Shown: positions 1-64,000 of the stretch, one piece after another | Layout of the letters: every line of letters begins with the position of its first letter | Numbering within the stretch: the first letter of the stretch is position 1 | Assembly: GCF_900111195.1 (NCBI RefSeq) | Contig: NZ_FOGL01000007.1 | Location: 78,079 to 142,078 of the forward strand | From: Gracilibacillus ureilyticus | GTDB taxonomy: Bacteria > Bacillota > Bacilli > Bacillales > Amphibacillaceae | Direction: 5' to 3' | Length of the DNA: 64,000 nt | The notes under the pieces: model-generated | The model's input: the letters and a program-made list of their open reading frames with translations, nothing else | The model's database searches: none | Told to the model about the DNA's origin: nothing | Translations under genes and position numbers: made by a program

Positions 1-118
1 ATAAATTTGATTTACCAGAATTATTGTGACCGATTAATACATTGATACCCTCATGAAATTCGACATTAATATTATCGAAACTCCTAAAGTTTTTAATTTC
101 GATTCCAGAAATATACAT
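1..118 (-). CDS. AAA-type ATPase (OLD/RecF-like), N-terminal fragment cut by window start
   Basis: Only the first 39 codons are visible; the gene continues beyond the left edge. The start ATG is at 116-118 on the minus strand with a GGAGG ribosome binding site just upstream. The fragment reads like the beginning of an SMC/RecF/OLD-type ATPase: a short beta strand, the family motif KNFRSF at residues 9-14, and a Walker A P-loop GHNNSGKS at residues 30-37. Such ATPases are often partnered with nucleases in defence or DNA repair. The exact family (OLD nuclease, AbiL-like, other AAA15) cannot be told without the rest. It is divergent from the Mrr-like gene at 367. Confidence 0.75.
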   Translation of the reverse strand, partial: MYISGIEIKNFRSFDNINVEFHEGINVLIGHNNSGKSNL

Positions 119-324
119 TTTATTCCTCCATTTACTAAAAGTTAATTACTAATTATTCCCTTCTTTCGATCTATTATCGTATAGTATTAGGTAATATTCA
201 ATTAGAGTGAGGTCGATAAATTTTTTTTAGAAAGTTTGGGTTTAGAGTTTAAAACAATAAGTGAAATATGAACAATAGTACACAAGTGTATTAATAGACA
301 GTTTTATCATCATGCTAATCAATA

Positions 325-333
325 TGTTATAAT
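325..333 (+). promoter_or_regulatory. Candidate extended -10 promoter of the Mrr-like gene
   Basis: TGTTATAAT (TG-N-TATAAT) lies 34 bases before the ATG at 367. No good -35 hexamer is visible. The rest of the 119-366 gap is AT-rich and shows nothing else I can name. Confidence 0.4.
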
Positions 334-366
334 TAATAATAGATAATATTAGCAAGGAGTTAAATT

Positions 367-1083
367 ATGTTTAAAACTAAGGGAGATAGACTGGAATCAT
401 TGATTCAATACGTTTATCAAGTACTATCAGATTCTGCTAATAAAGATATTGAAGTCAAGAACAAGCACAATATAGTTGGTAAATCAGGTGTAATACATAA
501 TATAGATGTCTATTACCAATTTGAGCTAAATGGTATCACTCATAAAGTAATATTTGAGTGCAAGAATTGGAATAGTAAAGTCTCCAAAGAAAAAGTATTA
601 GCTTTAAAATCAATTTTAGAAGATATTCCTAATTCAGTAGGTGTAATGGTAGCCCCTAAAGGCTATCAAAGTGGAGCCAATAAGTTTGCTGAACATCACG
701 GAATCGAATTGATTTCTGGAAGTGAAGAGTCTTTACTTGCCGCAGTAATTCAGAAGCGCTTACAGGTGGTGCTACCTGACGAATCAGTCATTGGTGAACC
801 TTTTTATTGCTTAATGGAAAAAGGAGATAGTGGACAGGTAACTGGTACATATATTCGAAATATAGATGTAAATGGTAAGCCGTTTTTGATTTTATATTTT
901 TCTAAAAAAGAAGCAGAAGAGAGTGGTACAAATTTTAATTCGGTCGTTAGAGGTATAGATAAAAAACATCTTACAATACTATGTGATTATAGCGACAACT
1001 TAGGGTTAAATTTAGCTATAAAACAATTCATGAGTGATGTACTTGGAGTAGAATCTAAACTTATAAGAGACTTTTTTCTTTAA
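367..1083 (+). CDS. Mrr-like restriction endonuclease-fold protein
   Basis: A 238-residue protein with an N-terminal PD-(D/E)XK-like core. Asp47 in the segment NIDVYY and Glu64-Cys65-Lys66 (ECK) match the D...ExK active site of the Mrr_cat/restriction-endonuclease-like family. The following segment KGYQSGANKFAEHHGIELI resembles the conserved Mrr/YraN-type helix and strand after the catalytic core. The C-terminal half (about residues 125-238) matches nothing I know. Start ATG with AAGGAG upstream. Likely role is cleavage of foreign or modified DNA, but this is family inference. It is AT-rich and sits between a partial ATPase gene and pbuG, where B. subtilis has guaA directly before pbuG, so it looks like an inserted accessory gene. 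Confidence 0.65.
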   Translation: MFKTKGDRLESLIQYVYQVLSDSANKDIEVKNKHNIVGKSGVIHNIDVYYQFELNGITHKVIFECKNWNSKVSKEKVLALKSILEDIPNSVGVMVAPKGYQSGANKFAEHHGIELISGSEESLLAAVIQKRLQVVLPDESVIGEPFYCLMEKGDSGQVTGTYIRNIDVNGKPFLILYFSKKEAEESGTNFNSVVRGIDKKHLTILCDYSDNLGLNLAIKQFMSDVLGVESKLIRDFFL

Positions 1084-1090
1084 CCAAAAA

Positions 1091-1112
1091 AGACGCTTCA
1101 ATTGAAACGTCT
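1091..1112. terminator. Hairpin after the Mrr-like gene
   Basis: Stem AGACG / CGTCT extended by TTCAATTGAA in the middle. A run of A precedes it and only a weak T run follows, so it would work better for transcription from the right. Confidence 0.45.
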
Positions 1113-1300
1113 CTTGTAAAAGATATCAAATTTTATAGTTATAACTCTAAATTGTGATTTGCATTTATTGCATTAAAATTGCATTATTTTAATTTTTTAT
1201 ATCAATTTATATAGATTGATACTTCTTTAAAAACCTTTATAATCAATGATATTGCTCTATATCAAGCACCGTGAAAGTAGAGTGGGAATAATTAGAGGAA

Positions 1301-1338
1301 AGAGCGGCAACCTTAAAAAGGTGTGCCACTCTTTTTTT
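1301..1338 (+). terminator. Intrinsic terminator
   Basis: Imperfect stem AGAGCGGCAACCTT / AAGGTGTGCCACTCT followed by seven T. It lies 200 bases after the Mrr-like gene with no ORF between, so it may belong to a remnant of the transcript that originally preceded pbuG. Confidence 0.65.
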
Positions 1339-1395
1339 ATTAAGAGATAATTATAGTTGGTGGGATTCACTTTCTCTCATTCCATTTAATTGAAA

Positions 1396-1439
1396 AATAA
1401 CGAACGATATGTATTATTTTTTTAATAATATTCGGTTTT
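1396..1439 (+). promoter_or_regulatory. PurR operator (inverted PurBox pair) of pbuG
   Basis: Box 1 contains CGAAC at 1401-1405 in an A/T context. Box 2 contains ATTCGG on the plus strand, i.e. CCGAAT on the minus strand, at 1430-1435. This fits the Bacillus PurBox AWWWCCGAACWWT in inverted orientation. The 24-base gap between cores and the 9-base distance to the -35 are identical to those in the pur operon operator at 4461-4504. Confidence 0.8.
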
Positions 1440-1443
1440 AGTC

Positions 1444-1472
1444 TTGACTAATTTCTCAGACCTTAGTATGAT
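1444..1472 (+). promoter_or_regulatory. Sigma-A promoter of pbuG
   Basis: TTGACT (1444-1449), 17-base spacer, TATGAT (1467-1472). Transcription would start about 30 bases before the riboswitch. Confidence 0.8.
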
Positions 1473-1507
1473 ATGTATTGAAATTATTATAATTATTATT
1501 TACCATC

Positions 1508-1577
1508 CGTCGTATAATGTTGGGAATATGGCCCAAGAGTCTCTACCGGAGCACCATTAAATGCTCTGACTACGAGG
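1508..1577 (+). ncRNA. Purine riboswitch, guanine class, pbuG leader
   Basis: Typical aptamer layout: P1 5' strand TCGTA then TAAT, a P2 hairpin TGGGAATATGGCCCA, the conserved joining segment GTCTCTACCGG, a P3 hairpin GAGCACC...GCTC, and closing TGACTACGA. The specificity position is C (1570, in GACTA), which in this family means guanine/hypoxanthine rather than adenine. Guanine binding should favour the terminator at 1636-1674 and lower permease expression. Confidence 0.93.
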
Positions 1578-1635
1578 AGGAGAAGGTTATTAGTGTGTCT
1601 TTTGATATACTGATAACTTCTCTGAATTGTAGGGG

Positions 1636-1674
1636 AAACTCCTTGGCCTTTATGGTTAAGGGGTTTTTCTTATT
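1636..1674 (+). terminator. Riboswitch expression-platform terminator of pbuG
   Basis: Stem ACTCCTTGGCC / GGTTAAGGGGTTT with G.T pairs, followed by TTTTT. It lies between the aptamer and the pbuG ribosome binding site. Confidence 0.8.
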
Positions 1675-1706
1675 TTCTGGTATTAAAAGAAGGGGAGATA
1701 ATAAAA

Positions 1707-3011
1707 ATGAAGAAGTTTTTCGAATTTGATAAACTTGGCACAAATTACCGAAAAGAATCAGTTGCAGGTATTACGACATTCCTTGCAATGGCTTATATTC
1801 TATTTGTAAATCCATCAATGCTTGCGGAAACTGGAATGGATCAAGGTGCGGTGTTTGTTGCAACAGCATTAGCGGCAGCGATTGGTACATTATTAATGGG
1901 CTTGCTTGCGAACTATCCAATTGCTCTTGCACCAGGTATGGGATTGAATGCATTCTTTACGTATACTGTAGTTATTGTTAATGGTATTCCATGGGAAACA
2001 GCATTAGCAGGTGTGTTAGTTTCTGGATTAATCTTTATCGTATTGACTTTTACTGGTGTTAGAGAATATATAATTAACGCAATTCCAGCAACATTGAAAA
2101 TGGCAGTAGGTGCAGGGATCGGGCTTTTTATTGCATTTATCGGTTTTCAAAATGCAGATATTATTGTGCCAGATGAAAGTACGCTTGTTGCGTTGGGAGA
2201 TGTAACTGCAGGGCCTACTTTACTAGCGATCTTCGGGATCTTTGTTACAGTTGTTTTAATAGGTTTAGGTGTTAAAGGCGGCGTATTTTATGGAATGATC
2301 ATTACAGCAATTGTTGGAATGATCTTTAATCAGGTACCTGTGCCGCAAGGATTGGATGATGTTTTTAGCGCAGCACCTAGTCTTGCGCCGACATTTGGTG
2401 CAGCATTCTCCCATTTCGGTGAAGTATTCACAGGACAAATGCTAATTGTTATTTTAACTTTCTTGTTTGTTGACTTTTTTGATACAGCAGGAACTTTAGT
2501 TGCAGTGGCATCGAAAGCAGGTTTGATGAAAGATAATAAGTTACCTAAAGCAGGCAGAGCGTTGTTTGCCGATTCAGCTGCGACAGTAGTTGGCGCAACA
2601 TTAGGTACATCAACAACAACATCTTATGTAGAATCAGCAACAGGTGTTGGTGCAGGTGGCCGAACAGGATTTGCTTCTGTTATCACAGCATTATTATTCT
2701 TGCTTGCGATCTTTTTCTCACCACTTCTTAATGTTGTAACGGAATCAGTGACTGCACCAGCATTGATTATCGTTGGTATCATGATGGCATCATCATTAAA
2801 GGACATCCCTTGGGATCAGTTTGAAATTGCCGTACCAGCATTTTTAACAATCATTATTATGCCATTAGCATATAGTATTGCAACAGGTATTGCGGTCGGA
2901 TTTATCTTCTATCCTATTATGTTATTAGCAAAAGGCAGAGCAAAAGAAGTAAACCCAATTATGTGGGTGTTAGCGGTTTTATTTATACTATATTTGGGAT
3001 TTGTACATTAA
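1707..3011 (+). CDS. pbuG: Hypoxanthine/guanine permease PbuG (NCS2, AzgA-like)
   Basis: A 434-residue polytopic membrane protein of the AzgA/PbuG branch of NCS2 transporters, proton-coupled importers of hypoxanthine and guanine. It opens with the family N-terminus (FDKLGTNYRKE, then AGITTFLAMAYI) and has the characteristic segments LAPGMGLNAFF, FVDFFDTAGTLVAV and GTSTTTSYVESATGVGAGGRTG (residues split across about 260-320), which line the substrate site in this family. Start ATG has GGGGAG upstream. Controlled by the PurR operator and guanine riboswitch ahead of it. In B. subtilis pbuG also precedes yebE-yebG-purE. Confidence 0.93.
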   Translation: MKKFFEFDKLGTNYRKESVAGITTFLAMAYILFVNPSMLAETGMDQGAVFVATALAAAIGTLLMGLLANYPIALAPGMGLNAFFTYTVVIVNGIPWETALAGVLVSGLIFIVLTFTGVREYIINAIPATLKMAVGAGIGLFIAFIGFQNADIIVPDESTLVALGDVTAGPTLLAIFGIFVTVVLIGLGVKGGVFYGMIITAIVGMIFNQVPVPQGLDDVFSAAPSLAPTFGAAFSHFGEVFTGQMLIVILTFLFVDFFDTAGTLVAVASKAGLMKDNKLPKAGRALFADSAATVVGATLGTSTTTSYVESATGVGAGGRTGFASVITALLFLLAIFFSPLLNVVTESVTAPALIIVGIMMASSLKDIPWDQFEIAVPAFLTIIIMPLAYSIATGIAVGFIFYPIMLLAKGRAKEVNPIMWVLAVLFILYLGFVH

Positions 3012-3016
3012 AAAAA

Positions 3017-3044
3017 CAGCCAGGCGACTAAGCCTGGCTGTTTT
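3017..3044. terminator. Bidirectional terminator between pbuG and hsp20
   Basis: Perfect 9-bp stem CAGCCAGGC / GCCTGGCTG with a 6-base loop, A run on the left and T run on the right, so it serves both convergent genes. Confidence 0.9.
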
Positions 3045-3045
3045 C

Positions 3046-3474
3046 TTATTCTTCAATATCATAGTCAACTTGTTTCATTCTCTTACGTGTACTATTTGAT
3101 TTATATAATTGAATTTTCATGAGTCCATGTCTTAGAATAGCTGTGACTTTATCTTTACGTACAACACTCGGTAACTCAATTTTTCTGGAAAAATCCCCTT
3201 GCAAAATCTCCTGCTGCAACTGCTTGCCGCCTTGATGGACTGGGAATAACTCTCCTTTTAATTCCAAAACATTCTCATCCAAATAAATTTTGACCTGCTT
3301 ACTATCTTTTACCCCAGGTAAATTAACATATATGATAATTTCATTGTCTAATTCATAGACGTTTATTGCAGGGATAGGTGGTTTTAAAATATGTTCAAAG
3401 TCATTCCAGAAGTTTCCTCCGAAAAAGTTATCTAAATTATTTTTCCAATCATGCATCTGCTGAAAAGGATCCAT
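3046..3474 (-). CDS. Small heat shock protein, Hsp20/alpha-crystallin family
   Basis: A 142-residue protein with an alpha-crystallin domain at about residues 35-130: INVYELDNEIIIYVNLPGV at its start and the closing motif AILRHGLMKIQL. Family members are ATP-independent holdases that form oligomers in the cytoplasm. I chose the ATG at 3472-3474 (MDPFQQMHDW) because GGAGGAG lies 8 bases upstream and related Bacillus proteins start with MDPF; an upstream in-frame extension to 3591 has no ribosome binding site. The short N-terminal region and missing I-x-I tail are unlike classical Hsp20, so some Bacillus spore-associated relatives are an alternative. Confidence 0.85.
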   Translation of the reverse strand: MDPFQQMHDWKNNLDNFFGGNFWNDFEHILKPPIPAINVYELDNEIIIYVNLPGVKDSKQVKIYLDENVLELKGELFPVHQGGKQLQQEILQGDFSRKIELPSVVRKDKVTAILRHGLMKIQLYKSNSTRKRMKQVDYDIEE

Positions 3475-3709
3475 TTTCCACTCCTCCTTCATATGTAAAG
3501 AAGTCATATTAATATATGAAAGTGAAAATGGATTGGTGTCTATATTGTTTGCATTAACCCTTTCGTGTTTACCAATTGAGAAATCGGGCAAAGTAATATC
3601 GAATTCATTATTTTTCTACTATTAACTATTTATATAGTATGGTAAAATGAGACCGCGAAAATCAGTTTTCCCTGTTTTGAACAAATAGGAACAGCTAGGA
3701 GGGGAAGTT

Positions 3710-4321
3710 TTGTTAGAAAATGCGCTTATCATGGTTGCAATAATTATGGCAATAAATATTATTTATGTCTCTTTATCTACATTAAGAGTTATTTTGACTT
3801 TAAAGGGAAGAAGATATATTGCTGCTGTGATTGGTACAATCGAAATTATAATTTATACACTGGGCTTAGGGCTGGTTTTAGATAATTTGGGTGAGATTCA
3901 GAACTTAGTTGCTTACGGACTTGGATACGGTATCGGAGTTATCAGCGGTTCGATCATAGAAGAGAAACTGGCACTGGGTTATACTACAGTTAATGTAATT
4001 TCATCAAATCCTGATATTACTTTTACGAAACAGTTAAGGGAAAAGGGGTATGGTGTTACGAGCTGGTATGCGTATGGAATGGATGGAGACAGACTGGCAC
4101 TGCAAATTCTGTCACCAAGAAAATACGAACTCCATTTATATGAAACAATTAAATCAATTGATCCAAAAGCTTTTATCATTGCCTATGAACCAAAGCAGAT
4201 ACATGGTGGCTTCTGGGTAAAACAGGTAAAGAAAGGAAAGATCGTTCGCAGTGTCGAAAAAGAAAAAGAGCAATCAGGAGAAGTTCCCAAAGAAGAGAAC
4301 ATTTCAAGTCGAGAGCAATGA
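3710..4321 (+). CDS. yebE: UPF0316/DUF2179 membrane protein YebE
   Basis: A 203-residue protein with about three N-terminal membrane segments (residues 3-25, 35-60, 63-85) and a cytoplasmic C-terminal DUF2179 domain (about 100-170). The segment [15 protein letters not shown] and the glycine-rich [20 protein letters not shown] are typical of UPF0316. Function unknown; DUF2179 domains are suspected sensory or ligand-binding modules. Start is TTG with AGGAGGGG 6 bases before. The 3' end overlaps yebG by 71 bases in another frame, as tight coupling suggests. Confidence 0.85.
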
Positions 4322-4475
4322 AACCATTGATGCATGTTTAGACAGAATGAAGCAGGCGGGTTACCAGCCTGTCAGGCGTATAGAAAAACCTGTATTCGAA
4401 GAAGGTGAACAGGGAATCCTGCCAGTAGATCGAATCATTCAATTTGAAGCAATATTGACAAAACACGAACGTTAA
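4251..4475 (+). CDS. yebG: NETI-motif protein YebG
   Basis: A 74-residue basic/acidic soluble protein of unknown function. It carries the NETI motif (residues 23-26) that names the family, then a helix [17 protein letters not shown]. Start GTG, with AAAGGAAAG upstream inside yebE. It is conserved directly upstream of purE in Bacillus. Its stop codon lies inside the first PurBox region of the pur operon. Confidence 0.85.
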
Positions 4476-4504
4476 TTTAGTTATCTAACTTAACGTTCGA
4501 TTTT
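4461..4504 (+). promoter_or_regulatory. PurR operator (inverted PurBox pair) of the pur operon
   Basis: Box 1 AAACACGAACGTT (4461-4473) and inverted box 2 AACGTTCGATTTT (4492-4504) fit the PurBox consensus and its usual position about 40-85 bases before the start of transcription. PurR is released by PRPP in B. subtilis. The two boxes also make a 10-bp hairpin CGAACGTTAA / TTAACGTTCG followed by TTTTT, so the element may double as the yebG terminator. Confidence 0.88.
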
Positions 4505-4508
4505 TCTA

Positions 4509-4538
4509 TTGACAGAAACGAAGGCAGCTTGTTATCAT
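4509..4538 (+). promoter_or_regulatory. Sigma-A promoter of the pur operon
   Basis: TTGACA (4509-4514), 18-base spacer, TATCAT (4533-4538). The -35 is 9 bases after PurBox 2, so bound PurR would cover it. Confidence 0.85.
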
Positions 4539-4577
4539 AGAAGTACAGTTAATAAATCATACAATTAAAGATAAAAT

Positions 4578-4643
4578 CCTCGTATAATTTGAGAATAGGG
4601 CTCAATAGTTTCTACCCATCACCGTAAATGATGGACTATGAGG
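4578..4643 (+). ncRNA. Purine riboswitch, guanine class, pur operon leader
   Basis: P1 CCTCGTA / TATGAGG, P2 TTGAGAATAGGGCTCAA, joining GTTTCTACC, P3 CATCACC...GATG, then GGACTATGAGG. The specificity base is C (4636), i.e. guanine. The P1 3' strand can instead pair with the terminator at 4811-4857 (see the antiterminator entry), so guanine binding should cause early termination before purE. Confidence 0.94.
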
Positions 4644-4832
4644 GAAGATGGTTACTTTACTATCTAATCTATAATCATGGGGTGAAAAGCAATGGTTTTA
4701 AAGTTCGGTGTAATGCCGGATGGAGCTAATCAGACCCAACTTTTATACTTTTTTGAGGATCAGCTGAAAAAAGAGATTATAGAGAGTATGGTTCAGTTTA
4801 CTAATGACAAAACCTATTCATCTTCTCTTATA
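4637..4832 (+). promoter_or_regulatory. Predicted long-range antiterminator helix of the pur leader
   Basis: TATGAGGGAAGATG (4637-4650, the P1 3' strand plus flank) pairs with CATCTTCTCTTATA (4819-4832, the terminator 5' arm): 12 Watson-Crick pairs and 2 G.T pairs in 14 positions. The pairing is exclusive with both P1 and the terminator stem, which is what a transcriptional OFF switch needs. The helix encloses about 168 bases that hold a 55-codon ORF. Confidence 0.65.
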
Positions 4833-4859
4833 ACAGGGAGATTGGATAGGTTTTTTTAA
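4692..4859 (+). CDS. 55-residue ORF in the pur leader, unknown product
   Basis: ATG at 4692 has GGGGTG 7 bases upstream and is followed by 55 sense codons; the TAA falls in the T run of the leader terminator. The product starts MVLKFGVMPDGANQ and contains an amphipathic segment FFEDQLKKEIIESMVQF, with no signal peptide or membrane helix. I recognise no family. It could be a leader peptide whose translation keeps the terminator open, a true small protein, or a chance ORF. It lies wholly in the loop between riboswitch and terminator. Confidence 0.35.
   Translation: MVLKFGVMPDGANQTQLLYFFEDQLKKEIIESMVQFTNDKTYSSSLITGRLDRFF
4811..4857 (+). terminator. Riboswitch-controlled terminator before purE
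   Basis: Long stem AACCTAT-ATCTTCTC / GGGAGATT-ATAGGTT with small internal mismatches, followed by seven T (4851-4857). It is 37 bases before the purE start. Confidence 0.85.
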
Positions 4860-4894
4860 TGTTAATCAGTTAATGAATAGAAAGAGGGGAAATT

Positions 4895-5386
4895 ATGGCA
4901 CAAGTTGGGGTAATAATGGGAAGCATTTCAGACTGGGAAACAATGAAACATGCATGTGAAGTATTGGAAGAGTTAGGAATCAGCTATGAAAAAGAAGTCA
5001 TCTCTGCTCATCGTACTCCTGAAGATATGTTTTCTTATGCAGAACAAGCTAGACAAAAAGAATTAAAAGTTATTATCGCTGGTGCAGGAGGGGCGGCACA
5101 TTTACCAGGAATGGTTGCTGCAAAAACAACATTACCTGTAATCGGTGTTCCTGTTCAAACAAAAAGCTTAAATGGATTAGATTCCCTTCTATCGATTGTT
5201 CAAATGCCAGGAGGTATACCTGTTGCAACTGTTGCAATTGGTAAAGCAGGAGCTAAAAATGCCGGCATTTTAGCAGCACAAATCATTGGGACATTTGATG
5301 AGGAAGTTGCGAAAAAATTAACTAACTATCAGAGGCAAATGCGTAAAAAGGTAGCGGAAATGAGGGAAGACCTTGCAGAACAATAG
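4895..5386 (+). CDS. purE: N5-carboxyaminoimidazole ribonucleotide mutase, PurE
   Basis: A 163-residue class I PurE that converts N5-CAIR to CAIR. It shows the substrate loop GSISDWETM at residues 9-17, the catalytic-region motif SAHRTPE at about 42-48 with the active-site His, and [11 protein letters not shown] near residue 70. Length is normal for the family (about 160). Start ATG follows GAGGGGAAA. First gene of the operon; overlaps purK by 14 bases, which fits the need for PurK to supply N5-CAIR. Confidence 0.96.
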
Positions 5387-6503
5387 ATTATTATTTGGCT
5401 CTACTATTGGGATCATCGGTGGCGGCCAATTAGGACGGATGATGACAACCACAGCAAAACATATGGGCTACAGAGTGATCGTACTTGATCCAACTCCAGA
5501 CTGTCCGACAGCCCAGGTTGCGGATGACCAGATTATTGCTGCATATGACGATCTTGATGCGGTCAAACAACTTGCCGAAAGATCTGATGTCGTCACATAT
5601 GAATTTGAAAATGTTGATTTAACTGCAGCTCAGATTCTTGAAGATAAAGAGATTTTGCCACAAGGAGCAAATTCTTTAAAGGTTACACAGGACAGAGAAT
5701 TAGAGAAGAATGCTATGGTAGAAAGTGGACAGCCTGTTGCCCCTTTTACAATTGTAACATCAGAGCAGGAATTGCAGGATGCTGCAGATGAGATTGGATT
5801 TCCAGCTGTTGCAAAAACATGCCGCGGAGGATATGACGGTAAAGGACAGATTAAGCTTTCGAATGCGGAAGATTTGAATGAAGCAGCCAAATTGTTATTA
5901 ACAGCAGGTCGGTTAATTATAGAAAAATGGGTGCCGTTTGATAAAGAAATATCGATCGTATTTACAAGATCAATGGATGGGCACATTAGTTACTTTCCAG
6001 TAGCAGAAAATATACACCGGGAGCACATTTTACATGCGACTATTGCGCCAGCACGAGTTTCAGACGATATTGCAGTAAAAGCAAAAAAAGCCGCTAAAGC
6101 AATTGCAGAAACAATCGGTGTTGTAGGAACTTTTGCTATCGAAATGTTCGTGATTGGGGAAGAAATATTTATTAATGAGTTAGCACCCCGCCCGCATAAT
6201 TCTGGTCATTATACGATTGAGGCATGTAGTGTGTCCCAATTTGAGCAGCATATTAGAGCGATTTGCGGATTACCGTTAGTGCCTGTATATTCTCATAACG
6301 GCGCAGTGATGGTGAACCTTTTAGGCAAAGATGTCGGACCGTTTTTTAACAGACTGGATGAGGTAGGTTCAGCCCACCTACACATGTATGGAAAAGAAGA
6401 GAATAAGCCATTAAGAAAAATGGGGCATGCTACATTTATTGGGGACAATGCAATTCATATATATAATCACTTAGTAGAAAAAAAGATTATAGAAGAAAAC
6501 TAG
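5373..6503 (+). CDS. purK: N5-carboxyaminoimidazole ribonucleotide synthetase, PurK
   Basis: A 376-residue ATP-grasp enzyme making N5-CAIR from AIR, ATP and bicarbonate. N-terminal nucleotide-binding fold begins [13 protein letters not shown]; the ATP-grasp middle includes [12 protein letters not shown] (about 149-160) and the metal-site region [16 protein letters not shown] (about 265-280). Start is TTG inside the purE 3' end with AGGGA upstream; without it the glycine-rich loop would be close to the start. Length is normal. Confidence 0.95.
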
Positions 6504-6516
6504 GAGGCACAACCTT

Positions 6517-7812
6517 ATGATCGAACGCTATACAAGAGAAGAAATGGGAAATATCTGGACAGATGAAAATCGTTATAATGCTTGGCTGGAAGTAGAGATA
6601 CTAGCATGTGAAGCATGGAGTGAGCTAGGCATCATTCCAAAAGAAGATGTAAAGAAGTTGCGTGAAAATGCTTCTTTTAATATAGACCGTATTTTAGAAA
6701 TTGAACAAGATACTCGTCATGATGTGGTGGCATTTACTCGTGCCGTATCAGAAACATTGGGTGAAGAAAAGAAATGGGTGCACTATGGCTTAACGTCAAC
6801 AGATGTAGTCGATACAGCTTTGTCTTATATGTTGAAACAGGCAAATGAAATCATCCGTCGTGATATTGTTAATTTTATTGAAATCCTCAAAGAAAAAGCA
6901 ATCGAGCATAAACATACAGTTATGATGGGACGTACACACGGGGTGCATGCTGAACCAACGACATTTGGTTTAAAGATGGCACTATGGTATGAAGAAATGA
7001 AACGTAATCTGGAACGCTTCGATGCTGCGGCAAAAGTTATCGAAACAGGAAAGTTGTCAGGCGCTGTTGGAACATATGCGAATATTGATCCATTCGTTGA
7101 AGAATTTGTTTGTGGAAAATTAGGCTTGCAGGCAGCTCCTGTCTCGACCCAAACATTGCAGCGCGACCGTCATGCACAATATCTTTCAACACTTGCATTA
7201 ATCGCTAGTTCGATCGAAAAGTTTGCAACAGAAGTTCGTGGACTGCAAAAAACAGAAACGCGTGAAGTCGAAGAGTTTTTCGCAAAAGGTCAAAAAGGTT
7301 CATCAGCAATGCCGCACAAACGTAACCCAATTGGTTCAGAGAACATGACAGGTATGGCGCGTGTCATTCGCGGCTATATGGTGACAGCCTACGAAAATGT
7401 TTCGTTATGGCATGAACGTGACATTTCCCATTCGTCTGCAGAGCGTGTGATTTTACCTGATGCGACAATCGCGCTTAATTATATGCTAAATCGCTTTGGA
7501 AATATTGTGAAAAACCTGACTGTATTCCCTGAGAATATGAAACGCAATATTGATCGGACGTATGGCGTCATTTTCTCCCAACGTGTATTGCTTTCGTTGA
7601 TTGACCAGGGAATGAGCCGTGAAGAAGCATATGATATGGTGCAGCCAAATGCAATGAAAGCGTGGGAGACTGCTACACCATTCCGCGAATTAATTGAACA
7701 GGAAGAACGCATTACAAGCACATTAACAAAAGAACAAATTGATGACTGTTTCGATTACACGTATCACTTAAAAAATGTCGATCAAATTTTCAAAAAAATC
7801 GGTTTAGCATAA
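6517..7812 (+). CDS. purB: Adenylosuccinate lyase PurB
   Basis: A 431-residue fumarase/aspartase superfamily enzyme acting twice, on SAICAR to AICAR and on adenylosuccinate to AMP. The fumarate-lyase signature [11 protein letters not shown] is at about residues 263-273; H-containing motifs TRHDVVAF (about 67-74) and [12 protein letters not shown] (about 139-150) complete the active site at the tetramer interface. Starts ATG with AGGAGG upstream. Length typical for the Bacillus type. Confidence 0.97.
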
Positions 7813-7824
7813 GGGGTGTGCGAT

Positions 7825-8535
7825 ATGAAGGACAAGCTGCTATATGAGGGGAAAGCGAAGCAAGTATTTACTGTAAAAGGTGAGGAAAAGTTACTCGTTC
7901 TTTCTTATAAAAATGATGCGACTGCCTTTAATGGTGAAAAGAAAGCGCAATTCGAAGGAAAAGGTCGATATAATAACTTAATTTCAGCGAAAGTGTTTGA
8001 ATACTTGCACAAAAATGGTGTGAGCAGTCATTTTAAGAGAGCACTAAACGATACGGAGCAGCTTGTTGAGAGAACGACAATTATTCCGCTTGAGGTAGTT
8101 GTCCGCAATGTTGCTGCAGGAAGTATTGTTAGGAGAATCGGTATTGAAGAGAAATCTGTCTTTAACCCGCCACTTGTCGAATTATTTTATAAAAAAGATG
8201 AGCTTGGTGATCCATTAATCAATGATGCCCATGCGCTTCTTTTAACAGATGCGACAGAGGAAGATTTAGCGCAAATTAAGCAAATGGCACTTCAGGTAAA
8301 CGATAAATTGCAATCATTTTTCAGAGATATTAACTTACAGCTTGTTGACTTCAAACTAGAATTCGGGCGCAATGCATCAGGGGAGATTGTCTTATCAGAT
8401 GAAGTGAGCCCGGATACTTGCAGATTATGGGATATTACCACTGGTGAGAAAATGGATAAAGATGTATTCCGCCAGGATTTAGGCGATTTAGTAACAGTAT
8501 ATGACAATATTTTAACCAGACTGGAGGCATTATAA
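7825..8535 (+). CDS. purC: SAICAR synthetase PurC
   Basis: A 236-residue enzyme joining CAIR and aspartate with ATP. Signatures LEVVVRNVAAGS (about 89-100) and LVDFKLEFG (about 173-181) are both present. ATG at 7825 is preferred over the in-frame GTG at 7816 because AAGGGG lies 8 bases before it and family proteins begin MKDKLLYEGKAK. The stop TAA shares its last base with the purS ATG. Confidence 0.95.
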   Translation: MKDKLLYEGKAKQVFTVKGEEKLLVLSYKNDATAFNGEKKAQFEGKGRYNNLISAKVFEYLHKNGVSSHFKRALNDTEQLVERTTIIPLEVVVRNVAAGSIVRRIGIEEKSVFNPPLVELFYKKDELGDPLINDAHALLLTDATEEDLAQIKQMALQVNDKLQSFFRDINLQLVDFKLEFGRNASGEIVLSDEVSPDTCRLWDITTGEKMDKDVFRQDLGDLVTVYDNILTRLEAL

Positions 8536-8786
8536 TGAAATTAGTAAAAGTGCATGTAACATTAAAAGAGGGTGTTCTTGATCCGCAGGGAAAGGCAGTA
8601 CAAGGGTCACTAAATACACTAGGTTATGATTTTGTTGAAGAAGTGCGTGTTGGAAAATATTTGGAGTTAACAGTTAAAGATGATGCGAATATTGAACAGC
8701 AAATTGAAGACATGTGCAATAAATTACTAGCCAATCCAGTCATTGAAAATTATGAGTATACAGTGGAGGAGGGTGTTACTCAGTGA
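8535..8786 (+). CDS. purS: FGAM synthase subunit PurS
   Basis: An 83-residue subunit of the three-part FGAM synthase (PurSQL) found in Gram-positives. PurS bridges PurQ and PurL and helps pass ammonia. Start [19 protein letters not shown] is nearly invariant in the family. One-base overlap with purC and 4-base overlap with purQ. Confidence 0.95.
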
Positions 8787-9466
8787 AGTTTGCTGTTGTA
8801 GTATTCCCAGGCTCAAACTGTGATCGTGATATGTATTATGCTGCGAAAGATGCCCTTGGGGAAGAAGCGGAAATGTTATGGTATAAAGATGCGAATTTAG
8901 ATGGATATGATGCCATTTTAATTCCAGGTGGTTTTTCGTATGGTGATTATTTAAGATGTGGAGCAATCGCTTCTACTTCTAATGTTGTAAAACAACTTCG
9001 GGAAAAGGCTGATGCAGGTGTGCCAATCCTCGGTGTGTGTAATGGATTCCAGATCCTGTTAGAATCAGGTCTTTTACCAGGGGCACTTTTAAGAAATGAA
9101 AAATTAAAATTTATGTGCCATTTTGAAGATTTAGTTGTAGAAAATAATGAAACTATTTTTACTTCAAGCTATAAAAAAGGAGAAGTGATCTCGATTCCGA
9201 TCGCCCATAATGAAGGAAACTATTATTGTGATGAGGAAACTCTTGCTAGATTAAGAGAGAATAATCAAATCGTTTTCACATATAAAAATAATCCGAACGG
9301 ATCTGTTGCTGACATAGCAGGGGTTACAAACGAAAAAGGAAATGTGCTTGGAATGATGCCGCACCCTGAGCGTGCAGTCGAAGCAATTCTAAACAGTGCA
9401 GACGGATTAAAGCTATTCCAATCATTGGTACAAAACTGGAGGGAAACGTATGTTGCAGGCGCCTGA
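8783..9466 (+). CDS. purQ: FGAM synthase glutaminase subunit PurQ
   Basis: A 227-residue class I glutamine amidotransferase that supplies ammonia to PurL. The triad is visible: Cys in GVCNGFQIL at about residue 86 and His/Glu in [10 protein letters not shown] at about 194-196. N-terminus [14 protein letters not shown] is typical. Start GTG overlaps the purS stop (GTGA) with GGAGGAGGG upstream, implying translational coupling. Confidence 0.96.
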
Positions 9467-11678
9467 GATTACACCGGAAATGGTAGAACAAGATAAAGTC
9501 TATCGTGAGATGGGTTTAACAGATAAAGAATATGACATGATTAAAGACATTATGGGACGTCGTCCGAATTTTACGGAAATCGGTATTTTCTCTGTTATGT
9601 GGTCAGAACATTGCAGTTATAAAACTTCTAAACCTCTTTTGAAAAAGTTTCCGACAGAAGGTCCCCAAGTTGTCCAAGGTCCTGGTGAAGGTGCCGGGGT
9701 AGTCGATATTGGTGATGGGCAAGGTGTTGTGTTTAAAGTAGAAAGCCACAACCACCCTTCAGCAGTTGAACCATATCAAGGGGCTGCAACAGGTGTTGGC
9801 GGAATTATCCGTGATGTTTTTTCAATGGGAGCTCGTCCAATTGCTTCATTAAATTCACTGCGTTTCGGAAATTTAACAACAGGACGTGTGAAGTACCTGT
9901 TTGAAGAAGTAGTTCACGGTATTGCCGGATATGGAAATTGTGTTGGTGTTCCGACAGTTGGAGGAGAAGTTCAATTTGATGATTCCTATGAAGGTAATCC
10001 ACTAGTAAATGCAATGTGTGTCGGATTAATCGATACGAAGGATATCCAAAAAGGAATTGCTGCAGGACTTGGTAACACTATTATGTACGTTGGTTCAAAA
10101 ACTGGACGTGACGGGATCCATGGTGCAACATTCGCATCCGAAGATTTATCAGAAGAGACGGAAAGCAAACGGTCCAGTGTCCAGGTTGGAGACCCTTTTA
10201 TGGAAAAGCTGTTGATTGAAGCATGTTTAGAAGTAATCCATTCTGATGATTTAGTTGGTATTCAGGATATGGGAGCAGCCGGTCTTACTTCATCTGCAAG
10301 TGAGATGGCAAGTAAAGCTGGAATGGGTATGGAAATGAATTTAGACCTTATACCACAGCGTGAAGCAAATATGACAGCATATGAGATGATGCTTTCTGAA
10401 TCACAAGAGCGAATGCTTTTATGTGTGAAAAAAGGAGAAGAACAGGAAATTGTCGATATTTTTAAAAAATATAATCTGGAAGCTGTAGCGGTTGGAACAG
10501 TTACAGATGATAAACGATTCCGCCTGTTGCACAAAGGCGAAGTTGTTGCAGATATTCCGGTTGACAGCCTTGCTGAGGATGCTCCGATTTTCTATAAAGA
10601 ATCCAAAGTACCAGCATTTTATGAAGAATATCAGAGAATGCCTGAATATGCTCCGAATGTAACGGATCATGCCGAAATGCTGCGCAAGTTGCTGCAACAG
10701 CCGACTATTGCTAGTAAAGAGTATGTTTATGATCAGTATGATTCGATGGTACAAGCCAATACGGTATTCTCACCAGGATCCGATGCAGCAGTCATTCGAG
10801 TTCGTGGGTATGATAAGGCACTTGCAATGACGATTGACTGTAACTCCCGTTATATTCATTTAGATCCGGAGACAGGCGGTAAAATTGCTGTAGCAGAGGC
10901 TGCTCGTAATATTGTTGCTTCTGGTGCAAAACCGTTGGCTATTACTGATGGTTTAAACTTCGGTAATCCGGATAAACCGGAAAACTTCTGGCAAATGGAA
11001 AAAAGTGTTGATGGTATGAGTGAGGCTTGCTTGAGACTTGATACACCTGTAATTAGTGGAAATGTTTCTTTATACAATGAATCAAATGGCCAGGCAATTT
11101 TCCCTACACCGATAGTAGGTATGGTTGGATTACATGAATCACTTACACATATTACACCATCTCATTTCCAAAATGCTGGTGATGCCATTTATGTGATCGG
11201 GGAAACAGCAGCTGAATTTGGGGGCAGTGAATTACAGAACGTATTGGAAGGCAAATATTTTGGAAAAGCTCCTGCCATTGATTTAGAGGTTGAAGCGAAT
11301 CGCCAGTCACAGCTGTTAACTGCGATTCGCTCAGGGCTAGTAGTGTCTGCCCATGATATTGCTGAAGGTGGTCTTGCTGTTGCTATAGCAGAAAGTTTGT
11401 TTACAGGAAAAGGTTTTGGTGCGAATGTAGCAGTTGAGGGCGACCTTACTGCAGCATTGTTTAGTGAAACACAATCACGCTTTATTGTTTCCGTGAAGGA
11501 AGCGGACCGTACGGCTTTTGAAAATGCGGTTGAAGCTGCTGCTTTTATCGGTACAGTTTCCAACAATGGTAAGCTGGTTGTGTCCAATAACGCAGAAGAA
11601 GTCATTAATGAAGAGGTTGAGGCATTACAACAGTTGTGGAAAGGAGCTATCCCGTGCTTGCTGAAATCAAAGGCTTAA
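9450..11678 (+). CDS. purL: FGAM synthase large subunit PurL (small form)
   Basis: A 742-residue 'small PurL' of the PurSQL complex, converting FGAR to FGAM with ATP. It has the duplicated AIRS-like fold; key segments are [12 protein letters not shown] (about 50-61), the ATP/FGAR site [19 protein letters not shown] (about 92-110) and, in the second half, [14 protein letters not shown]. The length separates it from the ~1300-residue single-chain form of proteobacteria. Overlaps purQ by 17 bases and purF by 25. Confidence 0.96.
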
Positions 11679-13066
11679 ATGAGGAATGTGGCGTATTTGC
11701 GATCTGGGGACATGAGAAAGCTGCCGAAATGACCTATTACGGCTTGCATGCTCTCCAGCATCGAGGACAGGAAGGTGCAGGTATTGTAACAACAGATGGC
11801 AAAAAACTTAACTTGCACAAAGGTGTAGGCCTAGTAAATGATGTTTTCTCAGAGGATGAGTTTACCAGGCTGAAAGGCCATGCGGCAATAGGCCATGTAC
11901 GCTATGCCACACAAGGGGGCGGTGGCTATGAGAATGTTCAGCCACTCGTTTTCCGTTCACAGAAAAACAGTATGGCTCTTGCTCATAATGGAAATCTAGT
12001 AAATGCACATGCATTGAAAAGTCAATTAGAAGCGCAAGGAAGTATTTTATCAACAACTTCAGACACGGAGGTAATCGCCCATTTAATCAAGCGGAGTGGT
12101 AATGTACAAATTGAAGAAGCAATCAGTTCTGCTTTAAGTATGATTAAGGGAGCATATGCCTTTTCCATTTTAACGGAAGATCAGTTATTTATCGGATTAG
12201 ATCCCCGAGGGTTACGTCCACTATCAATTGGACGGCTTGGTGATGCTTATGTTTTTGCATCTGAAACGTGTGCATTTGATTTAATTGGTGCTACGTATGA
12301 GCGTGAAGTTCGTCCAGGTGAATTAATCGTAATTGATAATGATGGTTTTCGGACTTCACAGTTTACTTCACCATTGCAGAGAACATTATGTTCGATGGAA
12401 TATGTATATTTTTCAAGACCGGACAGTGATTTGAACGAATTAAATGTCCATGCAAGCCGCAAAACAATGGGCAAACAGCTTGCTGATGAAGCGCCTGTTA
12501 TAGCGGACGTAGTGACAGGTGTGCCAGATTCAAGTATCTCTGCTGCAATTGGTTTTTCTGAAGCAACAGGGATTCCATATGAGCTCGGTCTTATCAAAAA
12601 CCGTTATGTTGGGAGAACATTTATTCAGCCGTCACAAGAGTTACGCGAGCAGGGGGTAAAAATGAAACTTTCTGCGGTTCGAGGAATTGTAGAAGGAAAG
12701 CGTGTTGTAATGGTCGATGATTCCATTGTCCGTGGAACAACAAGCCGCAGAATCGTTCGTTTATTAAAAGAAGCTGGTGCGACAGAAGTACATGTTCGTA
12801 TTGCTTCACCTCCTATTCAAAATCCATGCTATTACGGAATCGATACATCGACGAAAGGCGAACTAATTGCATCAAGCAATTCAGTTGAAGAAATTCGGGA
12901 GATTATTGGTGCAGATAGTTTGGCTTTCCTTTCTACAGAAGGTCTGGAGGAATCGATTGTAGCAGACCGAGATATGAATGTTCATGGTGTCTGTCAAGCC
13001 TGTTTCACCGGAAATTATCCGACGGAAATCTATCCAGATACCGTAATTCCTGCATATAAAGACTAG
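11654..13066 (+). CDS. purF: Amidophosphoribosyltransferase PurF
   Basis: First enzyme of the pathway: PRPP plus glutamine to phosphoribosylamine. GTG at 11654 with AAGGAG 7 bases upstream gives [11 protein letters not shown] before Cys12, the known propeptide length of the Bacillus enzyme; cleavage exposes the catalytic Cys. The PRPP motif [14 protein letters not shown] is at about 345-358. Cysteines in TLCSMEY, NPCYYGI and GVCQACFTG fit the four ligands of the structural [4Fe-4S] cluster of the oxygen-labile B. subtilis type. 470 residues. An upstream TTG at 11636 is in frame but has no ribosome binding site. Confidence 0.95.
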
Positions 13067-13083
13067 AATGAATGTCCGGAATA

Positions 13084-13171
13084 CCGGAATTATCGAAATT
13101 ACGACCGATAAACGCTAGATATGGACCGGATTTATCGATCTGATGACCGGAAAAGAATCTAGCGTTTATCG
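13084..13171. repeat. Repeat-rich hairpin in the purF-purM spacer
   Basis: Two elements overlap. A 24-base direct repeat (starts CCGGAATTATCG at 13084 and CCGGATTTATCG at 13126, both ending GACCG) matches at 19 of 24 positions. A perfect 15-bp inverted repeat CGATAAACGCTAGAT (13106-13120) / ATCTAGCGTTTATCG (13157-13171) encloses 36 bases. No T run follows, so it is not a standard terminator. It would form a stable hairpin in the polycistronic mRNA. Confidence 0.8.
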
Positions 13172-13194
13172 CTCATATAAAAAGGAGATATTCG

Positions 13195-14220
13195 ATGAGT
13201 GATATTTATAAAGAAGCTGGTGTCGATGTCCATGCTGGATATAAAGCTGTCGATTTAATGAAAAAGCATATTGCCAAAACGAATCGCCCGGAAGTAATAG
13301 GCGGTGTGGGGGCATTTGCTGGATTATTTGATATAAGTAAATTTTCTTATGAAGAGCCTGTGCTGGTATCAGGGACGGACGGTGTTGGGACAAAATTAAA
13401 GCTTGCTTTTGCACTTGATAAACATGACACAGTTGGAATTGACCTTGTTGCAATGTGTGTAAATGATATTGTTGCCCAAGGTGCAGATCCTTTATTCTTC
13501 TTAGACTATATAGCTTGCGGAAAAAACGAACCTGAGAAAATTGAGCAGATCGTCAAAGGAATTAGTGAAGGCTGTGTGCAAAGTAATGCCGCTCTAATTG
13601 GCGGTGAAACAGCAGAAATGCCCGGTATGTATGACGACGGGGAGTATGATTTAGCAGGTTTTGTTGTTGGGATCGGTGATAAAAATAAAATTATTACAGG
13701 TGAGACGATCGAAGCTGGTAATAAGATTATCGGTATTCCTTCTTCTGGTGTACACTCCAATGGTTTCTCCTTGGTCAGAAAAATTATCGAAGATAAGAGC
13801 CTAAAGTTAACAGACCATGTCGAAGAGCTTGGTAAGTCTTTAGGCGATGCACTGCTTGAGCCAACTAAAATTTACACAAAAGCGATTCAGCAATTGAAGC
13901 TTGATTTAACAATCAAAGGAATCAGCCATATTACGGGTGGAGGATTCTATGAAAATATTCCGCGTGCCCTGCCAGAAAATCTCGGTGTGAAGTTAGCAGA
14001 AGGAAGCTGGGAAGTACCAGCAGTCTTCACATATTTACAAAAGCAGGCGAACCTGTCTAATGAAGATATGTACGGGGTGTTTAATATGGGTGTTGGAATG
14101 GCAGTGATTGTCGAAGCGCATGAAGCAGAAATGGCACTGCAATTGTTAGAAGATATTGGTGAGAGAGCATACATCATTGGTGAAGTGACAAACGAGTCAG
14201 GGGTGACTTTTTCTAAATGA
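13195..14220 (+). CDS. purM: AIR synthetase PurM
   Basis: A 341-residue enzyme closing the imidazole ring (FGAM to AIR, ATP-dependent). ATP-binding loop [13 protein letters not shown] at about residues 59-71, and [11 protein letters not shown] (about 136-146), [13 protein letters not shown] (about 243-255) are family hallmarks. Start ATG with AAGGAG upstream after the repeat-containing spacer; overlaps purN by 4 bases. Confidence 0.96.
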
Positions 14221-14801
14221 GCAAAGTAAAATTAGCTGTCTTCGCATCTGGGACCGGAAGTAATTATGATGCTATTATTCAGGCAATTAATCATGGTAAA
14301 CTTGATGCAGAAGTTTCTTTACTAGTATGTGATAAGCCAAACGCAAAAGTAATAGACAAAGCAAGACAAAATGGTACCCCGACTTTCGCATTTGATCCGA
14401 AACAATATTCGAAAAAAGAAGTGTTTGAAGCTAAAATAGTAGATGTTCTGCAAGAAGCTAAGATAGAATGGATTATTCTGGCAGGATACATGCGATTAAT
14501 CGGCCATACACTGCTTCAGCCATTTGAAGGTAAAATGATAAATATTCATCCATCTTTGCTGCCGTCTTTTCCAGGACTAGATGCAATTGGGCAGGCTCTT
14601 GAAACAGGTGTGAAAGTTTCTGGTGTAACTGTTCATTATGTGGACGCAGGGATGGATACAGGTAATATTATCGCACAAGAAGTTGTCTATATTAATGATG
14701 AAACAACGCGCGAAGAATTAGAACAGGCTATTCACAAAGTCGAGCACAAACTTTATCCAGAAACGATTCAAAAACTGATTTCGAGAGGAGAATCATCTTG
14801 A
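14217..14801 (+). CDS. purN: GAR transformylase PurN
   Basis: A 194-residue folate-dependent enzyme transferring formyl from 10-formyl-THF to GAR. Catalytic Asn/His are in [13 protein letters not shown] (about 108-120) and catalytic Asp in [12 protein letters not shown] (about 141-152). N-terminal [12 protein letters not shown] binds phosphate. ATGA overlap with purM, TTGA overlap with purH. Confidence 0.96.
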
Positions 14802-16333
14802 AAAAAAGAGCATTACTAAGTGTATCGGACAAAAGCAATTTAATTCCATTTGCGGAAGGGTTAGACCGATTAGGTTATGAATTGATCTCAACTGGTGGAA
14901 CATTAAAAGCATTAAAAGAAGCAGGACTTCCGGCATTCCCAGTTTCTGCTGTAACTAACTTTGATGAAATACTTGATGGACGTGTGAAGACATTGCATCC
15001 GTTTATCCATGCGGGATTATTGGCTCGCCGTGATGAGGAATCCCATGTGAAGCAGTTAGAAGAACGTGACATCTCTCCAATAGATGTGGTTGTAGTCAAT
15101 CTATATCCATTTAAAGAGACTATCGCTAAGCCTGAAGTAACAGAAGAAGATGCAATTGAAAATATTGATATTGGTGGTCCGACAATGCTGCGGTCGGCAT
15201 CAAAGAATTTCCGTGATGTAACAGTTGTAGTCGATCCGGCTGATTATGATGCGGTTCTTGAAAATCTCGGCGGAAATGGTGGAACAGTCGAATTCCGCAA
15301 AACGTTAGCAGCGAAGGTTTTCCGTCATACTGCTAACTATGATGCAATGATCGCAAGTTACTTCGTTAATATTACTGGAGAAGATGATCCGGAAACATTT
15401 ACTCAAACATTTGAAAAAGTACAGTCACTTCGTTATGGGGAGAATCCGCATCAAAAGGCAGCTTTTTATAAAGAAGGAAATGTAAAAGGTGCTTCTATCG
15501 CAAATGCGACACAGCTGCATGGAAAAGAACTCTCCTATAACAACATTCAGGACGCCAATGCTGCATTGGAAATCGTGCTGGAGTTCGGTGACCAGCCAGC
15601 AGCGGTAGCGGTAAAACATATGAATCCGTGTGGGGTTGGTATTGGTGAATCAACTGAGGCAGCTTTCAAAAAGGCGTACGATGCTGATCCTGTTTCCATC
15701 TTTGGCGGAATTGTTGCATTGAACCGTGAAGTGGATGAAGCTACAGCTAATCTGTTAAAGGACATATTCTTGGAAATCGTCATTGCTCCTGGTTTTTCTG
15801 ATAAGGCGCTGGAAATTTTAACTGTGAAACCAAATATCCGTTTATTAGAAACACCAATGGAAGTGAACACTAATGATACGAAAAAAGTTGTCAGTGTGAT
15901 TGGCGGCCTGCTTGTACAGGATCGTGACAATGGCAGTGTAACCGCAGAAGACTTGGAAGTTGTGACAGAACGTACTCCGGAAGCTGAAGAAATAGAGGAA
16001 TTATTATTCGCATGGAAAGTTGTGAAACACGTAAAGTCTAACGCTATTGTTGTGGCGAAAGACAATCAAACAGTTGGTGTTGGTGCAGGCCAGATGAATC
16101 GTGTCGGAGCTGCAGGAATTGCCTTCGAACAAGCTGGTGAAAAAGCAAACGGAGCAGTACTTGCTTCAGATGCTTTCTTTCCAATGCCAGATACAGTAGA
16201 GAACGCAGCGAAGGCAGGTATTAAAGCAATCATTCAGCCAGGCGGTTCAAAACGTGACCAGGATTCGATTGATGAATGTAACAAACACGGAATTGCGATG
16301 GTCTTCACTAAGCTTCGTCACTTTAAGCATTAA
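14798..16333 (+). CDS. purH: Bifunctional AICAR transformylase/IMP cyclohydrolase PurH
   Basis: A 511-residue bifunctional enzyme for the last two steps to IMP. Residues 1-190 are the MGS-like cyclohydrolase domain ([12 protein letters not shown] near residue 28, [17 protein letters not shown] near 64). The rest is the transformylase with the catalytic Lys-His in [11 protein letters not shown] (about 269-279). TTG start overlaps the purN stop. A hairpin follows at 16340 and then a long repeat array before purD. Confidence 0.97.
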
Positions 16334-16339
16334 AAAGGC

Positions 16340-16366
16340 AGGATTCCCACATGATGGGAATCCTTT
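16340..16366 (+). terminator. Hairpin after purH
   Basis: Perfect 10-bp stem AGGATTCCCA / TGGGAATCCT with a 5-base loop, followed by only TTTC. Possibly a weak terminator or an mRNA-stabilising hairpin, since purD downstream still needs transcription. Confidence 0.6.
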
Positions 16367-16400
16367 CATATAGCTAGACATTTCAGAAGAACTGGTGAGA

Positions 16401-16799
16401 TTGCAAAAAGAGAGCGGAAGTTGCAAATAAAACGGTGAAGTTGCAAAAAGAGAGCGGAAATTGCAAATAAAACGGTGAAGTTGCAAAAAGAGAGCAAAAG
16501 TTGCAAATAAAACGGTGAAGTTGAAAAAGAGAGCGGAATTTGCAAATAAAACGGTGAAGTTGCAAAAAGAGAGCGGAAGTTGCAAATAAAACGCGGAATT
16601 TACAAAAAGAGAGCAGAATTTGCAAATAAAACGGTGAAGTTGCAAAAAGAGAGCAAAAGTTGCAAATAAAGCGGTGAAGTTGCAAAAAGAAAGCGGAATT
16701 TGCAAATAAAACGCGGAATTTGCAAAAAGAGAGCAGAAGTTGCAAATAAAACGGTGAAGTTGCAAATAAAGCGCAGAATCTGCAAAAAGAGCACACAGA
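16401..16799. repeat. 20-unit tandem array with alternating 20-bp A and B units (purH-purD spacer)
   Basis: The 512-base gap between purH and purD is mostly this array. Unit A is about TTGCAAAAAGAGAGCGGAAG and unit B about TTGCAAATAAAACGGTGAAG. They alternate A-B-A-B for 18 units, then B and a decayed A end it. One A unit (16521) is 19 bases long and one reads TTACAA. Variation sits in the last 6 bases of each unit. No spacers, no Cas genes, so not CRISPR. The plus strand is purine-rich with an A tract in each unit. Confidence 0.95.
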
Positions 16800-16845
16800 A
16801 GCGCTAAATTATTTTTTATAAAAAACTCTATAAAGGAGTGGTCAT

Positions 16846-18102
16846 ATGAAAGTATTAGTAATCGGCGGTGGTGGCCGTGAACATATTATTGTAAAAAAGC
16901 TGAAAGAAAGTAAGCGTGTAACAGAGATCTTCGCAGCACCTGGGAATGGCGGTATTTCTGAGGATGCAACATGTGTACCGATAAAGGATGATGCAATCGA
17001 TGAACTTGTTGCATTTGCACAGCAAAAGCAAATCGACTGGACTATCGTTGGACCGGAGATTCCTTTAACAAAAGGAGTAACAGATGCTTTTCGAGCGAAG
17101 AACCTCAAAGTATTCGGGCCATCCAAAGCAGCAGCGATCATCGAAGGAAGTAAAGACTTTGCCAAAGCATTTATGAAACAATATGACATCCCGACAGCTG
17201 CATATCAAACATTCACAGATGCTGAAAAAGCAAAAAGTTACATAAAACAAGAAGGTGCACCGATTGTTATAAAGGCAGACGGACTTGCTGCTGGTAAGGG
17301 TGTTGTCGTTGCAATGACAGAGCAGGAAGCACTTGATGCAGTCGATGATATGCTTGTTGGAAACCGCTTCGGAGAGGCGGGAAGTCGTGTCGTAATTGAA
17401 GAATTTCTGGACGGGAAGGAATTTTCTCTATTTGCATTTGTTGATGGAGAAAATGTTTATCCAATGGTTCCTGCCCGCGACCATAAGAGAGCGTATGATA
17501 ATGACGAAGGACCGAATACTGGAGGAATGGGTGCTTTCTCACCAGTACCTGGTCTTGAACCAAAACATGTTGAATTCGCAGTCGAAAAAATCCTTAAACC
17601 CGCCGCAAAAGGGATGAAAAAAGAAGGTAGAACATATACCGGTGTCCTGTATGGTGGGCTGATTGAAACAAAGGAAGGGCCTAAAGTAATCGAGTTTAAT
17701 GCCCGTTTCGGTGATCCGGAAACACAGGTAGTTTTACCGTTATTAGAAAACGACCTTATCCAGGTCATTGAAGACGTCACAGCTGGCAAAGACCCGCAAC
17801 TGAAATGGAAAGACGGCTATGCAATCGGTACTGTAGTTGCATCAAAAGGATATCCGGGAGCATACGAAAAAAATGTGCAGCTTCCAGACCTTGAGCCGGA
17901 TAACCAAGTTTACGTGATCCATGCTGGTACTGGCCGCTCAGAGGATGGGGCTTTCCATTCAACAGGGGGACGTGTTCTCCTGGTTGGCTCACTACAGGAC
18001 AGCCCGGAAAGTGCTCAAAAAGAAATTTACCGTTATCTGGAGAGATTTGATCAGACGGACGACTTTTTCTATCGTAAAGACATAGGATTTTCGAAAGAAT
18101 AA
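16846..18102 (+). CDS. purD: GAR synthetase PurD
   Basis: A 418-residue ATP-grasp ligase joining phosphoribosylamine and glycine. N-terminal VLVIGGGGREHI, ATP-grasp loop KADGLAAGKGV (about 142-152) and the metal-site region LYGGLIETKEGPKVIEFNARFGDPE (within about 265-290) are all present. ATG with AAAGGAGTGG upstream. Last gene of the operon, separated from purH by the repeat array, so it may need an extra promoter or depend on readthrough of the purH hairpin. Confidence 0.96.
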   Translation: MKVLVIGGGGREHIIVKKLKESKRVTEIFAAPGNGGISEDATCVPIKDDAIDELVAFAQQKQIDWTIVGPEIPLTKGVTDAFRAKNLKVFGPSKAAAIIEGSKDFAKAFMKQYDIPTAAYQTFTDAEKAKSYIKQEGAPIVIKADGLAAGKGVVVAMTEQEALDAVDDMLVGNRFGEAGSRVVIEEFLDGKEFSLFAFVDGENVYPMVPARDHKRAYDNDEGPNTGGMGAFSPVPGLEPKHVEFAVEKILKPAAKGMKKEGRTYTGVLYGGLIETKEGPKVIEFNARFGDPETQVVLPLLENDLIQVIEDVTAGKDPQLKWKDGYAIGTVVASKGYPGAYEKNVQLPDLEPDNQVYVIHAGTGRSEDGAFHSTGGRVLLVGSLQDSPESAQKEIYRYLERFDQTDDFFYRKDIGFSKE

Positions 18103-18111
18103 AATAGGGAG

Positions 18112-18147
18112 AAGCTACTAATCCTAAGGAAGATTAGTAGCTTTTTT
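18112..18147 (+). terminator. Terminator of the pur operon
   Basis: Perfect 12-bp stem AAGCTACTAATC / GATTAGTAGCTT with an 8-base loop, then TTTTTT. Confidence 0.92.
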
Positions 18148-18165
18148 CAATTTGAGAGCAAATGA

Positions 18166-18194
18166 TTGACATTATTAACTTACAAAAGTATAAT
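18166..18194 (+). promoter_or_regulatory. Consensus sigma-A promoter of the catE-like gene
   Basis: Perfect TTGACA (18166-18171) and TATAAT (18189-18194) with a 17-base spacer. A promoter this strong usually needs a repressor; see the flanking inverted repeat. Confidence 0.9.
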
Positions 18195-18216
18195 TGGTTA
18201 CATAAAGTAAGTTAAT
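18174..18216. promoter_or_regulatory. Candidate repressor operator (10-bp inverted repeat) at the catE-like promoter
   Basis: ATTAACTTAC (18174-18183, in the spacer) and GTAAGTTAAT (18207-18216, just past the likely transcription start) are perfect inverted repeats 23 bases apart, straddling the -10. B. subtilis catDE is repressed by the DUF24-family regulators YodB and CatR; a similar regulator may bind here, but the regulator is not in this window. Confidence 0.55.
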
Positions 18217-18231
18217 GAAGGGAGAAATTAC

Positions 18232-19080
18232 ATGAATTTTCATCAGAAGCCAAACACCTTTGTTAGTCATGTAAGCTTAAAAGTTACCGATTTAAATAGA
18301 TCGCTTCAATTTTACCAACATATTGTCGGTTTCGATATATTAGAAAGGACCCAGAACAAAGTCTTATTAACGGCAGACGGTAAGACAAGTATATTGTCAT
18401 TGGAGAAACCAGAAAATGTTCAGCCAAAACAGGGTCGAACAACTGGCTTATATCATTTTGCTATTCTCCTGCCAACACGAAAGGATTTAGCAAATTTTGT
18501 CTTTCATACTGTCAATCAAGGAGTGCAACTAGGATCATCTGATCACCTTGTTAGTGAAGCACTGTATTTTAATGATCCGGATGGAAATGGGATTGAAGTT
18601 TACACAGATAGAGATCCAGCTGAATGGAAATGGCAGGGTGATCACGTGGTGATGGCTGTCGATCCATTAGATTTTGAGGATTTAGTAAAAGAGGGTCATC
18701 CTGAAGCTTGGCAAGGACTGCCGTCTGACACGGTGATGGGCCATATTCATCTTCACGTTGCGGATTTAGATCAAACTCATGAATTTTATATAAGAGGCTT
18801 GGGCTTCGATGTAGTCTCAAGATTTGGCGATCAGGCATTGTTTATTGCGACAGGTAACTACCATCATCATATTGGTTTAAATACATGGAATGGGGTTGGT
18901 GCACCAAATCCACCCGAAGAAAGTGTTGGGATTGATCACTATGTGTTAACATATCCAAATGAAACAGCGTTACATCTGGTATGTGAAAACTTAAAAGCAA
19001 TCGGCGCACAAGTGGAGAAGAATGAGAATCAAATCATAACGATAGATCCATCAGGAAACAGAATAATATTAACACTGTAA
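18232..19080 (+). CDS. catE: Catechol-2,3-dioxygenase-like VOC protein (CatE-like)
   Basis: A 282-residue protein with two vicinal-oxygen-chelate domains (about 8-128 and 169-280), the architecture and length of B. subtilis CatE. Candidate metal ligands include His in VSHVSLKV and GHIHLHVAD, the YHHHIGLN segment (about 210-217) and Glu in GNGIEVYTDR. CatE opens catechol rings and is induced by catechol and quinone stress. Start ATG after GGGAGAAA. It stands alone, without the catD membrane partner seen in B. subtilis. Glyoxalase-type activity is the main alternative. Confidence 0.8.
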   Translation: MNFHQKPNTFVSHVSLKVTDLNRSLQFYQHIVGFDILERTQNKVLLTADGKTSILSLEKPENVQPKQGRTTGLYHFAILLPTRKDLANFVFHTVNQGVQLGSSDHLVSEALYFNDPDGNGIEVYTDRDPAEWKWQGDHVVMAVDPLDFEDLVKEGHPEAWQGLPSDTVMGHIHLHVADLDQTHEFYIRGLGFDVVSRFGDQALFIATGNYHHHIGLNTWNGVGAPNPPEESVGIDHYVLTYPNETALHLVCENLKAIGAQVEKNENQIITIDPSGNRIILTL

Positions 19081-19085
19081 TAGAA

Positions 19086-19117
19086 AAAATCTTTAGTGAC
19101 CACTAAGGATTTTTTTG
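19086..19117 (+). terminator. Terminator after the catE-like gene
   Basis: Stem AAATCTTTAGTG / CACTAAGGATTT with a 2-base loop core (AC) and one G.T pair, then seven T. Confidence 0.85.
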
Positions 19118-19173
19118 TTTGCTGATCTTTAAGAAAATTATGCTAAACTAATAATAAAAGAGGAGGGGTTATC

Positions 19174-20526
19174 ATGGTTTTAGATATTCAGGAAAAGGTT
19201 CGTGAAACAAACCGTAACTTAAGAAAACAATCACTCCACACGATTTTAGAACAGCTAGATGATTATGTAATGGGTTTGAGCAAACAGGAACGCCGCAGGA
19301 AATATGACAAAATGAAGCAAAATCCATATAGTTTTTACCGTGGAAGTGCTTATTTATTTTATTACGATGTAACAAAAATTCCTTTTGCATTTCATACGGA
19401 AAAATCAATGCCGACATGGATTATGGGTGATATGCATTTTGATAATTTCAGCAGTTTTCAAGATGAAGATGGACAATTAGTTTTTGATGTCGATGATTTT
19501 GATGAAGGTTATCTAGGATCTTATTTGTATGATTTACTGCGGATGGTCGTTAGTATCCGGTTAATGACACAACAGCATGGTATTACAGATTCCACTATTC
19601 GTGATGAATTAGTGACCGCTTTTTTGAAAGCATATTGTAAACAGATTAGCAAGTTTGCCAATAGAGAAGAAGATCCGCGTACAACTAGTTTTACAGTAGA
19701 GAATACAAAGGGACCGATTAAGAAGGTTTTGAAAAAGCTGGAGGAACGACAAGCAACACATGAATTAGATAAACAAACAATTATTAATAATGATGGCGAA
19801 AGAGTTTTTAACAGAGAAAAAGAAAAGCTCCATGAGGTGACCCAAAAGGAATTCCGAGATATTACTGCTAACTGGAATAAATACATTGACTCTATTCCGA
19901 AAGAATGGAAACGAGAGGATTCCCATTATCAAATTAAGGATATTGTAAAAAAATTAGGATCCGGAGTAGCTTCAACCGGATTAAAACGTTACTATGTATT
20001 GATTGAGGGTATAGATGAACATGCGGCAAATGATGATATTATTTTGGAAGTTAAAGAGGCGCGTCCAGCCATTCCGGCATATTTTGTAGAGTACAATGAA
20101 TCCTTCTGGGAGCAATATAAGCATCAAGGTAAACGCGTTATCCATACTCAAAAAGCAATGCACCATAAAGCAGACGAATACCTTGGTTATTTAACGATAG
20201 GAAATCGTGAATTTTATGTGCGGGAACGATGTGCTTTTGATAAGGATATTAATCCAAAACATTTAGATGATGTAAAACCAATTAAACAGACCGTAAAAAC
20301 TATGGGGAAAATAGCAGCAAAGATTCATGCGAGAGCAGATCAGGATATAAATGAGGAATTACTTGGTTATCATAGTGAGGATGCGATATATGACGTAATT
20401 GAACGTGACAGAAATCAGTTTATACAGGAACTTGTATCATGGTCGCGTTTTTATAAACACCAGGTAGAACGAGATTATACTATCTTTTTGGAATGGCTGG
20501 AAACAGACTTTTATCCAAATGCTTAA
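19174..20526 (+). CDS. DUF2252 family protein
   Basis: A 450-residue cytoplasmic protein of the DUF2252 family. The segments YRGSAYLFYYD (about 52-62), WIMGDMHFDNF (about 81-91) and VFDVDDFDEGYLG (about 103-115) are its hallmarks and resemble the catalytic H-x-D and metal-binding Asp of kinase-like aminoglycoside phosphotransferases, so a phosphotransferase activity is plausible but unproven. Start ATG with GAGGAGGGG. Follows its own AT-rich promoter region; no operon partner. Confidence 0.75.
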   Translation: MVLDIQEKVRETNRNLRKQSLHTILEQLDDYVMGLSKQERRRKYDKMKQNPYSFYRGSAYLFYYDVTKIPFAFHTEKSMPTWIMGDMHFDNFSSFQDEDGQLVFDVDDFDEGYLGSYLYDLLRMVVSIRLMTQQHGITDSTIRDELVTAFLKAYCKQISKFANREEDPRTTSFTVENTKGPIKKVLKKLEERQATHELDKQTIINNDGERVFNREKEKLHEVTQKEFRDITANWNKYIDSIPKEWKREDSHYQIKDIVKKLGSGVASTGLKRYYVLIEGIDEHAANDDIILEVKEARPAIPAYFVEYNESFWEQYKHQGKRVIHTQKAMHHKADEYLGYLTIGNREFYVRERCAFDKDINPKHLDDVKPIKQTVKTMGKIAAKIHARADQDINEELLGYHSEDAIYDVIERDRNQFIQELVSWSRFYKHQVERDYTIFLEWLETDFYPNA

Positions 20527-20562
20527 CATCACAAAATTCTGAAAAATAAAGGAGATAACATC

Positions 20563-21072
20563 ATGTCACTGGAACATAAAGCTGAAGCACCATCAACGGT
20601 CCGTTGTAAAATTATTACAGTTAGTGATACAAGAACGGAAGAAACAGATAAGAGTGGAAAACTGATGCGGGAATATTTGGAGAATCATCATCATCAAGTA
20701 ACTGCATATGAAATCGTGAAAGATCAAAAAGCGGACATCGAACGTGCAATCAAACATGGAATGGAACAATCAGATGTTGATGCGATTTTATTAAATGGTG
20801 GCACAGGGATAGCAAAACGTGATGTAACGATTGAGGTGGTAGATGTTCTTCTGGATAAAAAGATGCCAGGATTTGGTGAGCTTTTTCGTGTACTAAGTTT
20901 TCAGGAAGATATTGGTTCTGCGGCTATCCTATCACGTGCAACGGCTGGAGTGATGCATGATAAAGCTATCTTTGCTACACCTGGGTCATCTGGTGCTGTA
21001 AAATTAGCGATGGAGCGGCTCATAATTCCTGAATTAGGCCATGTGATGCGAGAGATTAATAAAGATATCTAA
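20563..21072 (+). CDS. moaB: Molybdenum cofactor biosynthesis protein MoaB
   Basis: A 169-residue MoaB/Mog-fold protein, normally a molybdopterin adenylyltransferase in Firmicutes lacking Mog. MPT-binding motif NGGTGIAKRDVTIEVV at about residues 85-100 and the segment SRATAGV near 125 are diagnostic. Start ATG after AAAGGAGA. With moaC nearby on the other strand it provides cofactor for the NarG encoded downstream. Confidence 0.92.
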   Translation: MSLEHKAEAPSTVRCKIITVSDTRTEETDKSGKLMREYLENHHHQVTAYEIVKDQKADIERAIKHGMEQSDVDAILLNGGTGIAKRDVTIEVVDVLLDKKMPGFGELFRVLSFQEDIGSAAILSRATAGVMHDKAIFATPGSSGAVKLAMERLIIPELGHVMREINKDI

Positions 21073-21140
21073 TAAATTTTTTAACGAAGCTAGTGGAAGA
21101 GAAATGAGGAAGACAAAATCATTAAAAAAACTGAACGGAT

Positions 21141-21215
21141 AATATGGATTATGTGTGTTCAGCACTTTTGCAATGTACTCAACATATATAATATTGACTG
21201 CACATAATCCATATT
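21141..21215. repeat. 15-bp perfect inverted repeat in the moaB/anti-sigma gap
   Basis: AATATGGATTATGTG (21141-21155) and CACATAATCCATATT (21201-21215) enclose 45 bases. No ORF and no T run. May be a hairpin in the converging transcripts or a minimal mobile remnant; undecided. Confidence 0.7.
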
Positions 21216-21311
21216 AAATAGAATAGCTTTAATATACGAAAATCAAAAAAACAACATTTTGCAAGCTCATCCAAACTCATTTTTTAGGTAAATTCTTCAG
21301 ATCTCTTCCTG

Positions 21312-21896
21312 CTAATCGACTGGCTCTAAACGTGTTGTTTCTATGGAATTACCGACAATCTTAAATTTATATTCTTTACCCCTTTCAATAGTTAGAGGTA
21401 TGACAGGTTCGATAGTCACGCGGTTTTCGTTATCGAAAACGATCACTGCTTCGATGGCTATCTCCCCGTTTAATTCAAAATCTTCTTCAATAAAGTCAAA
21501 ATGGACTTTTTGACCTTTAGCAATCAAAGAGTTATCCGCATTGATCATATTTTGATTATCAACTTTTTGCTCCCCTTTATACACATTCAAACTTATTCCA
21601 TGGAAATCAAGGTTAGTTTGGTTCGTTATCGAAATCATTATATCCTCTGCCACTTGTTCGCTGAGCGTGTCATTTGCTGTGTCTTTCTCACCAACCCCAT
21701 TTATATTACTAAGGGCAAGTATGGTTATAAGAAGAGCAACAGCTGCAAAGCTGATCCATTGTTTTGCTGGTTGCTTTGATGAAATTTTAGGATCATGTAT
21801 TGTTCTTCTAATTTGGGCAAAAGAATCCTCACTCTCTTTACGGGATAATTTTATTTTCTTATTAAGTCCTTTCCAATCCTTATCGTAATGGCTCAT
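21312..21896 (-). CDS. Probable membrane anti-sigma factor
   Basis: A 194-residue protein with a charged cytoplasmic N-terminus (about 1-45), a single membrane helix ISFAAVALLITILAL (about 48-64), and a beta-rich extracellular domain (about 85-190) containing ISITNQTNLDFHGISLNVY. That layout and the 17-base overlap with the ECF sigma gene upstream are standard for anti-sigma factors. I recognise no named family for the outer domain. If the sigma gene is really dead, this gene has lost its partner. Confidence 0.7.
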   Translation of the reverse strand: MSHYDKDWKGLNKKIKLSRKESEDSFAQIRRTIHDPKISSKQPAKQWISFAAVALLITILALSNINGVGEKDTANDTLSEQVAEDIMISITNQTNLDFHGISLNVYKGEQKVDNQNMINADNSLIAKGQKVHFDFIEEDFELNGEIAIEAVIVFDNENRVTIEPVIPLTIERGKEYKFKIVGNSIETTRLEPVD

Positions 21897-22403
21897 GGAT
21901 ATATCCCTCCTTTTGTAATTCTTTCTTTAATGCTTCCAGTGCACGCATTAACTGGACCTTCACTTTAGACTCCGACCAATTTAAGATTGATGCGGATTCT
22001 TTAATCGAAAATTCTTTGATTTTTCTTAAGATAATTACTTCGCGATAGGATATTCTCAGTTTTTGAAGTGCCTGATACAGCTCCTTTTCTGTTTCGTTTA
22101 AGACAGATAATTGCTCAGGTGTTTTCGCCATTGTTTCTATATTAACTGGACGGTCGAAAAGATAGGCGACCGGCTTTCGTTTTCGAATATAGTCAATCGT
22201 AATATTTCTTGCAATACGAACAAGCCAGCCTTTTTCTTCTCCTCCCTGAAACGTGTTCAATTTAGATGCTGCCCGTACAAAAGTGTCCTGCATCAAATCT
22301 TTCGCTTGCTCATGATCTCCAATCAAAAAAAGATATAATTGTAAATATCCTGATGGTATCGTTCATACCAAACATGTAATGTTTTAAGATGCAATGTCTC
22401 CAT
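21880..22403 (-). pseudogene. ECF sigma factor gene with a frameshift at a T7 tract
   Basis: Reading from ATG 22403 (or TTG 22394, which has AGAAAGGG 9 bases ahead) gives the first 26 residues, METLHLKTLHVWYERYHQDI and on, then TGA at 22323-22325 right after seven T (minus strand; A7 at 22325-22331). The -1 frame continues without a stop as LIGDHEQAKDLMQDTFVRAA, sigma region 2, then the linker and region 4 helix-turn-helix FSIKESASILNWSESKVKVQ. One extra T would restore a 174-residue ECF sigma factor of normal length. Either a real inactivation, a phase-variable tract, slippage-based expression or a sequencing error. Confidence 0.85.
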
Positions 22404-22428
22404 CCCTTTCTGTACTTTCTACTTTAAC

Positions 22429-22454
22429 AACGGATAATGACAGTAAAAGTTACA
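22429..22454 (-). promoter_or_regulatory. ECF-type promoter of the sigma/anti-sigma genes
   Basis: On the minus strand TGTAAC (22449-22454), 16 bases, CGTT (22429-22432). This is the -35/-10 pattern of Bacillus ECF sigma factors (SigX/SigW/SigV types) and suggests autoregulation. It ends about 25 bases before the sigma start. Confidence 0.6.
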
Positions 22455-22492
22455 AAAATAAAAAATCACTCAACGTAATTATTGAGTGATTT
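22455..22492 (-). terminator. Terminator of moaC
   Basis: Perfect 11-bp stem AAATCACTCAA / TTGAGTGATTT with an 8-base loop; on the minus strand it runs into a T-rich tract. It lies directly upstream of the ECF promoter and insulates it from moaC transcription. Confidence 0.85.
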
Positions 22493-22540
22493 ACCGAAAA
22501 CGCTAAGTGTCCTTCCAGGTTTCGCTAAATGCTTAGTGAA

Positions 22541-23032
22541 TTATCTAAAATCTTCGCGTTTGTATGTGCCGCTCTTTCCACCAGTTTTCTCTAATAAGTA
22601 TGTAGAACCAATAATCATTCCTTTATCTACGGCTTTACACATATCATAAACAGTTAAGGCTGTGATGGATGCGGCAGTTAATGCTTCCATCTCCACACCA
22701 GTACTTCCTTGTGTCTTTGCTTCTACTGTAATCAGGAGTTCATGTTTATCTTCCTCTACATTCCAGTCAAAATGTATATTTACCCCACTTAAAGGTAACG
22801 GATGGCACATCGGAATAATATTGGAAGTCTGTTTTGCTGCCATTATTCCCGCAACTTGTGCAACTGACAGCACATCCCCTTTGCCAATCTTATGATCCAT
22901 AATTTTTTGATAAATCTCCTGGTTTACTATAATGCTGGATCTCGCAACTGCTGTTCTGCTTGTCACTTTTTTCTCTGTAATATCTACCATTTTGGCCCGG
23001 CCCTGTTCATTAATATGCGAAAAATCTGTCAT
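22541..23032 (-). CDS. moaC: Cyclic pyranopterin monophosphate synthase MoaC
   Basis: A 163-residue MoaC, which with MoaA converts GTP to cPMP in the first step of molybdenum cofactor synthesis. Motifs [14 protein letters not shown] (about 70-83) and [11 protein letters not shown] (about 111-121) with catalytic Lys in [11 protein letters not shown] near the end are diagnostic. ATG start; T/A-rich upstream with a sigma-A-like promoter. moaA is not in the window. Confidence 0.95.
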
Positions 23033-23057
23033 ATTTTATCACCAACCTTTACCGCTT

Positions 23058-23086
23058 ATTATACAATAACAGGGACAGGAAATGAA
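23058..23086 (-). promoter_or_regulatory. Sigma-A-like promoter of moaC
   Basis: Minus strand TTCATT (23081-23086), 17 bases, TATAAT (23058-23063); 25 bases before the moaC ATG. Confidence 0.55.
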
Positions 23087-23167
23087 AATATCATATGAAT
23101 AAACAATTGAATAAAATATACGTAAATGTGCCTAAATAAACGTCAAAAATTTGTCATTTCCACACAA

Positions 23168-23181
23168 TGCAAACGCTATCA
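23168..23181 (+). promoter_or_regulatory. Candidate cre (CcpA) site before yerA
   Basis: TGCAAACGCTATCA fits the cre consensus TGNAANCGNWNNCA at every fixed position. It sits 8 bases before a possible -10 TACAAT (23190-23195), so CcpA binding here would block transcription of yerA. Confidence 0.55.
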
Positions 23182-23236
23182 AATCGTGATACAATTATAT
23201 TATGATTAAAAATGAGATAAAGTTGAGGAGAATATT

Positions 23237-24979
23237 ATGAATGATCATTTATATAGATGGAGAAATAAAGAAATTCGTAAGCAAGTAGCTGTCATTGACG
23301 AGAAAGAGGCACCTACCTTGATCTTGAAAAATGCATACTACTTAAATGTTTTTTTAAGAAAATGGATGGAAGCGCATATCTGGATTTACAATGACCGAAT
23401 TGTTTATGTAGGAAAGAAGCTTCCGGAAAAGTTAACAGGTGTGAATATTGTCGATTGCAGTGGTAAGTACATTGTTCCTGGCTATATCGAACCACATGCA
23501 CATCCTTTTCAATTATATAATCCATATGAATTAGCAATGTATGCCGGGCAGACTGGAACAACAACAATGATGAATGACAACTTACCTTGGCTTTATTTAA
23601 CGAACAGAGAGAAAGCGTTTTCATTATTAGAAGATTTCATGAAGTTACCTGTTTCGATGTATTGGTGGGCAAGGTTTGACTCACAATCGCAGATCAATGA
23701 AGAACAGGAAATTTTAAATGATCAGGAGGTCCATGCATGGTTGCAGCACGAGGCAGTCGTGCAGGGAGGAGAGCTTACAGCATGGCCGCAGGTGTTAAAA
23801 GACGATGATCGAATTCTTTATTGGATGCAGGAGGCTAAACGGCTGAGGAAGCCGGTGGAAGGGCATTTTCCGGGAGCTTCAGAGAAAACGCTCGTTAAGC
23901 TGAAATTATTAGGAGCAAGCTCCGACCATGAGGCATTATCTGGAGAAGAGGTATTTCACCGCCTTTCAATGGGGTATCGAATCGGTTTGCGTAATTCCTC
24001 CGTAAGACCGGATCTTGGGAAGCTTCTACGAGAATTACAAGATTTGGATTTAACCACATATGATCATTTAACAATGACTACAGATGGTTCCACACCATCA
24101 TTTTATAAAAATGGCATTATCAATCAATGTATTCAGATTGCAATAGATAATGGGGTTCCAGCAATTGAAGCATATATGATGGCAACATATAATGCAGCAG
24201 AGCAGTTCCATTTGGAAGAAAGATTAGGAGCTATTGCACCTGGCAGGGTTGCCCACATTAATATATTGGAATCAATGGATAATGCTACACCTGTTTCTGT
24301 TATTGCAAAAGGTAAATGGCTGAAACGTGATGGAGAAATAATTGACCATCATGTACCGGTTGATTGGGAAAAATATGGACTTGGGAAACTGCAATTACAG
24401 TGGCAGCTCTCAGAACGTGATCTTCAATTTTCGATGCCGGTTGGTTTGAAAATGGAAAATGACGTTATTATGAAGCCATATCCTATTTCAATTGATGCGA
24501 ATACTGAACAGATCTTAGCATCCAGTGACGAGTCATTCCTTATGCTTGGTGATCGGGAAGGTGAATGGCGTGTAAATACAATCATTAAAGGTTTTACCAA
24601 AACACTTGGGGGATTAGCGAGCTCTTATTCCTTAACAGGCGATATTGTCTTAATAGGGAAAAGTAAATCTGATCTGATGCTTGCATTTACCCGAATGAAA
24701 GAAATTGGTGGCGGAATAGTTCTGGTTCATGAAGGGAAAGTGATATTTGAATTGCCGTTAACCATCGCTGGTATGATGTTTGATGGCAAAATGACAAAAC
24801 TTATGGACATTGATCAGAAGCTTAAGGATATTCTTATCAAACATGGATATAAATATAATGATCCGCCTTACAGCTTATTGTTTTTATCATCAATGCATTT
24901 ACCTTTTGTACGCATTACCCCGCTAGGAATCATAGACGTTAAGAAAAAAGAGATATTATTCCCTGCAATAATGCGTTAA
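23237..24979 (+). CDS. yerA: Adenine deaminase family protein YerA
   Basis: A 580-residue amidohydrolase-superfamily protein with the Ade-like domain order: small beta domain, TIM barrel with metal-binding EPHAHPF (about 94-100), VEGHFPGA with a further His (about 213-220), TTDGSTPSF with the catalytic Asp (about 287-295), and the C-terminal Ade domain (about 400-570). The long N-terminal extension and variant motifs are those of YerA rather than true adenine deaminase, so the substrate is uncertain. First gene of yerA-yerB-yerC; a hairpin terminator separates it from yerB. Confidence 0.88.
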   Translation: MNDHLYRWRNKEIRKQVAVIDEKEAPTLILKNAYYLNVFLRKWMEAHIWIYNDRIVYVGKKLPEKLTGVNIVDCSGKYIVPGYIEPHAHPFQLYNPYELAMYAGQTGTTTMMNDNLPWLYLTNREKAFSLLEDFMKLPVSMYWWARFDSQSQINEEQEILNDQEVHAWLQHEAVVQGGELTAWPQVLKDDDRILYWMQEAKRLRKPVEGHFPGASEKTLVKLKLLGASSDHEALSGEEVFHRLSMGYRIGLRNSSVRPDLGKLLRELQDLDLTTYDHLTMTTDGSTPSFYKNGIINQCIQIAIDNGVPAIEAYMMATYNAAEQFHLEERLGAIAPGRVAHINILESMDNATPVSVIAKGKWLKRDGEIIDHHVPVDWEKYGLGKLQLQWQLSERDLQFSMPVGLKMENDVIMKPYPISIDANTEQILASSDESFLMLGDREGEWRVNTIIKGFTKTLGGLASSYSLTGDIVLIGKSKSDLMLAFTRMKEIGGGIVLVHEGKVIFELPLTIAGMMFDGKMTKLMDIDQKLKDILIKHGYKYNDPPYSLLFLSSMHLPFVRITPLGIIDVKKKEILFPAIMR

Positions 24980-25001
24980 AGTTTGGTATAATAAATTAGG
25001 T

Positions 25002-25042
25002 ATTTCGACATGTATGGTTACATACATGTCGAAATTATTTTT
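25002..25042 (+). terminator. Hairpin terminator between yerA and yerB
   Basis: Perfect 15-bp stem ATTTCGACATGTATG / CATACATGTCGAAAT with a 4-base loop, then TATTTTT. It ends only 20 bases before the yerB start, so it may also attenuate yerB. Confidence 0.85.
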
Positions 25043-25061
25043 GGAGAGAAGGTGTGATCCT

Positions 25062-26108
25062 GTGAAGTGGAAAATATTTTTTGTAATTATATTGTCAATA
25101 TTCCTGGTTGCCTGTTCGGATAAAGAAAACGTGCCGGAAGGAGAGAGGCAGGAAGAAGCTAAAACCCCAGTTGCAACGGCAGCAGATGAACCGGACAAGC
25201 CTGAAGAAAAAACAGAACCAGAGATAACAGCGCCATTTACAGGACTTCCTGTTGAGGAGGAATTAACAAACCGGATGGTAGCGGTTATGGTAAATAATCA
25301 TCCATCAGCACGGCCTCAAACAAGTTTATCGAAAGCGGATATTGTCTTTGAAATTTTAGCAGAAGGTAATATTACAAGGTTTATGGCACTGTACCATAGT
25401 GAAATTCCTGATAAAGTCGGACCTGTGAGAAGCGCGAGACCATATTATTTCAATCTTGCAGATGATTATGGTGCTATGTATGTCTATCATGGAGCGATTT
25501 ATTTTATTGAGGACATGATAAAAACTGGAGCTGCGGATGGGTTAAATGGTATGTATTATGATAATGATAAAGTTCTGTTTGAACGATCTTCAGACAGAGT
25601 AGCCCCGCATAATTCCTATGCATATTTTGATGGCATATACCAAAGAGCGGAAGAGAACGGTTATGAAACAGAACAGACATATGAGTCACTGCTTTTCAGT
25701 GATGAAGAGGTAGACGGAAACAAAGCAGAAGATATCCAATTTAGTTACGGGAATTATACGGTAAGATATGTTTATGATGAGAACGCAGATCAATATGTAA
25801 GATACAGTGATGGAGAACAGACAGTTGAATATAGTGAAAATACTCCAATTGAAATTAGCAATGTACTGATCCTCGAAACTGCACATCAAGTAGTTGATGA
25901 TGTTGGGCGCCGTGAAATTGATATGGAATCCGGAGGAGATGCTTTATTACTCCAGAAGGGTAAAGTGCAAAACGTGCAATGGGAGCGAATTGATGGTAGA
26001 ATTATTCCAACGATAGATGGTGAAGTTGTTCCTTTAGTTCCAGGTAAAACGTGGGTAAATGTTATTCCGGAGAATCCTGGGATCGAAGGTGTGATATTCA
26101 CTGAATAG
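25062..26108 (+). CDS. yerB: DUF3048 lipoprotein YerB
   Basis: A 348-residue lipoprotein. GTG at 25062, with AGAAGGTG 7 bases upstream, gives a signal peptide KWKIFFVIILSIFLVAC with lipobox LVAC and modified Cys at residue 18. An acidic linker (about 25-60) leads to the DUF3048 domain: MVNNHPSARPQTSLSKADIV, then GPVRSARPYY and a C-terminal domain with LLLQKGKVQNVQW and VPLVPGKTWV. Anchored outside the membrane; function unknown. An in-frame upstream ATG at 25014 lies inside the yerA hairpin and is unlikely. Confidence 0.9.
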   Translation: MKWKIFFVIILSIFLVACSDKENVPEGERQEEAKTPVATAADEPDKPEEKTEPEITAPFTGLPVEEELTNRMVAVMVNNHPSARPQTSLSKADIVFEILAEGNITRFMALYHSEIPDKVGPVRSARPYYFNLADDYGAMYVYHGAIYFIEDMIKTGAADGLNGMYYDNDKVLFERSSDRVAPHNSYAYFDGIYQRAEENGYETEQTYESLLFSDEEVDGNKAEDIQFSYGNYTVRYVYDENADQYVRYSDGEQTVEYSENTPIEISNVLILETAHQVVDDVGRREIDMESGGDALLLQKGKVQNVQWERIDGRIIPTIDGEVVPLVPGKTWVNVIPENPGIEGVIFTE

Positions 26109-26134
26109 AACGGAATAAAAGGGGAGTGGGTCCC

Positions 26135-26440
26135 ATGCAGATTGATAAATTGCGTGGCAGGCAACTGGATCAATTATTTGATGCAATTTTAACGTTAAAA
26201 GACAGAGAAGAGTGTTACCGCTTTTTTGATGATATCGCAACAATGAATGAGATACAATCTTTGGCACAGCGTTTGCATGTAGCTAAAATGCTGGATGAAG
26301 GGAGTACTTACACAGCGATAGCAAAGGAATCCAGTGCTTCCACAACAACTATTTCCCGTGTGAAAAGATGCCTGACCTATGGGAATGACGGTTACCGGAT
26401 TGTGCTGGATCGAATGAACGAAAAAGAAGGAAAGGAATAA
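26135..26440 (+). CDS. yerC: TrpR-like transcriptional regulator YerC
   Basis: A 101-residue all-helical protein of the YerC/YecD branch of TrpR-like proteins. The helix-turn-helix is clear at about residues 56-80: YTAIAKESSASTTTISRVKR. ATG at 26135 has GGGGAG 8 bases upstream; the in-frame GTG at 26126 is inside that site. Regulon unknown. Follows yerB by 26 bases and precedes an oxidoreductase, probably co-transcribed. Confidence 0.88.
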   Translation: MQIDKLRGRQLDQLFDAILTLKDREECYRFFDDIATMNEIQSLAQRLHVAKMLDEGSTYTAIAKESSASTTTISRVKRCLTYGNDGYRIVLDRMNEKEGKE

Positions 26441-26452
26441 AGGTGAGAGTAA

Positions 26453-27436
26453 ATGATTCGTTTTGGTGTAATAGGTACTAATTGGATAACTGATCGATTT
26501 CTAACAAGCGCAAAGGAAATTGCTGATTTCCAATTTGCGGCAGTTTATTCTAGAACAGAAGAGAAAGCAAAAGAATTTGCGGGAAAGTATGATGTCAACT
26601 CCACTTATACAGATTTAGAAGAATTTGCTCACAGTGATGGATTTGATGCCGTTTATATCGCAAGCCCTACAGCCTTTCATGCGGAACATGCGATTGCATG
26701 TATGAAGGGTGGTAAGCATGTAATTGTTGAAAAGCCTTTCGCCTCAAATGCAGGGGAAGTTGAAAAAATGATCGAAACTGCCAAATCAAATAATGTCACA
26801 CTAATGGAAGCGATGAAGACAACACATGTACCGAATTTCAACAAGGTCAAGGAAAACTTAGAGAAGATCGGCCCTGTACGCAGATATATTGCCAACTTCT
26901 GTCAGTATTCCTCCAGATATGATAAATACAAGGAAGGTATTGTGTTAAATGCATTTAAGCCGGAATTATCAAACGGGTCACTGATGGACATAGGTGTATA
27001 TTGTTTATATCCGATGGTTGCATTATTCGGAGCACCGGAGAAAGTGCAGGCAAGTGCATATATGCTCGATTCAGGTGTTGACGGACAAGGCTCTGTTATT
27101 GCTCAGTATAGTGAATTCAATGGGATCGCTATGTTCTCCAAAATCACGAATTCAGTATTACCTTCAGAAATCCAAGGTGAAAAAGGATCGATAGTGATTG
27201 GTAAATTTTCTGATATGGTCGATGTGAAAATCGTGTACCACGATGGGAATGAAGAAAACATTTCTGTGGAACAAAAAGAAAACACGATGTATTACGAAGC
27301 ACTATCTTTCATAGAAACCATAAAAAACGGAAAACTCGAAAATAAGGTGAATACATGGGAGCGTTCGATTGAGACAATGAAGGTATTGGATAAGGCAAGA
27401 GCTGAGATAGGACTGGTATTCCCTGCCGATAAATAA
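26453..27436 (+). CDS. Gfo/Idh/MocA-family NAD(P)-dependent oxidoreductase
   Basis: A 327-residue protein with N-terminal Rossmann fold (FGVIGTNWITDRF, residues 3-15), the family EKP motif in HVIVEKPFAS (about 89-98, Lys needed for catalysis), and a C-terminal dimerisation/substrate domain with GSLMDIGVYCLYP (about 174-186), where the Asp and Tyr replace the usual D..H pair. Substrate unknown, probably a sugar or inositol derivative; closest by feel to B. subtilis YulF-type proteins. It ends the yerB-yerC transcript. Confidence 0.85.
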   Translation: MIRFGVIGTNWITDRFLTSAKEIADFQFAAVYSRTEEKAKEFAGKYDVNSTYTDLEEFAHSDGFDAVYIASPTAFHAEHAIACMKGGKHVIVEKPFASNAGEVEKMIETAKSNNVTLMEAMKTTHVPNFNKVKENLEKIGPVRRYIANFCQYSSRYDKYKEGIVLNAFKPELSNGSLMDIGVYCLYPMVALFGAPEKVQASAYMLDSGVDGQGSVIAQYSEFNGIAMFSKITNSVLPSEIQGEKGSIVIGKFSDMVDVKIVYHDGNEENISVEQKENTMYYEALSFIETIKNGKLENKVNTWERSIETMKVLDKARAEIGLVFPADK

Positions 27437-27509
27437 TAGATATAAAGAAAAAACTTAGTTCATCTTTTATATTAAAACAACCACAATCATATGAGATATA
27501 AGATAGTTC

Positions 27510-27548
27510 AAGACTGTTTCCCTTTTTCAAGGGAAACAGTCTTTTTTC
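27510..27548 (+). terminator. Terminator of the yerBC-oxidoreductase transcript
   Basis: Perfect 15-bp stem AAGACTGTTTCCCTT / AAGGGAAACAGTCTT, 4-base loop, then TTTT. Confidence 0.92.
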
Positions 27549-27578
27549 CTGTCAAAAGATTATATAATCTTTTGACAG
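27549..27578. promoter_or_regulatory. 30-bp perfect palindrome upstream of the nar block
   Basis: Half-site CTGTCAAAAGATTAT followed immediately by its exact reverse complement, no loop. It starts one base after the preceding terminator's T run and lies about 105 bases before the nar promoter. Loop-free perfect palindromes are typical of dimer-binding operators, but the regulator is unknown. The gap 27579-27683 otherwise shows only a poor cre-like site. Confidence 0.6.
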
Positions 27579-27683
27579 TTAATAGCTGGAGGCTTGCAGG
27601 TATAATCTCCAGTGAATCCGGCCATAATGCTATTTGTCAGAACAATTCTATTTCTGGCATAGAACGCGTTTACAAGTAAATAA

Positions 27684-27712
27684 TTGACATAACATTTATA
27701 GTTCGATACATT
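27684..27712 (+). promoter_or_regulatory. Sigma-A promoter of the nar block
   Basis: TTGACA (27684-27689), 17 bases, TACATT (27707-27712); about 40 bases before the hemerythrin-like gene. No TGTGA-N6-TCACA Fnr box is nearby. Confidence 0.65.
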
Positions 27713-27753
27713 GAAGGTGGTAAGCGATATACCATATGTGAGGGAGTGATTAT

Positions 27754-28170
27754 TTGTCAGGACCAGCATTAAGAAAAATTGACAGCCATACAGCTATTCA
27801 TGATGCAGCATTACAGGAAGCCCGTGAATTAACCAATGTGGCAGAAAATTTCTGGAGAGAGGGGGATGCTGAAAGAGCATTAAAAACTGCGTTAATTGCA
27901 GTAGAGCATTGGCAAACGAGAACATTAGCCCATGCAGATGCAGAGGAACAAGGGTTGTACAAGGAAATTGCGAAACAGTCAGAAAGCATGAATGAGAAAA
28001 TTGCACAATTAATACGTGATCATGATTTGATGCGACGTTTAGTCTCAGAGATTAAACACTCTCTTATATCTGATGGAATGTGTGAAGCAATCATAAAAAA
28101 ATTACATGCATTAATTATTATTGATGAATATCATAATCATGATGAAATGGAAATACTTCCTGATCATTAA
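27754..28170 (+). CDS. Hemerythrin-like (HHE) protein linked to nitrate reductase
   Basis: A 138-residue, all-helical protein with the spaced His/Glu pattern of HHE hemerythrin domains: HTAIHDAAL (about 12-20), AVEHWQTRTLAHADAEEQGLY (around 49-69), RDHDLM (about 87-92) and DEYHNHDEME (about 125-134). Such domains carry a di-iron centre that binds oxygen or nitric oxide. TTG start with GGGAG 7 bases upstream. First gene of the apparent nar transcript, which suggests oxygen/NO sensing or iron-cluster protection for nitrate respiration (inference). Confidence 0.7.
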   Translation: MSGPALRKIDSHTAIHDAALQEARELTNVAENFWREGDAERALKTALIAVEHWQTRTLAHADAEEQGLYKEIAKQSESMNEKIAQLIRDHDLMRRLVSEIKHSLISDGMCEAIIKKLHALIIIDEYHNHDEMEILPDH

Positions 28171-28187
28171 TAAATGGGGTGTCCGTA

Positions 28188-28475
28188 TTGAAACCACTCG
28201 TATCCGCATATCCCCGCCTGTATGAGCAATTATTAAAAAGTCTGGAAGAAGAAAATATTCATTCTTTTGATATAGAGGCATATGCCACTGAAAAAGATGG
28301 ACAAGCAGAAATTGAAATAAGGTTTGGGGATAACTTCCAACATGTTATTAAAGAGAAATTTTCATTAAATAATCTGACAGAGAAAAACCAGGATTATTTA
28401 GCCTTTTGTACGAAAACGGGGGAAACATGCAAAGAAACACTAATTCAAGATTACTTCAAGATGGTGAAACCATAA
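28188..28475 (+). CDS. Small protein of unknown function in the nar operon
   Basis: A 95-residue soluble protein; TTG at 28188 has GGGGTG 6 bases upstream, while the in-frame GTG at 28179 overlaps that site. It shows an N-terminal helix YPRLYEQLLKSLEEE, a predicted beta strand QAEIEIRFG and a C-terminal helical part with CTKTGETC. No family recognised. Two Cys six residues apart near the end could be redox or metal related. Lies 17 bases after the hemerythrin gene. Confidence 0.6.
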   Translation: MKPLVSAYPRLYEQLLKSLEEENIHSFDIEAYATEKDGQAEIEIRFGDNFQHVIKEKFSLNNLTEKNQDYLAFCTKTGETCKETLIQDYFKMVKP

Positions 28476-28501
28476 ATCTACTGGAAAAGTGAGGGAATGC
28501 T

Positions 28502-28786
28502 ATGTTTTTATTCGAACAAGAAGCTCAAATTGGTGATGATCGTCAAGATTTATTAGAAATACTACGTATGCGCTTTGGCGCAATTCCTCCTTCATTAGAA
28601 GAACAGCTATATCAATTACAGGACTATGCGACATTGGAAAGATTGATACTAGTTGCTGCAAACGCACCAACACTTCAAGTTTTTATAGAAGAAGTAAATG
28701 AAGGCAATGATTCCTTTAAAATAGTTGGTGACCGCTTCAACCCTCTTCAACAACTCTATGAAAAAGGTGATAAAGATGAAAAATAA
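28502..28786 (+). CDS. Small protein of unknown function before narG
   Basis: A 94-residue protein with the phrase LRMRFGAIPPSLEEQLYQL followed by ATLERLILVAANAPTLQVF, a helical pattern that also occurs at the C-terminus of DUF4351/Rpn-type proteins. Here it is a free-standing protein. ATG with GAGGGA upstream; it overlaps narG by 11 bases, so it is translated together with narG. Function unknown; a nar-specific accessory role is a guess from context. Confidence 0.6.
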   Translation: MFLFEQEAQIGDDRQDLLEILRMRFGAIPPSLEEQLYQLQDYATLERLILVAANAPTLQVFIEEVNEGNDSFKIVGDRFNPLQQLYEKGDKDEK

Positions 28787-31700
28787 TGCCTTTTTCAAAC
28801 ATTTAAAATTTCTAACACCAGGTGAGAAAATTAACCAGGGATTTACGGAAGAAAGTACCAGACCGAGAGATTGGGAAAAGACGTACCGTAACCGCTGGGC
28901 TTATGATAAAGTGGTACGCTCTACACATGGTGTGAATTGTACTGGTTCATGCAGCTGGAAGGTTTATGTGAAAGATGGCATTATTACATCAGAAACTCAA
29001 CAAACGGATTACCCTTCAACAGGTAAAGACTTCCCTGAATATGAGCCGCGGGGGTGTCCGAGGGGTGCAAGCTTCTCCTGGTATACCTACAGTCCTGCAA
29101 GAGTGAAATATCCTTACATACGTGGTGATCTTTATGCCATGTGGAAAGGAGAAAAAGAACTAGGACATGACCCGGTTCAGGCATGGAAAAATATAACCGA
29201 AGATCCGGAAAAACGGAAGAAATATATTAAAGCTCGTGGTACAGGCGGATTTGTTCGTGCGGAATGGCGTGATACTTGCGAAATGATTGCAAGTGCCACC
29301 ATTGCGACAATTCAAAAATATGGACCAGATCGAATAGTTGGTTTTAGCCCCATTCCTGCTATGTCAATGGTAAGTTATGCAGGTGGATCGCGATTTTTGT
29401 CATTAATTGGTGGTACGATCCTGAGTTTTTATGACTGGTATGCAGATTTACCACCAGCATCACCTCAAGTTTGGGGCGATCAGACAGATGTCCCTGAAAG
29501 TGCTGACTGGTATAATTCCAAGTATTTTATTATCTGGGGTACCAATTTACCTCAAACTAGAACACCTGATGCGCACTTTATGGTGGAAGCCCGTTATAAT
29601 GGAACAAAAGTTGTCGGGGTAAGTCCGGACTATGCCGAATACGAGAAATTTGCAGATTTATGGCTGCCGGCTCGTGCAGGTACAGACGGTGCTTTAGCGA
29701 TGGCAATGACACATGTCATTCTAAAAGAATTCTATGTTGACAGACAGGTTCCATATTTCCTCAAATATGCCAAGCAATTTACGGATCTGCCTTTTTTAAT
29801 TACGATCAATGAAGCGGAAGGTAATTACCGGTCAGGACGCTTTCTGCATGCTGATGATCTCGATGAAAAACACGAACTTGGAGAATGGAAGCCGGTTGTT
29901 TGGGACCAGCTAACAGATACATGGGAAATACCTAATGGAACACAGGGGCACAGGTGGGATGGATCTTCAAAATGGAACTTGAATTTAACGAGAGACGATA
30001 ATACAGAAATTGATCCGCAATTAAGTTTTCTGAATGCATCCGATGAAGTGATAGAAGTAGAATTCCCTTACTTCGCAAAAGAACACGGTGACGTAGTTAG
30101 AAGGGGGGTCCCTGTCAAAAGCCTTAAGCTCAAAAATGGTGAAAGGAAATTAGTAACAACCATTTATGATTTAATGATGGCCCATACAGGTATTTCACGT
30201 GGCCTGCCTGGTGATTATCCGGAAAATTATGATGACCCTAAACCATACACTCCAGCATGGCAGGAAAGCATTACAACAGTCCCGAGACAGCATGTTATCC
30301 GCGTTGCCAGAGAATTTGCAGACAATGCTGAGCGTACGAAAGGGAAATCTATGATAGCTATGGGAGGAGGGACGAACCACTGGTATCACAGTGATCAAAT
30401 TTACCGTTCGATACTTAACCTGATTTTGTTAACCGGCTCACAAGGTGTGAATGGCGGGGGCTGGGCTCACTATGTAGGACAGGAGAAAGTCCGCCCAGCT
30501 GAAGGCTGGCAAACCATTGCTTTTGCAAAAGACTGGGGAGTGGCCCCTAGGTTGCAAAACGGTACTTCCTTTTTTTATTTCGCAACAGATCAGTATCGCT
30601 ATGAAGAGAAGGAAGACTATCAGGAAAATAAGTGGAGAAGCAAGTATGCCCATATGCACCCGGCAGATGTTAATGCATTAGCAGCAAGGCTTGGCTGGTT
30701 ACCTTCATATCCACAATTAACTCAGAACAGTATCGATATTGTAAAAGATGCGAGGAAGAATGGTGCAAAAAGTGATAAAGAAGTAATTGATACAATTACT
30801 AACAAACTGAAAAATGAAGAATTAGACTGGGCAATCGAGAACCCGGATGATCCGAGAAACTTCCCGCGGGTATTCTTTAACTGGCGATCCAATTTACTTG
30901 GGGACAGTGGAAAGGGCCATGAATATTTTGTAAAACATTTAATCGGTGGTGACGATCAAGTCTTAACTGATGGAGAAATATCATGGAAGCCGGAAACAGT
31001 GAAGATGCAGGAGAAAGGTGCAGAAGGAAAAGCCGATCTGTTTGTCAGTATTGATTTTCGTATGACAAGTTCCGGTCTTTTCTCTGATATTGTCTTGCCA
31101 ACTGCCACATGGTATGAAAAATATGACATATCAACTACGGACATGCACCCGTTCATTCACCCATTTAATGCAGCGGTAAACCCGCCATGGGAAGCGAAAA
31201 GTGACTGGAACATCTTTAGAGAAATAAGTAAAGTTTTCTCAGAACTTGCAGCAATTCATTTGCCTGGTGAAACGGAAGAGCTGATGATGTCACCGCTCGG
31301 TCATGATACCCCGGGAGAAATCGCTCAGCCAAATGGTGAGATTCGTGATTGGCGTAAAGGGCAGGCCGAAGCTATTCCAGGTAAGACAATGCCAAGTTTA
31401 CAGGTAGTAAAACGTGATTACAGTAAAACATATGACAAATTAACAACAATTGGCCAACCATTAAAAAATGGCTATGGTATGAAAGGTGTAAAATATCCTG
31501 GGGAAAAAGTATACAGGGAATTAGAAAAAAGGCTCGGATTATCGAGAAGGGAAGGAATAGGTAAAGGTAACCCTGAATTGTACAAAGATACTGATGCGAT
31601 AGAGGCAATATTATTAATGTCTGGTGCTTCCAATGGGAGCCGTGCTGTTGAAGGCTGGAAGTCACTTGAAGAAAAAACAGGTCAAAAGCTGGAGGATATC

Positions 31701-32453
31701 GCCAAAACAAGGGAAGAAGAAGCATTTACACTAAATGACCTAACGGCACAACCAAGGCACACTATTTCCACTCCTGTATGGAGCGGTTTGGAAAAAGATC
31801 ATCGCCGGTATTCACCGTTTACAGTAAATACGGAGTATAAGATACCATGGCATACTTTAACAGGCCGCCAAAGTTTTTATCTGGATCATGAGATGATGCT
31901 GGACTTTGGAGAAGGATTGCCAACGTACCTGCCCCCTCTCGCAAAAGGACCTTATATCAAGGGAGAGCAGGAAGCAAAGCATGATGAAGCTTCCATTACG
32001 GTACGATATTTAACACCTCACCAGAAATGGGGTATTCATACTATGTTTACAGAGGCATCCCACATGGTGCAATTATTCCGCGGCTGGCAGGTAGTATGGA
32101 TGAACGAAAAGGACGGCGCAAAAATCGGTTTGAAAGATAATGACTGGATCGAAGTTTACAATCGTAACGGTGTCGTAGCGGCAAGGGTTGTACTAACATA
32201 CCGGATTCCGGAAGGGATGACTTATATGTACCATGCTCAGGATCGTACGATGGGTGTGCCGGGAACAACACTTAGTAAGAAGCGTGGTGGTACGCATAAT
32301 AGTGTGACACGCATTACAGCTAAACCTACCCATATGATTGGCGGCTATTCCCAATTAAGCTATGGTTTCAATTATTATGGTCCAACCGGAAGTCAGAGAG
32401 ATACAATCGCAATAATTAAACCAATGAAGGAGGTCAATTGGCTTGAAGATTAA
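28776..32453 (+). CDS. narG: Respiratory nitrate reductase alpha subunit NarG
   Basis: A 1225-residue molybdoenzyme (bis-MGD), catalytic subunit reducing nitrate to nitrite at the cytoplasmic face. The N-terminal FS0 cluster motif is THGVNCTGSCSW (His-x3-Cys-x3-Cys, about residues 47-58) with a later Cys in PRGCPRGAS. Downstream are GTNLPQTRTPDAHF, MGGGTNHWYHSD, and the C-terminal cofactor-binding region. Length agrees with B. subtilis NarG. ATG at 28776 with AAAGGTG is preferred over an in-frame upstream start at 28725 that lacks a site. No twin-arginine signal is expected or seen. Confidence 0.97.
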   Translation: MKNNAFFKHLKFLTPGEKINQGFTEESTRPRDWEKTYRNRWAYDKVVRSTHGVNCTGSCSWKVYVKDGIITSETQQTDYPSTGKDFPEYEPRGCPRGASFSWYTYSPARVKYPYIRGDLYAMWKGEKELGHDPVQAWKNITEDPEKRKKYIKARGTGGFVRAEWRDTCEMIASATIATIQKYGPDRIVGFSPIPAMSMVSYAGGSRFLSLIGGTILSFYDWYADLPPASPQVWGDQTDVPESADWYNSKYFIIWGTNLPQTRTPDAHFMVEARYNGTKVVGVSPDYAEYEKFADLWLPARAGTDGALAMAMTHVILKEFYVDRQVPYFLKYAKQFTDLPFLITINEAEGNYRSGRFLHADDLDEKHELGEWKPVVWDQLTDTWEIPNGTQGHRWDGSSKWNLNLTRDDNTEIDPQLSFLNASDEVIEVEFPYFAKEHGDVVRRGVPVKSLKLKNGERKLVTTIYDLMMAHTGISRGLPGDYPENYDDPKPYTPAWQESITTVPRQHVIRVAREFADNAERTKGKSMIAMGGGTNHWYHSDQIYRSILNLILLTGSQGVNGGGWAHYVGQEKVRPAEGWQTIAFAKDWGVAPRLQNGTSFFYFATDQYRYEEKEDYQENKWRSKYAHMHPADVNALAARLGWLPSYPQLTQNSIDIVKDARKNGAKSDKEVIDTITNKLKNEELDWAIENPDDPRNFPRVFFNWRSNLLGDSGKGHEYFVKHLIGGDDQVLTDGEISWKPETVKMQEKGAEGKADLFVSIDFRMTSSGLFSDIVLPTATWYEKYDISTTDMHPFIHPFNAAVNPPWEAKSDWNIFREISKVFSELAAIHLPGETEELMMSPLGHDTPGEIAQPNGEIRDWRKGQAEAIPGKTMPSLQVVKRDYSKTYDKLTTIGQPLKNGYGMKGVKYPGEKVYRELEKRLGLSRREGIGKGNPELYKDTDAIEAILLMSGASNGSRAVEGWKSLEEKTGQKLEDIAKTREEEAFTLNDLTAQPRHTISTPVWSGLEKDHRRYSPFTVNTEYKIPWHTLTGRQSFYLDHEMMLDFGEGLPTYLPPLAKGPYIKGEQEAKHDEASITVRYLTPHQKWGIHTMFTEASHMVQLFRGWQVVWMNEKDGAKIGLKDNDWIEVYNRNGVVAARVVLTYRIPEGMTYMYHAQDRTMGVPGTTLSKKRGGTHNSVTRITAKPTHMIGGYSQLSYGFNYYGPTGSQRDTIAIIKPMKEVNWLED

Positions 32454-33939
32454 AGCACAAGTAGCAATGGTGATGCATCTGGATAAGTGTATTGGCTGTC
32501 ATACCTGTTCGGTTACATGTAAAACGACATGGACAAACAGGCCGGGAACAGAGTACATGTGGTTTAACAATGTGGAAACAAGGCCGGGACCTGGGTATCC
32601 AAAGCAATGGGAAGACCAGAATCGATATAAAGGCGGCTGGGAGTATAGCAATGGAAAGTTACGTCTGCGGGCAGGCGGACCGCTTTCTAAATTAAAGAAT
32701 ATATTTTATAACCCTGATATGGAAACATTGGATGACTATTATGAACCTTGGACATATGACTATCAAAACCTGATTAATAGAGAAAAGGGAGATAGTTTGC
32801 CTGTAGCCCGTCCGAAATCGATGATTACAGGGAAATATATCGATAAACCGGAATGGGGATCGAATTGGGATGATGACCTAGCTGGTGGTAGTGAAGTTGT
32901 GCCAATGGATCCCAACGTAGAAAAACTGCAGGAACATATTGCTATGGAATATGAGAAAACGTTCATGATGTATTTACCACGAATTTGTGAGCATTGTTTA
33001 AATCCTTCCTGTGTCGCTTCCTGTCCATCTGGTGCTTTATACAAACGGGATGAAGATGGAGTTGTGTTAGTCGATCAGGAGGAGTGTCGCGGATGGCGTT
33101 TTTGTATGAATGGATGTCCTTATAATAAGGTCTATTACAATTGGAATACACATAAAGCTGAAAAATGTAACTTCTGTTATCCGAGAACAGAAGCAGGCCT
33201 TCCTACAATCTGTTCAGAGACCTGTGTAGGCCGGATACGCTATATTGGTGTAGTTCTGTATGATGCAGATAAGGTTAAGGAAGCGGCATCTGTTGAAGAC
33301 CCGCAGGATTTGTATCAGGCACAACTGGATTGCTTCCTGGACCCGTTTGACGAAGATGTCATCGCAAAAGCAAAAGAAGAAGGGATTAATGATGAATGGA
33401 TTAAGGGTGCTCAGGAATCACCTATTTATAAAATGGCAATAAAGTGGAAAATAGCGTTGCCATTGCATCCGGAGTACCGCACATTACCTATGGTATGGTA
33501 TGTGCCCCCACTTAGTCCGATTATGAATCATATTACAAATGAAGAAGAGTTAAATACGGACGGATATATCCCTGCGATCGATCAAATGCGTATTCCTGTT
33601 GAATATTTAGCTTCACTTTTGTCAGCGGGTGATACAAAAGTAATTCGGAAAGTTTTACTAAAACTGACAGCAATGCGTGTCCATATGCGACAGAAAACAG
33701 TAGGTGGAATTGATCCGCTGAAGGAAAGTGATTTGTTGAGAGGAGCAGGTATGACAGAAGAAGAAATAGAAGACATGGCGAATTTATTAGGTGTTGCAAA
33801 ATACAAAGATCGCTTTGTCATTCCGACTGGGAGAAGAGAGATGCACGGCGATCTCCATTATAAACAAGGTGCATGCAGTCTGGAAGATCTTGCTCCGCCA
33901 GAAGGAATGGTTACTTATCCGTTTGAGAGGGGCAGTTGA
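32443..33939 (+). CDS. narH: Respiratory nitrate reductase beta subunit NarH
   Basis: A 498-residue electron-transfer subunit with four Fe-S clusters. Cys groups: CIGCHTCSVTC (about 17-27), CEHCLNPSCVASCP (about 184-197), CRGWRFCMNGCPYN (about 217-230), where Trp in place of one Cys marks the [3Fe-4S] site, and CNFCYPR...CSETCVGR (about 244-266). TTG start with AAGGAGG upstream, overlapping narG by 11 bases. Length typical. Confidence 0.97.
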   Translation: MKIKAQVAMVMHLDKCIGCHTCSVTCKTTWTNRPGTEYMWFNNVETRPGPGYPKQWEDQNRYKGGWEYSNGKLRLRAGGPLSKLKNIFYNPDMETLDDYYEPWTYDYQNLINREKGDSLPVARPKSMITGKYIDKPEWGSNWDDDLAGGSEVVPMDPNVEKLQEHIAMEYEKTFMMYLPRICEHCLNPSCVASCPSGALYKRDEDGVVLVDQEECRGWRFCMNGCPYNKVYYNWNTHKAEKCNFCYPRTEAGLPTICSETCVGRIRYIGVVLYDADKVKEAASVEDPQDLYQAQLDCFLDPFDEDVIAKAKEEGINDEWIKGAQESPIYKMAIKWKIALPLHPEYRTLPMVWYVPPLSPIMNHITNEEELNTDGYIPAIDQMRIPVEYLASLLSAGDTKVIRKVLLKLTAMRVHMRQKTVGGIDPLKESDLLRGAGMTEEEIEDMANLLGVAKYKDRFVIPTGRREMHGDLHYKQGACSLEDLAPPEGMVTYPFERGS

Positions 33940-33941
33940 AG

Positions 33942-34535
33942 ATGAAACAGCAGGAAGCAGAATTATTAATTATTGCGGCAAGATTATTAGCATATCCTGA
34001 TGAAAAAACTATCCCCTCTGTAAATAGTCTTATTAATCATTCAGTGATATCAGCAGAGCAGAAGAACAAACTGGATAAGGCTATTTCCCGATTGGAGGAT
34101 ATTCCATTATTAGATCTGGAAAAGCTTTATGTTCATACTTTTGATTTGAAAGCCAAAACGGGGCTTTACTTATCAGCTTATGAATTTGGGGACAGCCCTA
34201 AGCGGGGAGCGGCACTGATTAAGCTGCAGAAAATTATTAATCAGGCAGGCTATGAACGGGCAGATGGTGAATTAGCGGATTATATTCCGATGTTGTATGA
34301 ATTGGTTGCTGTGATGGATGAAACGGATGAAACGATCCGATTATGGAAACGACTAGGTAATGTAACACAGATTATATTAGAGCAGCTTCCGGAAGATAAT
34401 CCGTATCACCAGCTCATTGGCCTTCTGATGGAGGATGTTTTCCAGGCACCGACCAAGACGGAGATAAAGAAGATGGAGCAAAACCGAGAAGAAGCGGATT
34501 TAGACGAACTGCCATATCCGATTATGTATAACTAG
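33942..34535 (+). CDS. narJ: Nitrate reductase assembly chaperone NarJ
   Basis: A 197-residue TorD/NarJ-family chaperone that holds NarG until cofactor insertion. All-helical, with YPDEKTIPSVNSL near the start, EKLYVHTFDL and YEFGDSPKRGAAL (about 57-90), a region conserved in NarJ. ATG at 33942 fits the GAGGGG site; a TTG at 33936 overlapping the narH stop is the alternative. Confidence 0.93.
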   Translation: MKQQEAELLIIAARLLAYPDEKTIPSVNSLINHSVISAEQKNKLDKAISRLEDIPLLDLEKLYVHTFDLKAKTGLYLSAYEFGDSPKRGAALIKLQKIINQAGYERADGELADYIPMLYELVAVMDETDETIRLWKRLGNVTQIILEQLPEDNPYHQLIGLLMEDVFQAPTKTEIKKMEQNREEADLDELPYPIMYN

Positions 34536-34557
34536 CATTGCCTAAGGAGGAAAAATA

Positions 34558-35259
34558 ATGATTGATATTTTTTTGTGGGTGGTATTTCCGTACATCACAC
34601 TAACGATCATGATAGTTGGTTGTATTTACCGTTTTGCATTCAGGCAAAAAACATGGACCGCTCCCTCGACAGAATTTTTTGAAAAGAAATGGTTACGGAT
34701 CGGCTCACCGCTTTTTCATTATGGTATCCTGCTGGCAGTGATCGGTCATGTCATGGGGCTTGTTATCCCATTACAGTTTTATCAGGCAATTGGCGTAACA
34801 GATCATCTTTATCATATCGGTGCTATTTACGGTGGCGGACTGGCTGGTCTCATGGTAGTAGCAGGTGCGGTTATTCTGCTAATTCGGAAAGCAACAGTCG
34901 ACAGGGTGAGGATTCATGCTACTTTCGCAGATTTTTTCTCAGTTATTGCATTAATCATTGTCGCGGGAATCGGTACTTATATGACAATTGTTTACAATAC
35001 GACAGTAGAAGCATATGAGTATCGTACAACGATAGGACCATGGTTTCGAAGTATATTTACTTTTCAACCGCAATATCAGTTAATGACAGAAGTTCCGGTT
35101 ATTTTTAAAATCCATGTAATTGCATCATTCGGTTTGTTTGCATCTATTCCTTTTACACATCTTGTTCATATTTACAGTGTGCCTATCCATTATTTAGCAA
35201 GGGCGCCCCAACAATACCGATCAAGAGCAGGTTATCAGCATAGAAGGGATTATAAGTAA
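34558..35259 (+). CDS. narI: Nitrate reductase gamma subunit NarI (cytochrome b)
   Basis: A 233-residue membrane protein with five helices that oxidises menaquinol and passes electrons to NarH through two b-type haems. His ligands are expected in FHYGILLAVIGHVMG (about 58-72) and KIHVIASFGLFASIPFTHLVH (about 181-201). AGGAGG upstream. Ends the narGHJI order. The 211-base gap to the narK-like gene holds a small CTCTGT/ACAGAG hairpin and an open stretch in the narI frame after its stop, no recognised gene. Confidence 0.95.
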   Translation: MIDIFLWVVFPYITLTIMIVGCIYRFAFRQKTWTAPSTEFFEKKWLRIGSPLFHYGILLAVIGHVMGLVIPLQFYQAIGVTDHLYHIGAIYGGGLAGLMVVAGAVILLIRKATVDRVRIHATFADFFSVIALIIVAGIGTYMTIVYNTTVEAYEYRTTIGPWFRSIFTFQPQYQLMTEVPVIFKIHVIASFGLFASIPFTHLVHIYSVPIHYLARAPQQYRSRAGYQHRRDYK

Positions 35260-35470
35260 GATGCGCTTGCTCTGTCAGTAACAGAGGGTGAAACTAAAGA
35301 GTTAGAGAATAGTTTGGCGGCTGCTCATGCCGGTAGAACGAATTTTTGTTTAACAGACAACTAAATTCCTTATGAATGATAGATGAATTGCCTGCCTATT
35401 TGTTAAGACCATCCTACAATTACAGTAAGTAGTAAAATATGACATACTTTTGCAGGAAGGAATGTTATTA

Positions 35471-36976
35471 ATGGCACAGGGAAAGGGATTGCAATTATCA
35501 CTACAAACAATGAGTCTTGTAGCGGGATTTATGGTATGGGTTCTGCTTTCCTCATTAATGAGTTTTATAAAACAGGATATCAGTTTGACAGCCGGGCAGA
35601 TCTCTCTTATCACTGCTGCACCGGTTATCTTAGGTTCCATTTTCCGGGTTCCTTTTGGGTATTATGCTAACAGATTTGGTGCACGCATCATATTTATTAC
35701 TGGTTTACTGTTTTTAGTTTTGCCTGTTGGCTACTTAGGAATTGCAGATGGTTTCTTTGATTTATTGCTAGCAGGGATTTTTCTTGGTATTGGGGGCGCA
35801 TTGTTTTCTGTCGGGGTCACCTCTTTACCGAAATATTATCCAAAAGAGAAGCACGGTTTTGTCAATGGTATTTACGGGGTCGGTAACATAGGTACTGCCA
35901 TTACATCCTTTGGTGCGCCAATAATTGCAGGTATGTTTGGTTGGCGTCAGGCAGTTTTCACCTTTATTATTCCATTGATATTGTTTGCTGTTCTTAACTT
36001 TATTCTGGGAGACAGGAAAGAACCAAAAGTTGAGACTTCATTAAAAGATCAGATATTAAGTGTATATAAAAATAATAAACTATGGTTTCTCAGTTTCTTT
36101 TACTTCCTTACCTTTGGATCATTCGTTGCCCTGACTGTTTATTTACCAAATTTCCTTGTTTCGGAATTCCAGTTAACAGAAGTAGATGCGGGTTTAAGGA
36201 CAGCGGTATTTGTTGCACTATGTACATTACTGAGACCTGTTGGCGGGATTTTAGGTGATAAATTTAATCCCTTTAAAGTTCTGATGGTTGTCTTCGCAGG
36301 ACTCACGATTTCCGGTGTATTGTTGTCCTTTTCGCCGACAATTCTGCTTTACACAATAGGCAGTTTATCTGTAGCCATATTCTCGGGAATAGGAAATGGA
36401 ACAATCTTCAAATTAGTTCCGCTCTATTTTACAAAACAGGCGGGAATTGTAAATGGTATTGTAGCCGCAATGGGAGGGATCGGCGGATTTTTCCCGCCAA
36501 TCATATTAACTATCGTGCATGACATTAATGGACACTATGCAATTGGGTTCATGGCACTTTCCCAATTTGCATTAGCAAGTTTAATCATCATTATTTGGAT
36601 GTATTATACAGATAAACTCAATTTATCGAACTATATTGTGAATAATGCTGGCCAGGGTATTTTAGTTACAGATGAAAATCGCAGAATTACGAAAACGAAC
36701 AAAGCTTTTCAGCATATTACAGGATATTCTGAAGATGAAGTCATTGGCCATACTCCATTTGTCCTTAGTTCAGGAGTTCAGGATGAGGCATTTTATGAGG
36801 AAATGTGGAAGCAGCTGAGAGCGAATGGCATTTGGCAAGGTGAAATTATCAATAAAAGAAAAGACGGCGAATTATATAAACAATGGCTGTCAATTAGTGC
36901 GCTGAAAGATGCAGGAAACAATATCACCAATTATGTCGGCATATTCAGTGAAATGAAAGAAAAGGAAAAAGTTTAG
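35471..36976 (+). CDS. narK: NarK-type nitrate/nitrite transporter with C-terminal PAS domain (copy 1)
   Basis: A 501-residue fusion. Residues 1-385 form a 12-helix MFS transporter with both nitrate-signature regions: NGIYGVGNIGTA and GIGNGTIFKLVP. Residues about 388-495 form a PAS domain, IVNNAGQGILVTDENRRITK through ITGYSEDEVIGHTP to NYVGIFSEMKE, of the kind normally found in signalling proteins. NarK proteins usually stop after helix 12 (about 395-400 residues). ATG at 35471 with AGGAAGG upstream. It follows narI by 211 bases and has a close paralogue at 39844. Confidence 0.9.
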   Translation: MAQGKGLQLSLQTMSLVAGFMVWVLLSSLMSFIKQDISLTAGQISLITAAPVILGSIFRVPFGYYANRFGARIIFITGLLFLVLPVGYLGIADGFFDLLLAGIFLGIGGALFSVGVTSLPKYYPKEKHGFVNGIYGVGNIGTAITSFGAPIIAGMFGWRQAVFTFIIPLILFAVLNFILGDRKEPKVETSLKDQILSVYKNNKLWFLSFFYFLTFGSFVALTVYLPNFLVSEFQLTEVDAGLRTAVFVALCTLLRPVGGILGDKFNPFKVLMVVFAGLTISGVLLSFSPTILLYTIGSLSVAIFSGIGNGTIFKLVPLYFTKQAGIVNGIVAAMGGIGGFFPPIILTIVHDINGHYAIGFMALSQFALASLIIIIWMYYTDKLNLSNYIVNNAGQGILVTDENRRITKTNKAFQHITGYSEDEVIGHTPFVLSSGVQDEAFYEEMWKQLRANGIWQGEIINKRKDGELYKQWLSISALKDAGNNITNYVGIFSEMKEKEKV

Positions 36977-37006
36977 CGGCAATGCTCTAAACTTTTTCCT
37001 TTTTTT
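36961..37006. terminator. Bidirectional terminator between narK copy 1 and murF
   Basis: Perfect 15-bp stem AAGGAAAAAGTTTAG / CTAAACTTTTTCCTT including the narK stop, 10-base loop, then TTTTT; T-rich on the other strand as well. Confidence 0.9.
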
Positions 37007-37007
37007 A

Positions 37008-38387
37008 CTACACAATAATGCCCTCAAGGATCTCTTCTAATTTCATCCCTCTTGATGCTTTTAACAGGACAGCAGTTTGCTCGTCCAACAGTGAGGACAA
37101 TTCTTCCGTTATTTCTTTTTTATCTGAGAAACTTTTTACGATAATCTTGTTATTCCGCTCCATTACACCTTCTGCAATATCTTCTGCAAGGTCACCATAG
37201 GTAAAAACATACTGAATTTCATATTGGGCGATATAATGGCCGATTTCCTTGTGGAATACAGCTTCTTTCGAACCGAGTTCCAGCATATCACCAAGTACAA
37301 GGATCTTATTAGTGAAATTACTCAATTGGTCTACTAATGAGATAGCCGCACGCATAGAGGTGGGGCTTGCATTATATGCATCATTGATAATCAGTGAACC
37401 ATTTTGACCTTGATGGGTTTCCAAACGCATTTTCGTAATGCGCAAACTTTCTAATTGTTGCTGAATGGTCCTGTCCGGGACATTCATATAATTTGCAATA
37501 GCAATTGCGAATAAAGCATTTTTCACATTGTGTAAGCCTAGCACAGGCAATTTGATTGTAATATCTGGGAGAATATTAGCCCTGAAGGTAGTCCCATTCT
37601 CATTAACTAAAATAGACTCCGGATAAAGAGATGAGTTTTTCTCCATACCTATCGCCTTTTTCGAAAATGGATAAGTTAGATTTTGTACTTTTTCTAGTAA
37701 CAACGGTTCATCCCCGTCAAAGAGAAATAGTCCATTAGGCTTCAACCCTTTAGTGATTTCAAATTTTGCTGTAGCGATGTTCTCCCTTGAACCGAGTTCC
37801 TCGAGATGAGATTCACCGATATTAGTAATAACAGCAATATCTGGTTTAGCAATATAGGAAAGCTTTTCGATCTGGCCAAGTGCACTCATGCCCATTTCAA
37901 GAACCATAATCTCCGTTGACTCCTCCAATGAAAGCAATGTGAGAGGCAGCCCTTGCTGGCTATTATAGTTTCCTGCCGTTTTCTGCACCTTGTATGTACC
38001 TGACAGTACTTGGGCAATCATATCCTTTGTCGTCGTCTTTCCATTACTTCCAGTAATGCCGATAATTGTCACACCTAATTCTTCACGGTAGCTTCTGGCT
38101 AAGTTCTGCATTGCGAGCAATGGATCATCGACAAATAATAAAGGAACATTGTCTGGCGGATCCGGAATATCTTTCTTCCAGAAAGCTGCACCAGCACCTG
38201 ATTGATAGGCTTTTTCCACGAATTGATGCCCGTCAGTATTTGTTCCTGGTAATGGGATAAATAATTGATCATTTTGTATTTGCCGGGTATCAATGGAAAC
38301 ACCTGAAATTTGTTTATTACCTGCTGCTGGATCGGAAAGAGTCGCATCTGACATAGCGGCTATCTGGTTAAGTGTTCGTGTTATCAA
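37008..38387 (-). CDS. murF: UDP-MurNAc-tripeptide D-Ala-D-Ala ligase MurF
   Basis: A 459-residue Mur ligase adding D-Ala-D-Ala to the peptidoglycan precursor in the cytoplasm. N-terminal UDP-binding domain (about 1-100), central ATPase with GITGSNGKTTTKDM (about 109-122), and C-terminal domain with NDAYNASPTSMRAAI (about 336-350), LGDMLELG. GTG/ATG starts fit; preceded by ddl 15 bases upstream, as in B. subtilis. Confidence 0.96.
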   Translation of the reverse strand: MITRTLNQIAAMSDATLSDPAAGNKQISGVSIDTRQIQNDQLFIPLPGTNTDGHQFVEKAYQSGAGAAFWKKDIPDPPDNVPLLFVDDPLLAMQNLARSYREELGVTIIGITGSNGKTTTKDMIAQVLSGTYKVQKTAGNYNSQQGLPLTLLSLEESTEIMVLEMGMSALGQIEKLSYIAKPDIAVITNIGESHLEELGSRENIATAKFEITKGLKPNGLFLFDGDEPLLLEKVQNLTYPFSKKAIGMEKNSSLYPESILVNENGTTFRANILPDITIKLPVLGLHNVKNALFAIAIANYMNVPDRTIQQQLESLRITKMRLETHQGQNGSLIINDAYNASPTSMRAAISLVDQLSNFTNKILVLGDMLELGSKEAVFHKEIGHYIAQYEIQYVFTYGDLAEDIAEGVMERNNKIIVKSFSDKKEITEELSSLLDEQTAVLLKASRGMKLEEILEGIIV

Positions 38388-38402
38388 TTTTTCAACCTCC
38401 GA

Positions 38403-39458
38403 TCAATCGAATGTATACCTTATTTTCGTTTTTTCTTCGTGTCTTTCGATGGCTAATTCTACTAGCTTATTGATTAAGGACGGATAATCCAGGCCGCTGT
38501 TCTCCCACAGTAGTGGGAACATACTAACAGGTGTAAAACCAGGCATAGTATTGACTTCATTTATTAAAATTTCGTTGTTTTCTGTTAAAAAGAAATCCAT
38601 TCTTGCTAAGCCTGAACAATCCAGTGCTTTGTATGCTTTGACTGCCATTTCCCTGACAGAATTGTAAATATCATCAGAGACATCTGCAGGAATGATTAGG
38701 GCGGTATCACCGTCTTCATACTTTGATTGGTAATCATAAAATTCAGTTTTTGGTACAATTTCACCAACTACGGAGCATTCGGGTTCTTCATTTCCAATCA
38801 CTCCAATTTCAATTTCTCTTGCTGTTACGCCTTCTTCCACAATAATTCTGCGATCAAATTGTAATGCTTCGGTTATAGCCTCAATTAGTTTCTCACGGTT
38901 CGTTGCTTTATTGATCCCGACACTTGAACCGAGATTTGCTGGTTTCACAAAAACAGGATAGTTTAATGTCTGCTCAATATTTTTCACAACGTTTTCCTTG
39001 TTGTCTTCCCATTCTTTACGAATGAAACCAACATAATGGACTTGCGCTAATCCTGCTTGTGCAAAGATAGCTTTCATCGCAATTTTATCCATTCCAGCCG
39101 ACGAAGCTAATACTCCGTTACCGACATAAGGAAGATTCAATAGTTCCAAAAGCCCCTGAACCGTTCCATCTTCCCCGTTTGGACCATGAAGTAAAGGGAA
39201 TACTACTTCATTCTCTGTCTCTGTAAGGGTAAGTGGTGAGACAGATTCATCAGCCTGTTTATATTCGAGCAGTTTGGCATCATCCACTTTTCCTTCTAAT
39301 AAGGCACCTTTATGCCATAATCCTTTTCCATCTATGTAGATTGGCTGAACGTCATATTTTGATTGATCAACTGCATTCATTACAGCTTTTGCAGTTTGCA
39401 GGGATACATTATGCTCGGCAGATTTTCCGCCAAACAGTAAATGAATTTTTGTTCTCAT
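38403..39458 (-). CDS. ddl: D-alanine--D-alanine ligase Ddl
   Basis: A 351-residue ATP-grasp ligase making D-Ala-D-Ala. N-terminal [18 protein letters not shown] (about 6-23), substrate loop [12 protein letters not shown] (about 99-110), [11 protein letters not shown] (about 172-182) and the C-terminal [17 protein letters not shown] (within about 306-322). Lactate-type vancomycin resistance would need a changed loop; Lys/Tyr around this loop look standard. ATG with GGAGG upstream. Forms a two-gene unit with murF. Confidence 0.96.
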
Positions 39459-39770
39459 AAAGGTATAACCTCCAAAATAATAATCTATATCTATGTGTTG
39501 AATATTATTCTATATACTATGAAATGGAAAGATGTCCTATACTTCTTTACAACACAATAATAAGTATACATCTAAAATGTTTAAATTCACAATGATGCTA
39601 TTAAAATTGATTAGATAGTTTCAGTTAAAGGGAGAGGTATGCGAGACTGATACATGAAACAAGGAGCAAAATCAACTAAATTAACAGTAGGAGTCAGCAC
39701 CGCAAAAAATTGCCCGGCTTATCAATTCTAAATAAGTGATCAGATAAAGTGAAATAAAAGAAAACTTATA

Positions 39771-39786
39771 TGTGAAATAGATCACA
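39771..39786. promoter_or_regulatory. Fnr-type binding site upstream of narK copy 2
   Basis: TGTGA-AATAGA-TCACA, a perfect Crp/Fnr half-site pair with 6-base spacing. Its centre lies about 40 bases before the expected transcription start given the -10 at 39806-39811, the classical activator position. The rest of the 39459-39843 gap holds the ddl promoter region and an unconvincing 25-codon ORF. Confidence 0.88.
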
Positions 39787-39805
39787 GACACACTGTGCAG
39801 CTATG

Positions 39806-39811
39806 TATATT
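39806..39811 (+). promoter_or_regulatory. -10 element of narK copy 2
   Basis: TATATT with no recognisable -35 hexamer, as expected for an Fnr-activated promoter. Confidence 0.6.
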
Positions 39812-39843
39812 CTAAAGTTAAATAGTATGATAGGAAAGGATGC

Positions 39844-41349
39844 ATGATGATGCAGAATGTCAAAAAGTTTCAATTGCCATTACAAACAATGAGTTTAGTC
39901 ACGGGTTTTATGGTATGGGTGTTATTGTCATCATTAATGAGTTATATTAAGCAGGATATCGAGTTAACAGCAGGGCAAATTTCGTTAATTACTGCTGTCC
40001 CGGTCATTTTGGGCTCTATATTGCGTGTGCCGCTTGGGTATTACACAAACAGGTTCGGAGCGCGTGGGTTATTTATTTTGAGCATGCTGTTTCTTGTTTT
40101 ACCTGTAGGTTATTTAAGCATGGCGGATAGTTTCATTGATTTAATTATTGCAGGGTTATTCCTCGGGATTGGCGGGGCTGTGTTCTCAGTCGGTGTAACA
40201 TCACTGCCGAAATACTACCCGAAAGAAAAGCATGGCTTTGTTAATGGGATTTATGGCGTTGGTAATATTGGCACAGCTGTCACTTCATTCGGAGCACCGA
40301 TTATCGCAGGGATGTATGACTGGCGTATAGCTGTGCTTGTATTTATCCTTCCGTTAGTGTTATTTGCTGTGTTGAACTTTTTGCTTGGTGACCGGAACGA
40401 ACCTAAAGTGGATACTTCCTTAAAGCAGCAGGTGATGAGTGTCTACAAGAACAATAAACTCTGGTTCCTAAGTTTCTTTTATTTTTTAACTTTCGGCTCG
40501 TTTGTGGCATTAACCGTGTATTTGCCCAATTTCCTCGTATCTGAATTTCAATTATCAGAAGTGGATGCAGGCCTTAGAACAGCAGGATTTATTGTATTAT
40601 GCACACTAATGCGGCCGATCGGGGGATGGCTTGGTGATAAATTTGACCCGTTTAAAGTATTGATGGCTGTTTTTGCAGGATTGACGATCTCAGGTATATT
40701 ACTATCCTTTTCACCAACTATTCTCCTGTATACTGTTGGAAGTTTATCTGTTGCATTCTTCTCCGGTATCGGGAATGGAACAATATTCAAATTGGTACCA
40801 TTATATTTTACGAAGCAGGCTGGGATTGTGAATGGTATAGTTGCAGCAATGGGAGGACTCGGAGGATTTTTTCCACCGCTTATTCTGACAATGGTGTATG
40901 AAATTAATGGTCATTATGCTATCGGTTTTATGGCATTATCCCAATTCGCATTAGCAAGTTTAATTATTATTGTGTGGATGTACTATACGGATAAGCTGCA
41001 TATATCGGATTTTATTGTTAAAAATGCTGGGCAGGCCATCCTGGTAACAGATGAACATCGAAAAATAACAAAAACTAATCATGCCTTCGAATTAATTACT
41101 GGATATAGAGAAGAAGAGGTGATCGGTGTATCTCCAAAAATTCTTCAGTCAGATAAACAGGATAAAGATTTTTATAAAAATATGTGGGACCAATTAAACA
41201 GTGCGGGTATTTGGCAAGGCGAAATTGTCAATAAAAGAAAAACAGGAAAACTGTATAAACAATGGTTATCTATTAGTGCATTAAAAGATGCCGGAGGGAA
41301 TGTAACAAACTATGTAGGTATATTCAGTGAAATAAAGGATGAAGCTTAG
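39844..41349 (+). CDS. narK: NarK-type nitrate/nitrite transporter with C-terminal PAS domain (copy 2)
   Basis: A 501-residue paralogue of the 35471 gene with the same MFS-plus-PAS layout. The MFS part has NGIYGVGNIGTA and GIGNGTIFKLVP; the PAS part runs from about residue 388, IVKNAGQAILVTDEHRKITK to VTNYVGIFSEIKD. By eye most residues are identical to copy 1, yet synonymous positions differ widely, so this is not a recent duplication. Three consecutive ATG codons (39844, 39847, 39850) make the exact start uncertain; AAAGGA fits the later ones better. Controlled by the Fnr site; terminated at 41342. Confidence 0.9.
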   Translation: MMMQNVKKFQLPLQTMSLVTGFMVWVLLSSLMSYIKQDIELTAGQISLITAVPVILGSILRVPLGYYTNRFGARGLFILSMLFLVLPVGYLSMADSFIDLIIAGLFLGIGGAVFSVGVTSLPKYYPKEKHGFVNGIYGVGNIGTAVTSFGAPIIAGMYDWRIAVLVFILPLVLFAVLNFLLGDRNEPKVDTSLKQQVMSVYKNNKLWFLSFFYFLTFGSFVALTVYLPNFLVSEFQLSEVDAGLRTAGFIVLCTLMRPIGGWLGDKFDPFKVLMAVFAGLTISGILLSFSPTILLYTVGSLSVAFFSGIGNGTIFKLVPLYFTKQAGIVNGIVAAMGGLGGFFPPLILTMVYEINGHYAIGFMALSQFALASLIIIVWMYYTDKLHISDFIVKNAGQAILVTDEHRKITKTNHAFELITGYREEEVIGVSPKILQSDKQDKDFYKNMWDQLNSAGIWQGEIVNKRKTGKLYKQWLSISALKDAGGNVTNYVGIFSEIKDEA

Positions 41350-41369
41350 CTAATGCTAGGCTTTTTCTG
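41342..41369 (+). terminator. Terminator of narK copy 2
   Basis: Stem AAGCTTAG / CTAGGCTT including the stop codon, then TTTCTGTTT; a second hairpin TTTTCTG / CAGAAAA follows directly. Confidence 0.75.
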
Positions 41370-41446
41370 TTTGCGCAGAAAAAATCGGATGTATTTTTCT
41401 GAAAATCTTCTTCCACAAGAAATAGTAATAACAAATTGAGATATCA

Positions 41447-41476
41447 TTCAATATTCGGGGAGATTTTTGCTATAAT
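41447..41476 (+). promoter_or_regulatory. Candidate promoter of the pcrB operon
   Basis: TTCAAT (41447-41452), 18 bases, TATAAT (41471-41476). The -10 is perfect; the -35 is weak. Confidence 0.55.
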
Positions 41477-41519
41477 GAAATAATGGATAACGAATCGTCA
41501 TTATTGGAGGATTATGATT

Positions 41520-42203
41520 GTGTATAATATGGAAGAATGGAAACATGTATTTAAATTAGACCCGGCGAAAGACTTGCCGGATGAAATATTAGACCAGATT
41601 TGTGAATCAGGTACGGATGCGATAATTGTTGGCGGGACAGACAATGTTACATTGGACGGAGTGCTGCAGTTACTCAGTTATATTCGCAGATATACTGTTC
41701 CTGTTATTCTTGAGATTTCCAATATAGAATCAGTTACACCAGGGTTCGATTACTTTTTTGTCCCTATGGTTTTAAATAGCAGCCAAAAGAAATGGTTAAT
41801 GGATATTCAGCATGAAGCTGTTGTAGAGTATGGCGATGTGATCAACTGGGAAGAAATGTTCGCAGAAGGGTATTGCATAATGAACCCCGATTCAAAAGTG
41901 TACCAGCTGGCAGACTGCAGTTTACCAACAGAAGAAGAGGCAGTAGCATATGCGAGAATGGCTGAACATTTATTTCGCTTACCGTTTTTTTATCTGGAAT
42001 ACAGTGGTAAATATGGCGATCCCCGGATTGTCAAACAGATTAAAAATGAATTAGAGAATACAAAGCTTATTTATGGTGGGGGAATTTCGGGCAAACAGCA
42101 AGCAGAAGAAATGAGTCAATTTGCAGATATTATTGTTGTAGGAAATGCGATTTACGAAAACCCGAAAGAAGCATTAAAAACAGTAAAAGCAGTAAAGAAA
42201 TAA
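41520..42203 (+). CDS. pcrB: Heptaprenylglyceryl phosphate synthase PcrB
   Basis: A 227-residue TIM-barrel prenyltransferase joining heptaprenyl diphosphate to glycerol-1-phosphate in Bacillales. GTG at 41520 gives [15 protein letters not shown], matching the B. subtilis N-terminus, with GGAGG 9 bases upstream; the ATG at 41514 is too close to it. Glycerol-phosphate site motifs [11 protein letters not shown] (about 157-167) and YGGGI (about 187-191), VVGNAIYE are present. First gene of pcrB-pcrA-ligA-camS. Confidence 0.94.
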
Positions 42204-42216
42204 AGGTGGTGCTACA

Positions 42217-46481
<4,265 letters not shown>

Positions 46482-46482
46482 G

Positions 46483-47634
46483 ATGAAGCAAGGACGTTAC
46501 GTTCTGCTAATATTTATCTTGTTATTAACAGCATGTGCACCTGATTTCGGCCAATCACCAGAAGAGACGGTTATTGATGAAAACCAGGATGAAACACAGC
46601 AGGAAACCGCGATAATTCCGAAATACAATCTTTCCGAAGAGAATTATCGTGTGTTAATAGATTCAAACTTAAGTAAGGCAAGAGGTGTTATTACAAACCA
46701 GATTGCCAACCGTGTGGACATTGATGAACTGGAAGAAGGTTTACGAAGGCATTCTACAGAAGTATATGACCCTGAGAGTTATTATTTTCAGGAAGGTCAA
46801 TATTTGACAGAAGACATTCTATACAGTTGGCTGGAGCGTTATGATGAAGAAACAGACCCTTTAGGACTCAATCCTGAAATTAATGGGACAGAGAACCCTG
46901 TCGAAGACGAAAAAGCCAATCCAAAATATTTGTCCCATATTTTAGAACAGAATTACCTTACTAAATCGGAAGATGACGTCATGGAGCTTGCAGGTATCTC
47001 GATCGGAATTGCCATGAAATCTGTTTACCGTTTTCAGACGGAAATTGGCGGTCCTTATTATTATGAGAATATCCCGGAAAATGAAATGATGAAGGAGGCG
47101 AATGAACTAGCCGGTGAAATTGTGGCAAGAATTCGCCAAACAGAAGGTCTGGGTGATGTTCCGATTATGCTTGCCATTTATCGTGAGGCATCCCAAAGCT
47201 CGCTCGTTCCCGGGAACTTTGTAGCAAAAACGAATATACCTGGAGACAGCTCTTCTGTAGGTGACTGGCAGGAATTAAATGAAGAATATGTCCTGTTCCC
47301 ATCAGAATCGGGCCAAAACACTTATCCTGAGACATGGGCAACCATTGTTGATTTTGAGGCAGATATTTCTAATTATTTCCCGAACTACGTTAGTGTAATC
47401 GGAAAGGGCTTCTTCAGGGATGGACAATTAAATAATTTAACAATTGACATACCTGTATCATTCTATGGAAAAGCTGAGTTAATAGGATTTACCCAATATG
47501 TATACGGACTCGTCATTTCTGCTTTTCCGAACGACTTTAATCTGGAAATCAATATTACTTCAGGTGATAAAGTGGAAGCCCTGATCGTAAGGGATGCAGG
47601 AGCAGAAGAAGGGTTTGTCCATATTTATAACTAA
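46483..47634 (+). CDS. CamS-family lipoprotein (YerH)
   Basis: A 383-residue lipoprotein with signal peptide RYVLLIFILLLTAC, lipobox LLTAC, modified Cys at 18. An acidic linker (about 20-45) precedes the CamS domain (about 50-380). The family is called sex pheromone lipoprotein because the signal peptide of staphylococcal and enterococcal members yields cAM373-type heptapeptides. The mature protein's role is unknown. It starts one base after the ligA stop, so is translationally coupled. Confidence 0.9.
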   Translation: MKQGRYVLLIFILLLTACAPDFGQSPEETVIDENQDETQQETAIIPKYNLSEENYRVLIDSNLSKARGVITNQIANRVDIDELEEGLRRHSTEVYDPESYYFQEGQYLTEDILYSWLERYDEETDPLGLNPEINGTENPVEDEKANPKYLSHILEQNYLTKSEDDVMELAGISIGIAMKSVYRFQTEIGGPYYYENIPENEMMKEANELAGEIVARIRQTEGLGDVPIMLAIYREASQSSLVPGNFVAKTNIPGDSSSVGDWQELNEEYVLFPSESGQNTYPETWATIVDFEADISNYFPNYVSVIGKGFFRDGQLNNLTIDIPVSFYGKAELIGFTQYVYGLVISAFPNDFNLEINITSGDKVEALIVRDAGAEEGFVHIYN

Positions 47635-47648
47635 TGGATACAAATGTA

Positions 47649-47678
47649 TTTCAAAAAAGCGCTAAATAATGATAAAAT
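47649..47678 (+). promoter_or_regulatory. Weak candidate promoter of gatCAB
   Basis: TTTCAA (47649-47654), 18 bases, TAAAAT (47673-47678); 58 bases before gatC. Confidence 0.4.
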
Positions 47679-47736
47679 AAACGTTATGGATTTTACTTAC
47701 CACATGTCAAGGGAAATTTTATGGAGGTGACAAGTA

Positions 47737-48027
47737 ATGGCAGATATTTCAAAAGACCAGGTAAAACATGTTGCGAATCTAGCGCGTCTTGCTTTAACAG
47801 ATGAAGAAGTAGAAAAAATGGCAAAACAACTTGGTGACATTATCAGTTATGCAGAGCTTTTAAATGAACTGGATACAGATAATGTGGAACCAACAACACA
47901 CGTATTGGATTTAAAAAATGTGATGCGTAAAGATGAACCAAGAGAGTGGATCAGCAAGGAAGATGCACTGAAAAATGCACCAGATCAAAAAGACGGACAA
48001 TTCCGTGTGCCGTCTATTCTTGAATAA
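47737..48027 (+). CDS. gatC: Glu-tRNA(Gln) amidotransferase subunit GatC
   Basis: A 96-residue subunit that stabilises GatA-GatB. Opening [19 protein letters not shown] and [12 protein letters not shown] (about 49-60) are family hallmarks. ATG with GGAGGTGA upstream. First of gatCAB. Confidence 0.95.
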
Positions 48028-48039
48028 GGAGGAATGACT

Positions 48040-49509
48040 GTGTCACTTTTCGATTATACACTGAAAGAGTTACAGGAAAAGCTACATAATAAAGAAATTA
48101 CTGTTAGTGATCTTGTGGAAACATCATTTGCCCGGATTAACGAGGTAGATGATGAAGTTCAAGCATTTCTAACGTTAAATGAAGAAGAAGCAAAAAAACA
48201 GGCAAAAGAACTTGATGAACAATTGGGAACTGATGCCTCTATATTATATGGTGCCCCAATTGGTATTAAAGATAATATCGTAACAAAGGGTTTACGCACA
48301 ACTGCTGCAAGCCAGATCCTTGCTAATTTAAACGATCCTTTATATGATGCAACCGTTGTGGAGAAATTAAATGCAGAAAAAACTGTTACAATTGGAAAAT
48401 TAAACATGGATGAGTTTGCGATGGGTTCCACTAATGAGAACTCCGGTTACAAAAAAACACGTAATCCATGGAATACAGATTATGTACCAGGTGGATCCAG
48501 TGGTGGTTCAGCAGCTGCAGTCGCTGCAGGAGAGGTTTTCTTCTCATTAGGTTCTGATACGGGCGGGTCAATTCGTCAGCCTGCATCATTCTGCGGTGTA
48601 GTTGGTTTAAAACCAACATATGGTCTTGTATCCCGGTTTGGATTAGTTGCATTTGCTTCATCACTTGATCAAATAGGACCTATCACAAGAACAGTGGAAG
48701 ATAATGCTCATTTACTGCAGGCTATTGTAGGGCATGACAAAATGGATTCCACTTCTGCGAATGTGGAAATTCCTAATTACAGTGATGCCTTTAAACAGGA
48801 TGTAAAAGGTTTACGTATCGCCGTACCAAAAGAATACTTAGCTGAAGGTGTAGATAAAGAAGTTAAAGAAGCTGTTCTTCAGGCATTAAAGAAATATGAA
48901 GAGCTTGGTGCCACTTGGGAAGAGGTTTCCCTGCCACACTCTAAATACGCTGTTGCAGCATATTATTTACTTTCATCCTCTGAAGCAAGTGCTAACCTAG
49001 CTCGTTTTGACGGGGTACGTTATGGTGTGCGCACAGAAAAACGTGTAGACATGCTTGATATGTTTAAACATTCACGTGCGGAAGGTTTCGGAGATGAAGT
49101 AAAACGCCGTATCATGCTTGGTACTTTTGCATTAAGTTCAGGATATTACGATGCGTATTACAAAAAAGCCCAAAAAGTCCGTACATTAATTAAAAATGAT
49201 TTTGAGAAGATCTTTGAAGATTATGATGTAATTGTCGGGCCAACTTCACCAACAACTGCCTATAAAATCGGTGAAAAAATTGATGATCCATTAACAATGT
49301 ATGTTGATGATATTCTAACAATTCCAGTAAACCTTGCTGGAGTTCCAGGAATCTCTGTACCATGCGGTTTATCCAGTGAAGGTCTGCCTATTGGTTTGCA
49401 AATTATCGGAAAACACTTTGATGAGTCTACTGTTTACCGTACTGCATATGCATTCGAGCAGGCGACAGACCATCATAAAAAACGTCCTAGCTTAGGGGGT
49501 GACAAATAA
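48040..49509 (+). CDS. gatA: Glu-tRNA(Gln) amidotransferase subunit GatA
   Basis: A 489-residue amidase that releases ammonia from glutamine. The amidase signature [14 protein letters not shown] (about 151-164) contains the cis-Ser and nucleophile region, with catalytic Lys in IGIKDNI (about 75-81). GTG at 48040 gives [11 protein letters not shown], as in B. subtilis, with AAGGAGG 7 bases upstream; the ATG at 48034 is too close to that site. Stop overlaps the gatB ATG. Confidence 0.96.
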
Positions 49510-50942
49510 TGTCAAACTTTGAAACAGTAATTGGCCTAGAGGTGCACGTTGAGTTAAAAACAAATTCCAAAATATTCAGTCCTGCCCCAAATGCGTTTGG
49601 TTCTGAACCGAACTCTAATGTTAACCCAATCGATTTAGGGTATCCAGGTGTTCTGCCGGTACTGAATGAGGAAGCAGTTAATTTTGCAATGAAGGCAGCA
49701 ATGGCTATTAATTGTGAAATTGCGACAGATACGAAATTTGACCGTAAAAACTATTTCTATCCAGATAATCCAAAAGCATATCAAATTTCCCAATTTGATC
49801 AGCCCATTGGAGAGAATGGCTGGATTGATATTGAGGTGAATGGTGAGACTAAGCGAATCGGTATTACTCGTCTCCATTTAGAAGAAGATGCAGGGAAGCT
49901 AACACACAATGATGACGGTTATTCATTAGTTGACTACAATCGTCAAGGTACTCCATTGGTTGAGATTGTATCAGAGCCGGATATCCGTACACCGGAAGAA
50001 GCATATGCATATTTAGAAAAATTGAAAAATATTATTCAGTATACAGGTGTATCTGATTGTAAGATGGAAGAGGGGTCACTTCGTTGTGACGCGAATATCT
50101 CAATTCGACCTATTGGTCAGGAAGAATTCGGTACAAAGACAGAATTAAAAAACCTTAACTCATTCTCCTTTGTCCAAAAAGGGTTGGAATATGAAGAAAA
50201 ACGCCAACGTGAAGTATTATTAAATGGTGGAGAAATCCTGCAGGAAACTCGTCGTTATGATGAGAAGACAAAAGAAACAATCTTAATGCGTGTGAAAGAA
50301 GGTTCAGATGATTATCGCTACTTCCCTGAACCTGACTTAGTGCCACTATATATTGATGATGCATGGAAAGAAAGAATCCGTGCAGAGATCCCTGAATTAC
50401 CGGATGCCCGTCTTGCGAGGTATGTAAAAGAGTTAGACCTTCCGGCATATGATGCAGGTGTTCTTACGAGTACAAAAGAAATGTCAGATTTCTTTGAAGC
50501 AACAATAGCTTCTGGTGCGGATGCAAAACAAGCTTCTAACTGGTTAATGGGTGAAGTTTCCGCATATATGAATAAACAACAAGTGGAAATCAATGACTTG
50601 AAGATGACACCAGAAGGTCTTGCGAAAATGATTAAATTAATTGCTGATGGCACTATTTCATCAAAAATGGCGAAGAAAGTATTCGCAGAACTTGTTGAAA
50701 ATGGCGGCGATCCAGAGAAAATCGTAAAAGAAAAAGGATTAGTCCAAATCTCTGATGAAGGCCAGCTTCGGGAAATTATAAGCGGTATTCTTGATGCAAA
50801 CGAACAATCTATTATTGACTTTAAAAACGGTAAAGATAAGGCGCTTGGCTTCTTAGTTGGTCAAACAATGAAAGCAACAAAGGGACAAGCTAACCCGCCA
50901 ATGGTTAACAAAATTATTTTAGAAGAAATCGAAAAACGATAA
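49509..50942 (+). CDS. gatB: Asp/Glu-tRNA amidotransferase subunit GatB
   Basis: A 477-residue kinase/transamidase that turns misacylated Glu-tRNA(Gln) into Gln-tRNA(Gln). Start [20 protein letters not shown] and [13 protein letters not shown]-like segment ([12 protein letters not shown], about 42-53) are typical; [10 protein letters not shown] (about 120-129) and the C-terminal YqeY-like tail domain (about 330-477) complete it. ATG one base into the gatA stop. Confidence 0.97.
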
Positions 50943-50953
50943 GAGTGTAAAGG

Positions 50954-50980
50954 GCTGCGCATATATTGCGCAGCCTTCTT
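50954..50980 (+). terminator. Terminator of gatCAB
   Basis: 9-bp GC-rich stem GGCTGCGCA / TGCGCAGCC with 5-base loop, followed by TTCTTCT. Confidence 0.82.
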
Positions 50981-51066
50981 CTATGAAATTTGGGCAGTTT
51001 TTATTTGCAAAAATCCCCAGATCGATTATTATGAAAGATAGAATGTTAACAAGAGGAGAAATGACG

Positions 51067-51981
51067 ATGAGACGAGCGCGTATCATTTATAACCCTACTT
51101 CAGGACGTGAAGGTTTTAAAAAAGAATTAGCTGATGTATTGAGACGTTTTGAAGAAGCTGGTTATGAAACTTCTGCTCATGCTACCACTTGTGAAGGTGA
51201 CGCAATTAATGCAGCAAAAATAGCAGTAGAAAGAAAGTTCGATATTATCGTTGCCGCAGGTGGTGATGGTACGATCAACGAAGTGATCCACGGAATTGCA
51301 GAACAAGAATATCGTCCTAAATTAGGGATTATTCCAGGCGGTACAACGAATGACTTCGCACGGGCATTAGGTATACCACGGGATATTAATAAAGCAGTCG
51401 ACATTATTCTGGAACATAATATTCGTCCATTAGATATAGGCAAAGTAAACGAGCATTATTTTATGAACATAGCAGGTGGCGGTAAGCTAACGGAACTTAC
51501 TTATGAAGTTCCAAGTAAATTAAAAACAATGATCGGCCAGCTTGCCTACTATTTAAAGGGGATTGAGATGCTGCCATCATTAAAACCGACCAAAGTCAGA
51601 ATTGAATATGATGGGAAATTATTTGAGGAAGAGATTATGCTGTTCCTTGTCTCAAATACAAATTCTGTTGGTGGCTTTGAAAAATTAGCTCCAGAAGCAA
51701 AGATGGATGATGGATTATTTGATTTAGTTATTTTAAAGAAAACGAATCTTGCTGAATTCATCCGTATCGCTACATTAGCAACAAGAGGAGCACATTTGGA
51801 TGATAAGAACATCTTTTATACGAAGGCAAACCGAGTCAAGGTTTACACAGAAGATAAGATGCAATTGAACCTTGATGGAGAATATGGCGGTTTATTACCC
51901 GGAGAGTTTGTCAATTTATATAAGCATATAGAATTTTTTGTTTCCAAAACCTTCTGTGAAAGACAAGATGAATTAGAATAA
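51067..51981 (+). CDS. dgkB: Diacylglycerol kinase DgkB
   Basis: A 304-residue soluble lipid kinase returning diacylglycerol to phosphatidic acid. ATP site VAAGGDGTINEVIHG (about 60-74), then GTTNDFARALGIPR (about 92-105) and NIAGGGKLTELTYEVPSK. ATG at 51067 (MRRARIIYNPTSGRE) matches B. subtilis DgkB with GAGGAG 8 bases upstream; the longer in-frame reading to 50983 runs into the gatB terminator. Followed, after the protease gene, by rlmCD, as in B. subtilis order dgkB-rlmCD. Confidence 0.95.
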   Translation: MRRARIIYNPTSGREGFKKELADVLRRFEEAGYETSAHATTCEGDAINAAKIAVERKFDIIVAAGGDGTINEVIHGIAEQEYRPKLGIIPGGTTNDFARALGIPRDINKAVDIILEHNIRPLDIGKVNEHYFMNIAGGGKLTELTYEVPSKLKTMIGQLAYYLKGIEMLPSLKPTKVRIEYDGKLFEEEIMLFLVSNTNSVGGFEKLAPEAKMDDGLFDLVILKKTNLAEFIRIATLATRGAHLDDKNIFYTKANRVKVYTEDKMQLNLDGEYGGLLPGEFVNLYKHIEFFVSKTFCERQDELE

Positions 51982-51991
51982 AAAAATGATG

Positions 51992-52027
51992 TCCTCAGCT
52001 TGTACAGAGCTGAGGATTTCCGTTTTT
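51992..52027 (+). terminator. Terminator of dgkB
   Basis: 9-bp stem TCCTCAGCT / AGCTGAGGA, 7-base loop, then TTTCCGTTTTT. Confidence 0.8.
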
Positions 52028-52059
52028 ATCGAATAGTCTGTAAAATCATGTTCTACCCC

Positions 52060-52088
52060 TTGTTTATATAGTGATATATTACTATAAT
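52060..52088 (+). promoter_or_regulatory. Sigma-A promoter of the protease gene
   Basis: TTGTTT (52060-52065), 17 bases, TATAAT (52083-52088); 32 bases before the ATG. Confidence 0.7.
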
Positions 52089-52120
52089 AGATTAATAGTC
52101 CTATATTAGAGGTGGAGCAA

Positions 52121-53608
52121 ATGTATTGTCAAAAATGCGGAAACCAAATAGAGCAACGTGCAAAATACTGCCCACGCTGCGGAAAACCAATAAAGAAAAA
52201 GTCTAACGGTCTTCTTATTACAACAATCATTTTCCTGTCAGCTATTGCAGCTGTTGTATTATATTTTGTCGGCACAGAATATAAAGAACTTCAGCTAACC
52301 AAAACTGCTGCTATTGATAAAAGTGAAGAAGAGCAGGAAATTGTAGCAACGGATGATAATCCAGAAGAGGAAAGTCCTGTGGAAGAGGAGACTGCTAAAG
52401 ATAAAATCATTGACCAGTCAAAAGCAAGTGACCGTGAAGTTGCGGATATCATTACAGACGCCCAAACCAGAGTTTTTACTATTTTCAGTGATTACGGCCA
52501 GGGATCGGGATTTCTTATTAATGATTTTGGTGACGTTATGACAAATGCTCATGTAGTAGAAGGCAGTTTTTATGTTACGGTAAAAGGGTCTGAGGGTACA
52601 GAGTATGATGGTTACCTGATTGGCTACAGTAATGATACAGATATTGCTATCATAAGAGTCGAATCGTTAGCGGGCAAGACACCCCTTAGTCTTGAGGTAA
52701 CAGAGAAATCCGTGCTGGGAGATGAAGTGATTGCACTTGGTAGCCCGCACGGTTATGAAAAAACGGCGACACTGGGAAATATCAGTGGAGTTGACAGAAC
52801 TTTTACCATCGAGCCACATTATTACGAGGAAGTATACCAGATTTCTGCACCTATTGCGCCGGGAAGCAGTGGTGGTCCATTGCTGGATCAGTCAACAGAA
52901 AAAGTCATTGGAATCAATTCGGCTCGCCATGATGAAGAAGCAACAATTGGTTTTAGTATTCCACTGTACCAGATCACTCCCTTAATGGATGAATGGGTTT
53001 CTAATCCGATGGGAGAAGATGAGATATACAGTCTGTTTTATAATCAGAATGGCGATTATTTTTACGATGATTTATATGATGGAACGGATTCCTATTTTGA
53101 TGGCGGATATTACGATGATTCAGAAAGCTATTACTATTATGATACATACACTGACACTTATTACTTTTACGATCCTTATGAAGACGAATATTATTATTAT
53201 GATGAAAATCTTGATGATTTCTATTATTATGAAGATGAATATTATAGTGACGATTATTATGAGGAATATTATAATGATGACTATTATTACGAAGACGGAT
53301 ATTATGAAGAAGATTACTACTACGAAGATGGCTATTATGACGAAGAATATTATTATGAAGATGATATTTATTATGATGAAGACTATTACGAGAATGAAGT
53401 CTATGAGGATGTCCTGAACTATGAGACAGAGACATATAATGGAACGGAAACTGCGGAAGAAAGCAGTAAAGAGGAAGAAGTATTCACAGAAGAGGATGTA
53501 AGTGAAAGTGATTCCAATAGGGACTCTAATTTAGGGGATTCAAATGGTAATGAATTTGACTTAGATGAGAAGAATGAATTAGAAGAAGTACTCCCAAATG
53601 CGGGATGA
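52121..53608 (+). CDS. Membrane-anchored trypsin-like serine protease with zinc ribbon and Tyr/Asp/Glu-rich tail
   Basis: A 495-residue, four-part protein. Residues 3-20: zinc ribbon CQKC...CPRC. About 30-50: one membrane helix, so the rest is outside. About 65-100: acidic linker. About 104-298: HtrA/DegP-like trypsin fold with triad His144 (TNAHVV), Asp174 (DTDIAI) and Ser250 (PGSSGGP). There is no PDZ domain. Residues about 307-443 hold roughly 49 Tyr and 51 Asp/Glu in 137 positions by hand count, with no Lys, Arg, His or Cys. The last 50 residues are Glu/Ser/Asn-rich. ATG at 52121 with AGGTGGAG; the GTG at 52112 is inside that site. It is inserted between dgkB and rlmCD. Confidence 0.85.
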   Translation: MYCQKCGNQIEQRAKYCPRCGKPIKKKSNGLLITTIIFLSAIAAVVLYFVGTEYKELQLTKTAAIDKSEEEQEIVATDDNPEEESPVEEETAKDKIIDQSKASDREVADIITDAQTRVFTIFSDYGQGSGFLINDFGDVMTNAHVVEGSFYVTVKGSEGTEYDGYLIGYSNDTDIAIIRVESLAGKTPLSLEVTEKSVLGDEVIALGSPHGYEKTATLGNISGVDRTFTIEPHYYEEVYQISAPIAPGSSGGPLLDQSTEKVIGINSARHDEEATIGFSIPLYQITPLMDEWVSNPMGEDEIYSLFYNQNGDYFYDDLYDGTDSYFDGGYYDDSESYYYYDTYTDTYYFYDPYEDEYYYYDENLDDFYYYEDEYYSDDYYEEYYNDDYYYEDGYYEEDYYYEDGYYDEEYYYEDDIYYDEDYYENEVYEDVLNYETETYNGTETAEESSKEEEVFTEEDVSESDSNRDSNLGDSNGNEFDLDEKNELEEVLPNAG

Positions 53609-53611
53609 AAC

Positions 53612-53649
53612 AAAACCTTAGGACAGTTTAGCTGTTTTAAGGTTTTTTC
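53612..53649 (+). terminator. Terminator of the protease gene
   Basis: Stem AAACCTTAGGACAG / CTGTTTTAAGGTTT with two G.T pairs, 5-base loop, then TTTT. Confidence 0.85.
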
Positions 53650-53804
53650 AGATGGACAAAAAACAGTTTTATTTCCCAGGAAATGATTTATTTAGACATG
53701 GAATTTCCCAATTTTCTTTCGCTGTGATAAAATTTGGACAGCAAACGATAATAAATTATGTCAGATTTAAATAGATATGAACACAAATAAAGAAGGATGA
53801 TAAT

Positions 53805-55187
53805 ATGGCTAAAACAGCACCACCAGTGAAAAAGAATGAAATGATTGAACTTACCTTTGAGGATATCACCCATGAAGGGGCGGGAGTTGGAAAGGTAAAT
53901 GGATATCCACTTTTCGTACCATATGGCCTCCCTGGTGAAAAGGCAAAAGTAAAAGTCATCAATGTAAAGAAAAATTTCGGTTTTGGCAGACTTATTGAGA
54001 CATTACACGAAAGTGAAGAACGTGTGGACCCGCCTTGTAATGTTTACTACAAATGCGGAGGTTGCCAACTGCAGCATATGAGTTACAAGATGCAACTAGA
54101 AATGAAAAGAAACCAGGTAAAGAATGTTCTCAAGAAAATCGGCCATATTGAGGGGATACCGGTTCATGAAACAATTGGAATGGAAGATCCCTGGCGATAC
54201 CGTAACAAAGTACAAATTCCGGTTGGTTCACGGAATGGTGAGCTAATTACAGGTTTTTACCGGAAAAGAAGCCATGAAATAATAGAAGATATGGAACGGT
54301 GTATTATTACGGAAGAGATCAATGACCGAATGATAGATGCAGTAAGGGAGATTGCAGATCGGTTGGGGATTTCTGCATACGATGAAAACAATCATCGGGG
54401 AATTTTACGTCACATTATGGTTCGTACCGGTCAAATTACACAAGAAACTATGATTGTAATAATAACGAGAAAAGAAAAAGTTCCGGAATTGAACAAACTA
54501 GTCGATGAAATAACAAAAACGTACCCTGAAGTAAAATCAATTGTTCAAAATATTAACTCTGAAAGAACGAATGTAATATTAGGAAAGAAGACAAAGTTGT
54601 TATGGGGAAATGAGTATATCTACGACCAAATAGGTGATATCCGCTTTGCAATCTCAGCTAAATCTTTTTATCAGGTAAATCCGCTACAGACAAAGAAGCT
54701 CTATGAAAAAGCTTTGGAATATGCTAATCTTACAGGTTCTGAAACAGTGATTGATGCTTATTGCGGAATTGGAACCATCTCGCTGTTTTTAGCACAGAAA
54801 GCGAAAAAAGTTTATGGAGTAGAAGTTGTTCCTGAAGCTATTTCTGATGCAAAGGCAAATGCAAAATTAAACGGGATAGAAAATGCGGAATTCTTTGTTG
54901 GACAAGCGGAAAAAATTATGCCATGGTGGAAAGCGCAAGGATTGAATCCTGATGTGATCGTAGTTGATCCGCCTAGAAAAGGTTGTGACGAGATATTTTT
55001 GCATGCAATGATTGAAATGCAGCCAAAACGAATCGTTTATGTCTCCTGTAATCCTTCCACTTTAGCTAGGGATTTAAGAATATTAGAAGATGGTGGATAT
55101 GAGACGAAAGAAGTACAACCAGTTGACATGTTCCCGCAGACAACACATGTAGAAACAGTTTGCAACATAGAACTAAAGGGCAATTAA
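53805..55187 (+). CDS. rlmCD: 23S rRNA (uracil-C5) methyltransferase RlmCD
   Basis: A 460-residue RumA/TrmA-family enzyme. N-terminal TRAM domain (about 10-68, [17 protein letters not shown]), Cys cluster [11 protein letters not shown] with an earlier/later Cys for [4Fe-4S], SAM site [15 protein letters not shown] (about 324-338), [11 protein letters not shown] and the catalytic nucleophile in [12 protein letters not shown] (about 412-423). B. subtilis has one such enzyme (RlmCD) methylating U747 and U1939, in the same place after dgkB; TrmA-type tRNA activity is less likely. Confidence 0.93.
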
Positions 55188-55249
55188 AACACCTATTCTG
55201 TGTTAATATCATTAGAACTAACTGTCTGTAAATACGTCACTGATCAAAA

Positions 55250-55288
55250 AAGACAGTCTCCCAATGAAACTGGGAGACTGTCTTTTTA
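55250..55288. terminator. Bidirectional terminator after rlmCD
   Basis: 13-bp perfect stem AGACAGTCTCCCA / TGGGAGACTGTCT with a 7-base loop, A6 before, T5 after; serves rlmCD and the converging DUF2628 gene. Confidence 0.92.
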
Positions 55289-55321
55289 TTTATTTCATTT
55301 AAATTCTTATTATGGTTGGTT

Positions 55322-56308
55322 TTAATCCTCCACATAGAAAATTCCTTCTGCTGCCACTTTATCTTTCTTCACTATTTTCATATTGTAAGTTCCACTCTCA
55401 ACTGGGGCTTCTGTGTAATTAATTACACCCTCCCAGTCCTGGGGAACCTCCTCTTCCCACCAATCATAAATTGTTGTGGAATCTTTGTCGATTTTTTCAA
55501 TAAAAACTTGGTATTTTCCGCCTTCCCCCTCACCAAAATAAAATGAGTAATGAATCGTTTCAGATGGTTTGAACTCATTACCTGATCTTGTAATTATGTT
55601 ATCCTCTTGTGCGTAGCCAAAGGTAACTGGTTCAGTAGCAAATAGTGACGAAACAAAAAAAGTGGAGAAAATGGCGTATGTAATAAACGATATTATACCT
55701 ATTGTCATACCTGTATAGCTGGTACCTCCAGCTTTCTCTATCTCCTTTACCGGGTTAGAAGGGTTCCTTTTTTTGATTTTATTAATCTTTGACATTGCCT
55801 GTTTATAATAGAGGTGATCACCGGATAAACCAAGTACGATACATGTGAAAATGCCGAATATATAATATAGATCTGTGTTTAAACCTTGGGAATATACAAT
55901 GAGATCAAATAAGAACCAAGCAATAATTAGTGCAAACAATACATGATACATTTTACGATAGCCTAACCATATAAAACTAAATAAAAGTGCAAGAATGTTA
56001 ATACTTATTCTTCTAACTCCATCCTTTGTATTAACTTCCTTTTGAGTATTAGGAAATATTTTACAAAAGGCTGACCAAAGGAAACTAAATAATACCTGGT
56101 AGTTCATACTTATCATCTTATGTTCCTTTGTATGAAATCCCCATTTTTCAAGATAATAATTAGAACTATTGCCGACATAACTTTCCAATGTTAGATGATC
56201 ACATGTTACGTTTTCTTCTTCCGTTGAATTTATATCATCATTTATCGGGAAATCGCATTCACACTGAGCGTGTTCCTCCTGGCTTGTTTTACAATTAGAA
56301 CAACACAT
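55322..56308 (-). CDS. DUF2628-like membrane protein with Cys-rich N-terminus
   Basis: A 328-residue protein. Residues 2-18 hold five Cys (CCSNC...CEC), a possible small zinc site. Residues about 55-180 resemble DUF2628: a conserved segment WSAFCKIFP, two close membrane helices with the phrase WLGYRKMYHVLFALIIAW, and two more helices. A fifth helix (about 205-225) leads to an extracellular beta-rich C-terminal domain (about 235-328) with YSFYFGEGEGGKYQVFIEK. ATG at 56306-56308 with GGGAGGG 9 bases upstream; an in-frame start 57 bases earlier has no site. Function unknown. Confidence 0.75.
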   Translation of the reverse strand: MCCSNCKTSQEEHAQCECDFPINDDINSTEEENVTCDHLTLESYVGNSSNYYLEKWGFHTKEHKMISMNYQVLFSFLWSAFCKIFPNTQKEVNTKDGVRRISINILALLFSFIWLGYRKMYHVLFALIIAWFLFDLIVYSQGLNTDLYYIFGIFTCIVLGLSGDHLYYKQAMSKINKIKKRNPSNPVKEIEKAGGTSYTGMTIGIISFITYAIFSTFFVSSLFATEPVTFGYAQEDNIITRSGNEFKPSETIHYSFYFGEGEGGKYQVFIEKIDKDSTTIYDWWEEEVPQDWEGVINYTEAPVESGTYNMKIVKKDKVAAEGIFYVED

Positions 56309-56563
56309 TATTAAATCCCTCCCTTCATAAAATCGGACCGGAAATATACAGGTATATTTTACCATATATTAACGTTTTAGTTGTGTAAATTTCAAAATAT
56401 TGCAGATGTTCGTTCTATATTCGCACACCTGCTTAAGGTTCCTTATGTTATGATTTTTCAATTTCGATATTTTATAGCGGTAATAATATTCTCTGAATAA
56501 TTTCGTTTTATGAGTATGAAGCACGTCTTGGCATGTTTTAAATGTACGCAGACCTGAATTATT

Positions 56564-56572
56564 TGTTATACT
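56564..56572 (+). promoter_or_regulatory. Extended -10 promoter of the DUF1456 gene
   Basis: TGTTATACT (TG-N-TATACT), 82 bases before the ATG, weak -35. The remainder of the 56309-56653 gap is AT-rich with no other gene or RNA I can recognise. Confidence 0.45.
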
Positions 56573-56653
56573 TTATGCAAAAGTCCCGCTTTATCAGATA
56601 CAGGGGAGAAGACGATGATTTCAAAAATATTTCAGTTTTACGGAGGCAAACGA

Positions 56654-57139
56654 ATGCTTAATAACGACATTTTAATAAGGTTAAGATATGCACTGGATAT
56701 GAAAGATAAAGAGATGAAGGAAGTATTTAAACTTGGCGGGGTAGATGTAACGCTGGAAGAAGTACAGAAAATGCTCATCAAGCCTAAGGAAGAAATAGCA
56801 GATGACGAGATAATGAGTGTTAATAATAATGAATTAGAATTATTTTTAAATGGTCTAATTACTTATAAAAGGGGAAAACAGGAAACGAGACCGGGACAGC
56901 CGGAACAGCCGTCGCTGTCCAATGAACCTGTGAATAACATTCTTCTTAAGAAAGTAAAGATAGCATTAAAATTAACTAGTGAAGAAATTATAGAGATACT
57001 GGATGACGTGGGAGTTACTATTACAAAAAGTGAATTAAGCGCCTTATTGAGGAACAAAAATCATAAGAATTTTAAAGAGTGTGGAGATAAATATGCTCGT
57101 AATTTTCTGAAGGGTCTTACTGTTAAATATAGAGGATAG
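56654..57139 (+). CDS. DUF1456 family protein (YehS-like)
   Basis: A 161-residue protein made of two DUF1456 repeats, each a helical unit: residues 1-68 (MLNNDILIRLRYAL, then FLNGLITYKRGK) and about 92-158 (NNILLKKVKIALKL, then NHKNFKECGDKYARNFLKGL). The same two-repeat layout is seen in E. coli YehS. Function unknown. ATG at 56654 with GGAGGC upstream; an in-frame start at 56615 is weaker. Confidence 0.88.
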   Translation: MLNNDILIRLRYALDMKDKEMKEVFKLGGVDVTLEEVQKMLIKPKEEIADDEIMSVNNNELELFLNGLITYKRGKQETRPGQPEQPSLSNEPVNNILLKKVKIALKLTSEEIIEILDDVGVTITKSELSALLRNKNHKNFKECGDKYARNFLKGLTVKYRG

Positions 57140-57152
57140 GGAAAGAAAAAGA

Positions 57153-57242
57153 GTTGACGCTTTTTATCAGGAATTCGGGGAAGAGTATCACCGAACGTCT
57201 GCATCAAGTTTTAAAGATCTTACTAGTGGGAAGAAGACATAA
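57153..57242 (+). pseudogene. Open 3' fragment without a start codon, possible gene remnant
   Basis: In this frame 29 codons (VDAFYQEFGEEYHRTSASSF and on to GKKT) run to a TAA. The frame is open further left into the DUF1456 gene but has no ATG/GTG/TTG start with a ribosome binding site. It reads like a C-terminal end of a soluble protein; origin unknown. Could be chance. Confidence 0.25.
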
Positions 57243-57305
57243 GAGGTTAAATCCCGTCAATGGATGGCCTGCTATCTTTTTTACATCAAAGAAAGGATGA
57301 GTTTG

Positions 57306-58439
57306 GTGAAGGCAGTTACTTTTCAGGAGAAAAAGCGAGTAGAAGTAAAAGAAGTGAAAGATCCAGTCATTCAGCAAAAAGATGACATGATTGTGCGTAT
57401 AACAGCAAGCGGGATATGCGGTTCTGATTTACACCTGTATAATGGCGGATTCCCTTTACCACAGGATTATGTTATCGGGCACGAGCCTATGGGGATAGTA
57501 GAGGAAACGGGTCCTGATGTAAAAACATTAAAAAAAGGAGACCGTGTCGTTATCCCTTTCAATGTCAGCTGTGGAAACTGCTTCTATTGCAATAACCAGA
57601 TGGAAAGCCAGTGTGATAATTCAAATCCGCACGGAGAACCTGGCGGACTATTTGGATACTCAAAAGCTAATGGGAATTATCCTGGTGGACAAGCTGAGTA
57701 TCTTCGTGTTCCGTATGCAGACTTTTCCTCGTTTAAAGTTCCTGAGAGCAGTGAACTTGACGATGAAAGTGTTCTGTTCCTCTCTGACGTAATTCCAACA
57801 GCTTACTGGAGCGTAGAAAATAGCGGGGTAAAGACAGGAGATACCGTTATAGTATTAGGAGCAGGTCCGGTTGGTCTAATGGTGCAAAAATTCGCCTGGT
57901 TAAAAGGAGCGGAACGGGTCATAGCGGTTGATCATGTGGAACACAGGCTTGAACATGCGAGAAAAGCAAACAATGTAGAAACATATAACTTTAAGGAAAA
58001 TAAAGAAATTGGCAGTTTTCTTCATGAAATTACAAAAGGTGGCGCAGACATTGTCGTTGACTGTGTCGGTATGGACGGAACAGTTCCACCTGATACTCCT
58101 CATGGTTCTGAGGGCGATAATCAATTTGGTACAATTAGTCCTATTATTACTGCGTCACAGGCGGTTAGAAAGTTTGGAGTTGTACAATTAACTGGTGTAT
58201 ATGGAACAGAAGCAAATAATTTCCCGTTAGGTGACTTTTTTACACGAAACGTAGCGCTCACAATGGGACAAGCTCCGGTTATTCATATGATGCCAGCTTT
58301 ATATAAGATGGTAGAAAATAAATTGATTGATCCGACAGACATTATCACACATTCTCTTCCACTTGCTGAAGCAGCAGATGCTTATCGCATTTTTGATGAA
58401 AAAGCAGATGGCAGTATTAAAACTATCTTAAAGCCATAA
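57306..58439 (+). CDS. Zinc-dependent alcohol dehydrogenase (FdhA/MDR family)
   Basis: A 377-residue medium-chain dehydrogenase. Catalytic zinc ligands: Cys in SGICGSDLHLY (about 36-46) and GHEPMG (about 58-63). Structural zinc: CGNCFYCNNQMESQC (about 88-102). Rossmann loop VLGAGPVGLMV (about 179-189). The extra loop GTVPPDTPHG and overall pattern place it near glutathione-independent formaldehyde dehydrogenase-like proteins; the substrate is not certain. GTG at 57306 gives the usual MKAVTF start; an ATG at 57297 is the alternative. Confidence 0.87.
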   Translation: MKAVTFQEKKRVEVKEVKDPVIQQKDDMIVRITASGICGSDLHLYNGGFPLPQDYVIGHEPMGIVEETGPDVKTLKKGDRVVIPFNVSCGNCFYCNNQMESQCDNSNPHGEPGGLFGYSKANGNYPGGQAEYLRVPYADFSSFKVPESSELDDESVLFLSDVIPTAYWSVENSGVKTGDTVIVLGAGPVGLMVQKFAWLKGAERVIAVDHVEHRLEHARKANNVETYNFKENKEIGSFLHEITKGGADIVVDCVGMDGTVPPDTPHGSEGDNQFGTISPIITASQAVRKFGVVQLTGVYGTEANNFPLGDFFTRNVALTMGQAPVIHMMPALYKMVENKLIDPTDIITHSLPLAEAADAYRIFDEKADGSIKTILKP

Positions 58440-58459
58440 AAATATCTGATAAATCTTTT

Positions 58460-58488
58460 ACCCTCAAACAACAGGTTTGAGGGTTTTA
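58460..58488 (+). terminator. Terminator of the alcohol dehydrogenase gene
   Basis: 10-bp perfect stem ACCCTCAAAC / GTTTGAGGGT with 5-base loop and a short T run. Confidence 0.82.
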
Positions 58489-58589
58489 CAAATCAGATAC
58501 ACTTTACTTGTATTAAGATATGGATTTATGGATGAGTTTGGTATAATTAAAGAGGGGATTATAAATCTACATAGAAGAGGCGATACAAA

Positions 58590-60281
58590 ATGAAAGCGCA
58601 TACTGATGTGGTGGAAAGTGACAGAACGAGGCTAAATGCAGTGATTGAATTTTGTGATAATGTATTAGAGAATGGCAGGGATAACTACAGAAAGAATCCC
58701 GTCCCATTGTTTAGTGATGGAATAAACATCGATACAGGGGAGCATATAACCTGGAACTTCTGTGATACGGGTGAGGCGGTTATATCCAATATGGCAACAC
58801 AGCAAAATCTATTCAGAACTTTAACCTCACTAAGCTATCTACTGGATGAACCGGTGTATAAAGAAGCAGCAAAAGATTCGATCCGGTACCACTTTGATCA
58901 TTTAGTTGATAAAAGTGGATTATTACAATGGGGTGGCCACAAGTTTATTGATTTGAAAACACTAAATGCAGTTGGTCCCGTGGAGAAAGAGTATGTTCAT
59001 GAATTAAAAAACTGCTTGCCATATTATGATTTAATGTATGAAGTGAATCCAGAAGCAACAAAAAAATTTATCGAAGCATTCTGGAATGCGCATGTATATG
59101 ACTGGGATGATTTAGACGTTGGAAGACATGGCAGATATGGTCTTGAAGTTGACCATGTTTGGGACCATGAGTTAGTCCAGCGTCCATCATTTAGGGAATC
59201 ATTAGGTCTGTCTTTTATTAATACAGGAAATGATCTTATTTATGCAGCAGCAAGCCTATATCGATTAAGCGGGGATAAAGGGGCATTGAAGTGGGCAAAA
59301 CATCTCGCTTATCAATTTGTTTCAGCAAGAGACGAAAATACAGGCCTTGGGGCATATCAATTTACACAGCCAAAAAAAGTAGAAGAGCCTGGTGAGGATA
59401 AGAGGACGTTAAGCAAGTATGGAGATAGGGCTCAGCGCCAATTCGGACCTGAATTTGGAGACATAGCTATAGAAGCCCGGATGCTGAGAGCAGGTGGTGC
59501 CAGTTCCATTTATGGCAGAAATGCTCTCATGCAGTTGCAAATTGCCGGTGAAATTGGAGAGGATGGAAGAGATATTCTCGATTGGACTTATAAAGGATTA
59601 ATCAGTTTTGCTAAGTATGCCTATATTCCGGAAACTAACTCTTTCCGCACAATGTTTACAGACGGGACAGAACTTACAGGTTATGTGTTAAAAAGAGATG
59701 GATACTATGGAAAAGCGGGCAGTGAGTTGAAAAGTTATTTTGCTCATTGCGGATACCTGTTGTCTTATTCGAGAGCATTTCTCGAAACCGGAGATACCGA
59801 TCTCTGGGAAATGGCCCGGAGTATTGCAAAAGGTAACGGCTTTGGGGACCTCGGAATAAAACCGGGCGAAGGAATGAATGTAAATCTCCAGACAGACTGT
59901 TCAGATCCTATCGCACTTTTTGCTGTACTGGATCTTTATAAAGCTGCCAAATGTGAAGAATATCTAAACTTAGGTAGAGCCATTGCAAATAACATATTTA
60001 AGCGAAGCTTCCATAAGGGTTATTTTACAGGAGATGCAAGCAAAGTGAATGCTAAATTTGATGCCCTTGAACCGTTTGCTTTAATTTCTTTGCAGGCGGC
60101 TATTGAAGATAAGTTAGAGATGATTCCTGATTTTGTGAATGGGGCTGGCTTTATATCTGGAAATTACTTATTTCCAGACGGTACAGTTGAAACAGTTTTT
60201 GATTGGGAATTATACCATTTAAAGAGAGGAGAGAGTATAGAAGCATTAATTAAAGGAAGCGGATTGCCTGATGGAAATTAA
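58590..60281 (+). CDS. Pectate lyase family 2 (PL2)-like enzyme, probably cytoplasmic
   Basis: A 563-residue (alpha/alpha)-barrel-type protein without signal peptide. It aligns in pattern with PL2 pectate/oligogalacturonate lyases: His117 in QWGGHKFID, Glu138 in VHELKN and Arg179-His180 in VGRHGRYG. Spacing H-21-E-42-H equals that of the metal ligands and catalytic Arg described for Yersinia PL2 enzymes (His109, Glu130, Arg171/His172, from memory). Those cytoplasmic members release unsaturated digalacturonate. An extended -10 TGGTATAAT lies 40 bases upstream. No other pectin genes are in the window. Confidence 0.65.
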   Translation: MKAHTDVVESDRTRLNAVIEFCDNVLENGRDNYRKNPVPLFSDGINIDTGEHITWNFCDTGEAVISNMATQQNLFRTLTSLSYLLDEPVYKEAAKDSIRYHFDHLVDKSGLLQWGGHKFIDLKTLNAVGPVEKEYVHELKNCLPYYDLMYEVNPEATKKFIEAFWNAHVYDWDDLDVGRHGRYGLEVDHVWDHELVQRPSFRESLGLSFINTGNDLIYAAASLYRLSGDKGALKWAKHLAYQFVSARDENTGLGAYQFTQPKKVEEPGEDKRTLSKYGDRAQRQFGPEFGDIAIEARMLRAGGASSIYGRNALMQLQIAGEIGEDGRDILDWTYKGLISFAKYAYIPETNSFRTMFTDGTELTGYVLKRDGYYGKAGSELKSYFAHCGYLLSYSRAFLETGDTDLWEMARSIAKGNGFGDLGIKPGEGMNVNLQTDCSDPIALFAVLDLYKAAKCEEYLNLGRAIANNIFKRSFHKGYFTGDASKVNAKFDALEPFALISLQAAIEDKLEMIPDFVNGAGFISGNYLFPDGTVETVFDWELYHLKRGESIEALIKGSGLPDGN

Positions 60282-60305
60282 TTTAAACATTTCTCCAAAA
60301 ATTAC

Positions 60306-60334
60306 TTGCAATTACAAATCTTTTCTGTTATTCT
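60306..60334 (+). promoter_or_regulatory. Promoter of the cold shock gene
   Basis: TTGCAA (60306-60311), 17 bases, TATTCT (60329-60334). The resulting leader is about 120 bases, as is usual for cold shock mRNAs. Confidence 0.6.
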
Positions 60335-60463
60335 AAGAAAGAATTATTTTTGTTCGGTAAAGTTTGAGAGGCAAGAGTAAGTTTTACACTTTTCACCTTT
60401 TATCAGGATTGAGCAATGATAGTATTAAACAGTGGAGATAATTCCACACAGGAGGAAACAAAT

Positions 60464-60664
60464 ATGCAACAAGGTACAGTTAAATGGTTTAACGCGGATA
60501 AAGGATTCGGTTTTATTGAAGTAGAAGGTGGCGAAGACTTATTCGTACATTTCTCAGCAATTCAAGGTGATGGGTTTAAAACTTTAGATGAAGGCCAGGC
60601 AGTTACATTTGATGTAGAAGAAGGCCAACGCGGACCTCAAGCGACTAATGTTAATAAAGCATAA
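60464..60664 (+). CDS. Cold shock protein (CspA family)
   Basis: A 66-residue single OB-fold RNA chaperone with RNP1 KGFGFIEV (residues 12-19) and RNP2 LFVHFSAI (residues 25-32). ATG at 60464 follows AGGAGG; a longer in-frame reading to 60416 would add an unrelated tail. Lies before a DEAD-box helicase gene, which is also typically cold-related. Confidence 0.96.
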
Positions 60665-60670
60665 TGATTA

Positions 60671-60702
60671 AAGGGCTCTTTTAAAGAGTCCTTTTCTTTT
60701 TT
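60671..60702 (+). terminator. Terminator of the cold shock gene
   Basis: Stem AAGGGCTCTT / AAGAGTCCTT with a 3-base loop and one G.T pair, then TTCTTTTTT. Confidence 0.88.
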
Positions 60703-60808
60703 GTATATGGAAACGGAAAAAGCAGGTCTGTGCTTCGATCTGTCTTCGAATATATAGTATGGAATGGGCGAATATTATAAATAAATCTAAAATAAATGAG
60801 GGTAGGAA

Positions 60809-62242
60809 ATGACCAATTTTGAAAGTTATCAGTTAAGTAATGAAATTAAAAAAGCTCTGGATGTATTGAAATTTAATGAGCCTACTAAAGTACAGAGTGA
60901 AGTTATTCCTCAAGTGCTGAAAGGTCAGGATCTGATAGTAAAATCACAAACAGGAAGCGGGAAAACAGCCGCATACGCCATCCCGGTATGTGAAAAAGTA
61001 GTATGGGAAGAAAATAAACCTCAGGCATTAGTTCTCACTCCAACAAGAGAGCTGGCTGTCCAGGTTCGGGAAGATATAACAAACATCGGCAGGTTTAAGC
61101 GAATTAAAGCTTTGGCTCTTTACGGCAGGGAACCATTTACAATTCAGAAAGATGAATTAAAGCAAAAAACACACATAGTAGTTGGAACACCAGGACGGTT
61201 AATAGACCATATTGAACAGGGGACGTTGGATTTAAGCGATATTAAATATCTCGCCATTGATGAAGCGGATGAAATGTTACGAATGGGGTTCATTGATGAG
61301 GTAGAATCAATTATTAAGGAAGTGCCAGGAAACAGAGTGACAATGCTTTATTCTGCAACATTGCCTAAAGAAATTGAGAGCCTGTGCCATAAATATATGA
61401 AAGATCCCATTAATATAGAGATTACTACAGATACAGCAAGCCATATTCAGCACAGTATAATAAATGTGAAAAGTGAAGCAAAAATGGATCTGCTAAAAGA
61501 TGTGACGGTTGTGGAAAATCCGGATAGCTGTATTATCTTTTGCAATACTCAAGAAAAAGTGAATGAAGTGTGGACAGAATTGGAACAATCCAATTACACC
61601 TGTGAACAGATTCACGGCGGATTGGAACAAGAGAAGCGCTTTTCTGTAATGGAAGGCTTTAAAGCAGGGGATTTCCGCTATCTAGTAGCAACAGATGTGG
61701 CAGCAAGAGGAATAGATGTTGATAACGTCTCTCTTGTGATTAATTTTGATGTGCCAAAGGAAAAAGAAAGCTATGTGCATCGGACGGGAAGAACAGGGCG
61801 TGCCGGCAATAAAGGAAAAGCAGTTACTTTAGCAGCTGACTTCGAAATGAAATACGTGAAGCCAATTGAGAAATATATAGGTTTTGAGCTGCAGCAAAGG
61901 AATGTTCCTAAGGACGAAGAAATAAGAAATGCAAAAACTACATTTGAGGAAAAAATGAGCGAACGACGTGTTGTGAGAAATAATAGAACAGCAAGAATAA
62001 ATCAGGATATAATGAAGCTCCACTTTAATGGTGGGAAAAAGAAGAAAATACGTGCGGTCGATCTCGTTGGAACGATTTCCAATATACCAAATGTAACAGC
62101 AGATGACATCGGAATTATCAGCATTAAAGATAACTGGTCCTATGTAGATATTCTGAATGGGAAGGGTTCCTTAGTGCTGGAGGCAATGGAACATACCACT
62201 ATAAAAGGTAAAAAACTAAAAGTCACTAAGGCAAAGAAGTAG
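60809..62242 (+). CDS. dbpA: DEAD-box RNA helicase DbpA
   Basis: A 477-residue helicase of the DbpA/YxiN type. Motif Q, motif [13 protein letters not shown] (about 46-57), Ia [17 protein letters not shown] (about 150-156), III SATLP, and [12 protein letters not shown] (about 322-331). The C-terminal RRM (about 405-477, starting [18 protein letters not shown]) recognises 23S rRNA hairpin 92, so it acts in 50S ribosome assembly. Length matches B. subtilis DbpA. Confidence 0.94.
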
Positions 62243-62360
62243 TACTCCAAGCCTGATCTGTTGATTGTGATATGACTATCCGCTTATATTGAAAAGGTTG
62301 AAACATTGGACACAATGAGTATAATTGCTTATTATGGGTAAGTGTCGTTTGAATAAATGG

Positions 62361-62388
62361 TAAAAAAACACTATATTTTATACGATAT
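62361..62388 (+). promoter_or_regulatory. SigD-like (motility) promoter of the chemoreceptor gene
   Basis: TAAA (62361-62364), 16 bases, TACGATAT (62381-62388), against TAAA-N15-GCCGATAT. Six of eight -10 bases match. SigD normally drives chemotaxis genes in Bacillus. Confidence 0.6.
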
Positions 62389-62448
62389 AGCACCTGCAAT
62401 TATTTATATCGATCATTTAGCCTTTTCCATTGTTTAATATATCAAATG

Positions 62449-62482
62449 GACTACTCCTATATTGTGGGGTAGTTTTCATTTT
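62449..62482 (+). terminator. Hairpin with T run inside the chemoreceptor leader
   Basis: Stem CTACTCC / GGGGTAG (one G.T pair) with flanking pairs, then TTTTCATTTTTT. It may end the dbpA transcript, but it lies downstream of the SigD-like promoter, so it could also attenuate the chemoreceptor gene. Confidence 0.6.
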
Positions 62483-62525
62483 TTATATACAAAATTAGAG
62501 AAAAAATATAAGTTGGGGGATTAAT

Positions 62526-64000
62526 ATGCATAAGTTTAAGACTGTATTAGAAATAAAGAATTGGAGACTAAGAACAAAACTGTTTGTATCCATATTATTA
62601 ATTTTGTTAGTACCAAGTATTGTTATTGGAAGTAGTTCTTATCAGAAAGCACAAACAGTGTTAGGGGAATACATCCTTGAAAGTGCCTCACAAAGTGTAG
62701 ATCTTATAAATGAGGAAATTAATAATACATTGGAACCAAAAATTCATGATTTAACATACCTTACTAACACAATCAATCGCGGGATGTATGAGGAAAATGA
62801 AGTTACGGAAAAATTAAATCAATACATAGAATTGCATCCTGAAGTTGCTGCAGTATATGCGGGAGCGGATACAGGAGAATTATTCATGGAGCCGGCCCAG
62901 ACATTACCTGATGATTTTGATCACAGAGAGCGTTCATGGTATCAGGAGGCTCTGTCTAATGGAGGCGAAGCAGTCATTACAGAGCCGTATATCGATGAAG
63001 CAACACAGAAAATGGTGATTACCATTGCCCAGACAATCAACGATGGCTCCGGAGTTATCGGGATGGATATAAGGTTAACTGATTTGGAGAGTATTACGAA
63101 CGAAATTGCCATCGGTGAAGAAGGGTATGTTTTTTTGCTAGATCAAAACCATAGATATCTCGTTCATCCAACAGAGGAACAGAATACAGAACCGACAGGC
63201 GATTGGACAAATATCGTTTTTAATCAGAATAATGGGAATTTCTCCTACTTGTTTAATGGGGAACAAAAAGAAATGATCTTCACGACTAATGATTTGACCG
63301 GATGGAAAATATCCGGAACGCTGTACACCAGTGAACTAGAGGAAGCCTCTTCTGGCATTCTGACTACGACATTAATTGTAATTGCTGCAGCAGTAATTAT
63401 TGGTCTGCTTATTATCATTTTAATAATACGTTCCATTACCAAACCAATTCATTCATTAACAACGAGTGTAGAGAGAATTAGTAAAGGTGACTTAACAGAA
63501 AATTTAACGGTAGAATCAAAGGATGAAATTGGTCAGTTAGTTTCAGGTGTGAAAAAAATGCAGCAAAGTCTAAGAGAAATAATTTTAAATGTAAGTAAAG
63601 CATCAGAGCATTTAACTGGTCAAAGTGAAGAGTTAACACAGTCAGCGAACGAAGTGAAAACAGGAACGCAGCAAATTGCTACAACAATGCAGGAACTGGC
63701 AGGAGGTTCTGAGACGCAAGCTGACAATGCAGGTGAACTCTCCAATGTAATGGATTCCTTCGCTGCACAAATGTACGAAGCAAATGAAAATGGAGAAGAG
63801 GTCCACCATTCCTCTAATAATATGCTAGGTATAATAGAGGAAGGCAGCCAACTGATGGAAAGCTCTGTAAAACAGATGGCCAAAATCGATAATATCGTTA
63901 AAACAGCTGTAAACAGGGTACAAAAGTTAGATACCCAATCACAGGAAATAACGAAATTAGTGTCTGTTGTAAAAGACATATCTGAACAAACCAATCTCCT
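62526..64000 (+). CDS. Methyl-accepting chemotaxis protein, cut by window end
   Basis: 491 codons are visible without a stop. Start ATG at 62526 after GGGGGA. N-terminal membrane helix FVSILLILLVPSIVIG (about 20-35), extracellular double-Cache sensor (about 40-275; DFDHRERSWYQEAL and EGYVFLLDQNHRYLVHP are typical), second helix (about 280-303), HAMP (about 304-356, IRSITKPIHSLTTSV), then the start of the cytoplasmic signalling helices up to VKDISEQTNLL at the edge. This resembles B. subtilis McpA/McpB/TlpA-type receptors. Ligand not predictable. Confidence 0.93.
   Translation, partial: MHKFKTVLEIKNWRLRTKLFVSILLILLVPSIVIGSSSYQKAQTVLGEYILESASQSVDLINEEINNTLEPKIHDLTYLTNTINRGMYEENEVTEKLNQYIELHPEVAAVYAGADTGELFMEPAQTLPDDFDHRERSWYQEALSNGGEAVITEPYIDEATQKMVITIAQTINDGSGVIGMDIRLTDLESITNEIAIGEEGYVFLLDQNHRYLVHPTEEQNTEPTGDWTNIVFNQNNGNFSYLFNGEQKEMIFTTNDLTGWKISGTLYTSELEEASSGILTTTLIVIAAAVIIGLLIIILIIRSITKPIHSLTTSVERISKGDLTENLTVESKDEIGQLVSGVKKMQQSLREIILNVSKASEHLTGQSEELTQSANEVKTGTQQIATTMQELAGGSETQADNAGELSNVMDSFAAQMYEANENGEEVHHSSNNMLGIIEEGSQLMESSVKQMAKIDNIVKTAVNRVQKLDTQSQEITKLVSVVKDISEQTNL

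What the first reader, a model, noticed from the sequence alone, without database searches (positions are those of the whole stretch)
53039..53449. Extracellular protease tail made almost only of Tyr, Asp and Glu
Residues 307-443 have about 36% Tyr and 37% Asp/Glu, no basic residues and no Cys, in irregular repeats such as YYYEDGYYEED. It follows an HtrA-like protease domain that has a full triad, a membrane anchor and an N-terminal zinc ribbon, but no PDZ. Such a chain could bind calcium or other metals, act in wall attachment, be oxidised to dityrosine cross-links, or sense salt. I know of no described domain with this make-up.
Basis: partly seen in the sequence, partly recalled or inferred. 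Interest (0 to 1): 0.68.

Follow-up and report, generated by a model that had tools for sequence, protein, structure and literature searches.

The report
Polyanionic Tyr-rich tail on membrane protease
A membrane-anchored bacterial protease carries, in place of the usual regulatory domain, a long and very negatively charged, tyrosine-rich tail; related bacteria keep the charge but not always the tyrosines, and some add what look like calcium-binding loops, so the tail is probably a real and undescribed working part rather than repeat junk.

Summary
In detail: residues 307-443 hold 49 Tyr and 51 Asp/Glu of 137, with no Lys, Arg, His or Cys. The 495-aa protein is zinc ribbon - membrane helix - trypsin-like protease (full triad, no PDZ) - tail. 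It belongs to a family found in 43 of 397 genomes of its order and in 1 of 398 of a phylum sample, the window's own. In 52 family rows analysed, what persists is a short conserved junction and a negative tail (median net charge -59, range -89 to -25; 26 shorter paralogues: median -12). High Tyr/Trp content is the commonest version (30 of 52), not the rule. Ten of 52 end in two EF-hand-like loops; another lineage has an acidic linker plus a TcaA domain. Tail dN/dS is 0.05-0.09 in the 5 of 8 pairs where it could be computed, which speaks against neutral repeat expansion. Some tails end in aromatic decamers modelled as beta strands. The gene was probably acquired horizontally: 16 of 16 congeners lack the junction and 14 of 14 examined have an empty site. 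Best reading, unproven: a polyanionic, probably Ca2+-binding arm doing PDZ-like work. Dityrosine cross-linking is not supported as the family's function.

The parts
52121..53608 (+). whole gene, 495 aa: zinc ribbon - membrane helix - trypsin-like protease - junction - polyanionic Tyr-rich tail
52121..52189 (+). N-terminal zinc ribbon (residues 1-23), inferred cytosolic
   Evidence: Pfam Zn_Ribbon_1 1.7e-07, above cut-off; C3, C6, C17, C20 invariant in A6
52208..52276 (+). membrane helix (about residues 30-52)
   Evidence: hydrophobic stretch by eye; helix 30-63 in the model; no TM predictor was run
52424..53011 (+). trypsin-like (HtrA-type) protease domain, residues 102-297; H144, D174, S250
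   Evidence: Trypsin_2 2.5e-28; PDB Deg/HtrA matches; ten-residue pLDDT means 65-97, 13 of the 20 blocks of residues 101-300 at 86 or more
53012..53155 (+). conserved junction, residues 298-345 (motif with FY..G, YFDGG, Y.Y)
   Evidence: alignments A1, A3, A5-A7; profile search
53123..53251 (+). aromatic decamers, residues 335-377 (overlap the end of the junction)
   Evidence: period 10, z 3.0; low-confidence hairpin 358-361/366-369; counterpart in L100 modelled as strands every 10 residues
53252..53449 (+). Tyr/Asp/Glu repeats, residues 378-443
   Evidence: residues 335-443 show period 11, z 5.7; composition
53450..53605 (+). acidic Ser/Glu/Asp/Asn C-terminal end, residues 444-495, net -16
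51991..52017 (+). terminator-like stem after the upstream gene (dgkB, name recalled)
   Evidence: consensus match only

Best explanation
The protein is a PDZ-less, membrane-anchored HtrA-type protease of the Bacillales cell surface. The zinc ribbon lies in the cytosol, one helix crosses the membrane, and the protease and its tail lie outside (inferred). The tail is a polyanionic arm (about -60 charges, -70 here) placed where PDZ domains sit in HtrA. It most likely gathers divalent cations, Ca2+ first, and through them or directly holds positively charged or unfolded secreted clients near the active site, so that it does PDZ-like regulatory and client-binding work. The aromatic residues add sticky or partly ordered (beta-hairpin) elements in many lineages. 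Shown: architecture, conservation of junction and charge, purifying selection in the pairs measured, exchange with EF-hand-like and TcaA modules. Inferred: topology, Ca2+ binding, client binding, regulation.
For: The 52 family rows form one side of a branch against 5 shorter paralogues (SH-aLRT 100, quick tree). Tail net charge median -59 (-89 to -25) in the 52 rows, nearly the same in aromatic (-59.5), acidic (-58.5) and EF-hand-like (-59) classes, against -12 (-22 to -3) in 26 shorter paralogues. Two DxNxDGxx[DN] loops in each of 10 of 52 rows. Tail dN/dS 0.05-0.09 in the 5 of 8 pairs where it could be computed (core 0.03-0.05). Triad residues present in 51 of 52 rows (48 by motif; 3 by sight), the other being a truncated frame. 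Three read members of one genus with Asn in place of the catalytic Asp also have less acidic tails (about -20 to -23). A lipoprotein-like relative keeps a Y/E/D tail with another anchor.
Against: No binding, activity or localisation data. Pfam EF-hand/dockerin matches are below cut-off in the two tails scanned (best E 0.0027). 2 of 52 rows are 'polar' (median net -41) and 2 have more than 5 K+R. The g18 relatives (about -20 to -23) and the f20 g40 relatives (short acidic linker), both outside the 52, lack long strongly acidic tails. The window's tail is mostly modelled below pLDDT 50, so no site can be named. Asp/Glu-rich chains bind Ca2+ weakly in general (recalled), so binding alone would prove little.
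Confidence: 0.4

Rival explanations
1. Client-capture arm without metal: the acidic-aromatic chain acts as a polyanionic chaperone that grips cationic, unfolded secreted proteins and feeds them to the protease.
For: It sits where PDZ would be; many Tyr/Trp and almost no Lys/Arg.
Against: Does not explain the EF-hand-like loops of one group or the low-aromatic acidic tails (10 of 52).
Confidence: 0.25
2. Cell-wall spacing or sensing: the polyanion brush sets the position of the protease relative to teichoic acids and peptidoglycan, bridged by cations.
For: In the f20 g40 genus the same kind of protease ends in TcaA_5th (Pfam 1.8e-18, L187); TcaA affects wall teichoic acid in S. aureus and is modelled with an internal zinc finger, one membrane span and an external body (PMC10328498, abstract and one passage).
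Against: Analogy through a domain the window protein lacks; Pfam finds no wall-binding domain in it.
Confidence: 0.15
3. Tyr-rich chain made for oxidative dityrosine cross-linking or wall attachment.
For: 36% Tyr in the window tail.
Against: 22 of 52 rows are not aromatic-rich by my threshold.
Confidence: 0.05
4. General acidic composition of haloalkaliphile exoproteins, without a specific role.
For: Some hosts are alkali-loving by name, such as Litchfieldia alkalitelluris.
Against: 26 shorter paralogues, 22 of them from the window's own bacterial family, have only -3 to -22 in the same position.
Confidence: 0.08
5. Neutral repeat expansion.
For: Tail length varies and repeats (periods 10, 11) are visible.
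Against: Tail dN/dS 0.05-0.09 in 5 of 8 pairs; at the DNA level only three overlapping 15-mers (one 17-base stretch) recur exactly in the 411 bases.
Confidence: 0.04

Closest known systems
HtrA/DegP/DegS serine proteases (trypsin-like, S1C; class name recalled)
   Same: Protease fold and triad; best PDB matches HhoA, Deg1, HtrA; N-terminal membrane anchor as in DegS and Gram-positive HtrA (recalled)
   Different: No PDZ; N-terminal zinc ribbon; polyanionic tail; 126 bits against the 416-bit cut-off of NCBIfam degP_htrA_DO
TcaA/YvbJ-type zinc ribbon membrane proteins
   Same: Zinc ribbon, one helix, external body; a relative of this protease has a TcaA_5th domain
   Different: The window protein has no TcaA domain; TcaA is not a protease (recalled)
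Shorter TM-trypsin paralogues of the same order (374-415 codon frames; called 'NTF2-like' in my scripts, a guess by eye that Pfam does not bear out)
   Same: 41-51% identical over the protease domain in the 26 compared
   Different: No zinc ribbon match in the 10 scanned; C-terminal part of net charge -3 to -22, unassigned by Pfam (10 of 10)
Choline-binding repeats (LytA) and OCRE (RBM5) aromatic hairpin repeats
   Same: Aromatic-rich short beta repeats (recalled)
   Different: Only chance-level sequence similarity (E 2.3-9.3) and no Pfam match; 10-residue period

Membership tests
HtrA family | trypsin-like domain with His-Asp-Ser | tested here: met
   Trypsin_2 2.5e-28; H144, D174, S250 invariant in A6
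[quoted passage not shown]
   no PDZ at E <= 1
HtrA family | passes a curated HtrA cut-off | tested here: not met
   126.3 against 416.2 bits for degP_htrA_DO; all 15 NCBIfam models listed are below their cut-offs
HtrA family | oligomer, regulated protease-chaperone activity | not testable with these tools
   -
TcaA/YvbJ | N-terminal zinc ribbon and one membrane helix | tested here: met
   (helix by model and eye)
TcaA/YvbJ | TcaA external domains | tested here: not met
   absent in the window protein; TcaA_5th in relative L187
EF-hand/dockerin | DxNxDGxxD loops | tested here: not met
   none in the window tail; two loops in 10 of 52 relatives, below Pfam cut-offs in the two scanned
OCRE / choline-binding repeats | match to the family profile | tested here: not met
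   no Pfam match at E <= 1 for the window tail or for the decamer tail of L043

The most novel reading that the evidence does not exclude
The junction plus acidic-aromatic tail is an undescribed regulatory module that replaces PDZ in a Bacillales branch of HtrA-like proteases: a Ca2+-responsive polyanion, partly folded as an aromatic decamer beta-meander, that gates the protease and traps cationic clients, interchangeable in evolution with EF-hand loops and a TcaA domain.
Probability: 0.2. Interest if true: 0.7.

Novelty: new variant of a known kind. Interest (0 to 1): 0.5.

Why it matters
HtrA-type proteases are described as protease plus PDZ. A branch spread over many Bacillales genera that replaced PDZ by a charge-conserved arm would show another way to regulate surface quality control, and would give a testable case where net charge rather than sequence is what selection keeps.

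Tried and rejected
Rejected or set aside: simple repeat junk (dN/dS); a second copy in the genome (tail query finds only itself at E <= 1); OCRE or choline-binding repeats as homologues (the best PDB matches of the decamer profile are designed SAKe proteins with no stretch passing alone). The 50 rows shown of the PDB fold search (of 1548 matches) are HtrA/Deg-type proteases, and the 50 shown of the viral search are mostly proteases, polyproteins or unnamed; neither tells anything about the tail. The decamer profile matched 5 of 397 genomes, 4 of which had supplied rows to the profile; the fifth is an unrelated 345-aa protein in G279. My label 'NTF2-like' for the shorter paralogues is not borne out: Pfam assigns no C-terminal domain in 10 of 10 scanned. 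A first synteny run used a wrong reading frame for dgkB and was redone.

Papers: searches gave no description of such a tail in the listings (titles and starts of abstracts) or in the passages read of two papers; this covers only the open-licence library and those terms.

Rows dropped or not read: of the 43 order genomes, tails of 34 were read; G449 was fetched but its frame was not extracted, and G318, G500, G307, G401, G331, G442, G220 and G379 were not fetched. The 52 rows leave out 11 rows with identical protease cores and duplicates L036, L062, L065; the g18 relatives L051-L054; the zinc-ribbon-less third protease of G027; and, fetched after the tree, L187-L192. The tail classes use my own thresholds. 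The tree is the 'quick' kind, 19 of 54 inner branches open. The empty-site check used 14 of 16 congeners (G003 and G008, the least complete, left out).

Full report
What is there. The ORF at 52121-53608 (+) encodes 495 residues. Pfam finds a zinc ribbon (2-23) and a trypsin-like peptidase (128-265), nothing in the tail and no PDZ. The strongest PDB relatives by sequence are HhoA, Deg1 and HtrA proteases, and the 50 fold matches shown are of the same group.

A family, not an oddity. A junction query found 19 of 159 genomes of the window's bacterial family, in 7 of 46 genera. A junction profile found 43 of 397 genomes of the order, in 20 of 135 genera, and 1 of 398 in a phylum sample, the window's own. 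Named members include Metabacillus idriensis, M. iocasae and M. bambusae, Lederbergia citri, Peribacillus kribbensis, Domibacillus, Ornithinibacillus, Paucisalibacillus globulus, Bacillus badius, Litchfieldia alkalitelluris and Sutcliffiella horikoshii (L085-L104, the first 20 of 80 loci returned; the other 60 were not examined).

What is conserved. In 52 family rows (rows left out are listed under Tried and rejected) the tail after the protease has a median length of 151 (75-205) and a median net charge of -59 (-89 to -25). Cys occurs in 1 of 52 and more than 5 K+R in 2 of 52. By my thresholds 30 are aromatic-acidic, 10 acidic, 10 EF-hand-like and 2 polar. The control is 26 shorter TM-trypsin paralogues: same position, median -12 (-22 to -3), median acid fraction 0.18. 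The charge ranges do not overlap. So charge is the family trait and tyrosine a common way to fill the chain. Against this: three g18 members that I read have tails of only about -20 to -23, and all three have Asn where the catalytic Asp should be; the fourth g18 genome has a broken frame. This may be a hint that the acidic tail is lost with the activity, but it is a single genus.

Module exchange. Ten rows (the B. badius - Domibacillus group) end in two DxNxDGxxD-type loops; they fall on one side of a branch, with weak support (56). Pfam sees them as dockerin/EF-hand only below cut-off in the two tails scanned. In genus g40 of family f20 the tail is a short acidic linker followed by a TcaA NTF2-like domain (Pfam scan of L187, 1.8e-18; L188, L189 and L191 look the same by eye). 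G465 has a lipobox-like start (by eye) in place of zinc ribbon and helix, yet a Y/E/D-rich tail. These fit an external arm whose job is tied to the protease, and the loops point to Ca2+.

Selection. Of 8 pairs computed, 5 gave unsaturated tail dN/dS of 0.05-0.09 (core 0.03-0.05); three of these five are the three pairs among the same three sequences. In the other 3, the window's own pair included, synonymous sites were saturated. Window against L070: amino-acid identity 87% in the core, 73% in the junction, 55% in the tail with 43 gap columns. The tail evolves faster than the core but, where measurable, under clear constraint.

Structure. In the window model the ten-residue pLDDT means over residues 101-300 are 65-97 (13 of 20 at 86 or more; the block with S250 is at 65), and the tail is mostly below 50 except a weak hairpin at 358-369. 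In L100 the C-terminal decamers are modelled as strands every 10 residues (396-447), pLDDT about 70-80, and the sequence has period 10 (z 6.4). The window's decamers look like the same kind of repeat, but weaker (z 3.0).

Origin in this genome. All 16 congeners searched lack the junction at E <= 1e-6. In the 14 congeners examined, the two neighbours (dgkB and rlmCD, names recalled) are adjacent with about 161-328 bp between the matches, where the window has 1.8 kb. The nearest relatives are two genomes of another bacterial family (SH-aLRT 99 for the three together). Horizontal gain is the simplest reading; repeated loss is not excluded. The closest relative has a frameshift after its zinc ribbon, real or a sequencing error.

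Interpretation. I take the tail as a polyanionic, probably Ca2+-binding arm that does PDZ-like work. The steps shown are anatomy, conservation, constraint and exchange; topology, binding and regulation are inferred. [quoted passage not shown] The TcaA points come from the abstract and one passage of PMC10328498.

Noticed in passing
L197:1360-2394 (G279): An unrelated 345-aa frame carries about four of the same aromatic decamers.
   Followed up: partly
L190 (G465), 385-codon frame: Trypsin-like protein with a lipobox-like start and a Tyr/Glu/Asp tail: another anchor, similar tail.
   Followed up: partly
L052, L053, L054 (genus g18): Family members with Asn in place of the catalytic Asp and Pro/Gly/Asn/Ser-rich, less acidic tails; a fourth (L051) has a broken frame.
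   Followed up: partly
L034:7122-12631 (G027): Three related proteases close together: one has a Ser/Thr/Lys-rich tail and no zinc ribbon, one an Asn/Gln/Ser/Pro tail, one an acidic Tyr tail.
   Followed up: partly
L185:5986-7082 (G467): Closest relative has a frameshift just after the zinc ribbon.
   Followed up: no
window 25014-26108 (+): Second most Tyr-rich frame of the window: an ordinary DUF3048 protein.
   Followed up: yes
window 55322-56365 (-): Cys-rich N-terminus in a protein with a DUF2628 match.
   Followed up: no
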